A program made the translations under genes and the position numbers. This document shows, in pieces, positions 1 through 41,368 of a stretch of 41,368 nt of DNA. The notes below the pieces were generated by a model. That model worked only from the letters and a program-made list of their open reading frames with translations. It did not search any database and was not told the origin of the DNA. Source of the stretch: Eubacteriales bacterium (lineage in GTDB: Bacteria > Bacillota > Clostridia > Oscillospirales > Oscillospiraceae); assembly GCA_030531595.1 (NCBI GenBank), contig JAUNND010000012.1, forward strand, positions 1 to 41,368, given 5' to 3'. Position 1 is the stretch's first letter. Each line of letters begins with the position of its first letter.

Positions 1-19
1 GGAACGGGCGATTATTATA

Positions 20-54
20 ATTTTACTGCGGAAGCGGAGCTTTCACAGTAAAAT
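20..54 (-). terminator. Putative terminator after the PepSY gene
   Basis: A hairpin with outer 9-base arms ATTTTACTG/CAGTAAAAT and partly paired inner arms lies just past the stop of the minus-strand PepSY gene. An A/T-rich tract follows it in the minus direction. It probably ends the regulator-PepSY transcript. Confidence 0.5.
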
Positions 55-66
55 AGACATTTTTAA

Positions 67-360
67 TCAGTTTTCAGTATCAAAAGAGATCACCTGCCCG
101 GTGCAGGCATCTATTGTGCACGTATATACACCGTCGGCGCTCTCCAGAGTGATCCTGTAATACACGGTAAAAAACTCCTGTCCCAGCTCAACATGGGTCT
201 TCAAAATCTCTTCCCCGCTAAGTCCTGTCTGTTTCATGGCGATATTCACCGCATCGGTTCTGCCCATTATATCATCAGGCAGCTTATTTTTACTGATCGC
301 GCCTGCGATGATCACAGCGGCAAGAAAAAGTACGGCAATCACTTTTACGGTATTCTTCAT
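67..360 (-). CDS. Small membrane-anchored PepSY-domain protein
   Basis: 97 residues. Residues 5-22 form a single hydrophobic segment acting as signal or anchor, and the rest resembles one PepSY domain: an 'A...A...G' helix followed by beta strands ending with 'DACTGQVISF', the usual PepSY finish. PepSY domains are extracytoplasmic and are often found with two-component systems or peptidases. I chose the ATG at 360 because AGGA lies about 8 bases upstream and the longer reading frame runs into the response regulator gene. It starts 12 bases after that gene's stop, so the two are probably co-transcribed. The exact ligand or partner cannot be told from sequence. Confidence 0.8.
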   Translation of the reverse strand: MKNTVKVIAVLFLAAVIIAGAISKNKLPDDIMGRTDAVNIAMKQTGLSGEEILKTHVELGQEFFTVYYRITLESADGVYTCTIDACTGQVISFDTEN

Positions 361-371
361 TTTGTTTATCC

Positions 372-959
372 TCACGCAACAACAAATCTGTACCCGAGTC
401 CTCTGACGCTGCGTATGAATTTCGGGTGCTGCGGGTCGTCTTCTATTTTTCGCCGTATTCGGTTTATGTAAACCATAACGGCGTTTTCGTCCGTGATGTA
501 TTCGCCCCATACCATTTCGTATATGAGCGTCTTGGAGAAAATGCGGTTCGGATTGTCCATGAACAGCTTGACGATCGCATTCTCCTTGGAGGTGAGCATG
601 ATCTCTCTGCCGGATTTGTAAAGCCGCAGCATGGAGATATCATATACGAACGGGCCTGCCGCAAGGTTGCCGGGCGTTCTCCTCTCGCGGAAATCCCTGC
701 TGCGGCGGATCAGAGCCTTTATCTTCGCACAGGCGATCGCAGGATCAAGCGGTTCGGTGATACACTCGTCCGCACCGATGTTCAGAGCAGCGAGTATACC
801 GTCCCTGTCTTTTGCACCGCCGAGCATGATCACGGGCGTTAAATCTCCCGCATCTCTGAGTTTTTTCACAAGCTCAAGAGCATCTGTATTCATATCAAGC
901 AAAACGAGGTCGTATCTTCTTTCATTTATCCTGCCTGAAACCTGTCCGCTGCCCGACAC
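372..959 (-). CDS. OmpR/PhoB-type response regulator with degenerate receiver and unclear start
   Basis: 195 residues from a GTG at 959. The C-terminal half is a winged-helix Trans_reg_C domain, ending in the typical 'RSVRGLGYRFVVA'. The N-terminal half is a receiver with the phospho-acceptor-like 'LLDMN'. In-frame codons upstream to about 1055 still encode receiver sequence ('DSVLIADNDRAITDAL', strand 1 and the acidic pair), but no ATG, GTG or TTG precedes them before an in-frame TGA at 1056-1058. The conserved Thr/Ser after strand 4 is Gly ('MLGGAKD') and the conserved Lys of the 'KP' motif is Glu ('TEPLD'), so phosphorylation signalling is probably altered or lost. No histidine kinase is seen in the window. 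A one-base indel, a rare start codon or true truncation are all possible. Confidence 0.8.
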   Translation of the reverse strand: MSGSGQVSGRINERRYDLVLLDMNTDALELVKKLRDAGDLTPVIMLGGAKDRDGILAALNIGADECITEPLDPAIACAKIKALIRRSRDFRERRTPGNLAAGPFVYDISMLRLYKSGREIMLTSKENAIVKLFMDNPNRIFSKTLIYEMVWGEYITDENAVMVYINRIRRKIEDDPQHPKFIRSVRGLGYRFVVA

Positions 960-1148
960 AGTATCGGCTCTTATCCCGTTATCCGCCAGAGCTTTGCAGA
1001 GCGCATCCGTTATGGCTCTGTCATTGTCAGCAATCAGTACCGAGTCCGTTTTATCTCACCGTCCGTCAATTAAATATTACGGCTCACCATAAAATGACCG
1101 TATTTTCATTTCCCGCCCTGTATAATTTCATGCAGGGAGGCGAAATAA

Positions 1149-1688
1149 ATGAAAAAAGCTCTTATTCTTGTTGTCATGCTGTCGCTGATGCTTTGCCTTT
1201 GCACCTGCGGAAAGCCGCCGGAGCCTCCGAGACCCGACTACATAAAAATGATGATCGACGCGGCATATTCCGGTGACCGCGATCTGGGCGGGCGCATCGA
1301 GGCTCTTATGAGCCGCTCTCAGGAAAACGACTCTGCCGTTGATTTCAACGAGCTGTGTACCCTCTCGCGGTTTATGCGCGACGCCTACGGGGATATGCGT
1401 TATACGGACAAGCTGCGGCTTTATGCGGGTGCAGTAGTCCTCAACCGCATGGAAAGCACAGAGTATCCCGACAGCATGAGCGAGGTCATCTCCGGGATGG
1501 GCTATGACACTGAGGAAATAAACTCCGTACAGCCCCGAAAGACCGATATCCGTCTTGCCATGCGCCTTCTGCGCGGAGAAAAAGTGATCGATCCTTCTGT
1601 CGTGATAATATCCGATACCCCTCCCGAAGAGCCTTACGCAACTTTCTGCGACAGTCTCCGCGGAAATGTATATTTCAGCAGGAAGTGA
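1149..1688 (+). CDS. SleB/CwlJ-like (Hydrolase_2) exported protein, probable lipoprotein
   Basis: 179 residues. A hydrophobic signal (residues 3-17) runs into a Cys-rich stretch (C16, C18, C20); the lipobox is not canonical, so lipoprotein status is likely but unproven. Residues about 70-178 match the cell-wall hydrolase SleB/CwlJ pattern: a helix, 'YAGAVVLNRMES..YPDSMSEVI', and a final segment with 'NVYFSRK'. In that family a Glu in the 'AEARGE' helix is catalytic; here the aligned stretch is 'RDAYGDM', with Asp. Family members are spore-cortex or peptidoglycan hydrolases, so this may be a divergent or inactive member. GGGAGG sits about 9 bases before the ATG, and a TATAAT box lies at 1121-1126 with no clear -35. 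Confidence 0.65.
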   Translation: MKKALILVVMLSLMLCLCTCGKPPEPPRPDYIKMMIDAAYSGDRDLGGRIEALMSRSQENDSAVDFNELCTLSRFMRDAYGDMRYTDKLRLYAGAVVLNRMESTEYPDSMSEVISGMGYDTEEINSVQPRKTDIRLAMRLLRGEKVIDPSVVIISDTPPEEPYATFCDSLRGNVYFSRK

Positions 1689-1737
1689 CAGGTACATTAT
1701 ATCCTTTCCGGAGAAAATGCACAAGTGCGCAGACTGC

Positions 1738-1771
1738 AAAAATCCGACATTCCGAGGAATGCCGGATTTTT
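1738..1771. terminator. Bidirectional intrinsic terminator
   Basis: AAAAATCCG / CGGATTTTT arms enclose further pairing (CATTCC/GGAATG with one mismatch). The hairpin sits between the convergent SleB-like gene (plus) and the 44-residue gene (minus) and has A/T runs on both sides, so it can stop transcription both ways. Confidence 0.8.
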
Positions 1772-1816
1772 GTAAAAGAGAGATAGAGAGGAAGAGTGTG
1801 ATAACGGTATCAATGA

Positions 1817-1951
1817 TCAGAGCATGGCGGCCGCCTGTGCTATGCCCTGTGCTGCGCCGTAGGTGTTGACGCTGTAAAACAGGGCGCACGAGCCGAGTAC
1901 CGCAAGGATCATGAAAATTCCGAAGCAGACGATCTTTTTTTCTTTTGCCAT
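1817..1951 (-). CDS. 44-residue single-pass membrane protein
   Basis: A short gene with good support: GGAGG lies 9 bases before its ATG, and the hairpin terminator at 1738-1771 follows it. The peptide begins MAKEKKIVCFGIFMILAVLG, has one hydrophobic segment (about residues 7-26), and ends in a small Ala/Gly-rich tail 'GAAQGIAQAAAML'. I do not recognise a family. Positive residues near the N-terminus suggest the C-terminus faces outward. It is divergent from the HD-domain gene. Small helix-forming membrane proteins of this type can be regulators of membrane enzymes, but nothing here shows the role. Confidence 0.6.
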   Translation of the reverse strand: MAKEKKIVCFGIFMILAVLGSCALFYSVNTYGAAQGIAQAAAML

Positions 1952-2058
1952 TTCTATGCGCCTCCGTATTATTTTTTGATTTACACTTTATATACGAATT
2001 CGGCGGGAAAAAGTTTCCTGTTTCGGAAAAAAATTTTTTCGTAGATCCGGAGGCGGCA

Positions 2059-2087
2059 TTGCGGAATTGCGGAGCTTTGTGTATAAT
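2059..2087 (+). promoter_or_regulatory. Sigma-A-type promoter of the HD-domain gene
   Basis: TTGCGG, 17-base spacer, TATAAT, located 30 bases before the GTG start chosen for the HD-domain gene. Confidence 0.65.
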
Positions 2088-2117
2088 GATCACAGCTTCT
2101 GTAAGGAGGGTATTGCT

Positions 2118-3569
2118 GTGTTTTTACCGGAATATAAGGCATATTATGAAAAGCTTATTCTTCAGTCGGATAAGTTCATCCAGACTCACTGCATGGCGAA
2201 GGGCTCTGTCGAAAAGGTGCTTTCCGGAAAAAAGGATGTGAATTTTCTCAACGATTATCGCTATTATGCCTTTACAAAATGCACAAAAAGCCTTATGGGT
2301 ATCGTAAAGCTCCTCGAAATGGGCAACTACGAGGATGCTCTGATACTGTGCCGCACGATGATGGAGTGCTACCTATCGCAGCGGTATTTTGACGATAAAT
2401 TTGACGACTCCACATTGTATGACATGGTCGTCATTCCGATGGGGCTCAATTCCGGAGTTTTTGTCTTAAAGGACGGCGTCCTCCGGAAAAGAGACGGTGA
2501 GCAGCTCACTTACAATATGCGCAGTCCCGACGATCTGAGTCTCGGAAAAGACAAAAATTATTTTGTGGATATGTACAGATTTCTGTGTGAGATCGCGCAT
2601 TGCAATTTCTCTCAGGCAAGTGCATTTCTTGATGACGGTAATCGCTTTGTCCTCTATACGGAGGTCAACCGGGAAAGCGCCAATCTGTTCCCTCTGTTCG
2701 TGTTTTCAAAGATCTTTGAGAATGTCGTACTTCTTGAGTACGTGCAGTTTGACGATCCGGAGGAAGAAGCGGAGGACGTTGAGCTACTTAAGGATCTGAC
2801 GGTATTCTTGTACGACAGGCTTCACGCCATGTGCGACTCACTGGAGAAAGAGAAAATATCTGTCAATCATTCTCTGCGCGAGACTGCCCGCAACGCGATG
2901 AATTCCCTCAAGGAGCAGCTGGGGCGCGTCGACAAAGCCTTTGTTTCGGCACTGGCAAAGCAGTACGAAAAAACGCCGTTGGAAAAAACGATGATCCCGG
3001 CGCTTCTCACATCGGATAAGCCTTCGGAGTTTTTTGAGGAGCTGAGGCAAAACCGCAAGTTCAGCGCCAGATTTCCGGAGCTTGCCGCGCTTATCGGTGT
3101 TGAGCAAAATCCTGCGTACCATTCCGAAGGTGACGTATGGACGCACACCATGCAAGCTCTTGACCGGGCGGCAAAATTTCGGGACAGGGTCTCCGACCCT
3201 TATGCTTTTATGCTGCTTGTTCTGACCCATGATTTCGGAAAGAGTCTGTGCACCAAAGCCGATGAAAACGGCGTGATCCGTTCCGTCGGTCATGAGACGG
3301 CGGGCGTACAGCCGGCTGCGAAATTCCTCAAGCGCGTCACGAATAATGACAGGATAAAGGAATATGTGCTTGAAATGCTGCCTCTGCACATGAAGCCCAT
3401 TCTCTATGCCGCAGACCGCTCAAGGCAGAGCGCGACTGACGGGCTGTTTGCTTCCGTGAAGCATCCCGCGGATCTGATTTATATGGCAAAGGCGGATAAA
3501 GAGCTCTCCGAAGAGGATGAAGCCTTCCTGTGGGACAGATACGGTCTGTACATGAAAACCGTCAGGTAA
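2118..3569 (+). CDS. HD-domain phosphohydrolase with DUF5677-like N-terminal half
   Basis: 483 residues from GTG 2118, preceded by AAGGAGG at 8 bases. An upstream TTG at 2067 is possible but overlaps the promoter. The first half (about 30-220) is helical and resembles DUF5677-type proteins ('LLEMGNYEDALILCRTMMECYLSQRYF'). The second half carries an HD-domain set of metal ligands: 'DVWTHTMQAL', 'LTHDFGK' and 'GHETAG'. The sequence leading into it ('GVEQNPAYHSEGDVWTHT') is like the HD domain attached to bacterial tRNA nucleotidyltransferases (2',3'-cyclic phosphodiesterase/phosphatase activity), but no nucleotidyltransferase domain is present. The gene is monocistronic, with its own promoter and terminator. 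The substrate is unknown. Confidence 0.75.
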   Translation: MFLPEYKAYYEKLILQSDKFIQTHCMAKGSVEKVLSGKKDVNFLNDYRYYAFTKCTKSLMGIVKLLEMGNYEDALILCRTMMECYLSQRYFDDKFDDSTLYDMVVIPMGLNSGVFVLKDGVLRKRDGEQLTYNMRSPDDLSLGKDKNYFVDMYRFLCEIAHCNFSQASAFLDDGNRFVLYTEVNRESANLFPLFVFSKIFENVVLLEYVQFDDPEEEAEDVELLKDLTVFLYDRLHAMCDSLEKEKISVNHSLRETARNAMNSLKEQLGRVDKAFVSALAKQYEKTPLEKTMIPALLTSDKPSEFFEELRQNRKFSARFPELAALIGVEQNPAYHSEGDVWTHTMQALDRAAKFRDRVSDPYAFMLLVLTHDFGKSLCTKADENGVIRSVGHETAGVQPAAKFLKRVTNNDRIKEYVLEMLPLHMKPILYAADRSRQSATDGLFASVKHPADLIYMAKADKELSEEDEAFLWDRYGLYMKTVR

Positions 3570-3597
3570 AGCAGACTGTAAAAGAAGTTGTGTATAA

Positions 3598-3642
3598 AAT
3601 CAGCACTCTCCGATGCAAAAAACCGGAGAGTGCTGATTTTTT
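3598..3642 (+). terminator. Terminator of the HD-domain gene
   Basis: Arms ATCAGCACTCTCCG and CGGAGAGTGCTGAT flank a loop of about 10 bases and are followed by T6. The right arm and T-run are near-identical to the terminator region at 4082-4100 (see the direct repeat). Confidence 0.85.
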
Positions 3643-3675
3643 ACCTTACCATACCGACGATGAGGGTTTTTTGAC
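3625..3675. repeat. Left copy of direct repeat flanking cassette 1 (degenerate korC 3' end)
   Basis: GAGAGTGCTGATTTTTT followed by CCATACCGACGATGAGGG and TTTTTTG is repeated at 4084-4144 as GAGAGTGCTGATTTTTT, then CCATACCGGCGATGAGGG and CTTTTTTG. The right copy is the real 3' end of korC plus its terminator. The left copy is shortened and frameshifted, so it is a non-coding relic of that gene end on the other side of the peptide cassette. Confidence 0.7.
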
Positions 3676-3696
3676 AGTCGGAAAATGGATTTTGAG

Positions 3697-3725
3697 TTGA
3701 CATAACATGAAATGAATGGTAGAAT
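3697..3725 (+). promoter_or_regulatory. Sense promoter of cassette 1
   Basis: TTGACA, 17-base spacer, TAGAAT. It is closely similar in sequence and spacing to the sense promoter of cassette 3 (30846-30874), including the bases that follow the -10 box. Confidence 0.8.
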
Positions 3726-3728
3726 AAT

Positions 3729-3855
3729 CCCGACTTCACTCGAAGTCGGGCGCTGCGATAACGGTAGGCGGTCTGTCCCTCTGACTCAGAGGGCACTTCT
3801 TACCCTCTGAGTATTGTTTTTTCCTTTGCGCAATACATACGAGGAGGGCTGCGAT
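3729..3855 (+). promoter_or_regulatory. Structured leader of cassette 1 (5' hairpin and attenuator-like hairpins)
   Basis: A 9-bp stem with a 4-base loop (CCCGACTTC/GAAGTCGGG, 3729-3750) overlaps the expected transcript start and is identical in cassette 3. Downstream, CAGAGGG (3787-3793) can pair either back with CCCTCTG (3777-3783) or forward with CCCTCTGAG. The forward pairing makes a 10-bp stem (3784-3812) followed within 5 bases by T6, which looks like an intrinsic terminator ahead of the peptide gene. The ribosome binding site GAGGAGG lies at 3841-3847. Confidence 0.55.
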
Positions 3856-3939
3856 ATGACAACGATGGAAATATTAACTTTCTGCCTTGTGCTTATCAGT
3901 TTTGCCAGTCTGATTATTCAGATATGCAAAAAGAAGTAA
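3856..3939 (+). CDS. 27-residue holin-like (putative type I toxin) peptide
   Basis: The peptide starts MTTMEILTFCLVLISFASLI and ends with QICKKK: a short N-terminal polar segment, one transmembrane helix and a basic tail. This is the shape of the 'putative holin-like toxin' family of Firmicutes, whose members include or resemble type I toxins that act on the membrane and are repressed by antisense RNA. GAGGAGG lies 8 bases before the ATG. A strong convergent promoter at 4026-4054 would produce an RNA antisense to the 3' end of this gene, as expected for a type I toxin-antitoxin pair. Toxicity itself is inferred. Confidence 0.7.
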   Translation: MTTMEILTFCLVLISFASLIIQICKKK

Positions 3940-4019
3940 CCGCCATTCCTGTCCCAAAAGGCTGACGGCTACTTCGTTGACCATTGAGGGCTGACCGTCT
4001 ATCGGCAGCGCCTTTATCT
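3933..4019 (-). ncRNA. Predicted antisense RNA of cassette 1
   Basis: A transcript from the 4026-4054 promoter would start near 4019 and run leftwards into the hairpin GAAGTAACCG/CGGCTACTTC (3933-3975), which contains the peptide's stop codon. Its first bases (AAAGGCGCTGCCGATAGACGG) echo those of the cassette 3 antisense RNA (AAAGGCGATACCGATAAGCGG). The exact ends are not known and no strong U-tract is visible. Confidence 0.5.
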
Positions 4020-4025
4020 ATGCCT

Positions 4026-4054
4026 ATTATATGCAGAAAGCAAGCCAAAGTCAA
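4026..4054 (-). promoter_or_regulatory. Antisense promoter of cassette 1
   Basis: On the minus strand TTGACT, 17-base spacer, TATAAT. It faces the peptide gene and has no minus-strand ORF behind it. Confidence 0.8.
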
Positions 4055-4057
4055 GCA

Positions 4058-4100
4058 TTTTAAAACAGCACCCTCTGAAAACAGAGAGTGCTGATTTTTT
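4058..4100. terminator. Terminator of the kor operon (also usable from the plus strand)
   Basis: AGCACCCTCTG (4067-4077) pairs with CAGAGAGTGCT (4082-4092). On the minus strand a GTTTTAAAA tract follows it, just past the korC stop; on the plus strand T6 follows. Confidence 0.8.
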
Positions 4101-4104
4101 ATCT

Positions 4105-4641
4105 TTACTTTGCCGCTTCCATACCGGCGATGAGGGCTTTTTTGTTGCCCTCAAGGAACTTTGCCTTGCGCTCGCCAAGCTCAATTCTGATCGCCTCGGT
4201 CATCATATCGACGGAGACGATGGGCTCTTTTTCAAGCAGAGCACCGAGAATAGCCACGTTTGCGCCCTTGGGATTGCCGACTTCCTCGGCGAGCTTCATT
4301 GCATCGCAGTAGACGACGGTGATGTCGTCACGGGTGGACTTGCGCTCGATGATGGAGCTGTTGATAACGAGAGTGCCGCCGGGCTTTACATGGGACTCGA
4401 ACTTATCCAGAGAGGGCAGGTTCATAGCCACGATGCAGTCAGCCATGTCTACCAGCGGGGAGGCGACTTCCTCGTCGCTGACGATAACGGAACAGTTGGC
4501 GGTGCCGCCGCGCATTTCGGGGCCGTAGGAGGGCAACCATGAAACGTGCTTGCCGTCGAGCATACAAGCCATAGCCATGAATTTACCGATCAGCAGCATA
4601 CCCTGACCGCCGAAGCCTGCAAATATAAATTCCTTAGTCAT
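4105..4641 (-). CDS. korC: 2-oxoacid:ferredoxin oxidoreductase, gamma subunit
   Basis: 178 residues, the full length for this subunit. It begins 'KEFIFAGFGGQGMLLIGKFMA', the glycine-rich signature of the gamma domain of pyruvate/2-oxoacid:ferredoxin oxidoreductases, and has 'SYGPEMRGGTANCSVIVSDEEVASP', also typical. The subunit helps bind the CoA substrate in the cytoplasmic complex that oxidatively decarboxylates 2-oxoacids to acyl-CoA and reduces ferredoxin. It starts 2 bases after the beta-subunit stop and is the last gene of the operon. Whether the substrate is 2-oxoglutarate or a branched-chain 2-oxoacid cannot be decided here. A relic of its 3' end is found at 3625-3675. Confidence 0.9.
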   Translation of the reverse strand: MTKEFIFAGFGGQGMLLIGKFMAMACMLDGKHVSWLPSYGPEMRGGTANCSVIVSDEEVASPLVDMADCIVAMNLPSLDKFESHVKPGGTLVINSSIIERKSTRDDITVVYCDAMKLAEEVGNPKGANVAILGALLEKEPIVSVDMMTEAIRIELGERKAKFLEGNKKALIAGMEAAK

Positions 4642-4643
4642 GC

Positions 4644-5387
4644 TTACTTTGCCTCCTTGTCTTTGTATACGCCAAGGGGATAGTACGGGATCATGTTTTC
4701 TTCAAGCCATTTGAGAGCTTCAACAGGGCTGAGACCCCAGTTGGTGGGGCAGGTGGACAGGACCTCGATCATGCAGAAGCCCTTGCCTTCCATCTGATAC
4801 TGCATAGCCTTCTTGATAGCCTTCTTGGTCTTGATGATGTTTGCGTTGTTGTTGACGGCGCAGCGCTCGATGTAGTAGGAGCCGGGCACCTGTGCAAGCA
4901 TCTCGCTCATCTTGATGGGTGCGCCGCACCATGCCTCGTCACGACCCTTGGGGGAGGTAGTGGTCTTCTGACCTACGAGAGAGGTAGGCGCCATCTGACC
5001 TCCGGTCATGCCGTAAATGGCGTTGTTGACGAAAATGGTGCAGATCTTTTCACCGCGGTGTGCGGCGTGAACTATCTCTGCGGTACCGATGGACGCAAGG
5101 TCGCCGTCGCCCTGATAGGTGAATACCAGAGAATCGGGCTTTGCACGCTTGATGCCGGTTGCGACTGCGGGGGCGCGGCCGTGAGCGGCTTCGACCATAT
5201 CTACATTGAAGTAATCATAAGCGAAAACAGAGCAGCCGACAGGAGCAACGCCGACGATGTTGCCGCCCATGCCGGATTCTTCAAGGCACTCGGCAACAAG
5301 GCGGTGGATAATGCCGTGGTTGCAGCCCGGGCAGTAATGGAACTGCTTATCGGTGAGATAAGGGGTCTTTTCAAATACTACTGACAT
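4644..5387 (-). CDS. korB: 2-oxoacid:ferredoxin oxidoreductase, beta (TPP-binding) subunit
   Basis: 247 residues. 'CPGCNHG' (C19, C22) near the N-terminus and the thiamine pyrophosphate motif 'GDGDLASIG' with 'NN' (residues 93-122) identify the catalytic TPP subunit of the four-subunit 2-oxoacid:ferredoxin oxidoreductases. It ends with the family's 'STCPTNWG' segment. The ATG directly follows the alpha-subunit TAA with no gap, so translation is likely coupled. Such enzymes are inactivated by oxygen and are typical of strict anaerobes. Confidence 0.92.
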   Translation of the reverse strand: MSVVFEKTPYLTDKQFHYCPGCNHGIIHRLVAECLEESGMGGNIVGVAPVGCSVFAYDYFNVDMVEAAHGRAPAVATGIKRAKPDSLVFTYQGDGDLASIGTAEIVHAAHRGEKICTIFVNNAIYGMTGGQMAPTSLVGQKTTTSPKGRDEAWCGAPIKMSEMLAQVPGSYYIERCAVNNNANIIKTKKAIKKAMQYQMEGKGFCMIEVLSTCPTNWGLSPVEALKWLEENMIPYYPLGVYKDKEAK

Positions 5388-6461
5388 TTACATACCCTCC
5401 TTAATTTTGAGGATCGCCTCTTTGATTTCGTCTGTGGTGGGCATCTGGCTTCCGCAGTGGCCGAAGTAGTGTACGGGAACCTTGTCGCCGAGTGCGAGCT
5501 GAACGTCCAGCTTCATCTGACCTTCATTTGCCTCAACATCAAGAATTGCCTTTGCGCCCTTTGCAGCGTCAAGAAGCTGAGCATAGGGGAAGGGCCATAC
5601 GGTGATGGGGCGGAACAGACCGACCTTCAGACCCTGTGCGCGGAGGTCGTTGATAGCGGACTTTGCAATTCTTGCAACGGTACCGAAAGCGGTGATAACG
5701 ATGTCTGCGTCCTCGGTCTTGTAGGTCTCGAACATGACCTCGTTTTTCTCTATCTCGCGGTAGATAGCCTGCAGCTCGTTGTTGTGAACAGTCAGCTCCT
5801 CGGTGTTGATGTACAGGGAGTTGATAACGGCTCTCTTTTTGGGATCGTCTCCGGGCTTGAAGCCGGTGCACGCCCAGGGCTTCTTTTCGGGGTCGACCTT
5901 GTATTCTACCATTTCGGGCATTTCGACCGGCTCCATCATCTGAGCCATAATGCCGTCCGCGAGGAACAGAACGGGAACTCTGTACTGCTCTGCCTTGTCA
6001 AAGGCGAAGGAGAAGATGTCGATAGCTTCCTGAATGGAGGCGGGAGCGTAGGTCAGCAGGTGATAGTCGCCGTTGCCGCCGCCCTTGGTCGCCTGAGAGT
6101 AGTCGCCCTGAGACGCCTGAATGGAGCCGAGACCGGGACCGCCGCGCATGACGTTAAGGATGACGCAGGGAAGCTGTGCGCCGGCGCAGTAGGATATACC
6201 CTCCTGCTTGAGGGAAACTCCGGGGCTGGAGGAGGAGGTGATAACGCGTGCGCCCGTGGAGGCCGCGCCGTACACCATGTTAATTGCCGCGACTTCACTT
6301 TCAGCCTGAAGGAAGCAGCCGCCTACCTCGGGCATACGTGCGGACATATATTCGGGGATCTCGGTCTGCGGGGTGATAGGATAGCCGAAGAAGAAACGTG
6401 CTCCGGCGCGAATGGCGGCCTCGGCGATAGCCTCGCTGCCCTTCATAAGAGTCAATGCCAT
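5388..6461 (-). CDS. korA: 2-oxoacid:ferredoxin oxidoreductase, alpha subunit (KorA/VorB type)
   Basis: 357 residues from the ATG at 6461, preceded by AAGGAGG; a longer open frame to 6656 only overlaps the ferredoxin gene. It contains 'GYPITPQTEIPEY' (the alpha-subunit substrate/TPP-contact signature), 'SSSSPGVSLKQEGI', 'RGGPGLGSIQ.SQGDY' and the C-terminal domain 'ITAFGTVARIAKSAI'. Together with the beta, gamma and ferredoxin-like subunits it forms the complex that converts a 2-oxoacid and CoA to acyl-CoA and CO2 while reducing ferredoxin. Homologues are named either KorA or VorB; the specificity is not resolved by sequence inspection. Confidence 0.9.
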   Translation of the reverse strand: MALTLMKGSEAIAEAAIRAGARFFFGYPITPQTEIPEYMSARMPEVGGCFLQAESEVAAINMVYGAASTGARVITSSSSPGVSLKQEGISYCAGAQLPCVILNVMRGGPGLGSIQASQGDYSQATKGGGNGDYHLLTYAPASIQEAIDIFSFAFDKAEQYRVPVLFLADGIMAQMMEPVEMPEMVEYKVDPEKKPWACTGFKPGDDPKKRAVINSLYINTEELTVHNNELQAIYREIEKNEVMFETYKTEDADIVITAFGTVARIAKSAINDLRAQGLKVGLFRPITVWPFPYAQLLDAAKGAKAILDVEANEGQMKLDVQLALGDKVPVHYFGHCGSQMPTTDEIKEAILKIKEGM

Positions 6462-6475
6462 ATTTTCTTTCCTCC

Positions 6476-6685
6476 TTAATCCTTCTCGATCCTGATCGCC
6501 ACATCCGGGCAGGTGCGGGCGCAGGATGCGCAGCCTATACAGGCTTCCTGATCGACTACCGACGCGGGATGATAGCCTTTTGCGTTGAGCTTTGCTTTGG
6601 AAAGGGCGAGAACCTGCTTGGGGCACGCTCTGACACACAGACCGCAGCCCTTGCAAAGTACCTCATTGACGGTTACCTTTACCAT
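6476..6685 (-). CDS. korD: 2-oxoacid:ferredoxin oxidoreductase, delta (2x[4Fe-4S] ferredoxin) subunit
   Basis: 69 residues with two complete CxxCxxCxxxCP clusters (C11, C14, C17, C21 and C49, C52, C55, C59), a dicluster ferredoxin fold. It is the first gene of the kor operon, 14 bases before the alpha subunit, and would carry electrons from the TPP site to external ferredoxin. GAGG lies about 8 bases before the ATG. Confidence 0.9.
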
Positions 6686-6760
6686 GATACTACCTCGTTT
6701 CTATTAATACTAAAGTCTTGCTCTATTTAATAAACCGCACATTGCGGGAGTAAACTTTTT

Positions 6761-6847
6761 AAATCGTAGGGCGGGGGCTCTGCTCCCGCCGTAACCTGAG
6801 TTGATTTCCGACGTAACGGCGGGAGCAGAGCCCCCGCCCTACGATTT
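6761..6847. repeat. REP-like palindrome, copy 1 (32-bp perfect inverted repeat)
   Basis: The arms at 6761-6792 and 6816-6847 are perfect inverted copies built on the core GGGCGGGGGCTCTGCTCCC, with a 23-base loop. The element fills the gap between the ATPase stop and the kor operon and is related to the elements at 21005-21089 and 15647-15726. It could terminate the ATPase transcript. No ORF is present. Confidence 0.85.
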
Positions 6848-6857
6848 GAAGAACATA

Positions 6858-7568
6858 TCAAAGTCCTTTGATCCAACTGTCCCAATCGCGCTGCATATAA
6901 GTGTCGATGGCGATGGGGGTGCCGATGAATTTCGGGTCGTGGCCTTCCGCGAGGAATTTGTCGAGAAATTCCTTTTTGCCGGAGGTGTAGAGGACGGGAA
7001 CGCCGGATTTTTCGGAAACCTCTTTTATTATCTCATAGCCGTCTCTCAGCTCCGCCTCGGAGGTCGCGGTGGCGAGATTTGTGTTGTTTATCATGCCGGT
7101 TATTTTCAGCCTTGAATGTATCTGCATCTCTTCCTGCAAATGCATGATCTTTTCCACAGTACCGGCAAGCGGTCTGCGGGTGTTAACGACGTTGAGCACT
7201 TCAAGCTCTCCGCCCTCTTCCAGCATATCCATGAAATCCTGATGGTATCTGCCCAGAGCGGTCGAGCCTACCGCATCTCCGCCGACGTCGAAAACGACAG
7301 TGTCCCAGTCCATAGCGAAAGCGGAGGCGACCTCTGCGGGCAGAGAGAGCGTTTCGATACCGGAGCAGGAGTAATTCGGAGAGACAAGGCGTATCTCCTT
7401 CATGCGCGTCATCTGACCGCGCTCTGTAAGGCGGAAGTATGTGTTGACCATATCGAGGTCGAGGAGCTCCGTGCGCTCGCCGCGCTCTGCGGCCTTGAAA
7501 GCGAAATTCAGCGCCAGCTCTGTTTTGCCGCTGCCGTAATTGCCTATGAGAACATACATTTTTTTCAT
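6858..7568 (-). CDS. P-loop ATPase linked to the kor operon
   Basis: 236 residues from ATG 7568, with GGGTGG 5 bases upstream; a GTG three codons earlier is an alternative. A Walker A motif 'GNYGSGKTE' sits at residues 9-17, followed by 'LLDLDMVNTYFR' (a MinD/CobB-like second Asp) and 'TVVFDVGGDAVG' (Walker B-like). Cytoplasmic; no membrane segment. It is like the small ATPases of the SIMIBI class (MinD/ArsA/CobQ relatives). It lies directly upstream, on the same strand, of the kor genes, and a role in maturing or regulating the oxidoreductase is only an inference from position. Confidence 0.75.
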   Translation of the reverse strand: MKKMYVLIGNYGSGKTELALNFAFKAAERGERTELLDLDMVNTYFRLTERGQMTRMKEIRLVSPNYSCSGIETLSLPAEVASAFAMDWDTVVFDVGGDAVGSTALGRYHQDFMDMLEEGGELEVLNVVNTRRPLAGTVEKIMHLQEEMQIHSRLKITGMINNTNLATATSEAELRDGYEIIKEVSEKSGVPVLYTSGKKEFLDKFLAEGHDPKFIGTPIAIDTYMQRDWDSWIKGL

Positions 7569-7602
7569 ACATTCCACCCGCCTTGCTTTTTTACCACATA
7601 AC

Positions 7603-7631
7603 AGTTTAACATCAGCCATGACAAACGTCAA
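7603..7631 (-). promoter_or_regulatory. Promoter of the P-loop ATPase gene
   Basis: On the minus strand TTGACG, 17-base spacer, TAAACT, 34 bases before the start codon. The rest of the A/T-rich gap (7632-7830) shows no gene or other clear element. Confidence 0.6.
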
Positions 7632-7830
7632 TGTCCATAATAACCAACTTTCATGGAACGTAAAAGGACATTTTGACGAAAACATAAAATGAAATGATTT
7701 ATTTAAGAGCAAAAAGAGATAAAACATAAAATTATGTGCCAATAATAGAGCACAATTACCGAATACAGCAAAAAGAGAAGCCCCTGCCCTACTCAGTCCA
7801 CAAATCATTCATGTCTTTGTGCGTATACTC

Positions 7831-7865
7831 AAAAACCGCAGGAAGGCTCACTTCCTGCGGTTTTT
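7831..7865 (-). terminator. Terminator of the glg-PIG-L gene cluster
   Basis: AAAAACCGCAGGAAG / CTTCCTGCGGTTTTT arms with a 5-base loop, placed immediately after the stop codon of the PIG-L gene and followed by a T-run in the minus direction. Confidence 0.9.
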
Positions 7866-7867
7866 GT

Positions 7868-9820
7868 TCATGCACTTTTCAAATTCAGCACGAAATCTTT
7901 TGCTTCTCTCAAAATCACCCACGTATTGGAGTGGATCACGCCCTCGCGGAATTCCTTGCGCACATATTTTTCGATCTGCTGGGCAAGGCTTATCTTCCAT
8001 GTTTTGTCGTTTCGGACGTGAATGGTATCGCTGCACCTGCCGTCGGCGCTCGCCACGGTGACAAAGCAGTCCTCACCCTCGGGACAGGTAACATCCAGAA
8101 GTCCGTTTTCAAGCTTGGCGCGGCATCCGCTGCCGCCGGTGCAGGATACGCGCAGGTCGAGGCTCTGTGCGCTCGCGCCGCGGATATACATTTTGAAATA
8201 CTCGTGGCCGGTGGGATTTATATAGTAGTCATAGACAAATTCGCCGTCCTCGGTCATAAGCTTTAAGAACTTATAGTCTCGGGAAAAGGGTTTTTCAAAG
8301 GCTTCGACCTCGGCAAGTCCCGCTCTGTCGCCCTCGGTCTCAACGATCGTCACCTGTAATTTCGACATGGTACGCGCACCGAAGTCGAACTCCGCCGCGC
8401 TGCCGTTTTTCGGCAAAGCGCCGGTGTGTATCTCCGTGCCGCCGTCGAGCGTAATTATCGCGTCAAGAATGTTGTCCTCTAAGGAGGGATTGTCATAGAG
8501 CTTCACACGAGCAACGGATAACGGCTCGGTAAAGTGGAAGGTGACGGTCTTCTCCTTGTCCCATTTTGAGGGTATCCACACGTTCTGCGACGGCTCCACG
8601 GTGAGCTTGGGGTCTTTTCTGTCGTTGAGCATGAAGTCGTTGACAACGGACGGATCGCCGGAGGTCGCGTCCACATCGGTGTAATAGAGCATGGAATTCG
8701 TGTCTCTCTGCCAGAAAACTTTATCGCCGCTGATGATGCCGTCGGCGTATTTGCGCGTTTCGGTAGAGGCATAGCACTCAAGCGCCTTGTATATGCCGCA
8801 GGAGAACATGGAGCGTGAGAGTGTGTCCGCTTTTACGGGGAAACGTATTCTGTCGTTCCAGAGATAGACGTTGTTTTCCTGCGTGTACTCCTCGTGATTG
8901 GGGTTGATGGTCGAGGCGAGATTGACCTCATAGAAATCCTGCCGGTCGTAATAGGCGGTGGAGTAGGCAAAGCCCTTGAAAACGTCGGGCTTATAGTTGC
9001 GGTAGCCGTTGAGTATCTGCCCCATCGCCCTGTCAAACAGCAAACTTAAAAGCCTGTGGTCGGCGTGCTCGTCATAGTCCGAGCAGAAGATCACGTCTGG
9101 GCGGTATTCCAGCAGAATGTCGTGGATATCCCCGACCATGTTTTCAAGCGTGTAGTCTCTGCCCTCACGGTAGGCGGGATGTGTCGGCGTGCCGTAGGTC
9201 TGCGTTTTGCCTGCGTGGGAGGTCACGATCCTGTCCTCGGGGAGAAAATATATCTCGGTATCGCCTTCATAGAGGCTGTCGCCGTAGCCGAGGAAGATAA
9301 GATGATCCTCGGGGACGCCGCATTTTGCCATACCCTCGATCGTCTCGGCGAAACGCTGCTCGGCGCTTACCTGCATATCTCCGTTTGTGAGATAGACAAC
9401 GTAGACCTGACTGCCGTACTTGACATACTGCTCCAGAACGCCGCCTAAAAGGTTTATCTCGTCATCCTCATGCGGCACGAAAACCATGACTCGCCGCCCG
9501 GAGAAAACGTCGGCTTTCCCCGTATCCTCGTCGGCGTAAACACCGTTTTCATACAGGCTGCGCCACAGCAGAAAGCCGAAAACGAGTGCGGCGATCAGCA
9601 GAAGCGTTACAATAAACGTAACGATACGCACTATTCCCGCGTCAAAGCGGCGGAAAATAAGCATCAGCACAAGCGCCGAAGCAAAAATGATGGCTGCAAG
9701 TACAGGGGAAAGCGCGGAAGTGCTTTTTGCAAACGCCATATCGCACACGAAAAACACTTCAAGCGCAAAGATTACGGAGGCAAAAATTCCGGAGCCTTTT
9801 CGACCCTTAGTTTTTTCCAT
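7868..9820 (-). CDS. Membrane-anchored PIG-L family deacetylase with discoidin-like domain
   Basis: 650 residues. Three hydrophobic segments (about 13-31, 37-56, 65-86) anchor it in the membrane. A PIG-L/LmbE domain follows, with the zinc-binding motif 'PHEDDE' (116-121, a variant of PHPDDE) and 'DEHADH' (250-255). About residues 395-510 resemble an F5/8 type C (discoidin) carbohydrate-binding fold ('WIPSKWDKEKTVTFHF...VARVKLYDNPS'). Family members remove N-acetyl groups from GlcNAc-containing substrates; the catalytic part is probably outside the cell here, acting on surface or environmental glycans. GGAGG lies 6 bases before the ATG, and the start overlaps the kinase gene by 14 bases, so it is the last gene of the glg cluster. 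The substrate is unknown. Confidence 0.85.
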   Translation of the reverse strand: MEKTKGRKGSGIFASVIFALEVFFVCDMAFAKSTSALSPVLAAIIFASALVLMLIFRRFDAGIVRIVTFIVTLLLIAALVFGFLLWRSLYENGVYADEDTGKADVFSGRRVMVFVPHEDDEINLLGGVLEQYVKYGSQVYVVYLTNGDMQVSAEQRFAETIEGMAKCGVPEDHLIFLGYGDSLYEGDTEIYFLPEDRIVTSHAGKTQTYGTPTHPAYREGRDYTLENMVGDIHDILLEYRPDVIFCSDYDEHADHRLLSLLFDRAMGQILNGYRNYKPDVFKGFAYSTAYYDRQDFYEVNLASTINPNHEEYTQENNVYLWNDRIRFPVKADTLSRSMFSCGIYKALECYASTETRKYADGIISGDKVFWQRDTNSMLYYTDVDATSGDPSVVNDFMLNDRKDPKLTVEPSQNVWIPSKWDKEKTVTFHFTEPLSVARVKLYDNPSLEDNILDAIITLDGGTEIHTGALPKNGSAAEFDFGARTMSKLQVTIVETEGDRAGLAEVEAFEKPFSRDYKFLKLMTEDGEFVYDYYINPTGHEYFKMYIRGASAQSLDLRVSCTGGSGCRAKLENGLLDVTCPEGEDCFVTVASADGRCSDTIHVRNDKTWKISLAQQIEKYVRKEFREGVIHSNTWVILREAKDFVLNLKSA

Positions 9821-10721
9821 TTCTTCCTCCGTTCTCCGTGATCTTCACAAGCTTCTCACTGTTGGGTTCGCTGCTGAGGCAGGTTATCATTCCCGCCTGT
9901 ATGCAGCACTGCGCTGTATTTTCAAGGCTGAGACTGTTCAGTCCCGCCCATATTATCGCTGCCATCACCGCGTCGCCGGCGCCGGTAGTGTTTACTATCC
10001 GACACCGTTCACACGAAAGCTTAATAAGCTTTTCGCCCTCACGCGCTAAAAGTCCTTCGCTGCCGAGGCTGATGAACACACGCTTTGCATCAAGCGCCTT
10101 CGCGCAGTCTTCGGGCCATATCCTGCCGGTGAGAGTCTGCGCCTCGATAAGATTGGGTTTTATCGCGCTGAGGCTTGAAACGATGTTAATAAGCCTCGGT
10201 GCCTTGGCGGTGGAGACGGGGTCTGCGTACATGGGCGCGGTGATATGCCGTGCGCAGTATTCAAGCGTCTCCTGTTCCAGATTGGCGTCCAGCACCACGG
10301 CGCCGAAGGTGTTTATTACCTCAATATATTGCGCGACATACTCCGGTGTTATGCGCTTTGTGATGTCCATATCGGCAACGGCAAGCTGCATCTCGCCCTG
10401 CTCATCGGTGATATACATATAGGTCGAGCTGCGCTCATCAGGGAAAACGGCGCACATCGAAGTGTCGATCCCTAAGTCTTCACAGCTTTCAAGCAGGGTC
10501 TTGCCGTAGATATCTCCGCCGAGGGCTGAGATAAGGCTCACCTCAACGCCTAAAATGCGCAGATCGTGGGCGATGTTGCGCCCCACGCCGCCGGGAGCGG
10601 CGGAGATCACGCCGGGGTTGGAGTCGCGTTTTACGGTGCGTTTATCGGGTTTTCCGCATATATCCATATTCACGCCGCCGATAATAACGGCGGCGTGAGA
10701 ATTGTTTCTTACAGCATCCAT
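9807..10721 (-). CDS. PfkB-family kinase, pseudouridine kinase-like
   Basis: 304 residues. Both ribokinase-family signatures are present: 'PGGVGRNIAHDLRILG' (about 43-58) and 'NTTGAGDAVMAAI' (244-256, catalytic Asp250). 'GEMQLAVADMDI' and 'VVLDANLEQETLEYC' are more like PsuK-type pseudouridine kinases than fructokinases, but no psuG partner is present, so specificity stays open. The ATG lies within the last codons of glgP (13-base overlap) and the stop overlaps the PIG-L start, giving a tightly packed operon. Confidence 0.8.
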   Translation of the reverse strand: MDAVRNNSHAAVIIGGVNMDICGKPDKRTVKRDSNPGVISAAPGGVGRNIAHDLRILGVEVSLISALGGDIYGKTLLESCEDLGIDTSMCAVFPDERSSTYMYITDEQGEMQLAVADMDITKRITPEYVAQYIEVINTFGAVVLDANLEQETLEYCARHITAPMYADPVSTAKAPRLINIVSSLSAIKPNLIEAQTLTGRIWPEDCAKALDAKRVFISLGSEGLLAREGEKLIKLSCERCRIVNTTGAGDAVMAAIIWAGLNSLSLENTAQCCIQAGMITCLSSEPNSEKLVKITENGGRNGKN

Positions 10722-13108
10722 ATGTTTTTCGCGTATTCGCCGATGGCTCTGTCGGCGGCAAAGATACCGCTGCGGGCGGTATTCATTATATTGAGGCGGG
10801 CAAGCTCGCCGTTATCGCGGATGCGTCCGTAAAGTCTGCGCTGGCAGTCGGCATAGGCGCGGTAGTCGGCAACGAGCATATACTGGTCGCCGCCGTAGAT
10901 AAGACCGGAGACAAGATCGGAATAGCTCTTACCGTCGCGGAAGCCCTGAGAGAAGCGGTCAAATACGCGCTTTATCTCCCAATCGCTGTTGGCGGCGGCA
11001 TTGGGGTCATAGCCGTTTGCACGCAGAGAAGCGATCTCGTCGGTATGCAGACCGAACAGGAACATATTGCTGTCGCCTAACTGCTCGTACATCTCGACGT
11101 TTGCACCGTCCAGTGTGCCGATGGTGACGGCGCCGTTCATCATAAGCTTCATGCAGCCTGTGCCGGAAGCTTCCTTACCGGCAGTAGATATCTGCTCGGA
11201 CACCTGTGCGGCGGGGACGATGGCTTCGGCGGCGGAGACACGGTAATTTTCCACAAAGTAGACCTGCAGTCTGTCTTTGCACACAGGATCGTTGTTGATG
11301 TCGTCAGCCATAGACAGAAGAAGCTCGATAATGCGCTTTGCGGTCTTGTATCCCGCGGCGGCCTTAGCGCCGAAAACAAAGGTGCGCGGTACGAAGTCCA
11401 TACCGGGATCGTCGTGAAGCTGCATCTGCAATGACGCGATACTCATGGCGCACAGAAGCTGGCGCTTGTACTCATGCAGACGCTTTATCTGCACGTCCAT
11501 GATCGCGTCCGTATTGAGCGTGAAACCGTCATTTCTCTTTGCAAACCGGGCAAAACGGAGCTTGTTGTCATACTTGACGCTCAATATACGTTCACGGACG
11601 GCACTGTCATCGGCATAGCTTGCCAGATTGCCCAGCAATTCGGGCTTTGTGAGATAATCGTCATTCCCGTTGAGATCACAGACAAGAGAGTGCAGACCGG
11701 GATTGATCTGCGCAAGCCAGCGGCGGTGGTCGATGCCGTTGGTGACATGGGTGAAGCGTTCGCCGCGAATTTCACAGACATCCCTGAACAGGTCGTTTTT
11801 AAGAATGTCGCCGTGGAGACGGGAAACGCCGTTGACGCGGTAGCAGGCGGCAAGGCACATATTCGCCATGTAGACCTGACCGTCGTGGATGATGAGATTG
11901 CGGCCGGTCTTCTCGCCCTGACCGAAGAACATCATCAGATAATCGCACCAGCGTTTATTGATCTCGCAGATGATCTCCCAGACGCGGGGCAGAAGCTTCT
12001 GCATGAGGGACTGCGGCCAGTGCTCCAGAGCCTCGCTCATGACGGTGTGGTTGGTGTATGCAACGCTCTTGCGCACGATAGACCACGCCTCGTCCCAGCC
12101 GAGATTATAATCGTCCATGAAAAGGCGCATAAGCTCGGGGATAATGAGCGTGGGGTGGGTGTCGTTTATCTGGATAACATGATGCTCTGCAAAATTGCGG
12201 ATATCGCCCCACTTTTTGATGTGCTTTCTGACGATGTCCTGCGCGGAGGCAGAGACAAAGAAGTACTGCTGCTTGAGTCTCAGCTCCTTGCCCTCGATGT
12301 GTTCATCGGCGGGATAGAGCACCTTTGTGATGACCTCCGCCATAGTGCGCTGTTCAAGACTCTTGACGTAAGCGCCCTCGGAGAAGAGGAACATATCAAG
12401 AGAGTTGGGGCTTTTCGCGTCCCAGAGTCTGAGCGTGTTTATCTCATTTCCGCCGTAGCCCGCGATCAGCATATCGCGGGGCAGAGCGATAACGGAGGTA
12501 TAGCCGGTATACTCGGCGGTATAGTGACCGTAGTTGTCCCAGTGGGGAGAGACCTGACCGCCGAAGCGTACCTCGACCTCGTCCTCGTGGCGGGGAATGA
12601 GCCAGCTCTCGGCGGCGCTGCGCCAGTTGTCGGCGATCTCGGTCTGTCTGCCGTCGGCGAATTTCTGTTTGAAGATACCCAGCTCATAGCAGATCGAATA
12701 GCCGGTCGCCTCCATGCCCATGGTCGCCATGGAGTCCATATAGCAGGCCGCAAGTCTGCCCAAGCCGCCGTTGCCGAGACCCGCGTCCGGCTCTTCCTCA
12801 AAGATGTCGGAGGCGTTGTGACCCAGGTCCTCCAGTGCGCCGATGACCGCCTCGGAGATGCCGAGGTTATAGGCATTTTTCATAAGGCTCCTGCCCATGA
12901 GGAACTCCATGGACATATAGTGGACCTCTTTAACGGCATGGGTGGGATTTTCGGCAGCAAGAAATCTGCTCATTATCTCGCGTATAACTATGGCTGTCGC
13001 CTGAAAGATCTGTTCGTTGGTGGCATTTTTGCTTTCAACGGAAAAGTTGGCGCAGAGCTTGTCCTCTATGGCGCTTCTGACCTCGTCTCTTGAAATCTGA
13101 CCTGTCAT
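10709..13108 (-). CDS. glgP: Glycogen/alpha-glucan phosphorylase
   Basis: 799 residues, full length for the bacterial GT35 family. 'NGGLGRLAACYMDSMATMG' and the pyridoxal-phosphate motif 'EASGTGCMKLMMNGAVTIGT' (PLP lysine near K654) identify it; most homologues have GTGNMK where this has GTGCMK. It releases glucose 1-phosphate from alpha-1,4-glucans in the cytoplasm, the degradative partner of the upstream GlgC/GlgD. AGGAGG precedes the ATG. It has its own consensus promoter and a 5' hairpin, so its level can differ from glgCD. Confidence 0.95.
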   Translation of the reverse strand: MTGQISRDEVRSAIEDKLCANFSVESKNATNEQIFQATAIVIREIMSRFLAAENPTHAVKEVHYMSMEFLMGRSLMKNAYNLGISEAVIGALEDLGHNASDIFEEEPDAGLGNGGLGRLAACYMDSMATMGMEATGYSICYELGIFKQKFADGRQTEIADNWRSAAESWLIPRHEDEVEVRFGGQVSPHWDNYGHYTAEYTGYTSVIALPRDMLIAGYGGNEINTLRLWDAKSPNSLDMFLFSEGAYVKSLEQRTMAEVITKVLYPADEHIEGKELRLKQQYFFVSASAQDIVRKHIKKWGDIRNFAEHHVIQINDTHPTLIIPELMRLFMDDYNLGWDEAWSIVRKSVAYTNHTVMSEALEHWPQSLMQKLLPRVWEIICEINKRWCDYLMMFFGQGEKTGRNLIIHDGQVYMANMCLAACYRVNGVSRLHGDILKNDLFRDVCEIRGERFTHVTNGIDHRRWLAQINPGLHSLVCDLNGNDDYLTKPELLGNLASYADDSAVRERILSVKYDNKLRFARFAKRNDGFTLNTDAIMDVQIKRLHEYKRQLLCAMSIASLQMQLHDDPGMDFVPRTFVFGAKAAAGYKTAKRIIELLLSMADDINNDPVCKDRLQVYFVENYRVSAAEAIVPAAQVSEQISTAGKEASGTGCMKLMMNGAVTIGTLDGANVEMYEQLGDSNMFLFGLHTDEIASLRANGYDPNAAANSDWEIKRVFDRFSQGFRDGKSYSDLVSGLIYGGDQYMLVADYRAYADCQRRLYGRIRDNGELARLNIMNTARSGIFAADRAIGEYAKNIWML

Positions 13109-13133
13109 TTGTTGTCCTCCTGTTGAATATAAA

Positions 13134-13163
13134 GCGGAGATGAGAAAGAAATCTCATCTCCGC
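13134..13163 (-). promoter_or_regulatory. Hairpin in the glgP leader
   Basis: A perfect 12-bp stem (GCGGAGATGAGA/TCTCATCTCCGC) with a 6-base loop starts about 8 bases after the expected glgP transcript start and is followed by TTTATATT. It could stabilise the mRNA or act as a weak attenuator; it could also stop read-through from glgD. Confidence 0.6.
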
Positions 13164-13177
13164 ATCTCATTATTTAT

Positions 13178-13206
13178 ATTATAGCTTTGTGTTTTATCTC
13201 CGTCAA
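13178..13206 (-). promoter_or_regulatory. Promoter of glgP
   Basis: On the minus strand TTGACG, 17-base spacer, TATAAT, in the 149-base gap between glgD and glgP. Confidence 0.8.
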
Positions 13207-13257
13207 GAGACTTTATCGCGCCGTTGAATTTTTAGTTACTTTAAACTATCCATATGC

Positions 13258-14379
13258 TTATTTGTCGGCTTTTACAATGGCGTTTTTGGGGATGATATTG
13301 GGATGGCTGGGACTGCCGATGTTCTTTGCCCCCGCTTCAAAGCAAACGTGCTTATCGGCTATCACGTAGTTCAGCTCACAGCCGCTTTCCACGACACAGT
13401 CCTGCATGATGATGCAGTTTTTGAGCTTCGCGCCCTTGCCGATACGCGCTCCCGAGGAGATAATGCAGTTTTCGATCTCGCCCTCGATGATGCAGTTGTC
13501 GGCAACGAGGCTGTTAGTGGCTTTGGAGTCTTCGCCGTAATAGGAGCTGACGCCCTCCATGTGTTTTGTGCGCACGGGTCTGTCGGCGGGGAATATCTCA
13601 TAGATGTTTTTCTTGAGAAGCATATCCATGTTGGCTATGTAATAATCCTCCACGGTGCGGATAATGCTGGCATAGCCGGTGTGGATATAGGTGTTGATGC
13701 GTCCGCCGTTTTCGAGGTAATTTCTCAGACAGTCGCGGTGGAAGCGGAACTGCTCCTTTTCTCTGCACTCGTCCATCATTTCCAGAAGGACGTCTTTCTT
13801 TATAATATATCCTTCCAGAGCGCAGACGCCCTCGCCGCCGGTCCTGTCAAAGCGCAGAGCCTTTGCAAAGCCGTCCTCGCCGACAACATAGCGGTGGTGC
13901 GTTCCGGCAAGCTCTCTGTCGGTGCAGATGGCGGTGACGTCGGCATTTCTTTCAAGATGGCACTTTATGACGGCATCCAGATCGATATTAACGCAGGCAG
14001 AGCCTAAAAGCAGAATGATATTGTCCTCTTTTATGTCATGGACATAGGAGGAAACGGCGTTGAGAGCCTCCATCGTGCCGGTATAGTCGCCGCGGTGGTA
14101 TCCGGGCAGACCGAAGGGTGGCAGCATACGCAGACCGCCGTCCCTGCGTGCCATATCCCACGGTTTTCCGTTGCTGATATGGTCTAAGAGGGACTGATAA
14201 TCTCTCTTCATGATAACGCCGCAGTTGTGGACACCGGCATTACGCAGAGAAGAAAGCGCAAGGTCTATGAGTCTGAATCTGCCGCAGAAGACCAGCGAGG
14301 CGGAGGTACGTTCCCGCACAAGATCACCGAGATCCTTGGAAGCGCCGTAAGCAAAGATTATTCCGTGAAAACCCTTCAT
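13258..14379 (-). CDS. glgD: Glucose-1-phosphate adenylyltransferase, GlgD subunit
   Basis: 373 residues. The nucleotidyltransferase fold is followed by a left-handed beta-helix of hexapeptide repeats ('NCIIEGEIENCIISSGARIGKGAKLKNCI', written across about 295-325). The N-terminal pyrophosphorylase signature is relaxed ('FAYGASKDLGDLVRERTSASLVF') compared with GlgC, as in the non-catalytic or regulatory GlgD subunit of Firmicutes heterotetramers. GAGGAGG overlaps the glgC stop and the start is 3 bases after it, so the two subunits are translated together. Cytoplasmic; makes ADP-glucose with GlgC. Confidence 0.93.
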   Translation of the reverse strand: MKGFHGIIFAYGASKDLGDLVRERTSASLVFCGRFRLIDLALSSLRNAGVHNCGVIMKRDYQSLLDHISNGKPWDMARRDGGLRMLPPFGLPGYHRGDYTGTMEALNAVSSYVHDIKEDNIILLLGSACVNIDLDAVIKCHLERNADVTAICTDRELAGTHHRYVVGEDGFAKALRFDRTGGEGVCALEGYIIKKDVLLEMMDECREKEQFRFHRDCLRNYLENGGRINTYIHTGYASIIRTVEDYYIANMDMLLKKNIYEIFPADRPVRTKHMEGVSSYYGEDSKATNSLVADNCIIEGEIENCIISSGARIGKGAKLKNCIIMQDCVVESGCELNYVIADKHVCFEAGAKNIGSPSHPNIIPKNAIVKADK

Positions 14380-14382
14380 CTC

Positions 14383-15576
14383 TCAGACCTCCTCACTTGA
14401 ATAAATCATGGCATTCGGGGCAACGACCGCGCCGCTTCTGACGGTGACGTCCGGGCCGACAGTCGCAACGCCCCAATTCTCCGAGCCGTCCGGGTCAGCG
14501 CCCACAACGGCACCGGCCTTGACCACGACGTTTTCTCCGAGCATCGCGTATTTGACTACCGCGCCTTCCTCAACGATCGCGCCGGGCATGAGCACGCTGT
14601 ACTCAACGACCGCGCCCTCGCCGACCTCGGCCTTGGGAGAAAGCACGGAGTTTGCGACACGGCCGCGCACCGTGCAGCCCTCGGTGAGGATGGAGTGGAC
14701 AACGGAGGCGTTTTCGCCCACGTAATGCGGCGGGCAGGCGGGAGAACGGGAGCTTATGGGCCAGCTCGGATCAAAGAGATCGATGTTGCCGATGGAGAGC
14801 ATATCCATGTTGGCGTCCCACAGGCTCGTGATCGTTCCGACATCGCGCCAGTAGCCGCTGAAACGGAAGGGCAGCAGTCTTTCACCGGCGTTGAGCATAT
14901 TGGGGATGATGTTCTTGCCGAAGTCCTTGCTGGAATTGGGGTCGTTCTCGTCCTCAATGAGATATCTGCGCAGCTTTTTCCACGTGAATATGTAGATACC
15001 CATGGAGGCAAGGTCGCTCTTGGGGTGCTTGGGCTTTTCCTCGAACTCATTGATGAAGCCGTCCTCACCGACGTTCATGATGCCCATTCTCGTTGCCTCC
15101 TGCATGGACACCTGCTGAACGGCGATGGTGCAGTCGGCATTGTTTTCCTTATGCGCCTGAAGCATCTCGGCATAATCCATTTTGTAGATATGGTCGCCGG
15201 AGAGGATAAGCACATAGTCCGGGTCATAGCTTTCTATGAAGCCCATGTTCTGATAGATTGCATTTGCCGTGCCGGAGAACCAGGAGCCCTTTTCGCCTGC
15301 ACTCTGATACGGCGGCAGGATATACACGCCGCCGTCGGACACGTCCAGATCCCACGGCTGACCGTTGCCTATGTAGCTGTTGAGCTGCAAAGGACGGTAC
15401 TGCGTGAGAACGCCGACCGTATCAATGCCGGAATTGGCGCAGTTTGACAGCGGAAAGTCGATAATTCTGTACTTACCGCCGAAGGGTACACTGGGCTTTG
15501 CAACGTTCTGCGTCAGCGCATAGAGTCTTGAACCCTGTCCGCCCGCCAGAAGCATTGCAATACAGTTTTTCTTCAA
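14383..15576 (-). CDS. glgC: Glucose-1-phosphate adenylyltransferase, catalytic subunit
   Basis: 397 residues. '[20 protein letters not shown]' is the intact ATP-binding signature, '[12 protein letters not shown]' and '[14 protein letters not shown]' follow, and the C-terminus is a hexapeptide beta-helix. It commits glucose 1-phosphate to glycogen by making ADP-glucose. The start is a TTG at 15576, judged by alignment of the N-terminus, with only a weak GAAG ribosome site. It is the first gene of the glg cluster. Its promoter is not obvious; a T-rich stretch and a degenerate REP element lie upstream. Confidence 0.93.
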
Positions 15577-15646
15577 TGGTATCGTCTTCTTTCTTTTAAA
15601 TTTTTTTTGTTATGCCTCTGCTGTGTAATTTTGTACGGGTTTAATT

Positions 15647-15726
15647 CCGTTGGGCGGGGTCTTGCTCCCGCCTAAAAGTTGATGTCTCCTTTTTTTTAGG
15701 GGGGGTGCAACCCCCCGCCCTACGGG
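15647..15726. repeat. Degenerate REP-like palindrome, copy 3
   Basis: CCGTTGGGCGGGGTCTTGCT at the left and GGTGCAACCCCCCGCCCTAC at the right form an imperfect inverted repeat of the same family as 6761-6847 and 21005-21089. It lies between glgC and the end of pth. Confidence 0.65.
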
Positions 15727-15733
15727 TTGGCAT

Positions 15734-16327
15734 TTATTTTGTATTAAACTTATTCATGCATCTTTCGCCGCCTTCTTCTATATAGCATACGGCGGCTTTG
15801 GCGGCTTTTTTGGCGGCTTCCGCCATATCGACGGCGTCCTGATTGCGGAAAACGCCTAAGACCCAGTCCTTCACGTCATAGTCGGGATGGGGCGGTGCGC
15901 CCACGCCGAGACGGATACGGGGAAACTCCTCCGTGCCGAGATGTTCAATAATGTTTTTAAGCCCGTTGTGACCGCCCGCACTGCCCTTCATGCGCACGCG
16001 CAGCTTTCCTATGGGCAGAGACATTTCGTCGGAGATAACAATAACATGGTCGGGCTGTATCTTATAGAACTTCGCCGCCTTTGAGACAGCCTCGCCGGAA
16101 AGGTTCATAAAGGTCTGCGGCTTCATGATCATGACGCTCTGCCCCGCCACGGTGCAGACGGCGGTCAGTGCGCTGAATTTTGCCTTATTTATATTCACGT
16201 TAAGGTCCTTCGCCAGCGCGTCGGCGGTCATGAAGCCGGCGTTATGGCGTGTACCCTCGTACTTAGGTCCCGGATTGCCGAGACAGACTATGAGCCATGT
16301 CGGGGCATTGGATGATTTAAAAAACAT
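15734..16327 (-). CDS. pth: Peptidyl-tRNA hydrolase
   Basis: 197 residues, usual length. 'LGNPGPKYEGTRHNAGF' holds the catalytic His28; 'MKPQTFMNLSGEAV' and 'GSAGGHNGLKNI' are the other Pth signatures. It recycles tRNAs by cleaving peptidyl-tRNA that falls off ribosomes. It lies 53 bases downstream of prs, with a hairpin between, an arrangement common in Firmicutes. Confidence 0.96.
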   Translation of the reverse strand: MFFKSSNAPTWLIVCLGNPGPKYEGTRHNAGFMTADALAKDLNVNINKAKFSALTAVCTVAGQSVMIMKPQTFMNLSGEAVSKAAKFYKIQPDHVIVISDEMSLPIGKLRVRMKGSAGGHNGLKNIIEHLGTEEFPRIRLGVGAPPHPDYDVKDWVLGVFRNQDAVDMAEAAKKAAKAAVCYIEEGGERCMNKFNTK

Positions 16328-16348
16328 TTTCCGTCCTCAACAACGCAA

Positions 16349-16374
16349 AAGGGCGATATAATATATCGCCCCTT
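16349..16374 (-). terminator. Hairpin/terminator between prs and pth
   Basis: GGGGCGATAT/ATATCGCCC on the minus strand, followed by TTTTGC, lies just after the prs stop; read-through to pth is likely because no clear pth promoter is seen. Confidence 0.65.
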
Positions 16375-16380
16375 GTATTA

Positions 16381-17343
16381 TCAATCAAAGAGATTGGAAA
16401 TGGATACTTCTTCGTATATTCTTCTGATGGCTTCGGCAAAAACAGGGGCGGTGGAGATATACTTTATCTTATCGGGCTTGACCCTGTCGGTCGGGAAGGG
16501 AATGGTGTCGAGGAAGAGCAGCTCCTTGATGCAGCTTGCCTCGATGCGCTCAAGTGCGGGGCCGGAGAGAACGCCGTGGGTCGCACAGGCGTAAACTTCC
16601 TTTGCGTGACCGACTTCCATGATGGCCTTTGCCGCGCCGCAAAGAGAGCCGGCGGTATCGACCATGTCGTCGAGCAATATGCAGGTCTTTCCCTCAACAT
16701 TGCCGATGATATTCATGACCTCGGACTGGTTTGCCTTTTCACGGCGCTTGTCGACGATGGCGAGGTTGAGACCGAGCTTCATTGCGAAGGTACGGGCGCG
16801 GGCGGTGGAGCCTACGTCGGGAGAGACGACCATAATATTCTCGTTGCCCTTGCCGAACATCTTGGTATAGTGGCGGACAAAGAGGTGACTGCCCATGAGA
16901 TTGTCAACGGGGATATCAAAAAAGCCCTGGATCTGAGCGGCGTGCAGATCCATGGTAAGGACTCTGTCCGCGCCGGCGGCGGTGATAAGGTTGGCAATCA
17001 GCTTTGCGGAGATGGGATCACGGCTCTTTGCTTTTCTGTCCTGACGGGCATATCCGAAATAAGGAATAACCGCGGTAATGCGTCCGGCAGAGGCGCGGCG
17101 CATCGCGTCGATCATGACCAGCAGCTCCATGAGGTTGTCATTGACATGGTTGCAGGTGGACTGGACAATGAAAATATCCTTACCGCGAACAGGCTCGAAT
17201 ACGGAAACCGAGCATTCTCCGTCGGCAAACTGAGAGACTGTCGCACTGCCTAACTTTTTGAAAAGCTGAGTGCAGATATCTTCCGCAAGTGGAATGTTGG
17301 AGTTGCCGGCGAATACTGCCAGTTCCTTACCGTGTGCTATCAT
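16381..17343 (-). CDS. prs: Ribose-phosphate pyrophosphokinase
   Basis: 320 residues, full length. 'FADGECSVSVFEPVRGKDIFIVQST', 'IPYFGYARQDRK' and the PRPP loop region 'LDDMVDTAGSLCGAA' mark PRPP synthetase, which makes PRPP from ribose 5-phosphate and ATP for nucleotide, His and Trp synthesis. GGAGG lies 11 bases before the ATG. Cytoplasmic. Confidence 0.97.
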   Translation of the reverse strand: MIAHGKELAVFAGNSNIPLAEDICTQLFKKLGSATVSQFADGECSVSVFEPVRGKDIFIVQSTCNHVNDNLMELLVMIDAMRRASAGRITAVIPYFGYARQDRKAKSRDPISAKLIANLITAAGADRVLTMDLHAAQIQGFFDIPVDNLMGSHLFVRHYTKMFGKGNENIMVVSPDVGSTARARTFAMKLGLNLAIVDKRREKANQSEVMNIIGNVEGKTCILLDDMVDTAGSLCGAAKAIMEVGHAKEVYACATHGVLSGPALERIEASCIKELLFLDTIPFPTDRVKPDKIKYISTAPVFAEAIRRIYEEVSISNLFD

Positions 17344-17408
17344 TTCTCTTTATCCTCCGTTTTCCGTGGTGATATATCCATCACCCGTGTACATTAACTT
17401 ACTCTTTG

Positions 17409-17437
17409 ATTATAGCACACACTTTCACAATTGGGAA
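17409..17437 (-). promoter_or_regulatory. Promoter of prs
   Basis: An extended -10 element TGCTATAAT with a weak -35 (TTCCCA) 17 bases upstream, on the minus strand. Confidence 0.5.
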
Positions 17438-17484
17438 GATGATAAGCACATAAGATTTTGTCAAAAAACAAATAAAAAAATTCA

Positions 17485-17513
17485 TTTACAAGCGGCATCT
17501 TTTTGTATATAAT
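17485..17513 (+). promoter_or_regulatory. Promoter of prfB
   Basis: TTTACA, 17-base spacer, TATAAT, 38 bases before the prfB start. Confidence 0.75.
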
Positions 17514-17551
17514 GGTACTGTTTGAGTTTTATATAATTTGAGGTTGTTATA

Positions 17552-18658
17552 ATGCTGGAATTTGAAGAATATAAGGTTAAGCTGAACAGCGTCAAGCCCA
17601 CGCTGGATGTTCTGCGCGACGCACTGAAGCTTGAAGCCGCCTCCAAGGAGATCGAAGAGCTTGAGGCCGCCAGTGAGAGAGAAGGCTTCTGGAACGATGT
17701 GGAAAAATCCCAGAAGGTGCAGAAGCGTCTTAAGGTGCTCAAGGGCAAGTGTGAAAATTACGCGAAGCTCTGCGGAACGTGGGACGATATGTTCACGCTG
17801 TGCGAGATGGCAATAGAAGAAAATGACGAGTCCATGCTTGAAGAGCTTGAAAGCGAATTCAGGGACTTTACCTCCGCTCTGGAGTCTACACGTTTAGGAA
17901 CTCTCTTAACCGGCGAGTATGACGCGAACAACGCCATCCTCACCCTCCACGCCGGTGCGGGCGGTACCGAGGCGCAGGATTGGACAAGTATGCTCTACCG
18001 TATGTATAACCGCTGGGCGGAGCGCCACGGCTACAAGGTCAAGGTGCTGGATTATCTGGACGCCGAGGACTACGGTCTGAAAAGCGCGACCATCATGATC
18101 GAGGGCGACAATGCTTACGGCTTTCTGAGAAGTGAGCACGGCATACACCGTCTCGTGCGCGTGTCTCCGTTTGACTCCGCCGGCCGCCGCCACACCTCCT
18201 TCTCCGCCGTTGAGGTCATGCCGGAAATAGCGGACGATAAGGAGATCGAGCTGAGAGACGAGGACATCAAGATGGACGTCTACCGTTCCTCCGGCGCAGG
18301 CGGGCAGAAGGTCAACAAGACCTCCTCCGCTGTCCGTCTGACCCATATCCCCACCGGTATCGTCGTATCCTCCCAGGTCGAGCGAAGCCACTTCCAGAAC
18401 CTTGAAAACTGCCGCAGTCAGCTCCGTGCGCGTCTGGCGGAGATCAAGGAGCGCGAGCATCTGGAAAAGATCAGCGACATCAAGGGCGTTCAGCAGAAGA
18501 TCGAGTGGGGCAGTCAGATCCGTTCCTATGTCTTCATGCCCTATCAGCTCGTGAAGGATCACCGCACCGAGTTTGAAAACGGCAACATCGACAACGTCAT
18601 GGACGGCGACCTTGACGGATTTATAAATGCCTTCCTTTCCATGAGAGCCGCCGACTGA
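17552..18658 (+). CDS. prfB: Peptide chain release factor 2
   Basis: 368 residues. 'SSGAGGQKVNKT' holds the GGQ motif for peptidyl-tRNA hydrolysis, and 'VRVSPFDSAGRRHTSF' carries the SPF anticodon tripeptide, which identifies RF2 (stop codons UGA/UAA) rather than RF1. The reading frame is open from MLEFEEYKVKL without interruption: the usual autoregulatory +1 frameshift site (CUU UGA C near codon 25) is absent, and the equivalent region reads 'LRDALKLEAASKEI'. GAGG lies about 10 bases before the ATG. Confidence 0.96.
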   Translation: MLEFEEYKVKLNSVKPTLDVLRDALKLEAASKEIEELEAASEREGFWNDVEKSQKVQKRLKVLKGKCENYAKLCGTWDDMFTLCEMAIEENDESMLEELESEFRDFTSALESTRLGTLLTGEYDANNAILTLHAGAGGTEAQDWTSMLYRMYNRWAERHGYKVKVLDYLDAEDYGLKSATIMIEGDNAYGFLRSEHGIHRLVRVSPFDSAGRRHTSFSAVEVMPEIADDKEIELRDEDIKMDVYRSSGAGGQKVNKTSSAVRLTHIPTGIVVSSQVERSHFQNLENCRSQLRARLAEIKEREHLEKISDIKGVQQKIEWGSQIRSYVFMPYQLVKDHRTEFENGNIDNVMDGDLDGFINAFLSMRAAD

Positions 18659-18660
18659 GC

Positions 18661-18717
18661 TTATTTGCTGCTGGGGGCAGCTTCTGAATTTCCAAAAATA
18701 TAATCGTCGATATCCAT
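18661..18717 (-). CDS. 18-residue ORF behind a sigma-E-like promoter
   Basis: The ORF encodes MDIDDYIFGNSEAAPSSK and ends 2 bases from the convergent prfB stop. A strong ribosome site (AAGGAGGAG) lies 9 bases before the ATG, and a near-perfect mother-cell sporulation promoter lies upstream (18752-18781). The peptide is acidic at the start and polar at the end, with no membrane segment. I do not recognise a family. The strong translation signal and promoter are the evidence that this is a gene rather than chance. Confidence 0.5.
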   Translation of the reverse strand: MDIDDYIFGNSEAAPSSK

Positions 18718-18751
18718 CGTTTTTCTCTCCTCCTTTTTTCAGCATACCTTC

Positions 18752-18781
18752 ATTGTATGCGAATGGGCGCAAAGATATGAC
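18752..18781 (-). promoter_or_regulatory. Sigma-E-like sporulation promoter
   Basis: On the minus strand GTCATATC, 14-base spacer, CATACAAT. This fits the Bacillus sigma-E consensus (about GTCATATT-N14-CATACANT) in both boxes and spacing. It points to the 18-codon ORF. Confidence 0.6.
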
Positions 18782-18788
18782 TGAGCTC

Positions 18789-18817
18789 TTGAATTGCAGG
18801 GCAGAAAAGTGTATACT
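18789..18817 (+). promoter_or_regulatory. Promoter of the parvulin-type foldase gene
   Basis: TTGAAT, 17-base spacer, TATACT, 55 bases before the start codon; divergent from, and directly abutting, the sigma-E-like promoter. Confidence 0.7.
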
Positions 18818-18872
18818 GTAAAACACTTTCGTAAAAAACAAAAATAATATAAACAGCAAAGGAAATTAAATC

Positions 18873-20411
18873 ATGAGTGCATCAACCGAAAAGAAAAACC
18901 GCACCGCTTCCCGTGAGGCGGGAACCTACAAGAAGACCGTAGCACAGCAGGAAGAGGCCGCAAAGAAAGCAAAGGAAAAGAAGATCTGGACCGTCTGCGG
19001 CATTCTGGTAGCCGTCCTGCTGATCGTCGTTCTCTTCCTCAGCTCTCCTCTGGTGTACAGAAACACAACAGCCGTGACTATCGGCGGTGAGAAGTTCTCC
19101 CCCGCTCAGGTCAACTACAACTATGCAAATCAGTTCTACAATTTCGCCAATCAGTACGGTCAGTACGCCTCCATGTTCGGCCTTGATACCCAGTACGGTC
19201 TCACAGGTCTTAAATCTCAGGAGTGCAGCATGACCGACGGCGGCACATGGAAGGATTACTTTGTTGATACCGCCATCACCGCCATGACCCAGACCAAGGC
19301 CATTTCCGACTACGCAAAGGAAAACGGTATCGAGCTGACCGAGGAAGAGATCGCTTCCGTCAACGCGGACCTCGCCGGTGTCAGTGAGTACGCAGAGGCA
19401 AGCGGATTTTCCAGCGTAAAGAAGTTCCTGAACGCTTACTACGGCAACGGCGTCAACGAGCAGATCGCACTGGAGCAGGCTCTCAGAGGCTCTCTTATCG
19501 CCAAGGCAGCACAGCAGTATTCCGATTCTCTCACCTATACCGCCGAGGAGCTCAAAGAGAAGTATGACTCCTACAACGGAGATTACGATTACTTTGATGT
19601 CTGCTACTACAACGTGCCTGCCGAGACCGTCGATGACGGCGAGGGCAATTTCGCCGCTACCGAGGAGACCAAGGCAGCCGCCAAGACCATTGCCGATGCA
19701 ATTCTGGAAGAGTACAACGCTCTGGCAGAAGAGACCGATGTTGAAGTCAGACTCAACGAGGCCATCGCCCGTGCCGGTGAAAGCGGCGAGTGCATCCACT
19801 CCGAGCGTGCCTACGGCAGCAACATCGCATTCAAGGATTGGGCAGCCGAGGATCATGTTGAGGGTGACGCCGCCGTTGCCGAGTCCGGTGACGACTATGT
19901 CGTTGCAGCCTTCATCAGCCGTGATATCAATGATTATAACCTCGCTCAGGTTCGTCATATCCTTGTAAAGGCAGTCGCCGACGAAGAGGGCAACTACACC
20001 GACGAGGCAAAAGCCGAAGCCAAGGCCAGAGCAGAAGAGATCTACGACGAGTGGAGATTCGGCATGAAGACCGAGGACAGCTTTGCAGAGCTTGCCGAGC
20101 TGTATTCCGAGGACGCCGGCTCCAACACCAACGGCGGTCTCTATGACAACGTCATGAAGGGTCAGATGGTCGAAGAATTCGACAAATTCTGCTTTGAAGG
20201 TCATGCACACGGTGACTCCGCAGTTATTTACGGCGAAGCGGCAGGCAGCTATGCAGGCTACCACGTGATGTACTACGTCGGCGAGGGCGAGAACTGCCGC
20301 GACTACATCGCTTCCTCCGAGCTCAAGTCCGCCGACGAGCAGAGCTGGCTTGAAAGTCTCACCGAAGGTCTCACTCCCGTAAAGGGCTTCTGGATGAGAT
20401 ACGTCGGTTAA
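18873..20411 (+). CDS. Membrane-anchored parvulin-type peptidyl-prolyl isomerase (PrsA/SurA-like)
   Basis: 512 residues. A basic, Lys-rich cytoplasmic N-terminus (1-37) precedes one transmembrane helix (38-60). A SurA/PrsA-like helical chaperone region follows, then a parvulin (PpiC) domain at about 350-470 with 'AQVRHILVKAV' and 'FAELAELYSEDAGSNTNGGLY', the diagnostic 'RHIL...YSED....GG' pattern. It should fold exported proteins outside the membrane. AAAGGA precedes the ATG. The protein is strongly acidic overall outside the N-terminus, and the gene has its own promoter and terminator. Confidence 0.9.
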   Translation: MSASTEKKNRTASREAGTYKKTVAQQEEAAKKAKEKKIWTVCGILVAVLLIVVLFLSSPLVYRNTTAVTIGGEKFSPAQVNYNYANQFYNFANQYGQYASMFGLDTQYGLTGLKSQECSMTDGGTWKDYFVDTAITAMTQTKAISDYAKENGIELTEEEIASVNADLAGVSEYAEASGFSSVKKFLNAYYGNGVNEQIALEQALRGSLIAKAAQQYSDSLTYTAEELKEKYDSYNGDYDYFDVCYYNVPAETVDDGEGNFAATEETKAAAKTIADAILEEYNALAEETDVEVRLNEAIARAGESGECIHSERAYGSNIAFKDWAAEDHVEGDAAVAESGDDYVVAAFISRDINDYNLAQVRHILVKAVADEEGNYTDEAKAEAKARAEEIYDEWRFGMKTEDSFAELAELYSEDAGSNTNGGLYDNVMKGQMVEEFDKFCFEGHAHGDSAVIYGEAAGSYAGYHVMYYVGEGENCRDYIASSELKSADEQSWLESLTEGLTPVKGFWMRYVG

Positions 20412-20439
20412 TCCCGATTTCAGAATTTAAAACAACAAC

Positions 20440-20476
20440 GGGAACCTGTCTTTTTGAATAAAGAAGACAGGTTCCC
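20440..20476 (+). terminator. Terminator of the foldase gene
   Basis: Perfect 13-bp stem (GGGAACCTGTCTT / AAGACAGGTTCCC) with an 11-base loop, followed by ATTGTATTTT. Confidence 0.85.
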
Positions 20477-20572
20477 ATTGTATTTTCAGTATAAAAAGAA
20501 AGTCTTTTATTTTTAGCCTGTTAATGATATACTGCAAATAAAGGCGTAAAAGCACTCAGCCCAATGGACAAA

Positions 20573-20869
20573 TTATATTCGAGCGAATGTGGAAATGGAT
20601 GCCAATTCTGTATGCATCGTCTTTTTCAGTGTTCTAAGATTAATATCGTTTTGCAGATTAAGAAAATACCTGTCGGACACTCCGAAATATTTTGCAAGTC
20701 GGAGGGATGTATCTGCTGTGATTTTGCGTCTGTCGTGAAGAATATCCTGAATTCTTGACGCAGGAACATTGATCGACTTAGCAAGAGCATAGGAAGAAAT
20801 TCCGAGAGGATCCATGAATTCTTCCCGCAATATTTCCCCCACCGTCGGGGTTTCTATCTTTTTGTTCAT
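20573..20869 (-). CDS. higA: HigA-family antitoxin (XRE helix-turn-helix), orphan
   Basis: 98 residues from the ATG at 20869 (GGTGG upstream). 'VGEILREEFMDPLGISSYALAKSINVPASRIQDILHDRRKITADTSLRLAKYFG' (spread over about 10-63) is the HigA signature, a helix-turn-helix that binds the operator and neutralises HigB. The toxin gene that should precede it is reduced to 12 codons (20884-20922), so this antitoxin is an orphan, perhaps kept as a regulator or as protection against HigB elsewhere. Confidence 0.88.
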   Translation of the reverse strand: MNKKIETPTVGEILREEFMDPLGISSYALAKSINVPASRIQDILHDRRKITADTSLRLAKYFGVSDRYFLNLQNDINLRTLKKTMHTELASISTFARI

Positions 20870-20883
20870 TCCACATCCACCTT

Positions 20884-20922
20884 TCAATGATAGTCTGCAA
20901 TCTTTACAAAGCTTCTTATCAT
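20884..20922 (-). pseudogene. higB: HigB toxin remnant (internal deletion)
   Basis: A 12-residue frame, MIRSFVKIADYH, sits exactly where HigB should be, directly upstream of higA. HigB proteins typically begin MI(K/R)SF and end with DYH, so the two ends seem to be joined by loss of about 80 codons. A good promoter still precedes it. Confidence 0.6.
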
Positions 20923-20928
20923 GGCAGT

Positions 20929-20957
20929 ATTATATCCGCTTGGCGTGTATAAGTAAA
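20929..20957 (-). promoter_or_regulatory. Promoter of the higBA remnant operon
   Basis: On the minus strand TTTACT, 17-base spacer, TATAAT. The -10 box ends 6 bases before the HigB-remnant ATG, so the transcript would be almost leaderless. Confidence 0.7.
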
Positions 20958-21004
20958 GCGTATTCACAAGACACAGTGCCAATGGCTGTAGGTTAAGAAA
21001 ACTG

Positions 21005-21089
21005 CATCTGTAGGGCGGGGGCTTGCTCCCGCCGCAGATTTGCAGAAACTTCGACCTTTCGGCGGGAGCAAGCCCCCGCCCTACAGATG
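21005..21089. repeat. REP-like palindrome, copy 2 (30-bp perfect inverted repeat)
   Basis: The arms at 21005-21034 and 21060-21089 are perfect inverted copies with the core TAGGGCGGGGGCTTGCTCCC and a 25-base loop. The core matches copy 1 except for CTTG in place of CTCTG, while the loops are unrelated, as in a dispersed palindromic family. It lies between the HigBA remnant and tcdA. Confidence 0.85.
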
Positions 21090-21164
21090 AAAAATGCAAA
21101 CTAACTGCCAATGGGATACAGTGCAGCTTAAAGTCATTTTGTCCATGCAATTTGAGGAAACACT

Positions 21165-21872
21165 ATGGAACAGCGAACCGTACGCGAGCTTATGCTCATC
21201 GGTGAAGAAAACATTGAAAAGCTGAAAAGCTCCCATGTCGCGGTATTCGGTCTGGGTGGGGTCGGCTCATGGTGTGCCGAGGCACTGGCGCGAAGCGGCA
21301 TCGGAAGACTTACTCTGATCGATCAGGACACGGTCGGCGAGAGCAATATCAACCGTCAGCTCTGTGCGCTTGACTCTACCGTCGGCAGAGCCAAGGCGGA
21401 GGTCATGGCGGCGAGAGTGCGCGATATAAACCCCGAAATTGACGTGCACGCTATTGTCGGCAGCTATTGCGGCGAAAACAGAGAAGCGTTTTTTGCCGAT
21501 TATGACTATGTTGCGGACGCTATCGACCTCGTGAAAAACAAGGTAGACCTCATTCAGACCTGCATTGAGCGAGATATTCCCATAATCTCCGCCCTCGGTA
21601 CAGGCAATAAAAAGGACGCTTCGCTTCTGAGAATAACCGATATATCCAAAACCACCGGCTGTGCACTTGCGAGAGTCGTCCGTAAAGAGCTGCGCAATAT
21701 CGGGATAAACCACCTTGATGTTGTGTTTTCTCCTGAGGAGCCGATGCAGCCGATGCAGCTTGAAGCCCCGCCCCCCGGTCGGCGCAGCATCCCGGGTTCT
21801 CTCGTCTGGGTTCCTGCCACGGCGGGAATGCTGATGTGTCAGAAGATCGTCACAGAGCTTTGTGGGCTGTAA
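21165..21872 (+). CDS. tcdA: ThiF/HesA-type tRNA threonylcarbamoyladenosine dehydratase
   Basis: 235 residues. 'HVAVFGLGGVGSWCAEALARSGIGRLTLIDQDTVGESNINRQL' (spread over about 24-66) is the E1-like ATP-binding region (GxGGVGS, then the Asp-rich strand and NxNRQ). The lengths and the ending 'PGSLVWVPATAGMLM' fit TcdA/CsdL, which cyclises t6A37 to ct6A in tRNAs. GAGGA lies 6 bases before the ATG. The gene is followed directly by cassette 2. Confidence 0.9.
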   Translation: MEQRTVRELMLIGEENIEKLKSSHVAVFGLGGVGSWCAEALARSGIGRLTLIDQDTVGESNINRQLCALDSTVGRAKAEVMAARVRDINPEIDVHAIVGSYCGENREAFFADYDYVADAIDLVKNKVDLIQTCIERDIPIISALGTGNKKDASLLRITDISKTTGCALARVVRKELRNIGINHLDVVFSPEEPMQPMQLEAPPPGRRSIPGSLVWVPATAGMLMCQKIVTELCGL

Positions 21873-21895
21873 CATAATCCGATTTTCGGCAGGCA

Positions 21896-21924
21896 TTGAC
21901 AAAATGTCAATATTATGTTAACAT
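21896..21924 (+). promoter_or_regulatory. Sense promoter of cassette 2
   Basis: TTGACA, 17-base spacer, TAACAT, 24 bases after the tcdA stop. Confidence 0.7.
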
Positions 21925-21985
21925 AAACCTACCTCTTATGGGGCGGGGTATCATATAACATATAGCTGGCGGTTTATGGCTCTCG

Positions 21986-22013
21986 GACACCTCTGAAAAG
22001 GAGGTGGTCAGCC
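21986..22013 (+). promoter_or_regulatory. Hairpin masking the cassette 2 ribosome site
   Basis: CACCTC (21988-21993) can pair with GAGGTG (22001-22006), so the Shine-Dalgarno AGGAGG lies inside a 6-bp stem 8 bases before the ATG. Translation would need this stem to open. Confidence 0.6.
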
Positions 22014-22094
22014 ATGCGCTTAACGATACATATTCGTAATTTCGTTATTACGATCATCGTAAAGAAAAGCGAAAACCGCCACTCTGCCAAGTGA
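22014..22094 (+). CDS. 26-residue cationic beta-patterned peptide (cassette 2)
   Basis: Starts MRLTIHIRNFVITIIVKKSE and ends NRHSAK. Hydrophobic and polar residues alternate (LTIHIRNFVITIIV), which suits an amphipathic beta strand rather than a helix, followed by a basic tail. It is clearly related to the cassette 3 peptide (LT.H...F.VTI..K....RH..K pattern) and unrelated to the cassette 1 peptide. I know no function for it. The strong opposing promoter and RBS-masking stem suggest a tightly repressed, possibly toxic product. Confidence 0.6.
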   Translation: MRLTIHIRNFVITIIVKKSENRHSAK

Positions 22095-22175
22095 CGGTTT
22101 TCTTAATTAATTAAGCAAAAACCATTTATTTGCCGAGGGTCACAAACCGCTGAAAGTTATGTGATACCCTTTACT
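22071..22175 (-). ncRNA. Predicted antisense RNA of cassette 2
   Basis: A transcript from 22182-22209 would start near 22175 and read into the hairpin GAAAACCG.CACT/AGTG.CGGTTTTC (22071-22102), which overlaps the last codons of the peptide gene. The hairpin is A/T-flanked on both sides and could end both transcripts. Confidence 0.5.
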
Positions 22176-22181
22176 GTCCCT

Positions 22182-22209
22182 ATTTTACCACAGCGAGGAA
22201 AAAAGTCAA
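22182..22209 (-). promoter_or_regulatory. Antisense promoter of cassette 2
   Basis: On the minus strand TTGACT, 16-base spacer, TAAAAT, pointing at the peptide gene. It lies only 20 bases before the divergent rarA start codon. Confidence 0.7.
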
Positions 22210-22229
22210 GTGTCAAGGAAGTATCAGCT

Positions 22230-23486
22230 ATGAACGATTATAAGCCTCTTGCGGATGAAATACGCCCCGACAGTCTTGACGATGTGGTCGGACAGCGGCA
22301 CATTTTAGGCGAAAAGGGCATGCTACGCCGGATCGTCAACAGCGGACAGATACCCAACATGATATTTTACGGTCCTTCGGGGACGGGCAAGACGACCGTT
22401 GCCCGCATAATCGCCCGAAAAACTAACCGTACTCTGCGCAAGCTCAACGCCACGACCGCCGGAATTGCCGACATAAAGAACATAATAGAGGAACTCGACA
22501 CCATGCTCACCCCCGGCGGCGTGCTTTTGTATTTGGACGAGATACAATATTTTAATAAGAAGCAGCAGCAATCTCTGCTTGAATTCATCGAGGACGGGCG
22601 TATCACGCTTATTGCCTCCACCACCGAAAACCCGTATTTCTGCGTATTTAACGCCATTCTCAGCCGCTCCACGGTGTTTGAGTTCAAGCCGATCTCCCCA
22701 AAGGATGCCGAGTACGCCGTTAAACGCGCCGTGAACATCCTCAACTCCCGCAGAGAAGCGCCTCTTGCGATAGAGGACGGCGTGACGGAGCGAATAGCCC
22801 TGTCCAGCGGCGGCGATGTGCGGAAGTGCCTAAACGCCGTTGAGCTGCTGTTCTCCACCGCCGACGAGAGTAATGTTATCACGCTTGCGGACGCGGAGGC
22901 TATCTCACAGCGTTCCTCCATGCGCTACGACCGTGACGGGGACGAGCATTTTGACTCTCTTTCCGCGCTGATGAAATCCCTGCGCGGGTCGGACGCGGAC
23001 GCGGCGCTGCACTATCTGGCGCGGCTCATGGAGGCGGGCGACCTTATCGGAATTTGCAGGAGACTTCTGTGCTCGGCAAGCGAGGATGTGGGACTTGCGT
23101 ACCCGCAGGCTATGCCGATAGTCAAGGCGTGCGTTGACTCTGCCATGCAGCTCGGACTGCCGGAGGGAAGACTTGCTCTCGCAGAGGCGGTTATTCTCCT
23201 TGCCAACGCCCCCAAATCCAACAGCGTTGTCTGCGCTGTGGACGCGGCGGCGGCTGATGTCCGCAAGGGTCATGTCGGCTCATTCCCGAGAGAGCTGCAA
23301 AATGTTCACGCCGACGGCGCGGGCTTTGAGCGCGAGCAGGGCTATAAATATCCGCACAACTATAAAAACCACTGGGTAAAACAGCAGTATCTGCCCGATG
23401 ACCTTAAAAATGTCCGCTATTATGAGTACGGCGACAACAAGACCGAACAGGCGTTCAAAAAATACTGGGAGGAGATCAAGGGCTGA
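22230..23486 (+). CDS. rarA: Replication-associated recombination protein A (RarA/MgsA AAA+ ATPase)
   Basis: 418 residues from ATG 22230 (AAGGAAG upstream); an open extension to 22161 runs into cassette 2 and is rejected. 'RPDSLDDVVGQRHILG' is the family start, Walker A 'GPSGTGKT' is at 48-55, Walker B 'LYLDE' at 100-104, and 'LIASTTENPYF' holds sensor 1. The C-terminal tetramerisation region ends with 'YKYPHNYKNHWVKQQYLPDDL'. It acts at stalled replication forks together with the clamp loader and SSB. It is the first gene of an overlapping three-gene unit. Confidence 0.94.
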   Translation: MNDYKPLADEIRPDSLDDVVGQRHILGEKGMLRRIVNSGQIPNMIFYGPSGTGKTTVARIIARKTNRTLRKLNATTAGIADIKNIIEELDTMLTPGGVLLYLDEIQYFNKKQQQSLLEFIEDGRITLIASTTENPYFCVFNAILSRSTVFEFKPISPKDAEYAVKRAVNILNSRREAPLAIEDGVTERIALSSGGDVRKCLNAVELLFSTADESNVITLADAEAISQRSSMRYDRDGDEHFDSLSALMKSLRGSDADAALHYLARLMEAGDLIGICRRLLCSASEDVGLAYPQAMPIVKACVDSAMQLGLPEGRLALAEAVILLANAPKSNSVVCAVDAAAADVRKGHVGSFPRELQNVHADGAGFEREQGYKYPHNYKNHWVKQQYLPDDLKNVRYYEYGDNKTEQAFKKYWEEIKG

Positions 23487-23662
23487 TGGATATACAGGTA
23501 GGCGACATCCTCACTATGAAAAAAGCCCACCCCTGCGGAAGCAGAGAGTGGGAGGTGCTGCGCATCGGCGCGGATTTCAAGCTCCGATGCCTCGGCTGTT
23601 CCCATGAGGTCATGGGCGCGAGAAGCAAATTTGAGAAAAACATAAAGCAGGTAAAGCGTTGA
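23486..23662 (+). CDS. DUF951 family small protein
   Basis: 58 residues. The ATG overlaps the rarA stop (TGATG). The sequence 'IQVGDILTMKKAHPCGSREWEVLRIGADFKLRCLGCSHEVM' (split over residues 3-43) is the DUF951 pattern, including the Lys-Lys-x-His-Pro-Cys-Gly and Cys-x-x-Cys residues, which may bind metal or nucleic acid. Function is unknown; it often neighbours DNA or translation genes in Firmicutes. Confidence 0.85.
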   Translation: MDIQVGDILTMKKAHPCGSREWEVLRIGADFKLRCLGCSHEVMGARSKFEKNIKQVKR

Positions 23663-23907
23663 ACTATACTTATATTGTGAAGTGCGCCGACGGTACATTT
23701 TATACCGGCTGGACAAACGATCTGGAAAAGCGCATTGCCGCCCATAACAGCGGCGAGGGGGCGAAATATACACGCTGTCGCAGGCCGGTGGAGCTTGTAT
23801 ACTATGAGAGCTTTGAAACGAAAGAGGAAGCCATGTCCCGCGAATGGCACATAAAGCATCTGAGCCGAAAACGAAAGCTTGAACTGCTCGGTACAGCAAA
23901 AAACTGA
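23659..23907 (+). CDS. GIY-YIG nuclease superfamily protein (URI/YhbQ-like)
   Basis: 82 residues from a TTG at 23659 that overlaps the preceding stop. 'YTYIVKCADGTFYTGWTNDLEKRI..H' carries the GIY-YIG equivalents (YTYIV...YTGWT), the following Arg/His, and a late Glu in 'EEAMSREWHIKHL'. It is of the single-domain YhbQ/UPF0213 type, which have nuclease activity on DNA in studied cases. It shares a transcript with rarA and the DUF951 gene, suggesting a DNA maintenance unit. Its stop codon lies in the left arm of the terminator. Confidence 0.88.
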   Translation: MNYTYIVKCADGTFYTGWTNDLEKRIAAHNSGEGAKYTRCRRPVELVYYESFETKEEAMSREWHIKHLSRKRKLELLGTAKN

Positions 23908-23948
23908 CCTGCCTTTGACGGTCCTTAACCCGAAAGGCAGGTCAGTTT
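23898..23948. terminator. Bidirectional terminator
   Basis: A stem of about 14 bp (ACTGACCTGCCTTT / AAAGGCAGGTCAGT) with A6 on the left and TTTC on the right ends the convergent rarA unit (plus) and the cysteine-rich gene (minus). Confidence 0.85.
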
Positions 23949-23951
23949 CAC

Positions 23952-24122
23952 TTACTTTTTGCAGGGGCAGAGCTTTGCGAGCAGCGCCTTTGCCTTTTCG
24001 CAGCATTTGCAGCACTTGCACTCGCTGCATTCCTTCTTGCAGCAGGGGCAGAAGTGGTATGCGGCAGCGCCGAGCAGAGCAACAGCCAGAACGATAAGCA
24101 AAACTTTTAAGAATTTTTTCAT
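23952..24122 (-). CDS. 56-residue cysteine-rich membrane-anchored mini-protein
   Basis: GGGAGG lies 8 bases before the ATG, a good promoter (24157-24185) is upstream and a terminator downstream, so this is a real gene. It starts MKKFLKVLLIVLAVALLGAA, one membrane helix or signal. The tail holds 11 Cys (25, 27, 28, 32, 35, 37, 38, 40, 41, 52, 54) among Lys and Glu, in CxCC and CCxCC groupings. Such a tail could bind metal (Zn or Cu, metallothionein-like) or be disulfide-linked. I know no named family. It lies beside a CDF metal transporter, which fits a metal link, but they are on opposite strands. Confidence 0.7.
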   Translation of the reverse strand: MKKFLKVLLIVLAVALLGAAAYHFCPCCKKECSECKCCKCCEKAKALLAKLCPCKK

Positions 24123-24156
24123 TTATATATCCTCCCACGATCATTTTGCAGTAACT

Positions 24157-24185
24157 ATTTTACCAGATTTGAATACAATAATCAA
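24157..24185 (-). promoter_or_regulatory. Promoter of the cysteine-rich gene
   Basis: On the minus strand TTGATT, 17-base spacer, TAAAAT, 35 bases before the ATG. Confidence 0.7.
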
Positions 24186-24242
24186 TGATAAGAGTATTTT
24201 TTGTTGATCATTGACAAATCGGCACTCTGTTTTTGCGGCATA

Positions 24243-24271
24243 TTGACCTAAGCGGTTTTTTGTGATAAATA
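24243..24271 (+). promoter_or_regulatory. Probable promoter of the CDF transporter-malQ unit
   Basis: TTGACC, 17-base spacer, TAAATA, 33 bases before the CDF start codon. Confidence 0.5.
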
Positions 24272-24304
24272 ATATCTTTATAAGTAATCACTTCGGAGGC
24301 AGAT

Positions 24305-25441
24305 ATGAATTTTCTGTATAAGCTCATGAAAAAGGATCCCCATGACAGAGAAGGCGCCATTCTCGTCACATCCGTGATGGGCATTATAATGAATCTTATC
24401 ATCGCGGCGATCAAGCTGATCATCGGCGCGGCGGTCTCTTCGATAGCGATCATATCCGAAGGCGTCAACAACGCTACCGACGCCGTGACGTCCGTCATGG
24501 CTGTGGCAGGCACGAAGCTCTCCGCCAAACGTCCTGACAAAAAACATCCCTTCGGTTACGGGAGGATAGAGTATTTAACAAGTCTTCTCATTTCGGTGCT
24601 GATCATAGTGTCCGGTTTTGAAATGTTCACAAGCTCCGTAAGGCTTATCATCCGCCCGGAGCCTATAAGCATTTCGTACACAACGCTTCTCATCATTGCG
24701 CTTTCCGGCGTCATAAAGTATGTACAGGGCACCTATACCGTGAAGGTCGGCAAGCGTGTGGACTCCGGTTCCCTCGTGGCCGTGGGCACAGAATGCCGAA
24801 GCGACTCGCTCGTATCTCTCGTCACGATCATTTCCTCTGTTATCTTTCTGGTGTCCGGCGTGTCCGTGGACGCCTATGCCGGTGCTGTCACTTCCCTTTT
24901 CATCCTCAAAGCCGGTATCGAAGTGCTTCTGGATACAGTCTCTCAGATTTTGGGCGAGGCAGGCAAGAAAGACCTTGCGGATATGCTCTACCGTGAGATA
25001 CGCTCGACAGAAGGCATACTCAATGCCGCCGACATGATGCTTCACAACTACGGTCCCGACTCCTACTCCGGCTCCGTCAATGTGGAGCTTGACCACAAGC
25101 TGACAGTGGGTGAGGCTTACGCATTTTTACATGAGCTTCAGCTTCGCATAATGCACGAGCACAACGTAGTCATGGTTTTCGGCATATACGCTGTCAATAA
25201 TGACGAGGATGACTCCAGGCTCCTGCGTGAGCGCATCGCCGAATTTGTGCGGAAAACCGAGCATATTCTGAGCTTTCACGCGGTTTATATCGACCGCAGC
25301 GCCATGAGGATATACTGCGATTTCACCGTTGATTATCAGCTTCCCGATCCCGATGCGGTCGACAGGGAGTTTACGCAGTACATGAAGGAGCTATATCCCG
25401 AATACTCTCTCGAACTGACGATAGAGACAGATTTTGTGTGA
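24305..25441 (+). CDS. Cation diffusion facilitator (CDF) family transporter
   Basis: 378 residues with about six transmembrane segments (18-40, 44-66, 90-110, 124-142, 168-186, 190-210) and a C-terminal cytoplasmic domain. The two metal-site motifs can be seen: N55-xxx-D59 in 'SEGVNNATDA' and E163-xxx-D167 in 'ECRSDS'. Most CDF proteins have His or Asp in place of N55 and E163, so the metal preference is uncertain. It should export a divalent metal by proton antiport. CGGAGG lies 7 bases before the ATG. malQ follows after 17 bases. Confidence 0.88.
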   Translation: MNFLYKLMKKDPHDREGAILVTSVMGIIMNLIIAAIKLIIGAAVSSIAIISEGVNNATDAVTSVMAVAGTKLSAKRPDKKHPFGYGRIEYLTSLLISVLIIVSGFEMFTSSVRLIIRPEPISISYTTLLIIALSGVIKYVQGTYTVKVGKRVDSGSLVAVGTECRSDSLVSLVTIISSVIFLVSGVSVDAYAGAVTSLFILKAGIEVLLDTVSQILGEAGKKDLADMLYREIRSTEGILNAADMMLHNYGPDSYSGSVNVELDHKLTVGEAYAFLHELQLRIMHEHNVVMVFGIYAVNNDEDDSRLLRERIAEFVRKTEHILSFHAVYIDRSAMRIYCDFTVDYQLPDPDAVDREFTQYMKELYPEYSLELTIETDFV

Positions 25442-25458
25442 CAGAAAGGTAAAGCACT

Positions 25459-26937
25459 ATGAAGCGAGCAAGCGGAATTTTAATGCCTTTAAGCAGTCTG
25501 CCGTCAAAGTACGGCATAGGCACCATGGGCAGGAGTGCGTATGAATTTGTCGATTTTCTCAAGGTCGCCGGGCAGAGCTATTGGCAGCTTCTCCCCCTCG
25601 GCCCGACAAGCTGCGGGAACAGCCCGTATTCGTCATCCTCGACCTTCGCGGGAAACCATAATTATATCGACCTCGATATGCTGATCGCCGACGGGCTTCT
25701 GAAAAGAAACGAGATCGCAAAGATCGACTGGGGAACAGACGCTGCCGCTGCCGATTACGACAAGGTGAACGCCCACCGTCTTGAGCTGCTGCATCTTGCC
25801 TATTCCCGCGGACGGGAGAGATACGCCTCCGATACGGAGAAATTCCGCAGTGAAAACCCGTGGGTCGAGACCTACGCGCTCTATTCCGCTTTGAAAGTGC
25901 GTTTTGACGGGGCAAGCTGGTTCGAGTGGCCGGACAGAGAGCTGCGGCTGCATAAAGCAGAGGCGGTCGAAAAATACCGCGCAGAGCTTTCCGATGAGAC
26001 TGAGTTTTACTGCTTTCTTCAGATGCTTTTCTACTCACAGTGGGGAAAACTGCGCGAATACGCCGGTGAAAACGGCGTAAAGCTGATCGGTGATATTCCC
26101 ATCTATGTCGCTCTTGATTCGGCTGATCTGTGGAGTGAGCCGGAATTTTTCCTTTTGGATGAGGAGCATATGCCCACTATGGTCGCGGGCTGTCCGCCGG
26201 ACGCCTTTACCGCCGAGGGTCAGCTCTGGGGCAATCCGCTGTACGACTGGGACAAAATGAAAGCCGACGGCTTCGGGTGGTGGATACGCCGCATCGAGGG
26301 CGCGGGCAAGCTCTTTGACCTCATGCGCATAGATCATTTCAGAGGTCTTGAAAGCTTCTGGGCGGTACCTGTGGAGGAAAAGACCGCGCTGAACGGTCAC
26401 TGGGTCAAAGGTCCGGGACTTGCGCTGACAAAGATGCTGGGCGAATGGTTCTGGAATATGAGCTTCATAGCCGAAGATCTGGGCGTGATAACCGGAGAGG
26501 TCAGGCAGCTTGTAAAGGATTCCGGTTTCCCGAACATGAGCGTTCTGCAGTTTGCCTTTGACGCTCACGGTGACTCGGACTATCTGCCCCATAACTGCGG
26601 AAAAAACACCGTGTGCTATGTGGGAACGCATGACAACGACACCGTTTTGGGCTGGCTCGCTCACAGCAGCAAGGAAGATGTGGACTACGCCCGTGAGTAT
26701 ATGCACATCACGCAGGACGAGGGCTGGTGCTGGGGCATGATACGCACCGGCATGGCGACTCCCTGTGAGCTGTTTATCGTGCCGATGCAGGAGCTTCTGG
26801 AGCTGGGCGGTGAGTGCCGCATGAATACCCCCGGCATAGCAGAGGGCAACTGGCTCTGGCGCATGAAGCCGGGAGTTGCCTCAAAAAAGCTTGCGAAAAA
26901 GATGCGCGAATACACGCAGCGTTACAGAAGATTATAA
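25459..26937 (+). CDS. malQ: 4-alpha-glucanotransferase (amylomaltase)
   Basis: 492 residues, usual length for GH77. 'RASGILMPLSSLPSKYGIG' is the family N-terminus; 'LMRIDHFRGLESFW' carries the nucleophile Asp, 'FIAEDLGVIT' the acid/base Glu region, and 'GTHDNDT' the third carboxylate. It moves alpha-1,4-glucan segments between maltodextrins in the cytoplasm and complements GlgP at 10.7-13.1 kb. AAAGG precedes the ATG, and the terminator follows directly. Confidence 0.95.
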   Translation: MKRASGILMPLSSLPSKYGIGTMGRSAYEFVDFLKVAGQSYWQLLPLGPTSCGNSPYSSSSTFAGNHNYIDLDMLIADGLLKRNEIAKIDWGTDAAAADYDKVNAHRLELLHLAYSRGRERYASDTEKFRSENPWVETYALYSALKVRFDGASWFEWPDRELRLHKAEAVEKYRAELSDETEFYCFLQMLFYSQWGKLREYAGENGVKLIGDIPIYVALDSADLWSEPEFFLLDEEHMPTMVAGCPPDAFTAEGQLWGNPLYDWDKMKADGFGWWIRRIEGAGKLFDLMRIDHFRGLESFWAVPVEEKTALNGHWVKGPGLALTKMLGEWFWNMSFIAEDLGVITGEVRQLVKDSGFPNMSVLQFAFDAHGDSDYLPHNCGKNTVCYVGTHDNDTVLGWLAHSSKEDVDYAREYMHITQDEGWCWGMIRTGMATPCELFIVPMQELLELGGECRMNTPGIAEGNWLWRMKPGVASKKLAKKMREYTQRYRRL

Positions 26938-26945
26938 AAAAATCC

Positions 26946-26979
26946 GCCGCAGATCCGAATAAGATTTGCGGCTTTTTTC
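26946..26979 (+). terminator. Terminator of malQ
   Basis: GCCGCAGATC / GATTTGCGGC (one mismatch) with a 7-base loop, then T6. Confidence 0.88.
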
Positions 26980-27008
26980 TTGACATTATGACAATCAGAG
27001 ATTATAAT
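26980..27008 (+). promoter_or_regulatory. Promoter of the CotH-VTC-DUF4956 operon
   Basis: TTGACA, 17-base spacer, TATAAT: a full consensus that begins at the end of the malQ terminator T-run. Confidence 0.88.
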
Positions 27009-27048
27009 ATTACAGAATAATTACAAAACGGAGGCTCTGCTTTTTAAT

Positions 27049-29463
27049 ATGATAATTGCTGACAAAATTCAAAAGGCAGTACTGCTGTCCGTTCTGTCAC
27101 TCCTGCTTGTTTTTTTATCTGCCTGCGATGTGGCTGTCGCCGATTCCGAGGGCTTTCCGGAAATCGAAGCGGCAGAACCGTTGCCGGAGCCGACGGCATC
27201 GGTCAGTCCCTTTGAGGGGATGCTTGTAATAAATGAGCTCATGGTGAAAAACCGCGCAACGCTCACGGACGAAGACGGGGAGTTTTCCGACTGGATAGAG
27301 CTGCATAATGTGTCCGATCAGACGCTTGAGCTCGGCGGTCTTACGATTTCCGATGATGACGAGCACGGATGGGAATTCCCCGCGATGACTCTCGCACCGG
27401 ACGCGTATCTGCTTTTGTTTGCCGACGGAAAGGATCGGGTCGGCACGGCATTACATACTGATTTTTCTCTTTCAAAGGGGGAAACCGTCAGTCTGCGTGA
27501 CAGCGGCGGCGCCCTCCTTGATCAGGCTGTATGCGAGAAGGATACCTCCGATATAGCCATGAAGCTGACCGAAAACGGCGAATGGCTTGCCGAAAGCTTT
27601 GCGACCCCGGGATATCCGAATACGGATGCGGGCTATGAGGCATGGCAGGACAGTCTTGTATGCACCTCACCTCTGATGATTACGCAGGTCATGACCTTCA
27701 ACGGGAGCTTCAACGAAGTAGGTGAGGTCAGCGGGAAGGACTGGCTGCTGCTGAAAAATGTATCCGGCAAGGAGATACTCTTGTCTGATTACTGTCTTTC
27801 CGATGATCATAAGGAGCTTGACAAATTCACCCTTCCGGACAAAAAGCTTTATCCGGGCAAGATCGTGCTCGTGATATGTGACGACAGCGCCGACGGGACG
27901 CTCGCAAATATTAATACCGGTTTCAAGCTGGACTCGGACGGCGAGGAGCTGTATCTGAGTGAAAACGGCAGGGTACTGGATTATGTTTTTCTGCATGATA
28001 TCCCCGCCGGCTGCTCTTTCGGGCGTATGCCGGGCAGAAACGGATGGTTCTATTTTCGTGCGCCTTCCATCCACTTTGAGCCGCAGTCTGCTTACCGGTC
28101 GATTTCCGCCCCGCCTACCGCTCTGACTGAGGACGGGGTATTCAGTGACTCTCGCCCTGTCCGCGTTGAGCTTTCCGGAGAAGGAACGATCTATTACACG
28201 CTGGACGGATCATATCCGACAGTCGACTCTGCGCAGTATTCCGGACCGTTTGCCGTTGATTCCACGTGTTCGGTACGTGCCGTGGCCGTTCAGGGCAACA
28301 AGATGCCAAGCGCGGCACTGACACTCAACTATGTGATCGGTGAGGGACATTCCCTGCCGGTAGTCTGTCTGAATACCGATGATCCGCTGCAGTTTCAACT
28401 GATGTATAACGGGGCTAAAAAGAACATCGAGCTGCCCGGCAGTATCTCGCTGTATGAGGAGCACGACCGCTTCACGATGCCCTGCGGGATCGATATGCAC
28501 GGCGGAAAAAGCCTTGAAATGAAGCAGAAGAACATGGGCATATTTTTCAGATCCGCCTATGGTCGGGAAGCTCTTGAGTACGATGCGTTCGGCGGCGGCG
28601 TAACTGCCTTCAATAACTTTATTCTCCGCGCAGGACAGGATTACAACAAGTCTAAAATAAGGAACGAGCTGTTCGAAAATCTCTGTATGCAGTACAGTGA
28701 CAGTGTTCTGGCTCAGCGCAACAGGTATTGCGTCCTGTACATAAACGGCGAGTACTGGGGTATTTATTCGCTGACGGAAAAGCTCAATGAGGCATACTAT
28801 GCAAATCTTGCCGGGGTAAGCAAAAACAGTGTCATCGTAGAAAAGGCGCCTATCATCAGGGACAGTCTTTTTGACAGCGAGATCATACAGTTTGCAAAGG
28901 AAACCGACCTGTCGAGCGACAGCGGCTACCTTGAATTCTGTGAGCGAATGGATATCGACAGTCTCATTGACTGGCTGATCATCGAGGGATACTCGGCAAA
29001 CATGGACTTAAATCTCGGCAACGTGCGATATTGCAAGAGCACCGAGGACGACGGAAAGTGGCGTCTGATGCTCTATGACCTTGACAGTACGATTGCCGAT
29101 TCCGCGGCGTGCTTCTCGGTCCTCAAGCGTGTTGAAACGTCTTACGGTCCGTTTGTAACGCGGCTGCTGGAAAACGAGCAGTTCAGGGAAAAATTTCTCG
29201 CCAGAGCCGCCGAGGTATTCTCTACCGTCCTGACGGATGAAAACGTGCTTGCCGAAATAGACCGTATGTGTGATCAGCTCGCCGGTGAAGTGGAAAGAGA
29301 CTTCAAAAACAACAATCTGGAGATCAGGCAGTGGGAAAGCTCCGTTGAAAATCTGAAAAGTCTGATCGTTGATTTTAATTGGCGCAACAAGTGCATCAAT
29401 GCGATATGCAGCACGCTCAAGGTCGAACGTGCGGACTATTTCACTGACGGAGAGGCATCATGA
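27049..29463 (+). CDS. CotH-kinase family lipoprotein with lamin-tail domains
   Basis: 804 residues. Lipoprotein signal with lipobox 'LSAC' (Cys26). Two lamin-tail (LTD) domains at about 57-160 ('INELMVKN...DWIELHN') and 205-325, then a chitobiase C-terminal-like segment ('IYYTLDGSYPTV', about 360-420), and a CotH domain at about 430-760 with 'LTEKLNEAYYANL' and 'NLGNVRYCKSTEDDGKWRLMLYDLDST'. CotH proteins are atypical protein kinases known from spore coats and secreted proteins; an extracellular location fits the signal. The gene overlaps the VTC gene by 4 bases. GGAGG is rather far (14 bases) from the ATG. Confidence 0.88.
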   Translation: MIIADKIQKAVLLSVLSLLLVFLSACDVAVADSEGFPEIEAAEPLPEPTASVSPFEGMLVINELMVKNRATLTDEDGEFSDWIELHNVSDQTLELGGLTISDDDEHGWEFPAMTLAPDAYLLLFADGKDRVGTALHTDFSLSKGETVSLRDSGGALLDQAVCEKDTSDIAMKLTENGEWLAESFATPGYPNTDAGYEAWQDSLVCTSPLMITQVMTFNGSFNEVGEVSGKDWLLLKNVSGKEILLSDYCLSDDHKELDKFTLPDKKLYPGKIVLVICDDSADGTLANINTGFKLDSDGEELYLSENGRVLDYVFLHDIPAGCSFGRMPGRNGWFYFRAPSIHFEPQSAYRSISAPPTALTEDGVFSDSRPVRVELSGEGTIYYTLDGSYPTVDSAQYSGPFAVDSTCSVRAVAVQGNKMPSAALTLNYVIGEGHSLPVVCLNTDDPLQFQLMYNGAKKNIELPGSISLYEEHDRFTMPCGIDMHGGKSLEMKQKNMGIFFRSAYGREALEYDAFGGGVTAFNNFILRAGQDYNKSKIRNELFENLCMQYSDSVLAQRNRYCVLYINGEYWGIYSLTEKLNEAYYANLAGVSKNSVIVEKAPIIRDSLFDSEIIQFAKETDLSSDSGYLEFCERMDIDSLIDWLIIEGYSANMDLNLGNVRYCKSTEDDGKWRLMLYDLDSTIADSAACFSVLKRVETSYGPFVTRLLENEQFREKFLARAAEVFSTVLTDENVLAEIDRMCDQLAGEVERDFKNNNLEIRQWESSVENLKSLIVDFNWRNKCINAICSTLKVERADYFTDGEAS

Positions 29464-30170
29464 GTCAGACTAAGCTGACATTTAAAAGATATGAGAAGAA
29501 ATATCTTCTGACCGCCGAAAAATATGCCATGCTGAGAAGTCGGCTCGACCGTCACATTCAACCGGACGAGTATTTCAAAAGTACGGTTTGCAGCGTGTAT
29601 TATGATACAGCCGACTATGCGCTGATACGCAATTCCATAGATGCACCGATCTATAAGGAAAAGCTGCGGCTCAGAAGCTATAATGTACCTCAAGCGGACG
29701 ACACGGTCTTTGTTGAGCTGAAGGAAAAATTCAAGGGTCTTGTCTATAAGCGGCGCATTTCTCTGAGTGCTTCCGATGCGGTCGATTATGTTGCGGGAAG
29801 AATAAGCGTACCGGAGGACACGCAGGTGTCGAGGGAAATAGACTGGTTTTTGAGGATGAACGAGGTCTTCCCGAGGGTCTTTCTGGCGTCCGACAGAGAA
29901 GCGTATACCGCGATAGATGACAATGAGCTGCGCATAACCTTCGATCTGGATATCCGGTGGAGAGATCACGACCTTGACCTCACCCTCGGAGACCACGGAA
30001 AATGCCTTACCGAGCCGGGGCAGGTCCTCATGGAGATCAAAATGCCGGAAAGCTGTCCGATGTGGCTTGCGAAAATGCTGAGCGAGTGCGAAATATTCCC
30101 CACGGGCTTTTCAAAATACGGCGCATGCTATAAAACAAATCTGTATAACGGAGTTTTTGCAAATGTTTAG
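29460..30170 (+). CDS. VTC-domain (polyphosphate polymerase-like) protein
   Basis: 236 residues, start overlapping the cotH stop (ATGA). It belongs to the triphosphate-tunnel fold: 'RYEKKYLLTAEKYAML', 'KLRLRSY' and 'VFVELKEKFKGLVYKRR' supply the basic and Glu residues that line the tunnel, and 'LMEIKM' the late Glu-x-Lys. VTC4 in yeast makes polyphosphate from ATP. Bacterial stand-alone versions with CotH and DUF4956 partners are widespread, but their reaction is not established. Cytoplasmic, with no membrane segment; it may work with the membrane protein that follows. Confidence 0.88.
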   Translation: MSQTKLTFKRYEKKYLLTAEKYAMLRSRLDRHIQPDEYFKSTVCSVYYDTADYALIRNSIDAPIYKEKLRLRSYNVPQADDTVFVELKEKFKGLVYKRRISLSASDAVDYVAGRISVPEDTQVSREIDWFLRMNEVFPRVFLASDREAYTAIDDNELRITFDLDIRWRDHDLDLTLGDHGKCLTEPGQVLMEIKMPESCPMWLAKMLSECEIFPTGFSKYGACYKTNLYNGVFANV

Positions 30171-30822
30171 AAGTATAATATCCGTCCCCATGTCCATCGG
30201 ACAGTTTCTTATCTGCCTTTTTACTGCCCTGATCTTAGGCATTCTGGCGTCGGTCGTGTTTTCGGTAAAAAAGCATCATACCAATTCGCTTGCCGTTTCG
30301 ATCGCGCTTCTGCCGTCGGTCGTCACGGTGGTCATAATGATGGTAAACGGCAATGTCGGAGCCGGACTTGCGGTCGCGGGCACGTTTGCGCTGGTGCGTT
30401 TCCGCAGTCAGCCGGGCAGCGCCAGAGAAATAACCGGTCTTTTCTTTGCGGTTGCCATCGGTCTGGCCTGCGGCATGGGCAACATCCTGCTGGCAGTAGT
30501 ATTTTTCGCGGTCTTTTCGGCTGCGGTATTGGTGCTGACATTTACGGGCTTCGGTGAAAACGGAGCGGCACGACAGCTCAAGATCACTATCCCCGAAAAC
30601 CTGGACTTTGACGGGCTGTTTGACGATATCCTCGAAAAGTATGCTTCAAGCTATGAGCTGAACCGTGTACGCACGACCAATATGGGTACGCTTTTCGAAC
30701 TGACCTATACGATCATTCTGAAAGACAAGCACATCAGCAAAGCCTTTATCGACGAGCTTCGCACCCGAAACGGCAATCTCAATGTTATATGCTCCCGCGA
30801 GGTCGATAAAGACCTTATATAA
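30163..30822 (+). CDS. DUF4956 membrane protein
   Basis: 219 residues from the ATG at 30163 (CGGAG 9 bases upstream); it overlaps the VTC stop by 8 bases. Four hydrophobic segments (about 12-34, 44-64, 69-85 and 95-125) are followed by a cytoplasmic domain of about 85 residues. The conserved 'GTFALVRFRSQPGSAREI' lies between segments and is the family hallmark. It may carry, anchor or receive the product of the VTC enzyme; this is inferred only from constant gene neighbourhood. Confidence 0.85.
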   Translation: MFRSIISVPMSIGQFLICLFTALILGILASVVFSVKKHHTNSLAVSIALLPSVVTVVIMMVNGNVGAGLAVAGTFALVRFRSQPGSAREITGLFFAVAIGLACGMGNILLAVVFFAVFSAAVLVLTFTGFGENGAARQLKITIPENLDFDGLFDDILEKYASSYELNRVRTTNMGTLFELTYTIILKDKHISKAFIDELRTRNGNLNVICSREVDKDLI

Positions 30823-30845
30823 GCGAGTCGAAAAAGAAGTTTTAG

Positions 30846-30874
30846 TTGACATAATGTTAAAATATTGGTAAAAT
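30846..30874 (+). promoter_or_regulatory. Sense promoter of cassette 3
   Basis: TTGACA, 17-base spacer, TAAAAT. The following 22-base palindrome (30878-30899, CCCGACTTC/GAAGTCGGG) overlaps the expected transcript start and is identical to that of cassette 1. Confidence 0.8.
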
Positions 30875-30929
30875 AAGCCCGACTTCACTCGAAGTCGGGC
30901 GATACCATATACGGTAGGCGGTTTCAGCC

Positions 30930-30955
30930 ACATCTCCGTAAAGGAGGTGAGGATC
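30930..30955 (+). promoter_or_regulatory. Hairpin masking the cassette 3 ribosome site
   Basis: CTCC (30933-30936) pairs with GGAG inside AAGGAGG, with extra pairing CAC/GTG further out. As in cassette 2, the Shine-Dalgarno sequence is inside a small stem about 8 bases before the ATG. Confidence 0.5.
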
Positions 30956-31042
30956 ATGCCGATTACTCTGACGTTTCACGTATTACGATTTACGGTAACG
31001 ATTCAGATAAAGGAAAGAACCCGCCACTTGAGCAAGAAGTGA
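30956..31042 (+). CDS. 28-residue cationic beta-patterned peptide (cassette 3)
   Basis: Starts MPITLTFHVLRFTVTIQIKE and ends RTRHLSKK. Alternating hydrophobic/polar residues (ITLTFHVLRFTVTIQI) precede a basic tail. It is homologous to the cassette 2 peptide. AAAGGAGG lies 9 bases before the ATG, partly masked by a stem. The function is unknown; a type I toxin is the best guess from the opposing strong promoter and short basic product. Confidence 0.6.
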   Translation: MPITLTFHVLRFTVTIQIKERTRHLSKK

Positions 31043-31108
31043 GCGGGTTCATTGGCTTTTGCCATCTCGCATAACTTATAGGGCTTAACCGCTTATCGGT
31101 ATCGCCTT
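31017..31108 (-). ncRNA. Predicted antisense RNA of cassette 3
   Basis: It would start near 31108, from the promoter at 31115-31143, and read into the hairpin GAACCCGC/GCGGGTTC (31017-31050), which overlaps the peptide's last codons. Its 5' part matches the first bases of the cassette 3 sense leader (GGCGATACC) and of the other antisense RNAs. Confidence 0.5.
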
Positions 31109-31114
31109 TTCTAT

Positions 31115-31143
31115 ATTATAATTGCTGTATCTCCGGCTGTCAA
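31115..31143 (-). promoter_or_regulatory. Antisense promoter of cassette 3
   Basis: On the minus strand TTGACA, 17-base spacer, TATAAT, a full consensus. The -35 box lies in the loop region of the duplicated hairpin 31127-31156. Confidence 0.85.
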
Positions 31144-31156
31144 GAGCCGGAGATAC
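31127..31156. repeat. 30-bp palindromic direct repeat, left copy
   Basis: A GTATCTCCGGCT/AGCCGGAGATAC palindrome with a short central loop, identical to 31364-31393. Confidence 0.85.
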
Positions 31157-31363
31157 AGAGACTGTCAAAAAACTATGCTTGCTCTTACGCAATAGAGCAG
31201 CAGGGGAGCTTGAGGAGGGCAAGGCCCCCTCAAATCGGATAAACCGCCGCTCAAAAATCCTTGAAATTCAAGGATTTTTGTTAATAGTGTTTTGCAGTTT
31301 CTGCAAAACACTCGGCGGAAAGCGCAGTCAAAAAAGTGCCTATGCACTTTTTTGACAAGCTGT
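31157..31363. mobile_element. MITE-like hairpin-rich insert between the direct repeats
   Basis: 207 bases without a credible ORF. Near its ends lie TGTCAAAAAA (left) and its inverse TTTTTTGACA (right). Inside are stacked hairpins: AGGGGAGCTTGAGG and GGGGGCC-type pairing, AAAAATCCTTG/CAAGGATTTTT, GTTTTGCAG/CTGCAAAAC and GTCAAAAAAGTGC/GCACTTTTTTGAC (31327-31356). The last, read on the minus strand, probably terminates the M23 gene. Confidence 0.5.
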
Positions 31364-31393
31364 GTATCTCCGGCTGTCAAGAGCCGGAGATAC
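31364..31393. repeat. 30-bp palindromic direct repeat, right copy
   Basis: Identical to 31127-31156. It lies 2 bases after the stop of the M23 gene and so forms the first hairpin of that gene's 3' untranslated region. Confidence 0.85.
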
Positions 31394-31395
31394 TT

Positions 31396-32133
31396 TTATG
31401 CTTCAAGAAAGTTGAGCGGGTCGACGCTCTCTCCGTTTACGGACATGGCAAAGTGCAAATGGGAGTTCTGTGCGCTCTCGCAGATCGCGGTATCGCCCAC
31501 GGAGCCGAGAACAGCGCCGGTCTGTACGGTATCGTTCACGCTCACGGCGGTCACATCACTGAGGTTTGCATACACACTCTTCATGCCGTCGCCGTGATCT
31601 ACGGTAATGACCGTACCGTAGAGATCATCCTTTGTGATGCTCTCCACAAATCCGCTGCGGCTTGCACAGACGGTGCTGCCGACAGGCGCTTTGATATCGA
31701 TGCCGTTGTGGGTACGCCAGTCGCACATGGTCGCGTCATATCGGAGCTGCGTCGTGTGATGGGCGCGTTCGATATCGCCGTTTACGGGCCACACAAAGGT
31801 CGGATCGGTATACTCGCTGATCTCCGTGAATACCTCGACCGTCTCTTCTTCCGTTTCCTCCAACACTTCTTCGGTCTCGTCGGGAAGAAGCTCGTCCATA
31901 TCCATAACAGGACTTGCCTCGTCGTCAACGGTTGAGGCGGGGATAATAACGGTCTCTGTTCTTGCCACGGGGAAACTGCCGATGATATCATTGTTTTCCG
32001 ACACAGTACCGTTTCCCGCCGTCATCATCCATGCGGATACGCCGATCACCGCCGCGCACAAAAACAGAACGATGTAAAATCCCTTGCCGGTAAAAAATTT
32101 TTCAAGTCTCCTGTCGGAGCTGCTGCTGTTCAT
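31396..32133 (-). CDS. M23 (LytM) metallopeptidase, SpoIIQ-like
   Basis: 245 residues: a short cytoplasmic N-terminus, one transmembrane helix (19-36), an acidic Glu-rich linker (70-105) and a LytM domain (about 115-240). Zinc ligands are intact: H142 and D146 in 'THNGID', and H227 in 'HLHFAM' (H225 is the catalytic His). The architecture is that of SpoIIQ, the forespore protein that bridges to SpoIIIAH during engulfment; clostridial SpoIIQ keeps the zinc site, unlike that of Bacillus. A sigma-F-like promoter upstream supports this. A housekeeping peptidoglycan endopeptidase remains possible. GGAGG lies about 11 bases before the ATG. Confidence 0.8.
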   Translation of the reverse strand: MNSSSSDRRLEKFFTGKGFYIVLFLCAAVIGVSAWMMTAGNGTVSENNDIIGSFPVARTETVIIPASTVDDEASPVMDMDELLPDETEEVLEETEEETVEVFTEISEYTDPTFVWPVNGDIERAHHTTQLRYDATMCDWRTHNGIDIKAPVGSTVCASRSGFVESITKDDLYGTVITVDHGDGMKSVYANLSDVTAVSVNDTVQTGAVLGSVGDTAICESAQNSHLHFAMSVNGESVDPLNFLEA

Positions 32134-32182
32134 CTTTCACAACCTCCATTGCTTTTGTTTGGGTTATTTGGGTTACGAGTCT

Positions 32183-32211
32183 ATTTTTGCCTGCAATGGA
32201 GGAATTTATTC
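32183..32211 (-). promoter_or_regulatory. Sigma-F/sigma-G-like promoter of the M23 gene
   Basis: On the minus strand GAATA, 15-base spacer, GGCAAAAAT, close to the forespore sigma-F consensus (G-H-A-T-R, N15, GGnnAnAnT). No good sigma-A promoter is seen before this gene. Confidence 0.45.
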
Positions 32212-32251
32212 ATTAAAAAAGACGCTTTTCAGGCTGCAAATCCCTATGGTG

Positions 32252-32270
32252 AACCGCCTAAGGGCGGCTT
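32252..32270 (-). terminator. Weak hairpin after metQ
   Basis: AAGCCGCC/GGCGGTT hairpin on the minus strand just past the metQ stop, with no U-tract; a weak terminator or 3' stabiliser of the met operon. Confidence 0.4.
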
Positions 32271-32290
32271 GGAGTTTATTCAAGCAAAAA

Positions 32291-33106
32291 TCAGAAGATA
32301 GCAACGACTGCGCCGTTGTAGCTGTCGGCGATGAAGTCCTTGACCTCATCGGTCAGCAGGGCGTTGACGAGAGCCAGAGTCTTTTCGCTCTCTTCTTCAC
32401 CGTTTCTGACGGCAATAATGTTGGCGTAGGTCTGAGCAGCGTCACCGGAAGCATCCTCGATGGCAAGTGCATTCTCGACCTTCAATCCGGCCTGCAGAGC
32501 GTAGTTGCCGTTGATAACAGCGAGAGTGCCTTCATCGGAGTTCTCAAGCTGTGCGGGAACTGCGTCGGCCTGCACGGGAACGATATTGTAGCCGCCGTCA
32601 TCGACGATGTCGAGGTGATTGATGCCCTTCTCGGCGGAAGCATCCTCGGGCAGAGTGATGAAGCCTTCCTGCTGGAGAAGGAGCAGAGCGCGGGTCTCGT
32701 TGGAGTCATCGGCGGGGATAAGGATGGTGGCGCCGGCTGCAGCCGCGTCAACAGAGTCTACACCGTTGCCGTAGAGACCGAAGGGCTCATAGTGGATAAG
32801 AGCGGCGGAAACAAGGTCGGTGTCGTTGGACTCATTGTAGCTGTTGAGATAGGGGGTGTGCTGGAAGTAGTTCGCATCGAGATCACCGTCGGCAAGAGCC
32901 ATGTTGGGAAGAACATAGTCATCAAAGGGAACATATTCGAGCTCCCAGCCTTCTTCTGCCAGAGCGTCTTTTACAAATTCGAGGATCTCGCCATGGGGAG
33001 TGGAGGTGGCGCCGACTGTAATGACCTTGTCATTGGCGGCGGAGGCGGTTATGCAGAGGGCGAAAACGAGGATGAGTGCGAGAATAACAGATGCAAGCTT
33101 TTTCAT
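32291..33106 (-). CDS. metQ: Methionine ABC transporter substrate-binding protein
   Basis: 271 residues. The signal peptide (1-23) ends in 'ITASAAND'; 'ALC' precedes it but is not a canonical lipobox, so, unlike most Gram-positive MetQ, lipid anchoring is doubtful. 'VGATSTPHGEILEFV', 'ANYFQHTPYLNSYN' and 'IPADDSNETRALLLLQ' are the NlpA/MetQ signatures that shape the methionine pocket. AAAGGAGAA precedes the ATG. It is the last gene of metNIQ, separated from metI by two hairpins that may adjust its expression. Confidence 0.92.
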   Translation of the reverse strand: MKKLASVILALILVFALCITASAANDKVITVGATSTPHGEILEFVKDALAEEGWELEYVPFDDYVLPNMALADGDLDANYFQHTPYLNSYNESNDTDLVSAALIHYEPFGLYGNGVDSVDAAAAGATILIPADDSNETRALLLLQQEGFITLPEDASAEKGINHLDIVDDGGYNIVPVQADAVPAQLENSDEGTLAVINGNYALQAGLKVENALAIEDASGDAAQTYANIIAVRNGEEESEKTLALVNALLTDEVKDFIADSYNGAVVAIF

Positions 33107-33185
33107 GGTTTTATTCTCCTTTTAAAAAAATTTTCGGGTTTTCTCCATCATTCACTTCTGATGGTTTGTATAATGGGAGTGTAGT

Positions 33186-33247
33186 GAATGGTCTTGACCA
33201 TTCCGCGTTGCTTTTGCGCGTTGAGGCGGAACGGTTAAAACCGTTCC
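33186..33247 (-). promoter_or_regulatory. Hairpin pair in the metI-metQ gap
   Basis: GGAACGGTT/AACCGTTCC (33228-33247) and GAATGGTC/GACCATTC (33186-33203), with a GCGC-rich stretch between. There is no U-tract, so mRNA processing or stabilisation is more likely than termination. The shape also fits a dispersed palindromic repeat. Confidence 0.55.
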
Positions 33248-33272
33248 CTACCGTGATATAGGGGAATTATGC

Positions 33273-33950
33273 TCATTTAATTCTTTTATCGGTTTTGACT
33301 GCTATATATCTGCCCAGCTCCTGAATGATCTGGACGATGATAACGGTAAGAAATACGCATATCCACGTGATGTCGCCGTTGGAGCGCTGGTGACCGTAGA
33401 TGATGGCGATCTGTCCGAGGCCGGTGCCGCCGATGGTAGCCGCCATAGCGGAGTAGCCGAGGATGGTGACTATGGATATTGCCGCGCCGTTGATAAGGGA
33501 CGGCTTCGCCTCTGGGATAAGTACTTTGGCTATGATCTCAAAATTCGTTGCGCCCATGGACTGCGCCGCCTCGATAACGCCCGCGTCCACCTCTTTTAGA
33601 GAGCCTTCCACCATTCTTGCCACATACGGCGCGGCGGCGATGACGAGCATCACGATGACCGCCTTGTTACCGAGCGAAGTGCCGACGATGAACTTTGCCA
33701 CCGGCAGCATTGCGACCATCAGAATGATGAACGGGATAGAGCGGAAGAAGTTCACGATGAAGCCGAGTACCTTGTTGAGCTTCGGCATGGGATGGATGCC
33801 GTTTTTGTCGGTGACATGGAGGATAACACCGAGGGGAAGACCGATAAGGTAGGCAAAGAATGAGGAAATAAAGGTCATATATACGGTTTCCCAAACGCCG
33901 AGCTGAATGAGACCCTTATCCCACAGCTTGAAAAACATTTCCGAGAGCAT
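33273..33950 (-). CDS. metI: Methionine ABC transporter permease
   Basis: 225 residues, five predicted transmembrane helices. 'VYMTFISSFFAYLIGLPLGV' and the cytoplasmic coupling loop 'EAAQSMGATNFEIIAKVLIPEAKPSLING' (EAA motif, about 133-161) identify the MetI permease of the methionine uptake family. It starts 3 bases after the metN stop. Confidence 0.94.
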   Translation of the reverse strand: MLSEMFFKLWDKGLIQLGVWETVYMTFISSFFAYLIGLPLGVILHVTDKNGIHPMPKLNKVLGFIVNFFRSIPFIILMVAMLPVAKFIVGTSLGNKAVIVMLVIAAAPYVARMVEGSLKEVDAGVIEAAQSMGATNFEIIAKVLIPEAKPSLINGAAISIVTILGYSAMAATIGGTGLGQIAIIYGHQRSNGDITWICVFLTVIIVQIIQELGRYIAVKTDKRIK

Positions 33951-33953
33951 CGC

Positions 33954-34946
33954 TTATATCTCCTCCTTCCAGCTGACAGCGGAATGTGTCAGCCACGTGA
34001 TTATTTTTTCTGCCTCTTTTTCCTCGTTGGGCAGCTCTATGACCATGTGTCCGTGCAGCACGCCCTCATAAATTCTTGTATCGGCAAACAGAATGTTCAC
34101 CGGTGCGCCGCACTCCATGACCATGCGGGCGATCAGCGGCTCGTTTGTCTTTTCGTAGCCGTCAAAGGTAAGGCGTATCCTGCGCCCGCCCTCGGTGCTG
34201 ATTGCGGTGGAATCCTTCGGGATAATGAGGTCACGCGCTATCTTGGACTTCGGTGAGGTGAACACCTCCGCCACCTTGCCGACCTCGGCGATATGGCTTG
34301 AGTCAATAACCGCCACACTGTCGCATATTCTGTCGATGACCTTCATCTCATGGGTGATAACAATGATCGTAACGCCCAGCTTTTCGTTTATCTCTTTGAG
34401 AAGATCGAGGATCTGGCGGGTGGTGTTGGGGTCGAGTGCGGAGGTCGCCTCATCGCAGAGCAGATATTTTGGCTTTGTGGCAAGCGCTCTCGCTATCGCC
34501 ACTCTCTGTTTCTGTCCGCCGGAGAGCTGTGAGGGATAGGATTTTTCTCTGTCCTCCAGTCCTACGAGCTTGATAAGCTCCTTTGCTCTCGCCTCGGCGG
34601 TCTTTTTGTCAACTCCCGCGATCTCCAGCGGGAAGCAGACGTTTTTGATAACATTTCTCTGCTCTAACAGGTTGAAGCCCTGAAAGATCATGCCGATGGA
34701 CTGGCGCATTTTTAAGAGTTCCCTGTTGGGCAGCTTTGTAAGCGACTGACCGTCTATTATCACCTCACCGGAGGTAGGCATTTCAAGAAGATTGATGCAT
34801 CTTACCAGCGTGCTCTTGCCCGCTCCGCTCAGACCGATGATGCCGAATATCTCGCCGTCTTCTATGGTAAGATTGATATCATCAATAGCTACGATCTCCT
34901 TCTCGCTCGTTTTGTAGACTTTGCCGAGGTGTTTCAGTTCTATCAT
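33954..34946 (-). CDS. metN: Methionine ABC transporter ATP-binding protein
   Basis: 330 residues. Walker A 'GLSGAGKST', signature 'LSGGQKQRVAIARALA', Walker B 'YLLCDEATSALD' and the H-loop 'VITHEM' are intact. The C-terminal NIL domain (about 250-328) is the methionine-binding domain through which intracellular Met inhibits the transporter. GGAG lies 9 bases before the ATG. It is the first structural gene after the Met-rich leader and its terminator. Confidence 0.95.
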   Translation of the reverse strand: MIELKHLGKVYKTSEKEIVAIDDINLTIEDGEIFGIIGLSGAGKSTLVRCINLLEMPTSGEVIIDGQSLTKLPNRELLKMRQSIGMIFQGFNLLEQRNVIKNVCFPLEIAGVDKKTAEARAKELIKLVGLEDREKSYPSQLSGGQKQRVAIARALATKPKYLLCDEATSALDPNTTRQILDLLKEINEKLGVTIIVITHEMKVIDRICDSVAVIDSSHIAEVGKVAEVFTSPKSKIARDLIIPKDSTAISTEGGRRIRLTFDGYEKTNEPLIARMVMECGAPVNILFADTRIYEGVLHGHMVIELPNEEKEAEKIITWLTHSAVSWKEEI

Positions 34947-34962
34947 CTATACATACTCCTGC

Positions 34963-35043
34963 AAATAAAACGGACCTGAAAGCTCGTTGCTTTCAGGCCC
35001 GTGTAATTACTGTCTTGTGACGGGGTTATGAAGCAAGCGAGCT
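34963..35043 (-). promoter_or_regulatory. Attenuator of metNIQ: terminator with competing antiterminator
   Basis: Terminator: ACGGGCCTGAAAGC (34989-35002) pairs with GCTTTCAGGTCCGT (34970-34983) and is followed by TTTATTT. Antiterminator: AGCTCGCTTGCTTC (35030-35043, the last codons of the leader ORF) can pair with GAAAGCAACGAGCT (34981-34994, the terminator's 5' half) over 13 base pairs with two single-base bulges. The two pairings exclude each other. A third segment, GGAGCGAGC (35132-35140), overlapping the leader's ribosome site, can pair with GCTCGCTT and so hold back the antiterminator. Confidence 0.75.
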
Positions 35044-35124
35044 CTTTTTGGCGCACATCATCATGCACATGCTCATCATGCGCATCATACCCATCATCAT
35101 GTTGTCGTTACGGTTGAACTTCAT
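35026..35124 (-). CDS. Methionine-rich leader peptide of metNIQ
   Basis: 32 residues, starting MKFNRNDN and ending CAKKSSLAS. 12 residues are Met: position 1, then runs at 9-11, 13-14, 16-17, 19 and 21-23. Two Cys also occur. AAGGAG lies 12 bases before the ATG, a little far. The TAA falls immediately after the antiterminator segment, so a ribosome that reaches the stop would cover it and let the terminator form. A ribosome held at the Met codons would leave it free. This is the layout of amino acid leader peptides such as those for Trp, His or Ilv, here with Met codons and in front of a Met transporter. Confidence 0.8.
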   Translation of the reverse strand: MKFNRNDNMMMGMMRMMSMCMMMCAKKSSLAS

Positions 35125-35157
35125 GAGGTCTGCTCGCTCCTTTCATAGGTTGCTGTG

Positions 35158-35186
35158 ATTATAACCTTAACACATTAAATTGTCAA
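35158..35186 (-). promoter_or_regulatory. Consensus promoter of the met leader
   Basis: On the minus strand TTGACA, 17-base spacer, TATAAT. The -35 box is formed by the last sense codons (…Asp-Asn-Leu) of the upstream membrane-protein gene. Confidence 0.9.
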
Positions 35187-36924
35187 TAGGTAAAGAAGAT
35201 GTTTTCTCTATGGGAACAAACGGTATTACGCACAGCAAAGGCAAGGTAGTAAACAGCCCATAGATATAGCGAAATTCATCATTGATCGGCGTTGCGATAA
35301 GCAAGGTAAATATGACCGCAAGCACCGGCAGAAAAGTAAGCATTGTCGAGTATGCTTTTTTCACGAAGCAGACTCCAAACGCGGTAAGCGTGAAATACAG
35401 TCCCGTGCCGATGCTGAAAACAAGGCTGATCAGCGGCAGACTGTAGAATTTGACCCATAGGTTTTGTATACGGCTATGCAGCGTCTGCGGCAGCTTGCAG
35501 TCCTTGTGCAGCTCAAAGAGAGTGAGCGTTTCCGGATCGGCGATCAGCTCGCTTGTGAAGGTCCAGCCGTTGTTGTCTGGATACCAGTATCCGCTTGTCA
35601 GATCGATCTGGGCGATAAGATAGCTCATCGGATTTCTCAGCCCAAGATTTAACCACAAACGGAAGAACTCACCGAGATTTTCTTTCAGAAATTCCTGATT
35701 ATTTTTTTCCCGAACAAGATTCTTTATCGCATCCGCGCAGTAGGGAGTAAACTCCGTCGGAACAGAAGATATCTCTATCACCTCAGACAGCAGCGCGTAT
35801 TCGTCTTCGCTCAGCTCGGCTCCGTCCCTGACGGCACGGGCGATATGCTGAGCCGGAACCGCCAGAGACTCTATCAGATCGGACGGCACTACCCCGAAAT
35901 GCGAAAACACGGGACCTTTTATCACAAAGGCAAGCAAGAGCACAATGATCGGCGTAAAGGATACCGCCGGAGCCTTTTTTATGAAAAACGCAAACAGGAA
36001 AGGCACACATATCACGAACGCATACAGACCGTTGCTGCGGAAAAGGCAGAACAGCAGGCCGATCACAAAGAGAAGCACCGTTTCAAGCACCGGCGTTTTT
36101 TGAGGGTTTTTCGCACAGAACAGGCACAGCCGCCAGATCGTGCAGGATAATACCAGCGTCCAGCCCGCAAACAGCACGTCCTTCCACAGCGTAACACTGT
36201 ACATTCCGTGATAGCCCACTACGAATAAAGCCAGCAGCACAAGCGAAATATGTTTTATCTTCATTCTCGAAATATAGAGCGTTTCAAAGAGAAAGGCAAA
36301 GCAGCCCGCCATGACAAAAGCCTGAAACGCGCAGTACAGGGCTAACGCGTTATTCTGATTTCCGTCAAACAGCTTCAACCCGAGGTTGTACCAGAAACGG
36401 ATCAGCAGCGTATGCACAAGCGGGTGATGGTTGCTGTACGGCAGCAGTCCGACGCTCTGCATAAGCTGGTTGAAGCTGTCTATGCTCATGCTTCCCGGGA
36501 ATTCCAGCAGAAGCCAGAAGACAAAATACAGGTATATCAAAGCAAAGCTTCCGAAGAACACGGCGCATTTTTTCCCCGCTGTGATCTTCTGCTGCGGAGC
36601 GAGTGCAAATTCGGCTTTTTCGAAAAAGGAAAAGACCCTGTCAAGCACAGCGGAAAACAGCAGACCTAAGCCCGTAAAGCAGATCAGCAAATTGCGCAGA
36701 AAATAAGTCTGCCCGTAAAAAAGGGACATATCATGCAGGGTGTAGAACAGTCCGAACAGTATGCCCAGAACGAACGAAGCGGTTTTTATTCTTCTGTCCG
36801 AGTGTGAAAAGCTGTTTCGGAACAGAAAATACAGTCCGATGGCAAGCACCAGCGTGAGCAGCTCACGGTCATTGATTTTCAAATGCAGCCATATCGCAAA
36901 GGTCGAAATAAACGCGGCAGACAC
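35167..36924 (-). CDS. Polytopic membrane protein, DUF6020-like (possible GT-C enzyme), paralogue 1
   Basis: About 585 residues if read from the GTG at 36924, with 11 or more membrane segments. It is clearly paralogous to 38141-39877: both have 'EFPG..S.DS.NQ.MQ..GL.P.SNHHP' followed by 'LFDGNQN', 'SVTLWKDVLFAGW'/'SVTVWKDVPFGGM' and 'LLIATP...EFRY.Y.LFTTLPLLCVIPF'. The acidic and His residues in outer loops recall GT-C glycosyltransferases that use lipid-linked sugars. The expected ATG at 36947, with a good GGAGAG site, is out of frame because of a T7 run (36927-36933): one more T would join it as MKKKTFFSVSAAF. It follows the GT2 gene on the same strand. Confidence 0.75.
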   Translation of the reverse strand: MSAAFISTFAIWLHLKINDRELLTLVLAIGLYFLFRNSFSHSDRRIKTASFVLGILFGLFYTLHDMSLFYGQTYFLRNLLICFTGLGLLFSAVLDRVFSFFEKAEFALAPQQKITAGKKCAVFFGSFALIYLYFVFWLLLEFPGSMSIDSFNQLMQSVGLLPYSNHHPLVHTLLIRFWYNLGLKLFDGNQNNALALYCAFQAFVMAGCFAFLFETLYISRMKIKHISLVLLALFVVGYHGMYSVTLWKDVLFAGWTLVLSCTIWRLCLFCAKNPQKTPVLETVLLFVIGLLFCLFRSNGLYAFVICVPFLFAFFIKKAPAVSFTPIIVLLLAFVIKGPVFSHFGVVPSDLIESLAVPAQHIARAVRDGAELSEDEYALLSEVIEISSVPTEFTPYCADAIKNLVREKNNQEFLKENLGEFFRLWLNLGLRNPMSYLIAQIDLTSGYWYPDNNGWTFTSELIADPETLTLFELHKDCKLPQTLHSRIQNLWVKFYSLPLISLVFSIGTGLYFTLTAFGVCFVKKAYSTMLTFLPVLAVIFTLLIATPINDEFRYIYGLFTTLPLLCVIPFVPIEKTSSLPIDNLMC

Positions 36925-37031
36925 AGAAAAAAAGTTTTCTTTTTCATTATCTATCTCTCCAGGGAACTTTGATTGGTGCAAAACGGGATAATACACAGCA
37001 GGGACGGCCTTGTGAGCGACTAAACGAATGT

Positions 37032-37967
37032 TTATTTCTTTTCGTCCAGGTGCCACTGTGCCTGCTGGAGCTTGAATTCAAAGCTGTGGGCATCCTGCAT
37101 AAGAAGGCTGTCGAGGATAATGCCCGCGATAAACAGCAGCAGGGCGGCGAGCATAAGGAAACCCGCGCCGATAAGAGTGGGAAAGCGCGGTACAAGTCCT
37201 GTAGTAAAATATGTGGAAAAAATAGGTATCATCAATATGAGGGCTATAACGGCAATAATTGCCGCGATAATTCCGAAAAAGGCAAAGGGGCGGTACGATT
37301 TGAAAAGCTTTGCCAGCGTTTTGAGGACCTTGAAGCCGTCGGAAAAGGTGTTAAGCTTGCTTTCACTGCCTTTGGGACGGTCACGGTAGCCCACGACCAC
37401 GTTTTCCACCTGCATATTGTGGTGTACGGCATGGATAGTCATTTCCGTCTCTATCTCAAAGCCCCTTGAGCAGACAGGAAAGCTCTTTACAAAACGGTAG
37501 CTGAAGGCGCGGTAGCCGGTCATAATGTCGTTGACGTTTGTTTTGAACAGAGCGTTGATGCAAAAGCGCATAAGACGGTTGCCGAAGTTGTGGAAGGGGC
37601 GTTTATTCTCGGTGAAATAGGTGCTTGAAAGTCTGTCACCGACGACCATATCCGCGCCGTGCTCAAGAACGGCACATGCCATCTCCGCGGCGTTTTCCAG
37701 CGGGTAGGTGTCGTCACCGTCGATCATTATGCAGCACTCCGCCTCAATTTCGCGGAACATCCTGCGTATCACGTTGCCCTTGCCCTGCTGATGCTCATAA
37801 CAAACAACAGCCCCCGCGTTTCTTGCAATTTCATCCGTTTTGTCGGTCGAATTGTTGTCATAGACATATACAACAGCTTCCGGCAAAAACCTTTTACAGT
37901 CGGTCACGACCTTCTCTATTGTGAAGGCTTCATTGTAGCATGGAACAAGTACGGCTATTTTATCCAT
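37032..37967 (-). CDS. GT2 family glycosyltransferase (dolichyl/undecaprenyl-phosphate sugar synthase type)
   Basis: 311 residues from the ATG at 37967 (GGAG 7 bases upstream). The GT-A domain starts 'VLVPCYNEAFTIEKVV' and holds the metal motif 'MIDGDDTYP' and 'ADMVVGDRL'. Two C-terminal membrane helices (about 218-242 and 255-280) are like those of polyprenyl-phosphate mannose/glucose synthases. It probably makes a polyprenyl-phosphate sugar that the adjacent polytopic proteins could use as donor. It lies between the two paralogues on the same strand. Confidence 0.88.
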   Translation of the reverse strand: MDKIAVLVPCYNEAFTIEKVVTDCKRFLPEAVVYVYDNNSTDKTDEIARNAGAVVCYEHQQGKGNVIRRMFREIEAECCIMIDGDDTYPLENAAEMACAVLEHGADMVVGDRLSSTYFTENKRPFHNFGNRLMRFCINALFKTNVNDIMTGYRAFSYRFVKSFPVCSRGFEIETEMTIHAVHHNMQVENVVVGYRDRPKGSESKLNTFSDGFKVLKTLAKLFKSYRPFAFFGIIAAIIAVIALILMIPIFSTYFTTGLVPRFPTLIGAGFLMLAALLLFIAGIILDSLLMQDAHSFEFKLQQAQWHLDEKK

Positions 37968-37992
37968 CGTTTTCTCCAATCTTTTTCTCTAA

Positions 37993-38151
37993 GGAAGCAC
38001 TGATTAATTCACCGAGAGCAGATGCCGAGAAAATTTGTGTTCTGACGACGGCACTTTTTCGCAGGAATACTTTGTGTATTTTAAGAAAAAGTGACTAAGT
38101 CAGGGCGCAAATTGTCCGGCAGATGCCGAAGGTGAATTATTCAGTGGTTCC
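37993..38151. mobile_element. MITE (159 bp) with terminal inverted repeats and CTAA target duplication
   Basis: The ends read GGAAGCACTGATTAATTCAC (left) and, on the opposite strand, GGAACCACTGAATAATTCAC (right), 18 of 20 identical. CTAA flanks both sides (37989-37992 and 38152-38155). Internal arms (AATTTG...CTGAC / GTCAG...CAAATT and CACTTTTTC/GAAAAAGTG) fold the element into a long hairpin. No ORF, so it must be moved by a transposase from elsewhere. The right end overlaps the stop codon of the neighbouring membrane-protein gene. Confidence 0.8.
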
Positions 38152-39877
38152 CTAAAGGAATAAACGGTATTACGCAAAGCAGCGGCAGAGTGGTGAACAA
38201 GGAATACGCATATCGAAATTCGGCGTACACGGGCGTCGCTATCAGCAGTGTTGCCAAAACGGCGATCACCGGTATATAGATCACCGTAAGGGCGTATTTC
38301 CTGTTAACGATACACAGTGAAAACATACTGAGCAGTACCCACGCCGCAAGACCGATGCTGAAAAACGATCCGACTATCGGAAGATTAGGAGAATAAAACC
38401 CGACATCGGCAAATATTCGCCCGATACTGTCCGGCAGATGTCTGTCCTTGTATATTTCAAGCTGTATGCAGTCATCGCAATAGGTGCTCATACTCCAGTA
38501 CTTAACATCAGGGTACCAGTAGCCCTTCGTCTGCTCAATAAACCCTCTCAGATAATCTCCCGGATGACTCATGCCGATATTCACCCATAGCTTCAAATAC
38601 TCACCCTTATGAGCTGAAAGATACTCAACATCCCCTGTGGTACGTATCAGATTTTTGATGGGGTCGGAAATGTTCTCGTTATAAGTATCCTTAACGGCGG
38701 AAATGTCAATTATTCGGCTTAACAGCTCCTCCTGCTCTCCCGTCAGCTCCCCATCGGATGCAATGACGCGGGCTATCTGCTGCGCCGGTATGGACAGCGA
38801 CTCAACAAAATCAGCAGGTCTGATATTAAGAGAAGGATAGACAACTCCCGTAATAAGTATTGAAGCCGCTGCCGTACCTGCGGCGATAACGGTGATTTTA
38901 ATATTCTGTTTTCTGAATACTATTATAATAAACGGCAGCGTGAGAACAAACGCATACAAGCCGTTTGAGCGCAGCAGGCAGACACCAAAAGCGGAAAAAG
39001 CAAACAGCGACAACAGACCCGCTCCTGTTTTTTCCCCCTGTTTGCTGCGTTCCAGAAGCTGCCACAATGTGGTACAAAGAAGGAGCACCATTCCTCCGAA
39101 GGGAACATCCTTCCACACGGTCACACTGTATGACGCGTGGTATGGTAAAAAAAGATACAATGCCAACACTGCAATAATCGCCGTTCTTTTTATCCCTTCA
39201 CGGTAGAGTACTGCCACGGTATAGGCAAAGCAGGCAGACATGAATATGAGCTGAACGAAGGTATATAATCCCAGCGCGACATTTTGATTTCCGTCAAACA
39301 GCTTAAAGCCGATATTGAATATAAGCTTGAGAAACATAGTGTTTGCAACAGGATGATGGTTGGAAAGCGGAATAAGTCCCATTGCCTGCATTATCTGATT
39401 GCTCGAATCGGGAGAGGTATTGCCGGGAAACTCATAAAGCCACCAGAGAGAATAAACTATCAGCAGACAGGCAAAGGAAGCAAAAAATACACGTTTGCAT
39501 TTTTTAGCACTTCTGTCCGATGCTGTATCCGCAAGACTGACGCTTGACAGCTTTTCAAACAGCACACTCAAGCCCGCCGCAAAAAGCACCCAGAGTCCCG
39601 CAAAGCGAACTGCCGTCCACAATATGTAGTTTTTTGCCTCGCTCTGTGCGTCAAGCTTTCCTAAAACCGAGCAGAGCGCAAAAACGGCACCGAGTATCGT
39701 ACCGGCAATATATGAACGCCTGCTTATCCTGTCGGACGCAGCTTTCAGCAGAAAAAATATACCCACAGCCGCCAAAGCAAGCAGAGCTTCATGTGACGAC
39801 ATTTCAAGCTGAGCCCAGGCAGCCGATGCGGAAAGCACGGTAAGTATTATTAAAAGAAACAGCTTTGTATTTTTCAT
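38141..39877 (-). CDS. Polytopic membrane protein, DUF6020-like (possible GT-C enzyme), paralogue 2
   Basis: 578 residues with about 12 membrane segments. It shares the 'EFPGNTSPDSSNQIMQAMGL' / 'SNHHP' / 'LFDGNQN' / 'SVTVWKD' motifs and the C-terminal 'RYAYSLFTTLPLLCVIPFIP' with the gene at 35167-36924. The N-terminus (MKNTKLFLLIILTVLSASAA) shows what the paralogue's start should look like. The last residues 'GNH' and the TGA are supplied by the MITE at 37993-38151; the paralogue continues about 14 residues further. Function unknown; a GT-C-like role with the GT2 enzyme is an inference. Confidence 0.78.
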   Translation of the reverse strand: MKNTKLFLLIILTVLSASAAWAQLEMSSHEALLALAAVGIFFLLKAASDRISRRSYIAGTILGAVFALCSVLGKLDAQSEAKNYILWTAVRFAGLWVLFAAGLSVLFEKLSSVSLADTASDRSAKKCKRVFFASFACLLIVYSLWWLYEFPGNTSPDSSNQIMQAMGLIPLSNHHPVANTMFLKLIFNIGFKLFDGNQNVALGLYTFVQLIFMSACFAYTVAVLYREGIKRTAIIAVLALYLFLPYHASYSVTVWKDVPFGGMVLLLCTTLWQLLERSKQGEKTGAGLLSLFAFSAFGVCLLRSNGLYAFVLTLPFIIIVFRKQNIKITVIAAGTAAASILITGVVYPSLNIRPADFVESLSIPAQQIARVIASDGELTGEQEELLSRIIDISAVKDTYNENISDPIKNLIRTTGDVEYLSAHKGEYLKLWVNIGMSHPGDYLRGFIEQTKGYWYPDVKYWSMSTYCDDCIQLEIYKDRHLPDSIGRIFADVGFYSPNLPIVGSFFSIGLAAWVLLSMFSLCIVNRKYALTVIYIPVIAVLATLLIATPVYAEFRYAYSLFTTLPLLCVIPFIPLGNH

Positions 39878-39919
39878 AATAAATGCTTTTATTCCCTATT
39901 TAAACAAACATTTTTGTCA

Positions 39920-39948
39920 AGTATAACATCGAAGCCGACGATATTCAA
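39920..39948 (-). promoter_or_regulatory. Promoter of the paralogue 2-GT2-paralogue 1 cluster
   Basis: On the minus strand TTGAAT, 17-base spacer, TATACT, 43 bases before the ATG. The remaining intergenic sequence up to 40120 shows no gene. Confidence 0.6.
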
Positions 39949-40124
39949 GATAAATCGGTCGCTTTGACGAAATTTGGGATAACAAGTCAGACACTATTGA
40001 TTTCAGCATCGTTTTGCCGTACAATATCTCGGGCTGCCGCAGGAGAAATTTTTTCTTGTGCTACTATATTTAGTGCTCTAAAAATTACATTTCAGAAATT
40101 ATTATTACATATTGTAGTTTTCTA

Positions 40125-40153
40125 TTGACAAACTTCCGTTTTGCCGTTATGAT
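40125..40153 (+). promoter_or_regulatory. Promoter of nrdG-nrdD with palindrome at the start site
   Basis: TTGACA, 17-base spacer, TATGAT. Directly after it AGCAC-AC-GTGCT (40154-40165) is a 5-bp-arm palindrome at the expected transcript start, a possible operator. It does not look like a standard NrdR box. Confidence 0.7.
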
Positions 40154-40183
40154 AGCACACGTGCTCACAGGAGGGGTTACATA

Positions 40184-40879
40184 ATGTTTATTTCCGGTCT
40201 GCAAAAGCTGACATTGCTCGATTACCCCGGGCGTGTTGCCTGTACGGTATTTACCGCCGGCTGTAACTTCCGCTGTCCTTTCTGTCATAATGCGCCCCTT
40301 GTTCTGCCCGAGCTGCTGCGCGAGGATTTTACGGAGGATGACGTTCTCGCCTTTCTGAAAAAACGGCGGGGCATTCTGGACGGGGTGGCGATCACGGGCG
40401 GTGAACCGCTTCTGCACAGCGGAATAGATGATTTTCTCAAAAAGGTTCGTGAGCTTGGATACAGCATCAAGCTCGACACCAACGGTTCCTTTCCGGATCA
40501 TCTTGTGCGTATCGTTGAAGCGGGTCTTGCGGACAGAGTCGCCATGGACATAAAAAACGCGCCCGCGCTCTACGGACGCACAACGGATATCGAAAATTTC
40601 GACATCTCAAAAGTCGAGGCTTCAAAAAATTACCTGCTGGAAGGGCATATCGACTATGAATTTCGCACGACTGTCGTAAAGGGTCTGCACACGGAGGAAA
40701 GCCTTATCGGTGCGGCACAATGGATAGAGGGCGCGAAAGAATACTATCTGCAGCAATTTAAAAATTCGGGAAATGTAATCAATACGGACGGACTGAGTGC
40801 TTTCGATGAAAACGAAATGCACGCTCTTGCGGACAAGGTGAGAGTTTACGTGCCGTCGGTTCAGATACGCGGAATATGA
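40184..40879 (+). CDS. nrdG: Anaerobic ribonucleotide reductase activating protein (radical SAM)
   Basis: 231 residues. The radical-SAM cysteines C27-xxx-C31-xx-C34 lie in 'AGCNFRCPFCHN', and 'ITGGEPLLH' is the SAM-binding GGE motif. The start 'ISGLQKLTLLDYPGRVACTVF' is typical of the NrdG type found upstream of nrdD in Firmicutes. It generates the glycyl radical on NrdD. GGAGG lies 10 bases before the ATG. nrdD starts 37 bases downstream. Confidence 0.94.
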   Translation: MFISGLQKLTLLDYPGRVACTVFTAGCNFRCPFCHNAPLVLPELLREDFTEDDVLAFLKKRRGILDGVAITGGEPLLHSGIDDFLKKVRELGYSIKLDTNGSFPDHLVRIVEAGLADRVAMDIKNAPALYGRTTDIENFDISKVEASKNYLLEGHIDYEFRTTVVKGLHTEESLIGAAQWIEGAKEYYLQQFKNSGNVINTDGLSAFDENEMHALADKVRVYVPSVQIRGI

Positions 40880-40916
40880 TCGCGTAAATAATAAAAACGG
40901 AGGTACAAAGGAAGAA

Positions 40917-41368
40917 ATGTATCAGGTGATCAAGCGCGACGGGCAGGTCGTTGATTTCAACATTGAAAAGATCGCAAACGCGATCAAAAAGGCATTTGAG
41001 GCCACAAAGACAGAATATAACGATGACGTTATCGATTTTCTGGCTTTGAAGGTCTCTGCGGATTATCTTAAAAAGATAAAAGACGGCAAGGTGGCCGTTG
41101 AAGATATACAGGACAGCGTTGAATCCGTGCTTTCACGCGGCGGCTATGAGGCTGTCGCCAAAGCATACATCCTCTACCGTAAGCAGCGCGAGAAGCTGCG
41201 CAACGCGAAGTCTACCTACCTCGACTACAAGGACACCGTGGACAAGTACCTCAAGATCGAGGACTGGCGCGTCAAGGAAAACTCCACCGTCACCTACTCT
41301 GTGGGCGGTCTGATCCTCTCCAACTCCGGCGCCATCACCGCCAACTACTGGCTCAGCGAGGTCTACGA
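40917..41368 (+). CDS. nrdD: Anaerobic ribonucleoside-triphosphate reductase, N-terminal part
   Basis: The reading frame runs to the window end (150 codons seen of about 700 expected). Residues 3-90 are an ATP-cone ('VIKRDGQVVDFNIEKIANAIKKAF'), the allosteric nucleotide-sensing domain, followed by the start of the class III catalytic domain ('ENSTVTYSVGGLILSNSGAITANYW', split here by description only). It reduces NTPs to dNTPs with formate or thioredoxin as reductant under anoxia. AAAGGAAG precedes the ATG. The active-site cysteines and glycyl-radical site lie outside the window. Confidence 0.93.
   Translation, partial: MYQVIKRDGQVVDFNIEKIANAIKKAFEATKTEYNDDVIDFLALKVSADYLKKIKDGKVAVEDIQDSVESVLSRGGYEAVAKAYILYRKQREKLRNAKSTYLDYKDTVDKYLKIEDWRVKENSTVTYSVGGLILSNSGAITANYWLSEVY

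Follow-up and report, generated by a model that had tools for sequence, protein, structure and literature searches.

On sequence evidence, the metN-metI-metQ operon of an Eubacteriales bacterium (Oscillospiraceae; Clostridia) is very probably preceded by a trp-type transcription attenuator, whose methionine-rich leader peptide would likely read the charging of Met-tRNA. The operon lies in the window, by which we mean the entire stretch of DNA analyzed (41,368 nucleotides). The attenuators of the trp, his, leu, and ilv operons combine a leader open reading frame (ORF) rich in codons for the regulated amino acid, alternative stems (1:2, 2:3, and 3:4), a leader end that lies within the antiterminator, and a terminator before the first gene. 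At the methionine locus, we recognized the same arrangement of a short codon-rich ORF, alternative stems, a leader end within the antiterminator, and a terminator before metN. Taken as a whole, the attenuation reading, which had been put forward in an original prediction, appears to be borne out by conservation, by gene association, and by the alternative stems predicted in relatives.

A promoter, a Shine-Dalgarno (SD) sequence, and a short ORF lie upstream of the operon, and an intrinsic terminator separates the leader from metN (Table 1). The consensus promoter, the 32-codon ORF with 12 Met codons (11 of them after the start), and the terminator with its U-tract had all been named in the original prediction and are present as described. 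Since a scan over positions 34946-35186 is expected to yield by chance 1.0 promoter-like and 0.6 terminator-like sites, it is by itself no proof of either element. A promoter with at least 10 of 12 consensus matches is present in 57 of 59 distinct leaders of relatives, the two exceptions (L046 and L073) being sequences that are incomplete upstream. The leader peptide, MKFNRNDNMMMGMMRMMSMCMMMCAKKSSLAS, has Met at codons 1, 9-11, 13, 14, 16, 17, 19, and 21-23, so that 11 of its 31 internal codons specify the amino acid of the operon; given the Met frequency of the window's proteins (59 of 2593 residues in seven proteins), the probability of at least 11 Met among 31 codons is 5e-11. The spacing between SD and start in this leader is 12 bases, which is long. 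The genes downstream are metNIQ, as proposed: metI was recovered above the NCBIfam cut-off, and metN and metQ were assigned from their Pfam domains together with the best-matching methionine models (in the NCBIfam search, TIGR02314 was the top match of MetN yet scored below its cut-off, and methionine-type models ranked best for MetQ, all below cut-off).

Table 1. Features of the methionine leader and the operon downstream, in window coordinates
Feature	Position	Strand	Evidence or properties
Promoter TTGACA-17-TATAAT, sigma-70 type	35186-35158	-	12/12 consensus matches
Segment 1: SD AGGAG (35141-35137) to leader start	35141-35124	-	Folds, duplex, cognate-partner test
Leader ORF, 32 codons, 11 internal Met	35124-35026	-	Open frame in the sequence; kept in relatives
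Met-codon hairpin, 9 pairs, loop of 5	35085-35063	-	-12.1 kcal/mol; RNAalifold in 35 leaders
Segment 2: final leader codons, stop codon, 5 bases beyond	35041-35021	-	Predicted to pair with segment 1 or 3
Segment 3: terminator 5' arm and loop	35002-34984	-	Predicted antiterminator partner of segment 2
Intrinsic terminator (3:4), 14 pairs, 8 G-C	35002-34970	-	-24.7 kcal/mol, z -7.4
T-rich tail of terminator	34969-34962	-	
metN, ATP-binding subunit with NIL domain	34946-33954	-	PF00005; PF09383 (NIL) above Pfam cut-off
metI, permease	33950-33273	-	NF008049 above NCBIfam cut-off
metQ, substrate-binding lipoprotein	33106-32291	-	PF03180 (NlpA domain) above Pfam cut-off

Among the neighboring features of the window, positions 37984-38160 hold a palindrome-like element of ~170 bases (arms of 44 and 32 nt, 75% complementary), which recurs in the genome with 44 matches; in eight of them, itself included, identity is 92 to 100% across 160 or more of the 171 bases, and the element appears to be a dispersed, MITE-like repeat. 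Two genes for large proteins (35167-37056 and 38141-39877; 39% identical over 570 aa) flank a gene that by eye is glycosyltransferase-like (37979-37032). An NCBIfam search of the large protein at 35167-37056 recovered no match.

The original prediction had called for in silico folding of the leader, and this upheld the proposed architecture: the whole leader has a predicted fold of -68.7 kcal/mol (z, -4.68; none of 200 shuffles equally good) that comprises a protector stem (1:2), the Met-codon hairpin, and the terminator, with 1:2, 2:3, and 3:4 predicted as alternative stems. In the predicted 1:2 stem, the region of the leader start (35141-35124) pairs with the leader end. The hairpin and the 1:2 stem are additions to the original scheme. 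An antiterminator formed by the final leader codons and the 5' half of the terminator was part of that scheme, and it corresponds to the predicted 2:3 pairing, which is recovered when the 3' half of the terminator is omitted: positions 35041-35021 then pair with the terminator 5' arm and loop at -13.2 kcal/mol, a fold that is unremarkable in the window sequence alone (z, -1.14) and draws its support from relatives. A ribosome covers ~12 to 13 bases 3' of its A site. For this "stalled" fold, we began the sequence past the edge of a ribosome whose A site holds the last Met codon and left out the 3' half of the terminator. When that half is included, the terminator prevails over 2:3 (-30.4); therefore, 2:3 would have to form earlier, during transcription. 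Thus, the folds predict both an antiterminator that overlaps the leader end and excludes the terminator and a protector stem that frees the terminator when the leader is not translated. One detail has to be amended, in that the leader stop codon (35028-35026) falls within segment 2 (35041-35021) rather than directly after the antiterminator segment.

From this arrangement, we infer stalling, masking, pausing, and a response to methionine as follows. With ample methionine, the ribosome would pass the Met codons, reach the stop codon, and cover segment 2, the terminator (3:4) would then form, and transcription would halt ahead of metN. When charged Met-tRNA is scarce, stalling of the ribosome at the Met codons would leave segment 2 free, since this segment starts about five codons past the last Met, at about the edge of the stalled ribosome; the free segment 2 would pair with the terminator 5' arm and loop (2:3), allowing read-through into the importer genes. 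If the leader is not translated at all, the 1:2 stem would form between segment 2 and the region from SD to start, and the unhindered terminator would stop transcription. The Met-codon hairpin would probably serve to pause transcription and thereby keep the polymerase level with the ribosome. A stalled ribosome would sit downstream of segment 1, and we infer that a second ribosome or steric hindrance is needed to keep 1:2 open. Methionine starvation should also lower initiation with formyl-Met, and severe starvation might block leader translation as well, shutting the operon; because initiation too needs formyl-Met, the strongest response may come when methionine is moderately limiting.

To follow the leader among relatives, we searched genomes of the same genus, where the leader DNA matched in 54 of 102 genomes and a leader profile in 60 of 102 (24 of 34 among the better genomes). 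In the family, the profile recovered 24 of 400 genomes at an E value of 0.01 or better, and a search with the single peptide sequence recovered 10 of 400 at 0.1 or better; four of these 10 places (L034, L037, L038, and L039) had neither a Met-rich leader nor metN and were rejected. Scanning named genomes for a DNA pattern yielded 40 loci; six (L052, L056, L061, L064, L072, and L075) were set aside as chance or unrelated, and of the 34 kept, 32 have metN downstream and two (L063 and L079) end before that point. Further out, profile matches are rare, with 6 of 394 genomes in the order and 2 of 291 in the class, the window's own genome included. As one genome may enter both under a genome handle (G) and as a named contig, the loci are not all independent.

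Because leader searches themselves select for Met codons, we added samples chosen by MetN. Among the 50 genomes of the genus whose MetN is closest (E value of 1e-130 or better), a leader match is present anywhere in the genome in 46, the exceptions being G023, G037, G064, and G092; in G013, the leader sits 1.1 kb ahead of a MetN paralog. A close MetN is encoded in 93 of 200 family genomes. From the family, we took the 30 best loci and scored 29 of them (L127 was unscorable), with at least five Met in 25 residues as the threshold for a Met-rich leader; 19 of the 29 have such a leader (5 to 12 Met in the 25 residues after the start), a share that applies to these loci nearest to the window's MetN and does not extend to more distant MetN. 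On the reverse strand, taken as a control, five Met were reached in 1 of 29 (L112), and the others had four at most. A terminator was called in all 19 leader-bearing loci and in 5 of the 10 leaderless ones, among which L119 has no leader despite a MetN that belongs to the leader clade. Mapped on the MetN tree, the distribution of the 19 leader rows takes 2 changes, versus 8.5 in shuffles. An alignment of 32 leaders has three fully conserved Met columns and two that are almost so, at a mean column identity of 42%. The conservation of Met codons that the original prediction had asked for was thus found, both in this alignment and in the MetN-chosen loci.

The genes that follow the leader are those of methionine metabolism. 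All 24 matches of the profile in the family lie ahead of metN, at 74 to 116 bases in 17 and at 1.0 to 1.3 kb in seven, and metQ was seen between leader and metN in four of the latter (L089, L095, L096, and L097); for L100, L102, and L103, the evidence is the distance to metN. The eight distinct matches in the order and class all precede metN, metQ-metN, or metY, so that every profile match with downstream DNA examined precedes a methionine gene (24/24 and 8/8). The leader stands ahead of metY, encoding O-acetylhomoserine sulfhydrylase, in L142, L144, and L147, which belong to two other families; TIGR01326 confirmed metY above its cut-off in L144 and L147, and in L142, where the gene is incomplete at the end of the sequence, it scored just under the cut-off. 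L147 is atypical in that its leader frame continues through the hairpin taken by eye as the terminator. In four loci (L026, L060, L065, and L074), the leader precedes a divergent metN that is 41 to 42% identical to that of the window. A single 8-kb stretch of L065 contains two leaders (~97-292 and 4577-4766), one before the divergent and one before the usual metN.

Two of the metY loci have a second 32-codon ORF between terminator and metY (L142, 1705-1803, plus strand; L147, 1323-1225, minus strand). These ORFs share the start YFEKLVR.NFRFGR across two families, as read by eye, and each may be a second leader or encode a small protein.

The association with methionine genes bears on another reading of the leader, namely, that it encodes a functional Met- and Cys-rich microprotein, for instance a metal-binding one, and that the terminator just ends its own transcript. 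The SD, the start codon, the conserved peptide pattern, and the richness in Met and Cys would fit such a product. We nevertheless consider it very unlikely: a methionine gene lies downstream in every profile match examined, the N- and C-terminal parts of the peptide vary where the predicted RNA pairing is kept, and the leader end doubles as the predicted antiterminator.

The attenuator reading requires the mutually exclusive stems, which are predictions that are kept in relatives. Of the 59 distinct leaders, 52 were used in duplex tests and "stalled" folds; left out were two without a called terminator (L014 and L089), four judged by hand to be incomplete or weak (L046, L060, L067, and L073), and one with a coordinate mismatch (L065). 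From the 52, we picked 35 less redundant leaders by hand for alignment. RNAalifold recovered two helices unprompted from the 35 leaders, the terminator and the Met-codon hairpin, and 97.4% of the cells of both helices are paired, versus 84.9% in shuffled and 21 to 58% in slid alignments. In the terminator, 96% of cells are paired and double changes occur in 11 of 12 aligned pairs. In the Met-codon hairpin, 99.6% of cells are paired; its seven counted pairs show no double changes among the 35 leaders, four of them never varying and three varying one-sidedly.

For the other stems, we compared duplexes of cognate segments with duplexes of swapped partners across the 52 leaders, by a permutation test that ignores kinship and is therefore inflated by related sequences. 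The cognate 1:2 duplex averaged -19.05 versus -15.06 kcal/mol for swapped partners (0 of 2000 permutations, kinship uncorrected). The 2:3 duplex gave -13.26 versus -11.98 kcal/mol (1 of 2000, kinship likewise uncorrected), a result that comes from a second, narrower choice of segments (mean rank, 0.38), the wide segments used first having given a weak 2:3 signal (mean rank, 0.38) with no permutation test. The control duplex 1:3 showed -7.61 versus -7.49 kcal/mol (682 of 2000 permutations). Inspected column by column, equivalent positions of the 1:2 stem hold G-C, A-T, C-G, and T-A; the pairs here come from each sequence's best duplex and are hence biased toward pairing. In the "stalled" folds, 2:3 forms in 50 of 52 leaders (mean z, -1.08) and fails in L011 and L102. 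The leader sequence thus appears to drift while its pairing is kept. The compensatory changes anticipated for the stems were seen directly in the terminator; for 1:2 and 2:3, their support is that of the cognate-partner test, with kinship uncorrected.

The control of methionine genes in Firmicutes is usually attributed to S-box (SAM-I) riboswitches, Met T-boxes, or repressors, the S-box (RF00162), which senses S-adenosylmethionine, being the usual controller. As the original prediction had stated, neither an S-box nor a T-box is found at the locus: no Rfam family reached its cut-off in the window, where the sole match in E-value mode was to a lncRNA (E value of 1.9), and neither T-box RF00230 nor the RF00162 aptamer was matched there. 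In the rest of the genome, a SAM riboswitch was matched just once, at metK, and T-box matches occur at tyrS, valS, alaS, and thrS (the latter two under the cut-off), none of which is a methionine gene; two further T-boxes of this genome are at L105 and L106. We then ran Rfam on 13 of the 30 MetN loci, comprising the ten leaderless ones, L127, L130, and L131. No SAM riboswitch was detected in these 13, and a T-box scored above the gathering threshold before metN in four, all of them leaderless. All four T-boxes have the specifier AUG five bases before the GGAG motif, a place that we calibrated on the T-boxes of the window's genome (UAC at tyrS and GUC at valS). On the MetN tree, the T-box rows fall in a separate supported group together with three rows of neither kind. 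Since the loci with AUG T-boxes are all leaderless and group apart on the tree, relatives within one family have one or the other device, Met T-box or Met leader, in front of metN. Near the metN of L140, a NiCo riboswitch match (770-848, minus strand) was barely over the cut-off.

The Rfam results also bear on whether the leader RNA might bind a ligand directly, as an unrecognized riboswitch or a protein-controlled attenuator, with the ORF being incidental. A strongly conserved hairpin inside the ORF could be taken that way, but besides the lack of any Rfam match at cut-off in the window, the 35-row alignment has a mean column identity of 54%, with conservation residing mainly in the SD, the Met codons, and the terminator arms, and the open frame and its Met codons are kept across families. 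We regard direct binding as extremely unlikely.

The same alignment allowed us to separate constraint on the RNA from constraint on the peptide. The codon before the central Met is TAC in 13, TGC in 12, CGC in nine, and CAC in one of the 35 leaders, and these Y-R-C codons pair with the opposite G-U-G in the hairpin; Cys is accordingly one of four residues used there. The Cys codon of the MCM motif is TGC in 33 of 35 leaders and otherwise GGC or CGC, and its G and C are hairpin partners. The suggestion that the Cys codons might add cysteine sensing was therefore dropped: pairing demands Y-R-C or N-G-C at the Cys sites, and Tyr, Arg, His, or Gly takes the place of Cys in relatives.

The residues after the last Met codons behave differently. 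Counted in the 35-row alignment at columns 132-137 (a count by anchor pattern, which restricted the residues, missed 5 of 52 leaders), Ala follows in 33 of 35 leaders, encoded by GCG (18), GCC (10), GCT (4), and GCA (1), and Gln follows Ala in 28 of 35, with CAA and CAG both used. An Ala-Gln pair with free third bases suggests selection on the peptide, and this is unexplained by codon reading; hence, we retained the possibility of an arrest peptide, in which an M-C-M-M-x-(R/C)-A-Q chain would bind methionine or S-adenosylmethionine, stall the ribosome near the stop codon whenever this ligand is plentiful, and cover segment 2, causing termination, so that the peptide sequence would weigh more than the Met codons. 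Of five distant leaders, four (L123, L124, L129, and L131) retain Ala, which is in line with this reading, but those same four have lost Gln, and L130 has lost Ala, with many Met codons remaining. Moreover, the residue before Ala swaps between Arg and Cys (also His), mostly by C/U exchange in Y-G-C or Y-G-U, a pattern that looks like constraint on the RNA, and the AUG-specifier T-boxes at metN in relatives point to tRNA charging. An arrest peptide in this strict sense is thus unlikely. We tentatively entertain a broader reading, in which the Clostridia would hold a class of methionine attenuators, spanning at least three families and both importer and biosynthesis genes, that replaces Met T-boxes and combines Met-codon stalling with a pause hairpin and a stall-strengthening peptide motif, in effect joining codon-reading attenuation with an arrest peptide in one hybrid device.

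Returning to codon-reading attenuation, the kind of mechanism is known, and what is new is the amino acid, the layout, the Met-codon hairpin, and the distribution. Unlike in the trp, his, leu, and ilv systems, the amino acid presumed to be sensed is methionine, for which the regulatory codon and the start codon are one and the same; there is a separate hairpin built of Met codons, the genes controlled are mainly those of an importer, and the host belongs to the Clostridia. Compared with trp, segment 1 here is the SD and start region and carries no regulatory codons. A Met T-box (RF00230 with an AUG specifier) would share with the leader the target metN in family relatives, the presumed signal of Met-tRNA charging, and a terminator/antiterminator output, but the T-box RNA reads the tRNA directly without translation, and none was matched in the window. 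The leader differs from the S-box regulators in having no RF00162 match, the one match of this genome lying before metK.

The original prediction had held that a Met leader would be new or little known, and this has to be qualified: the features just listed stand as new, but available passages of an RNA-seq study of Streptomyces lividans TK24 already annotate a Met leader, metL, before metNIQ and propose it as an attenuator (PMC8079986). As described there, metL (MSTTSDRTPATEATTTPGARCMCRRMCAF; 29 aa with two internal Met) is leaderless and without a typical intrinsic terminator, and those passages give no conservation test or experiment for it (PMC8079986). Both are thus short Met-containing peptides ahead of metNIQ, whereas the leader described here has 11 internal Met, an SD, and an intrinsic terminator and occurs in Clostridia, not Actinobacteria. 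Among the matches listed for the open-license PMC literature, which present their sources in part, metL was the only other methionine leader-peptide proposal. A precedent for the alternation with T-boxes is offered by bacilli, in which histidine leader peptides replace T-boxes at hisS/hisZ according to the matched text of PMC2965389; these too are Firmicutes leader peptides serving a gene family that is under T-box control in relatives, but they concern histidine and hisS paralogs rather than a methionine importer. Partial texts of other studies name SAM riboswitches and Met T-boxes of Firmicutes, including Met T-boxes in Lactobacillaceae (a survey of methionine regulation in Proteobacteria, PMC4239095, the searchable part of which has no match to "attenuat"), T-box control of methionine genes in L. 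plantarum (PMC2494555), and, in a survey of Actinobacteria, methionine operons without conserved RNA structure (PMC1262725).

A conserved leader-peptide route that alternates with Met T-boxes within one family and reaches metY would place methionine among the amino acids whose supply is sensed by translating ribosomes. It would pose the puzzle of a sensor for an amino acid that is also required to start translation of the sensor itself. The leader also supplies a sequence-level signature by which methionine regulation can be annotated in many uncultured Clostridia.
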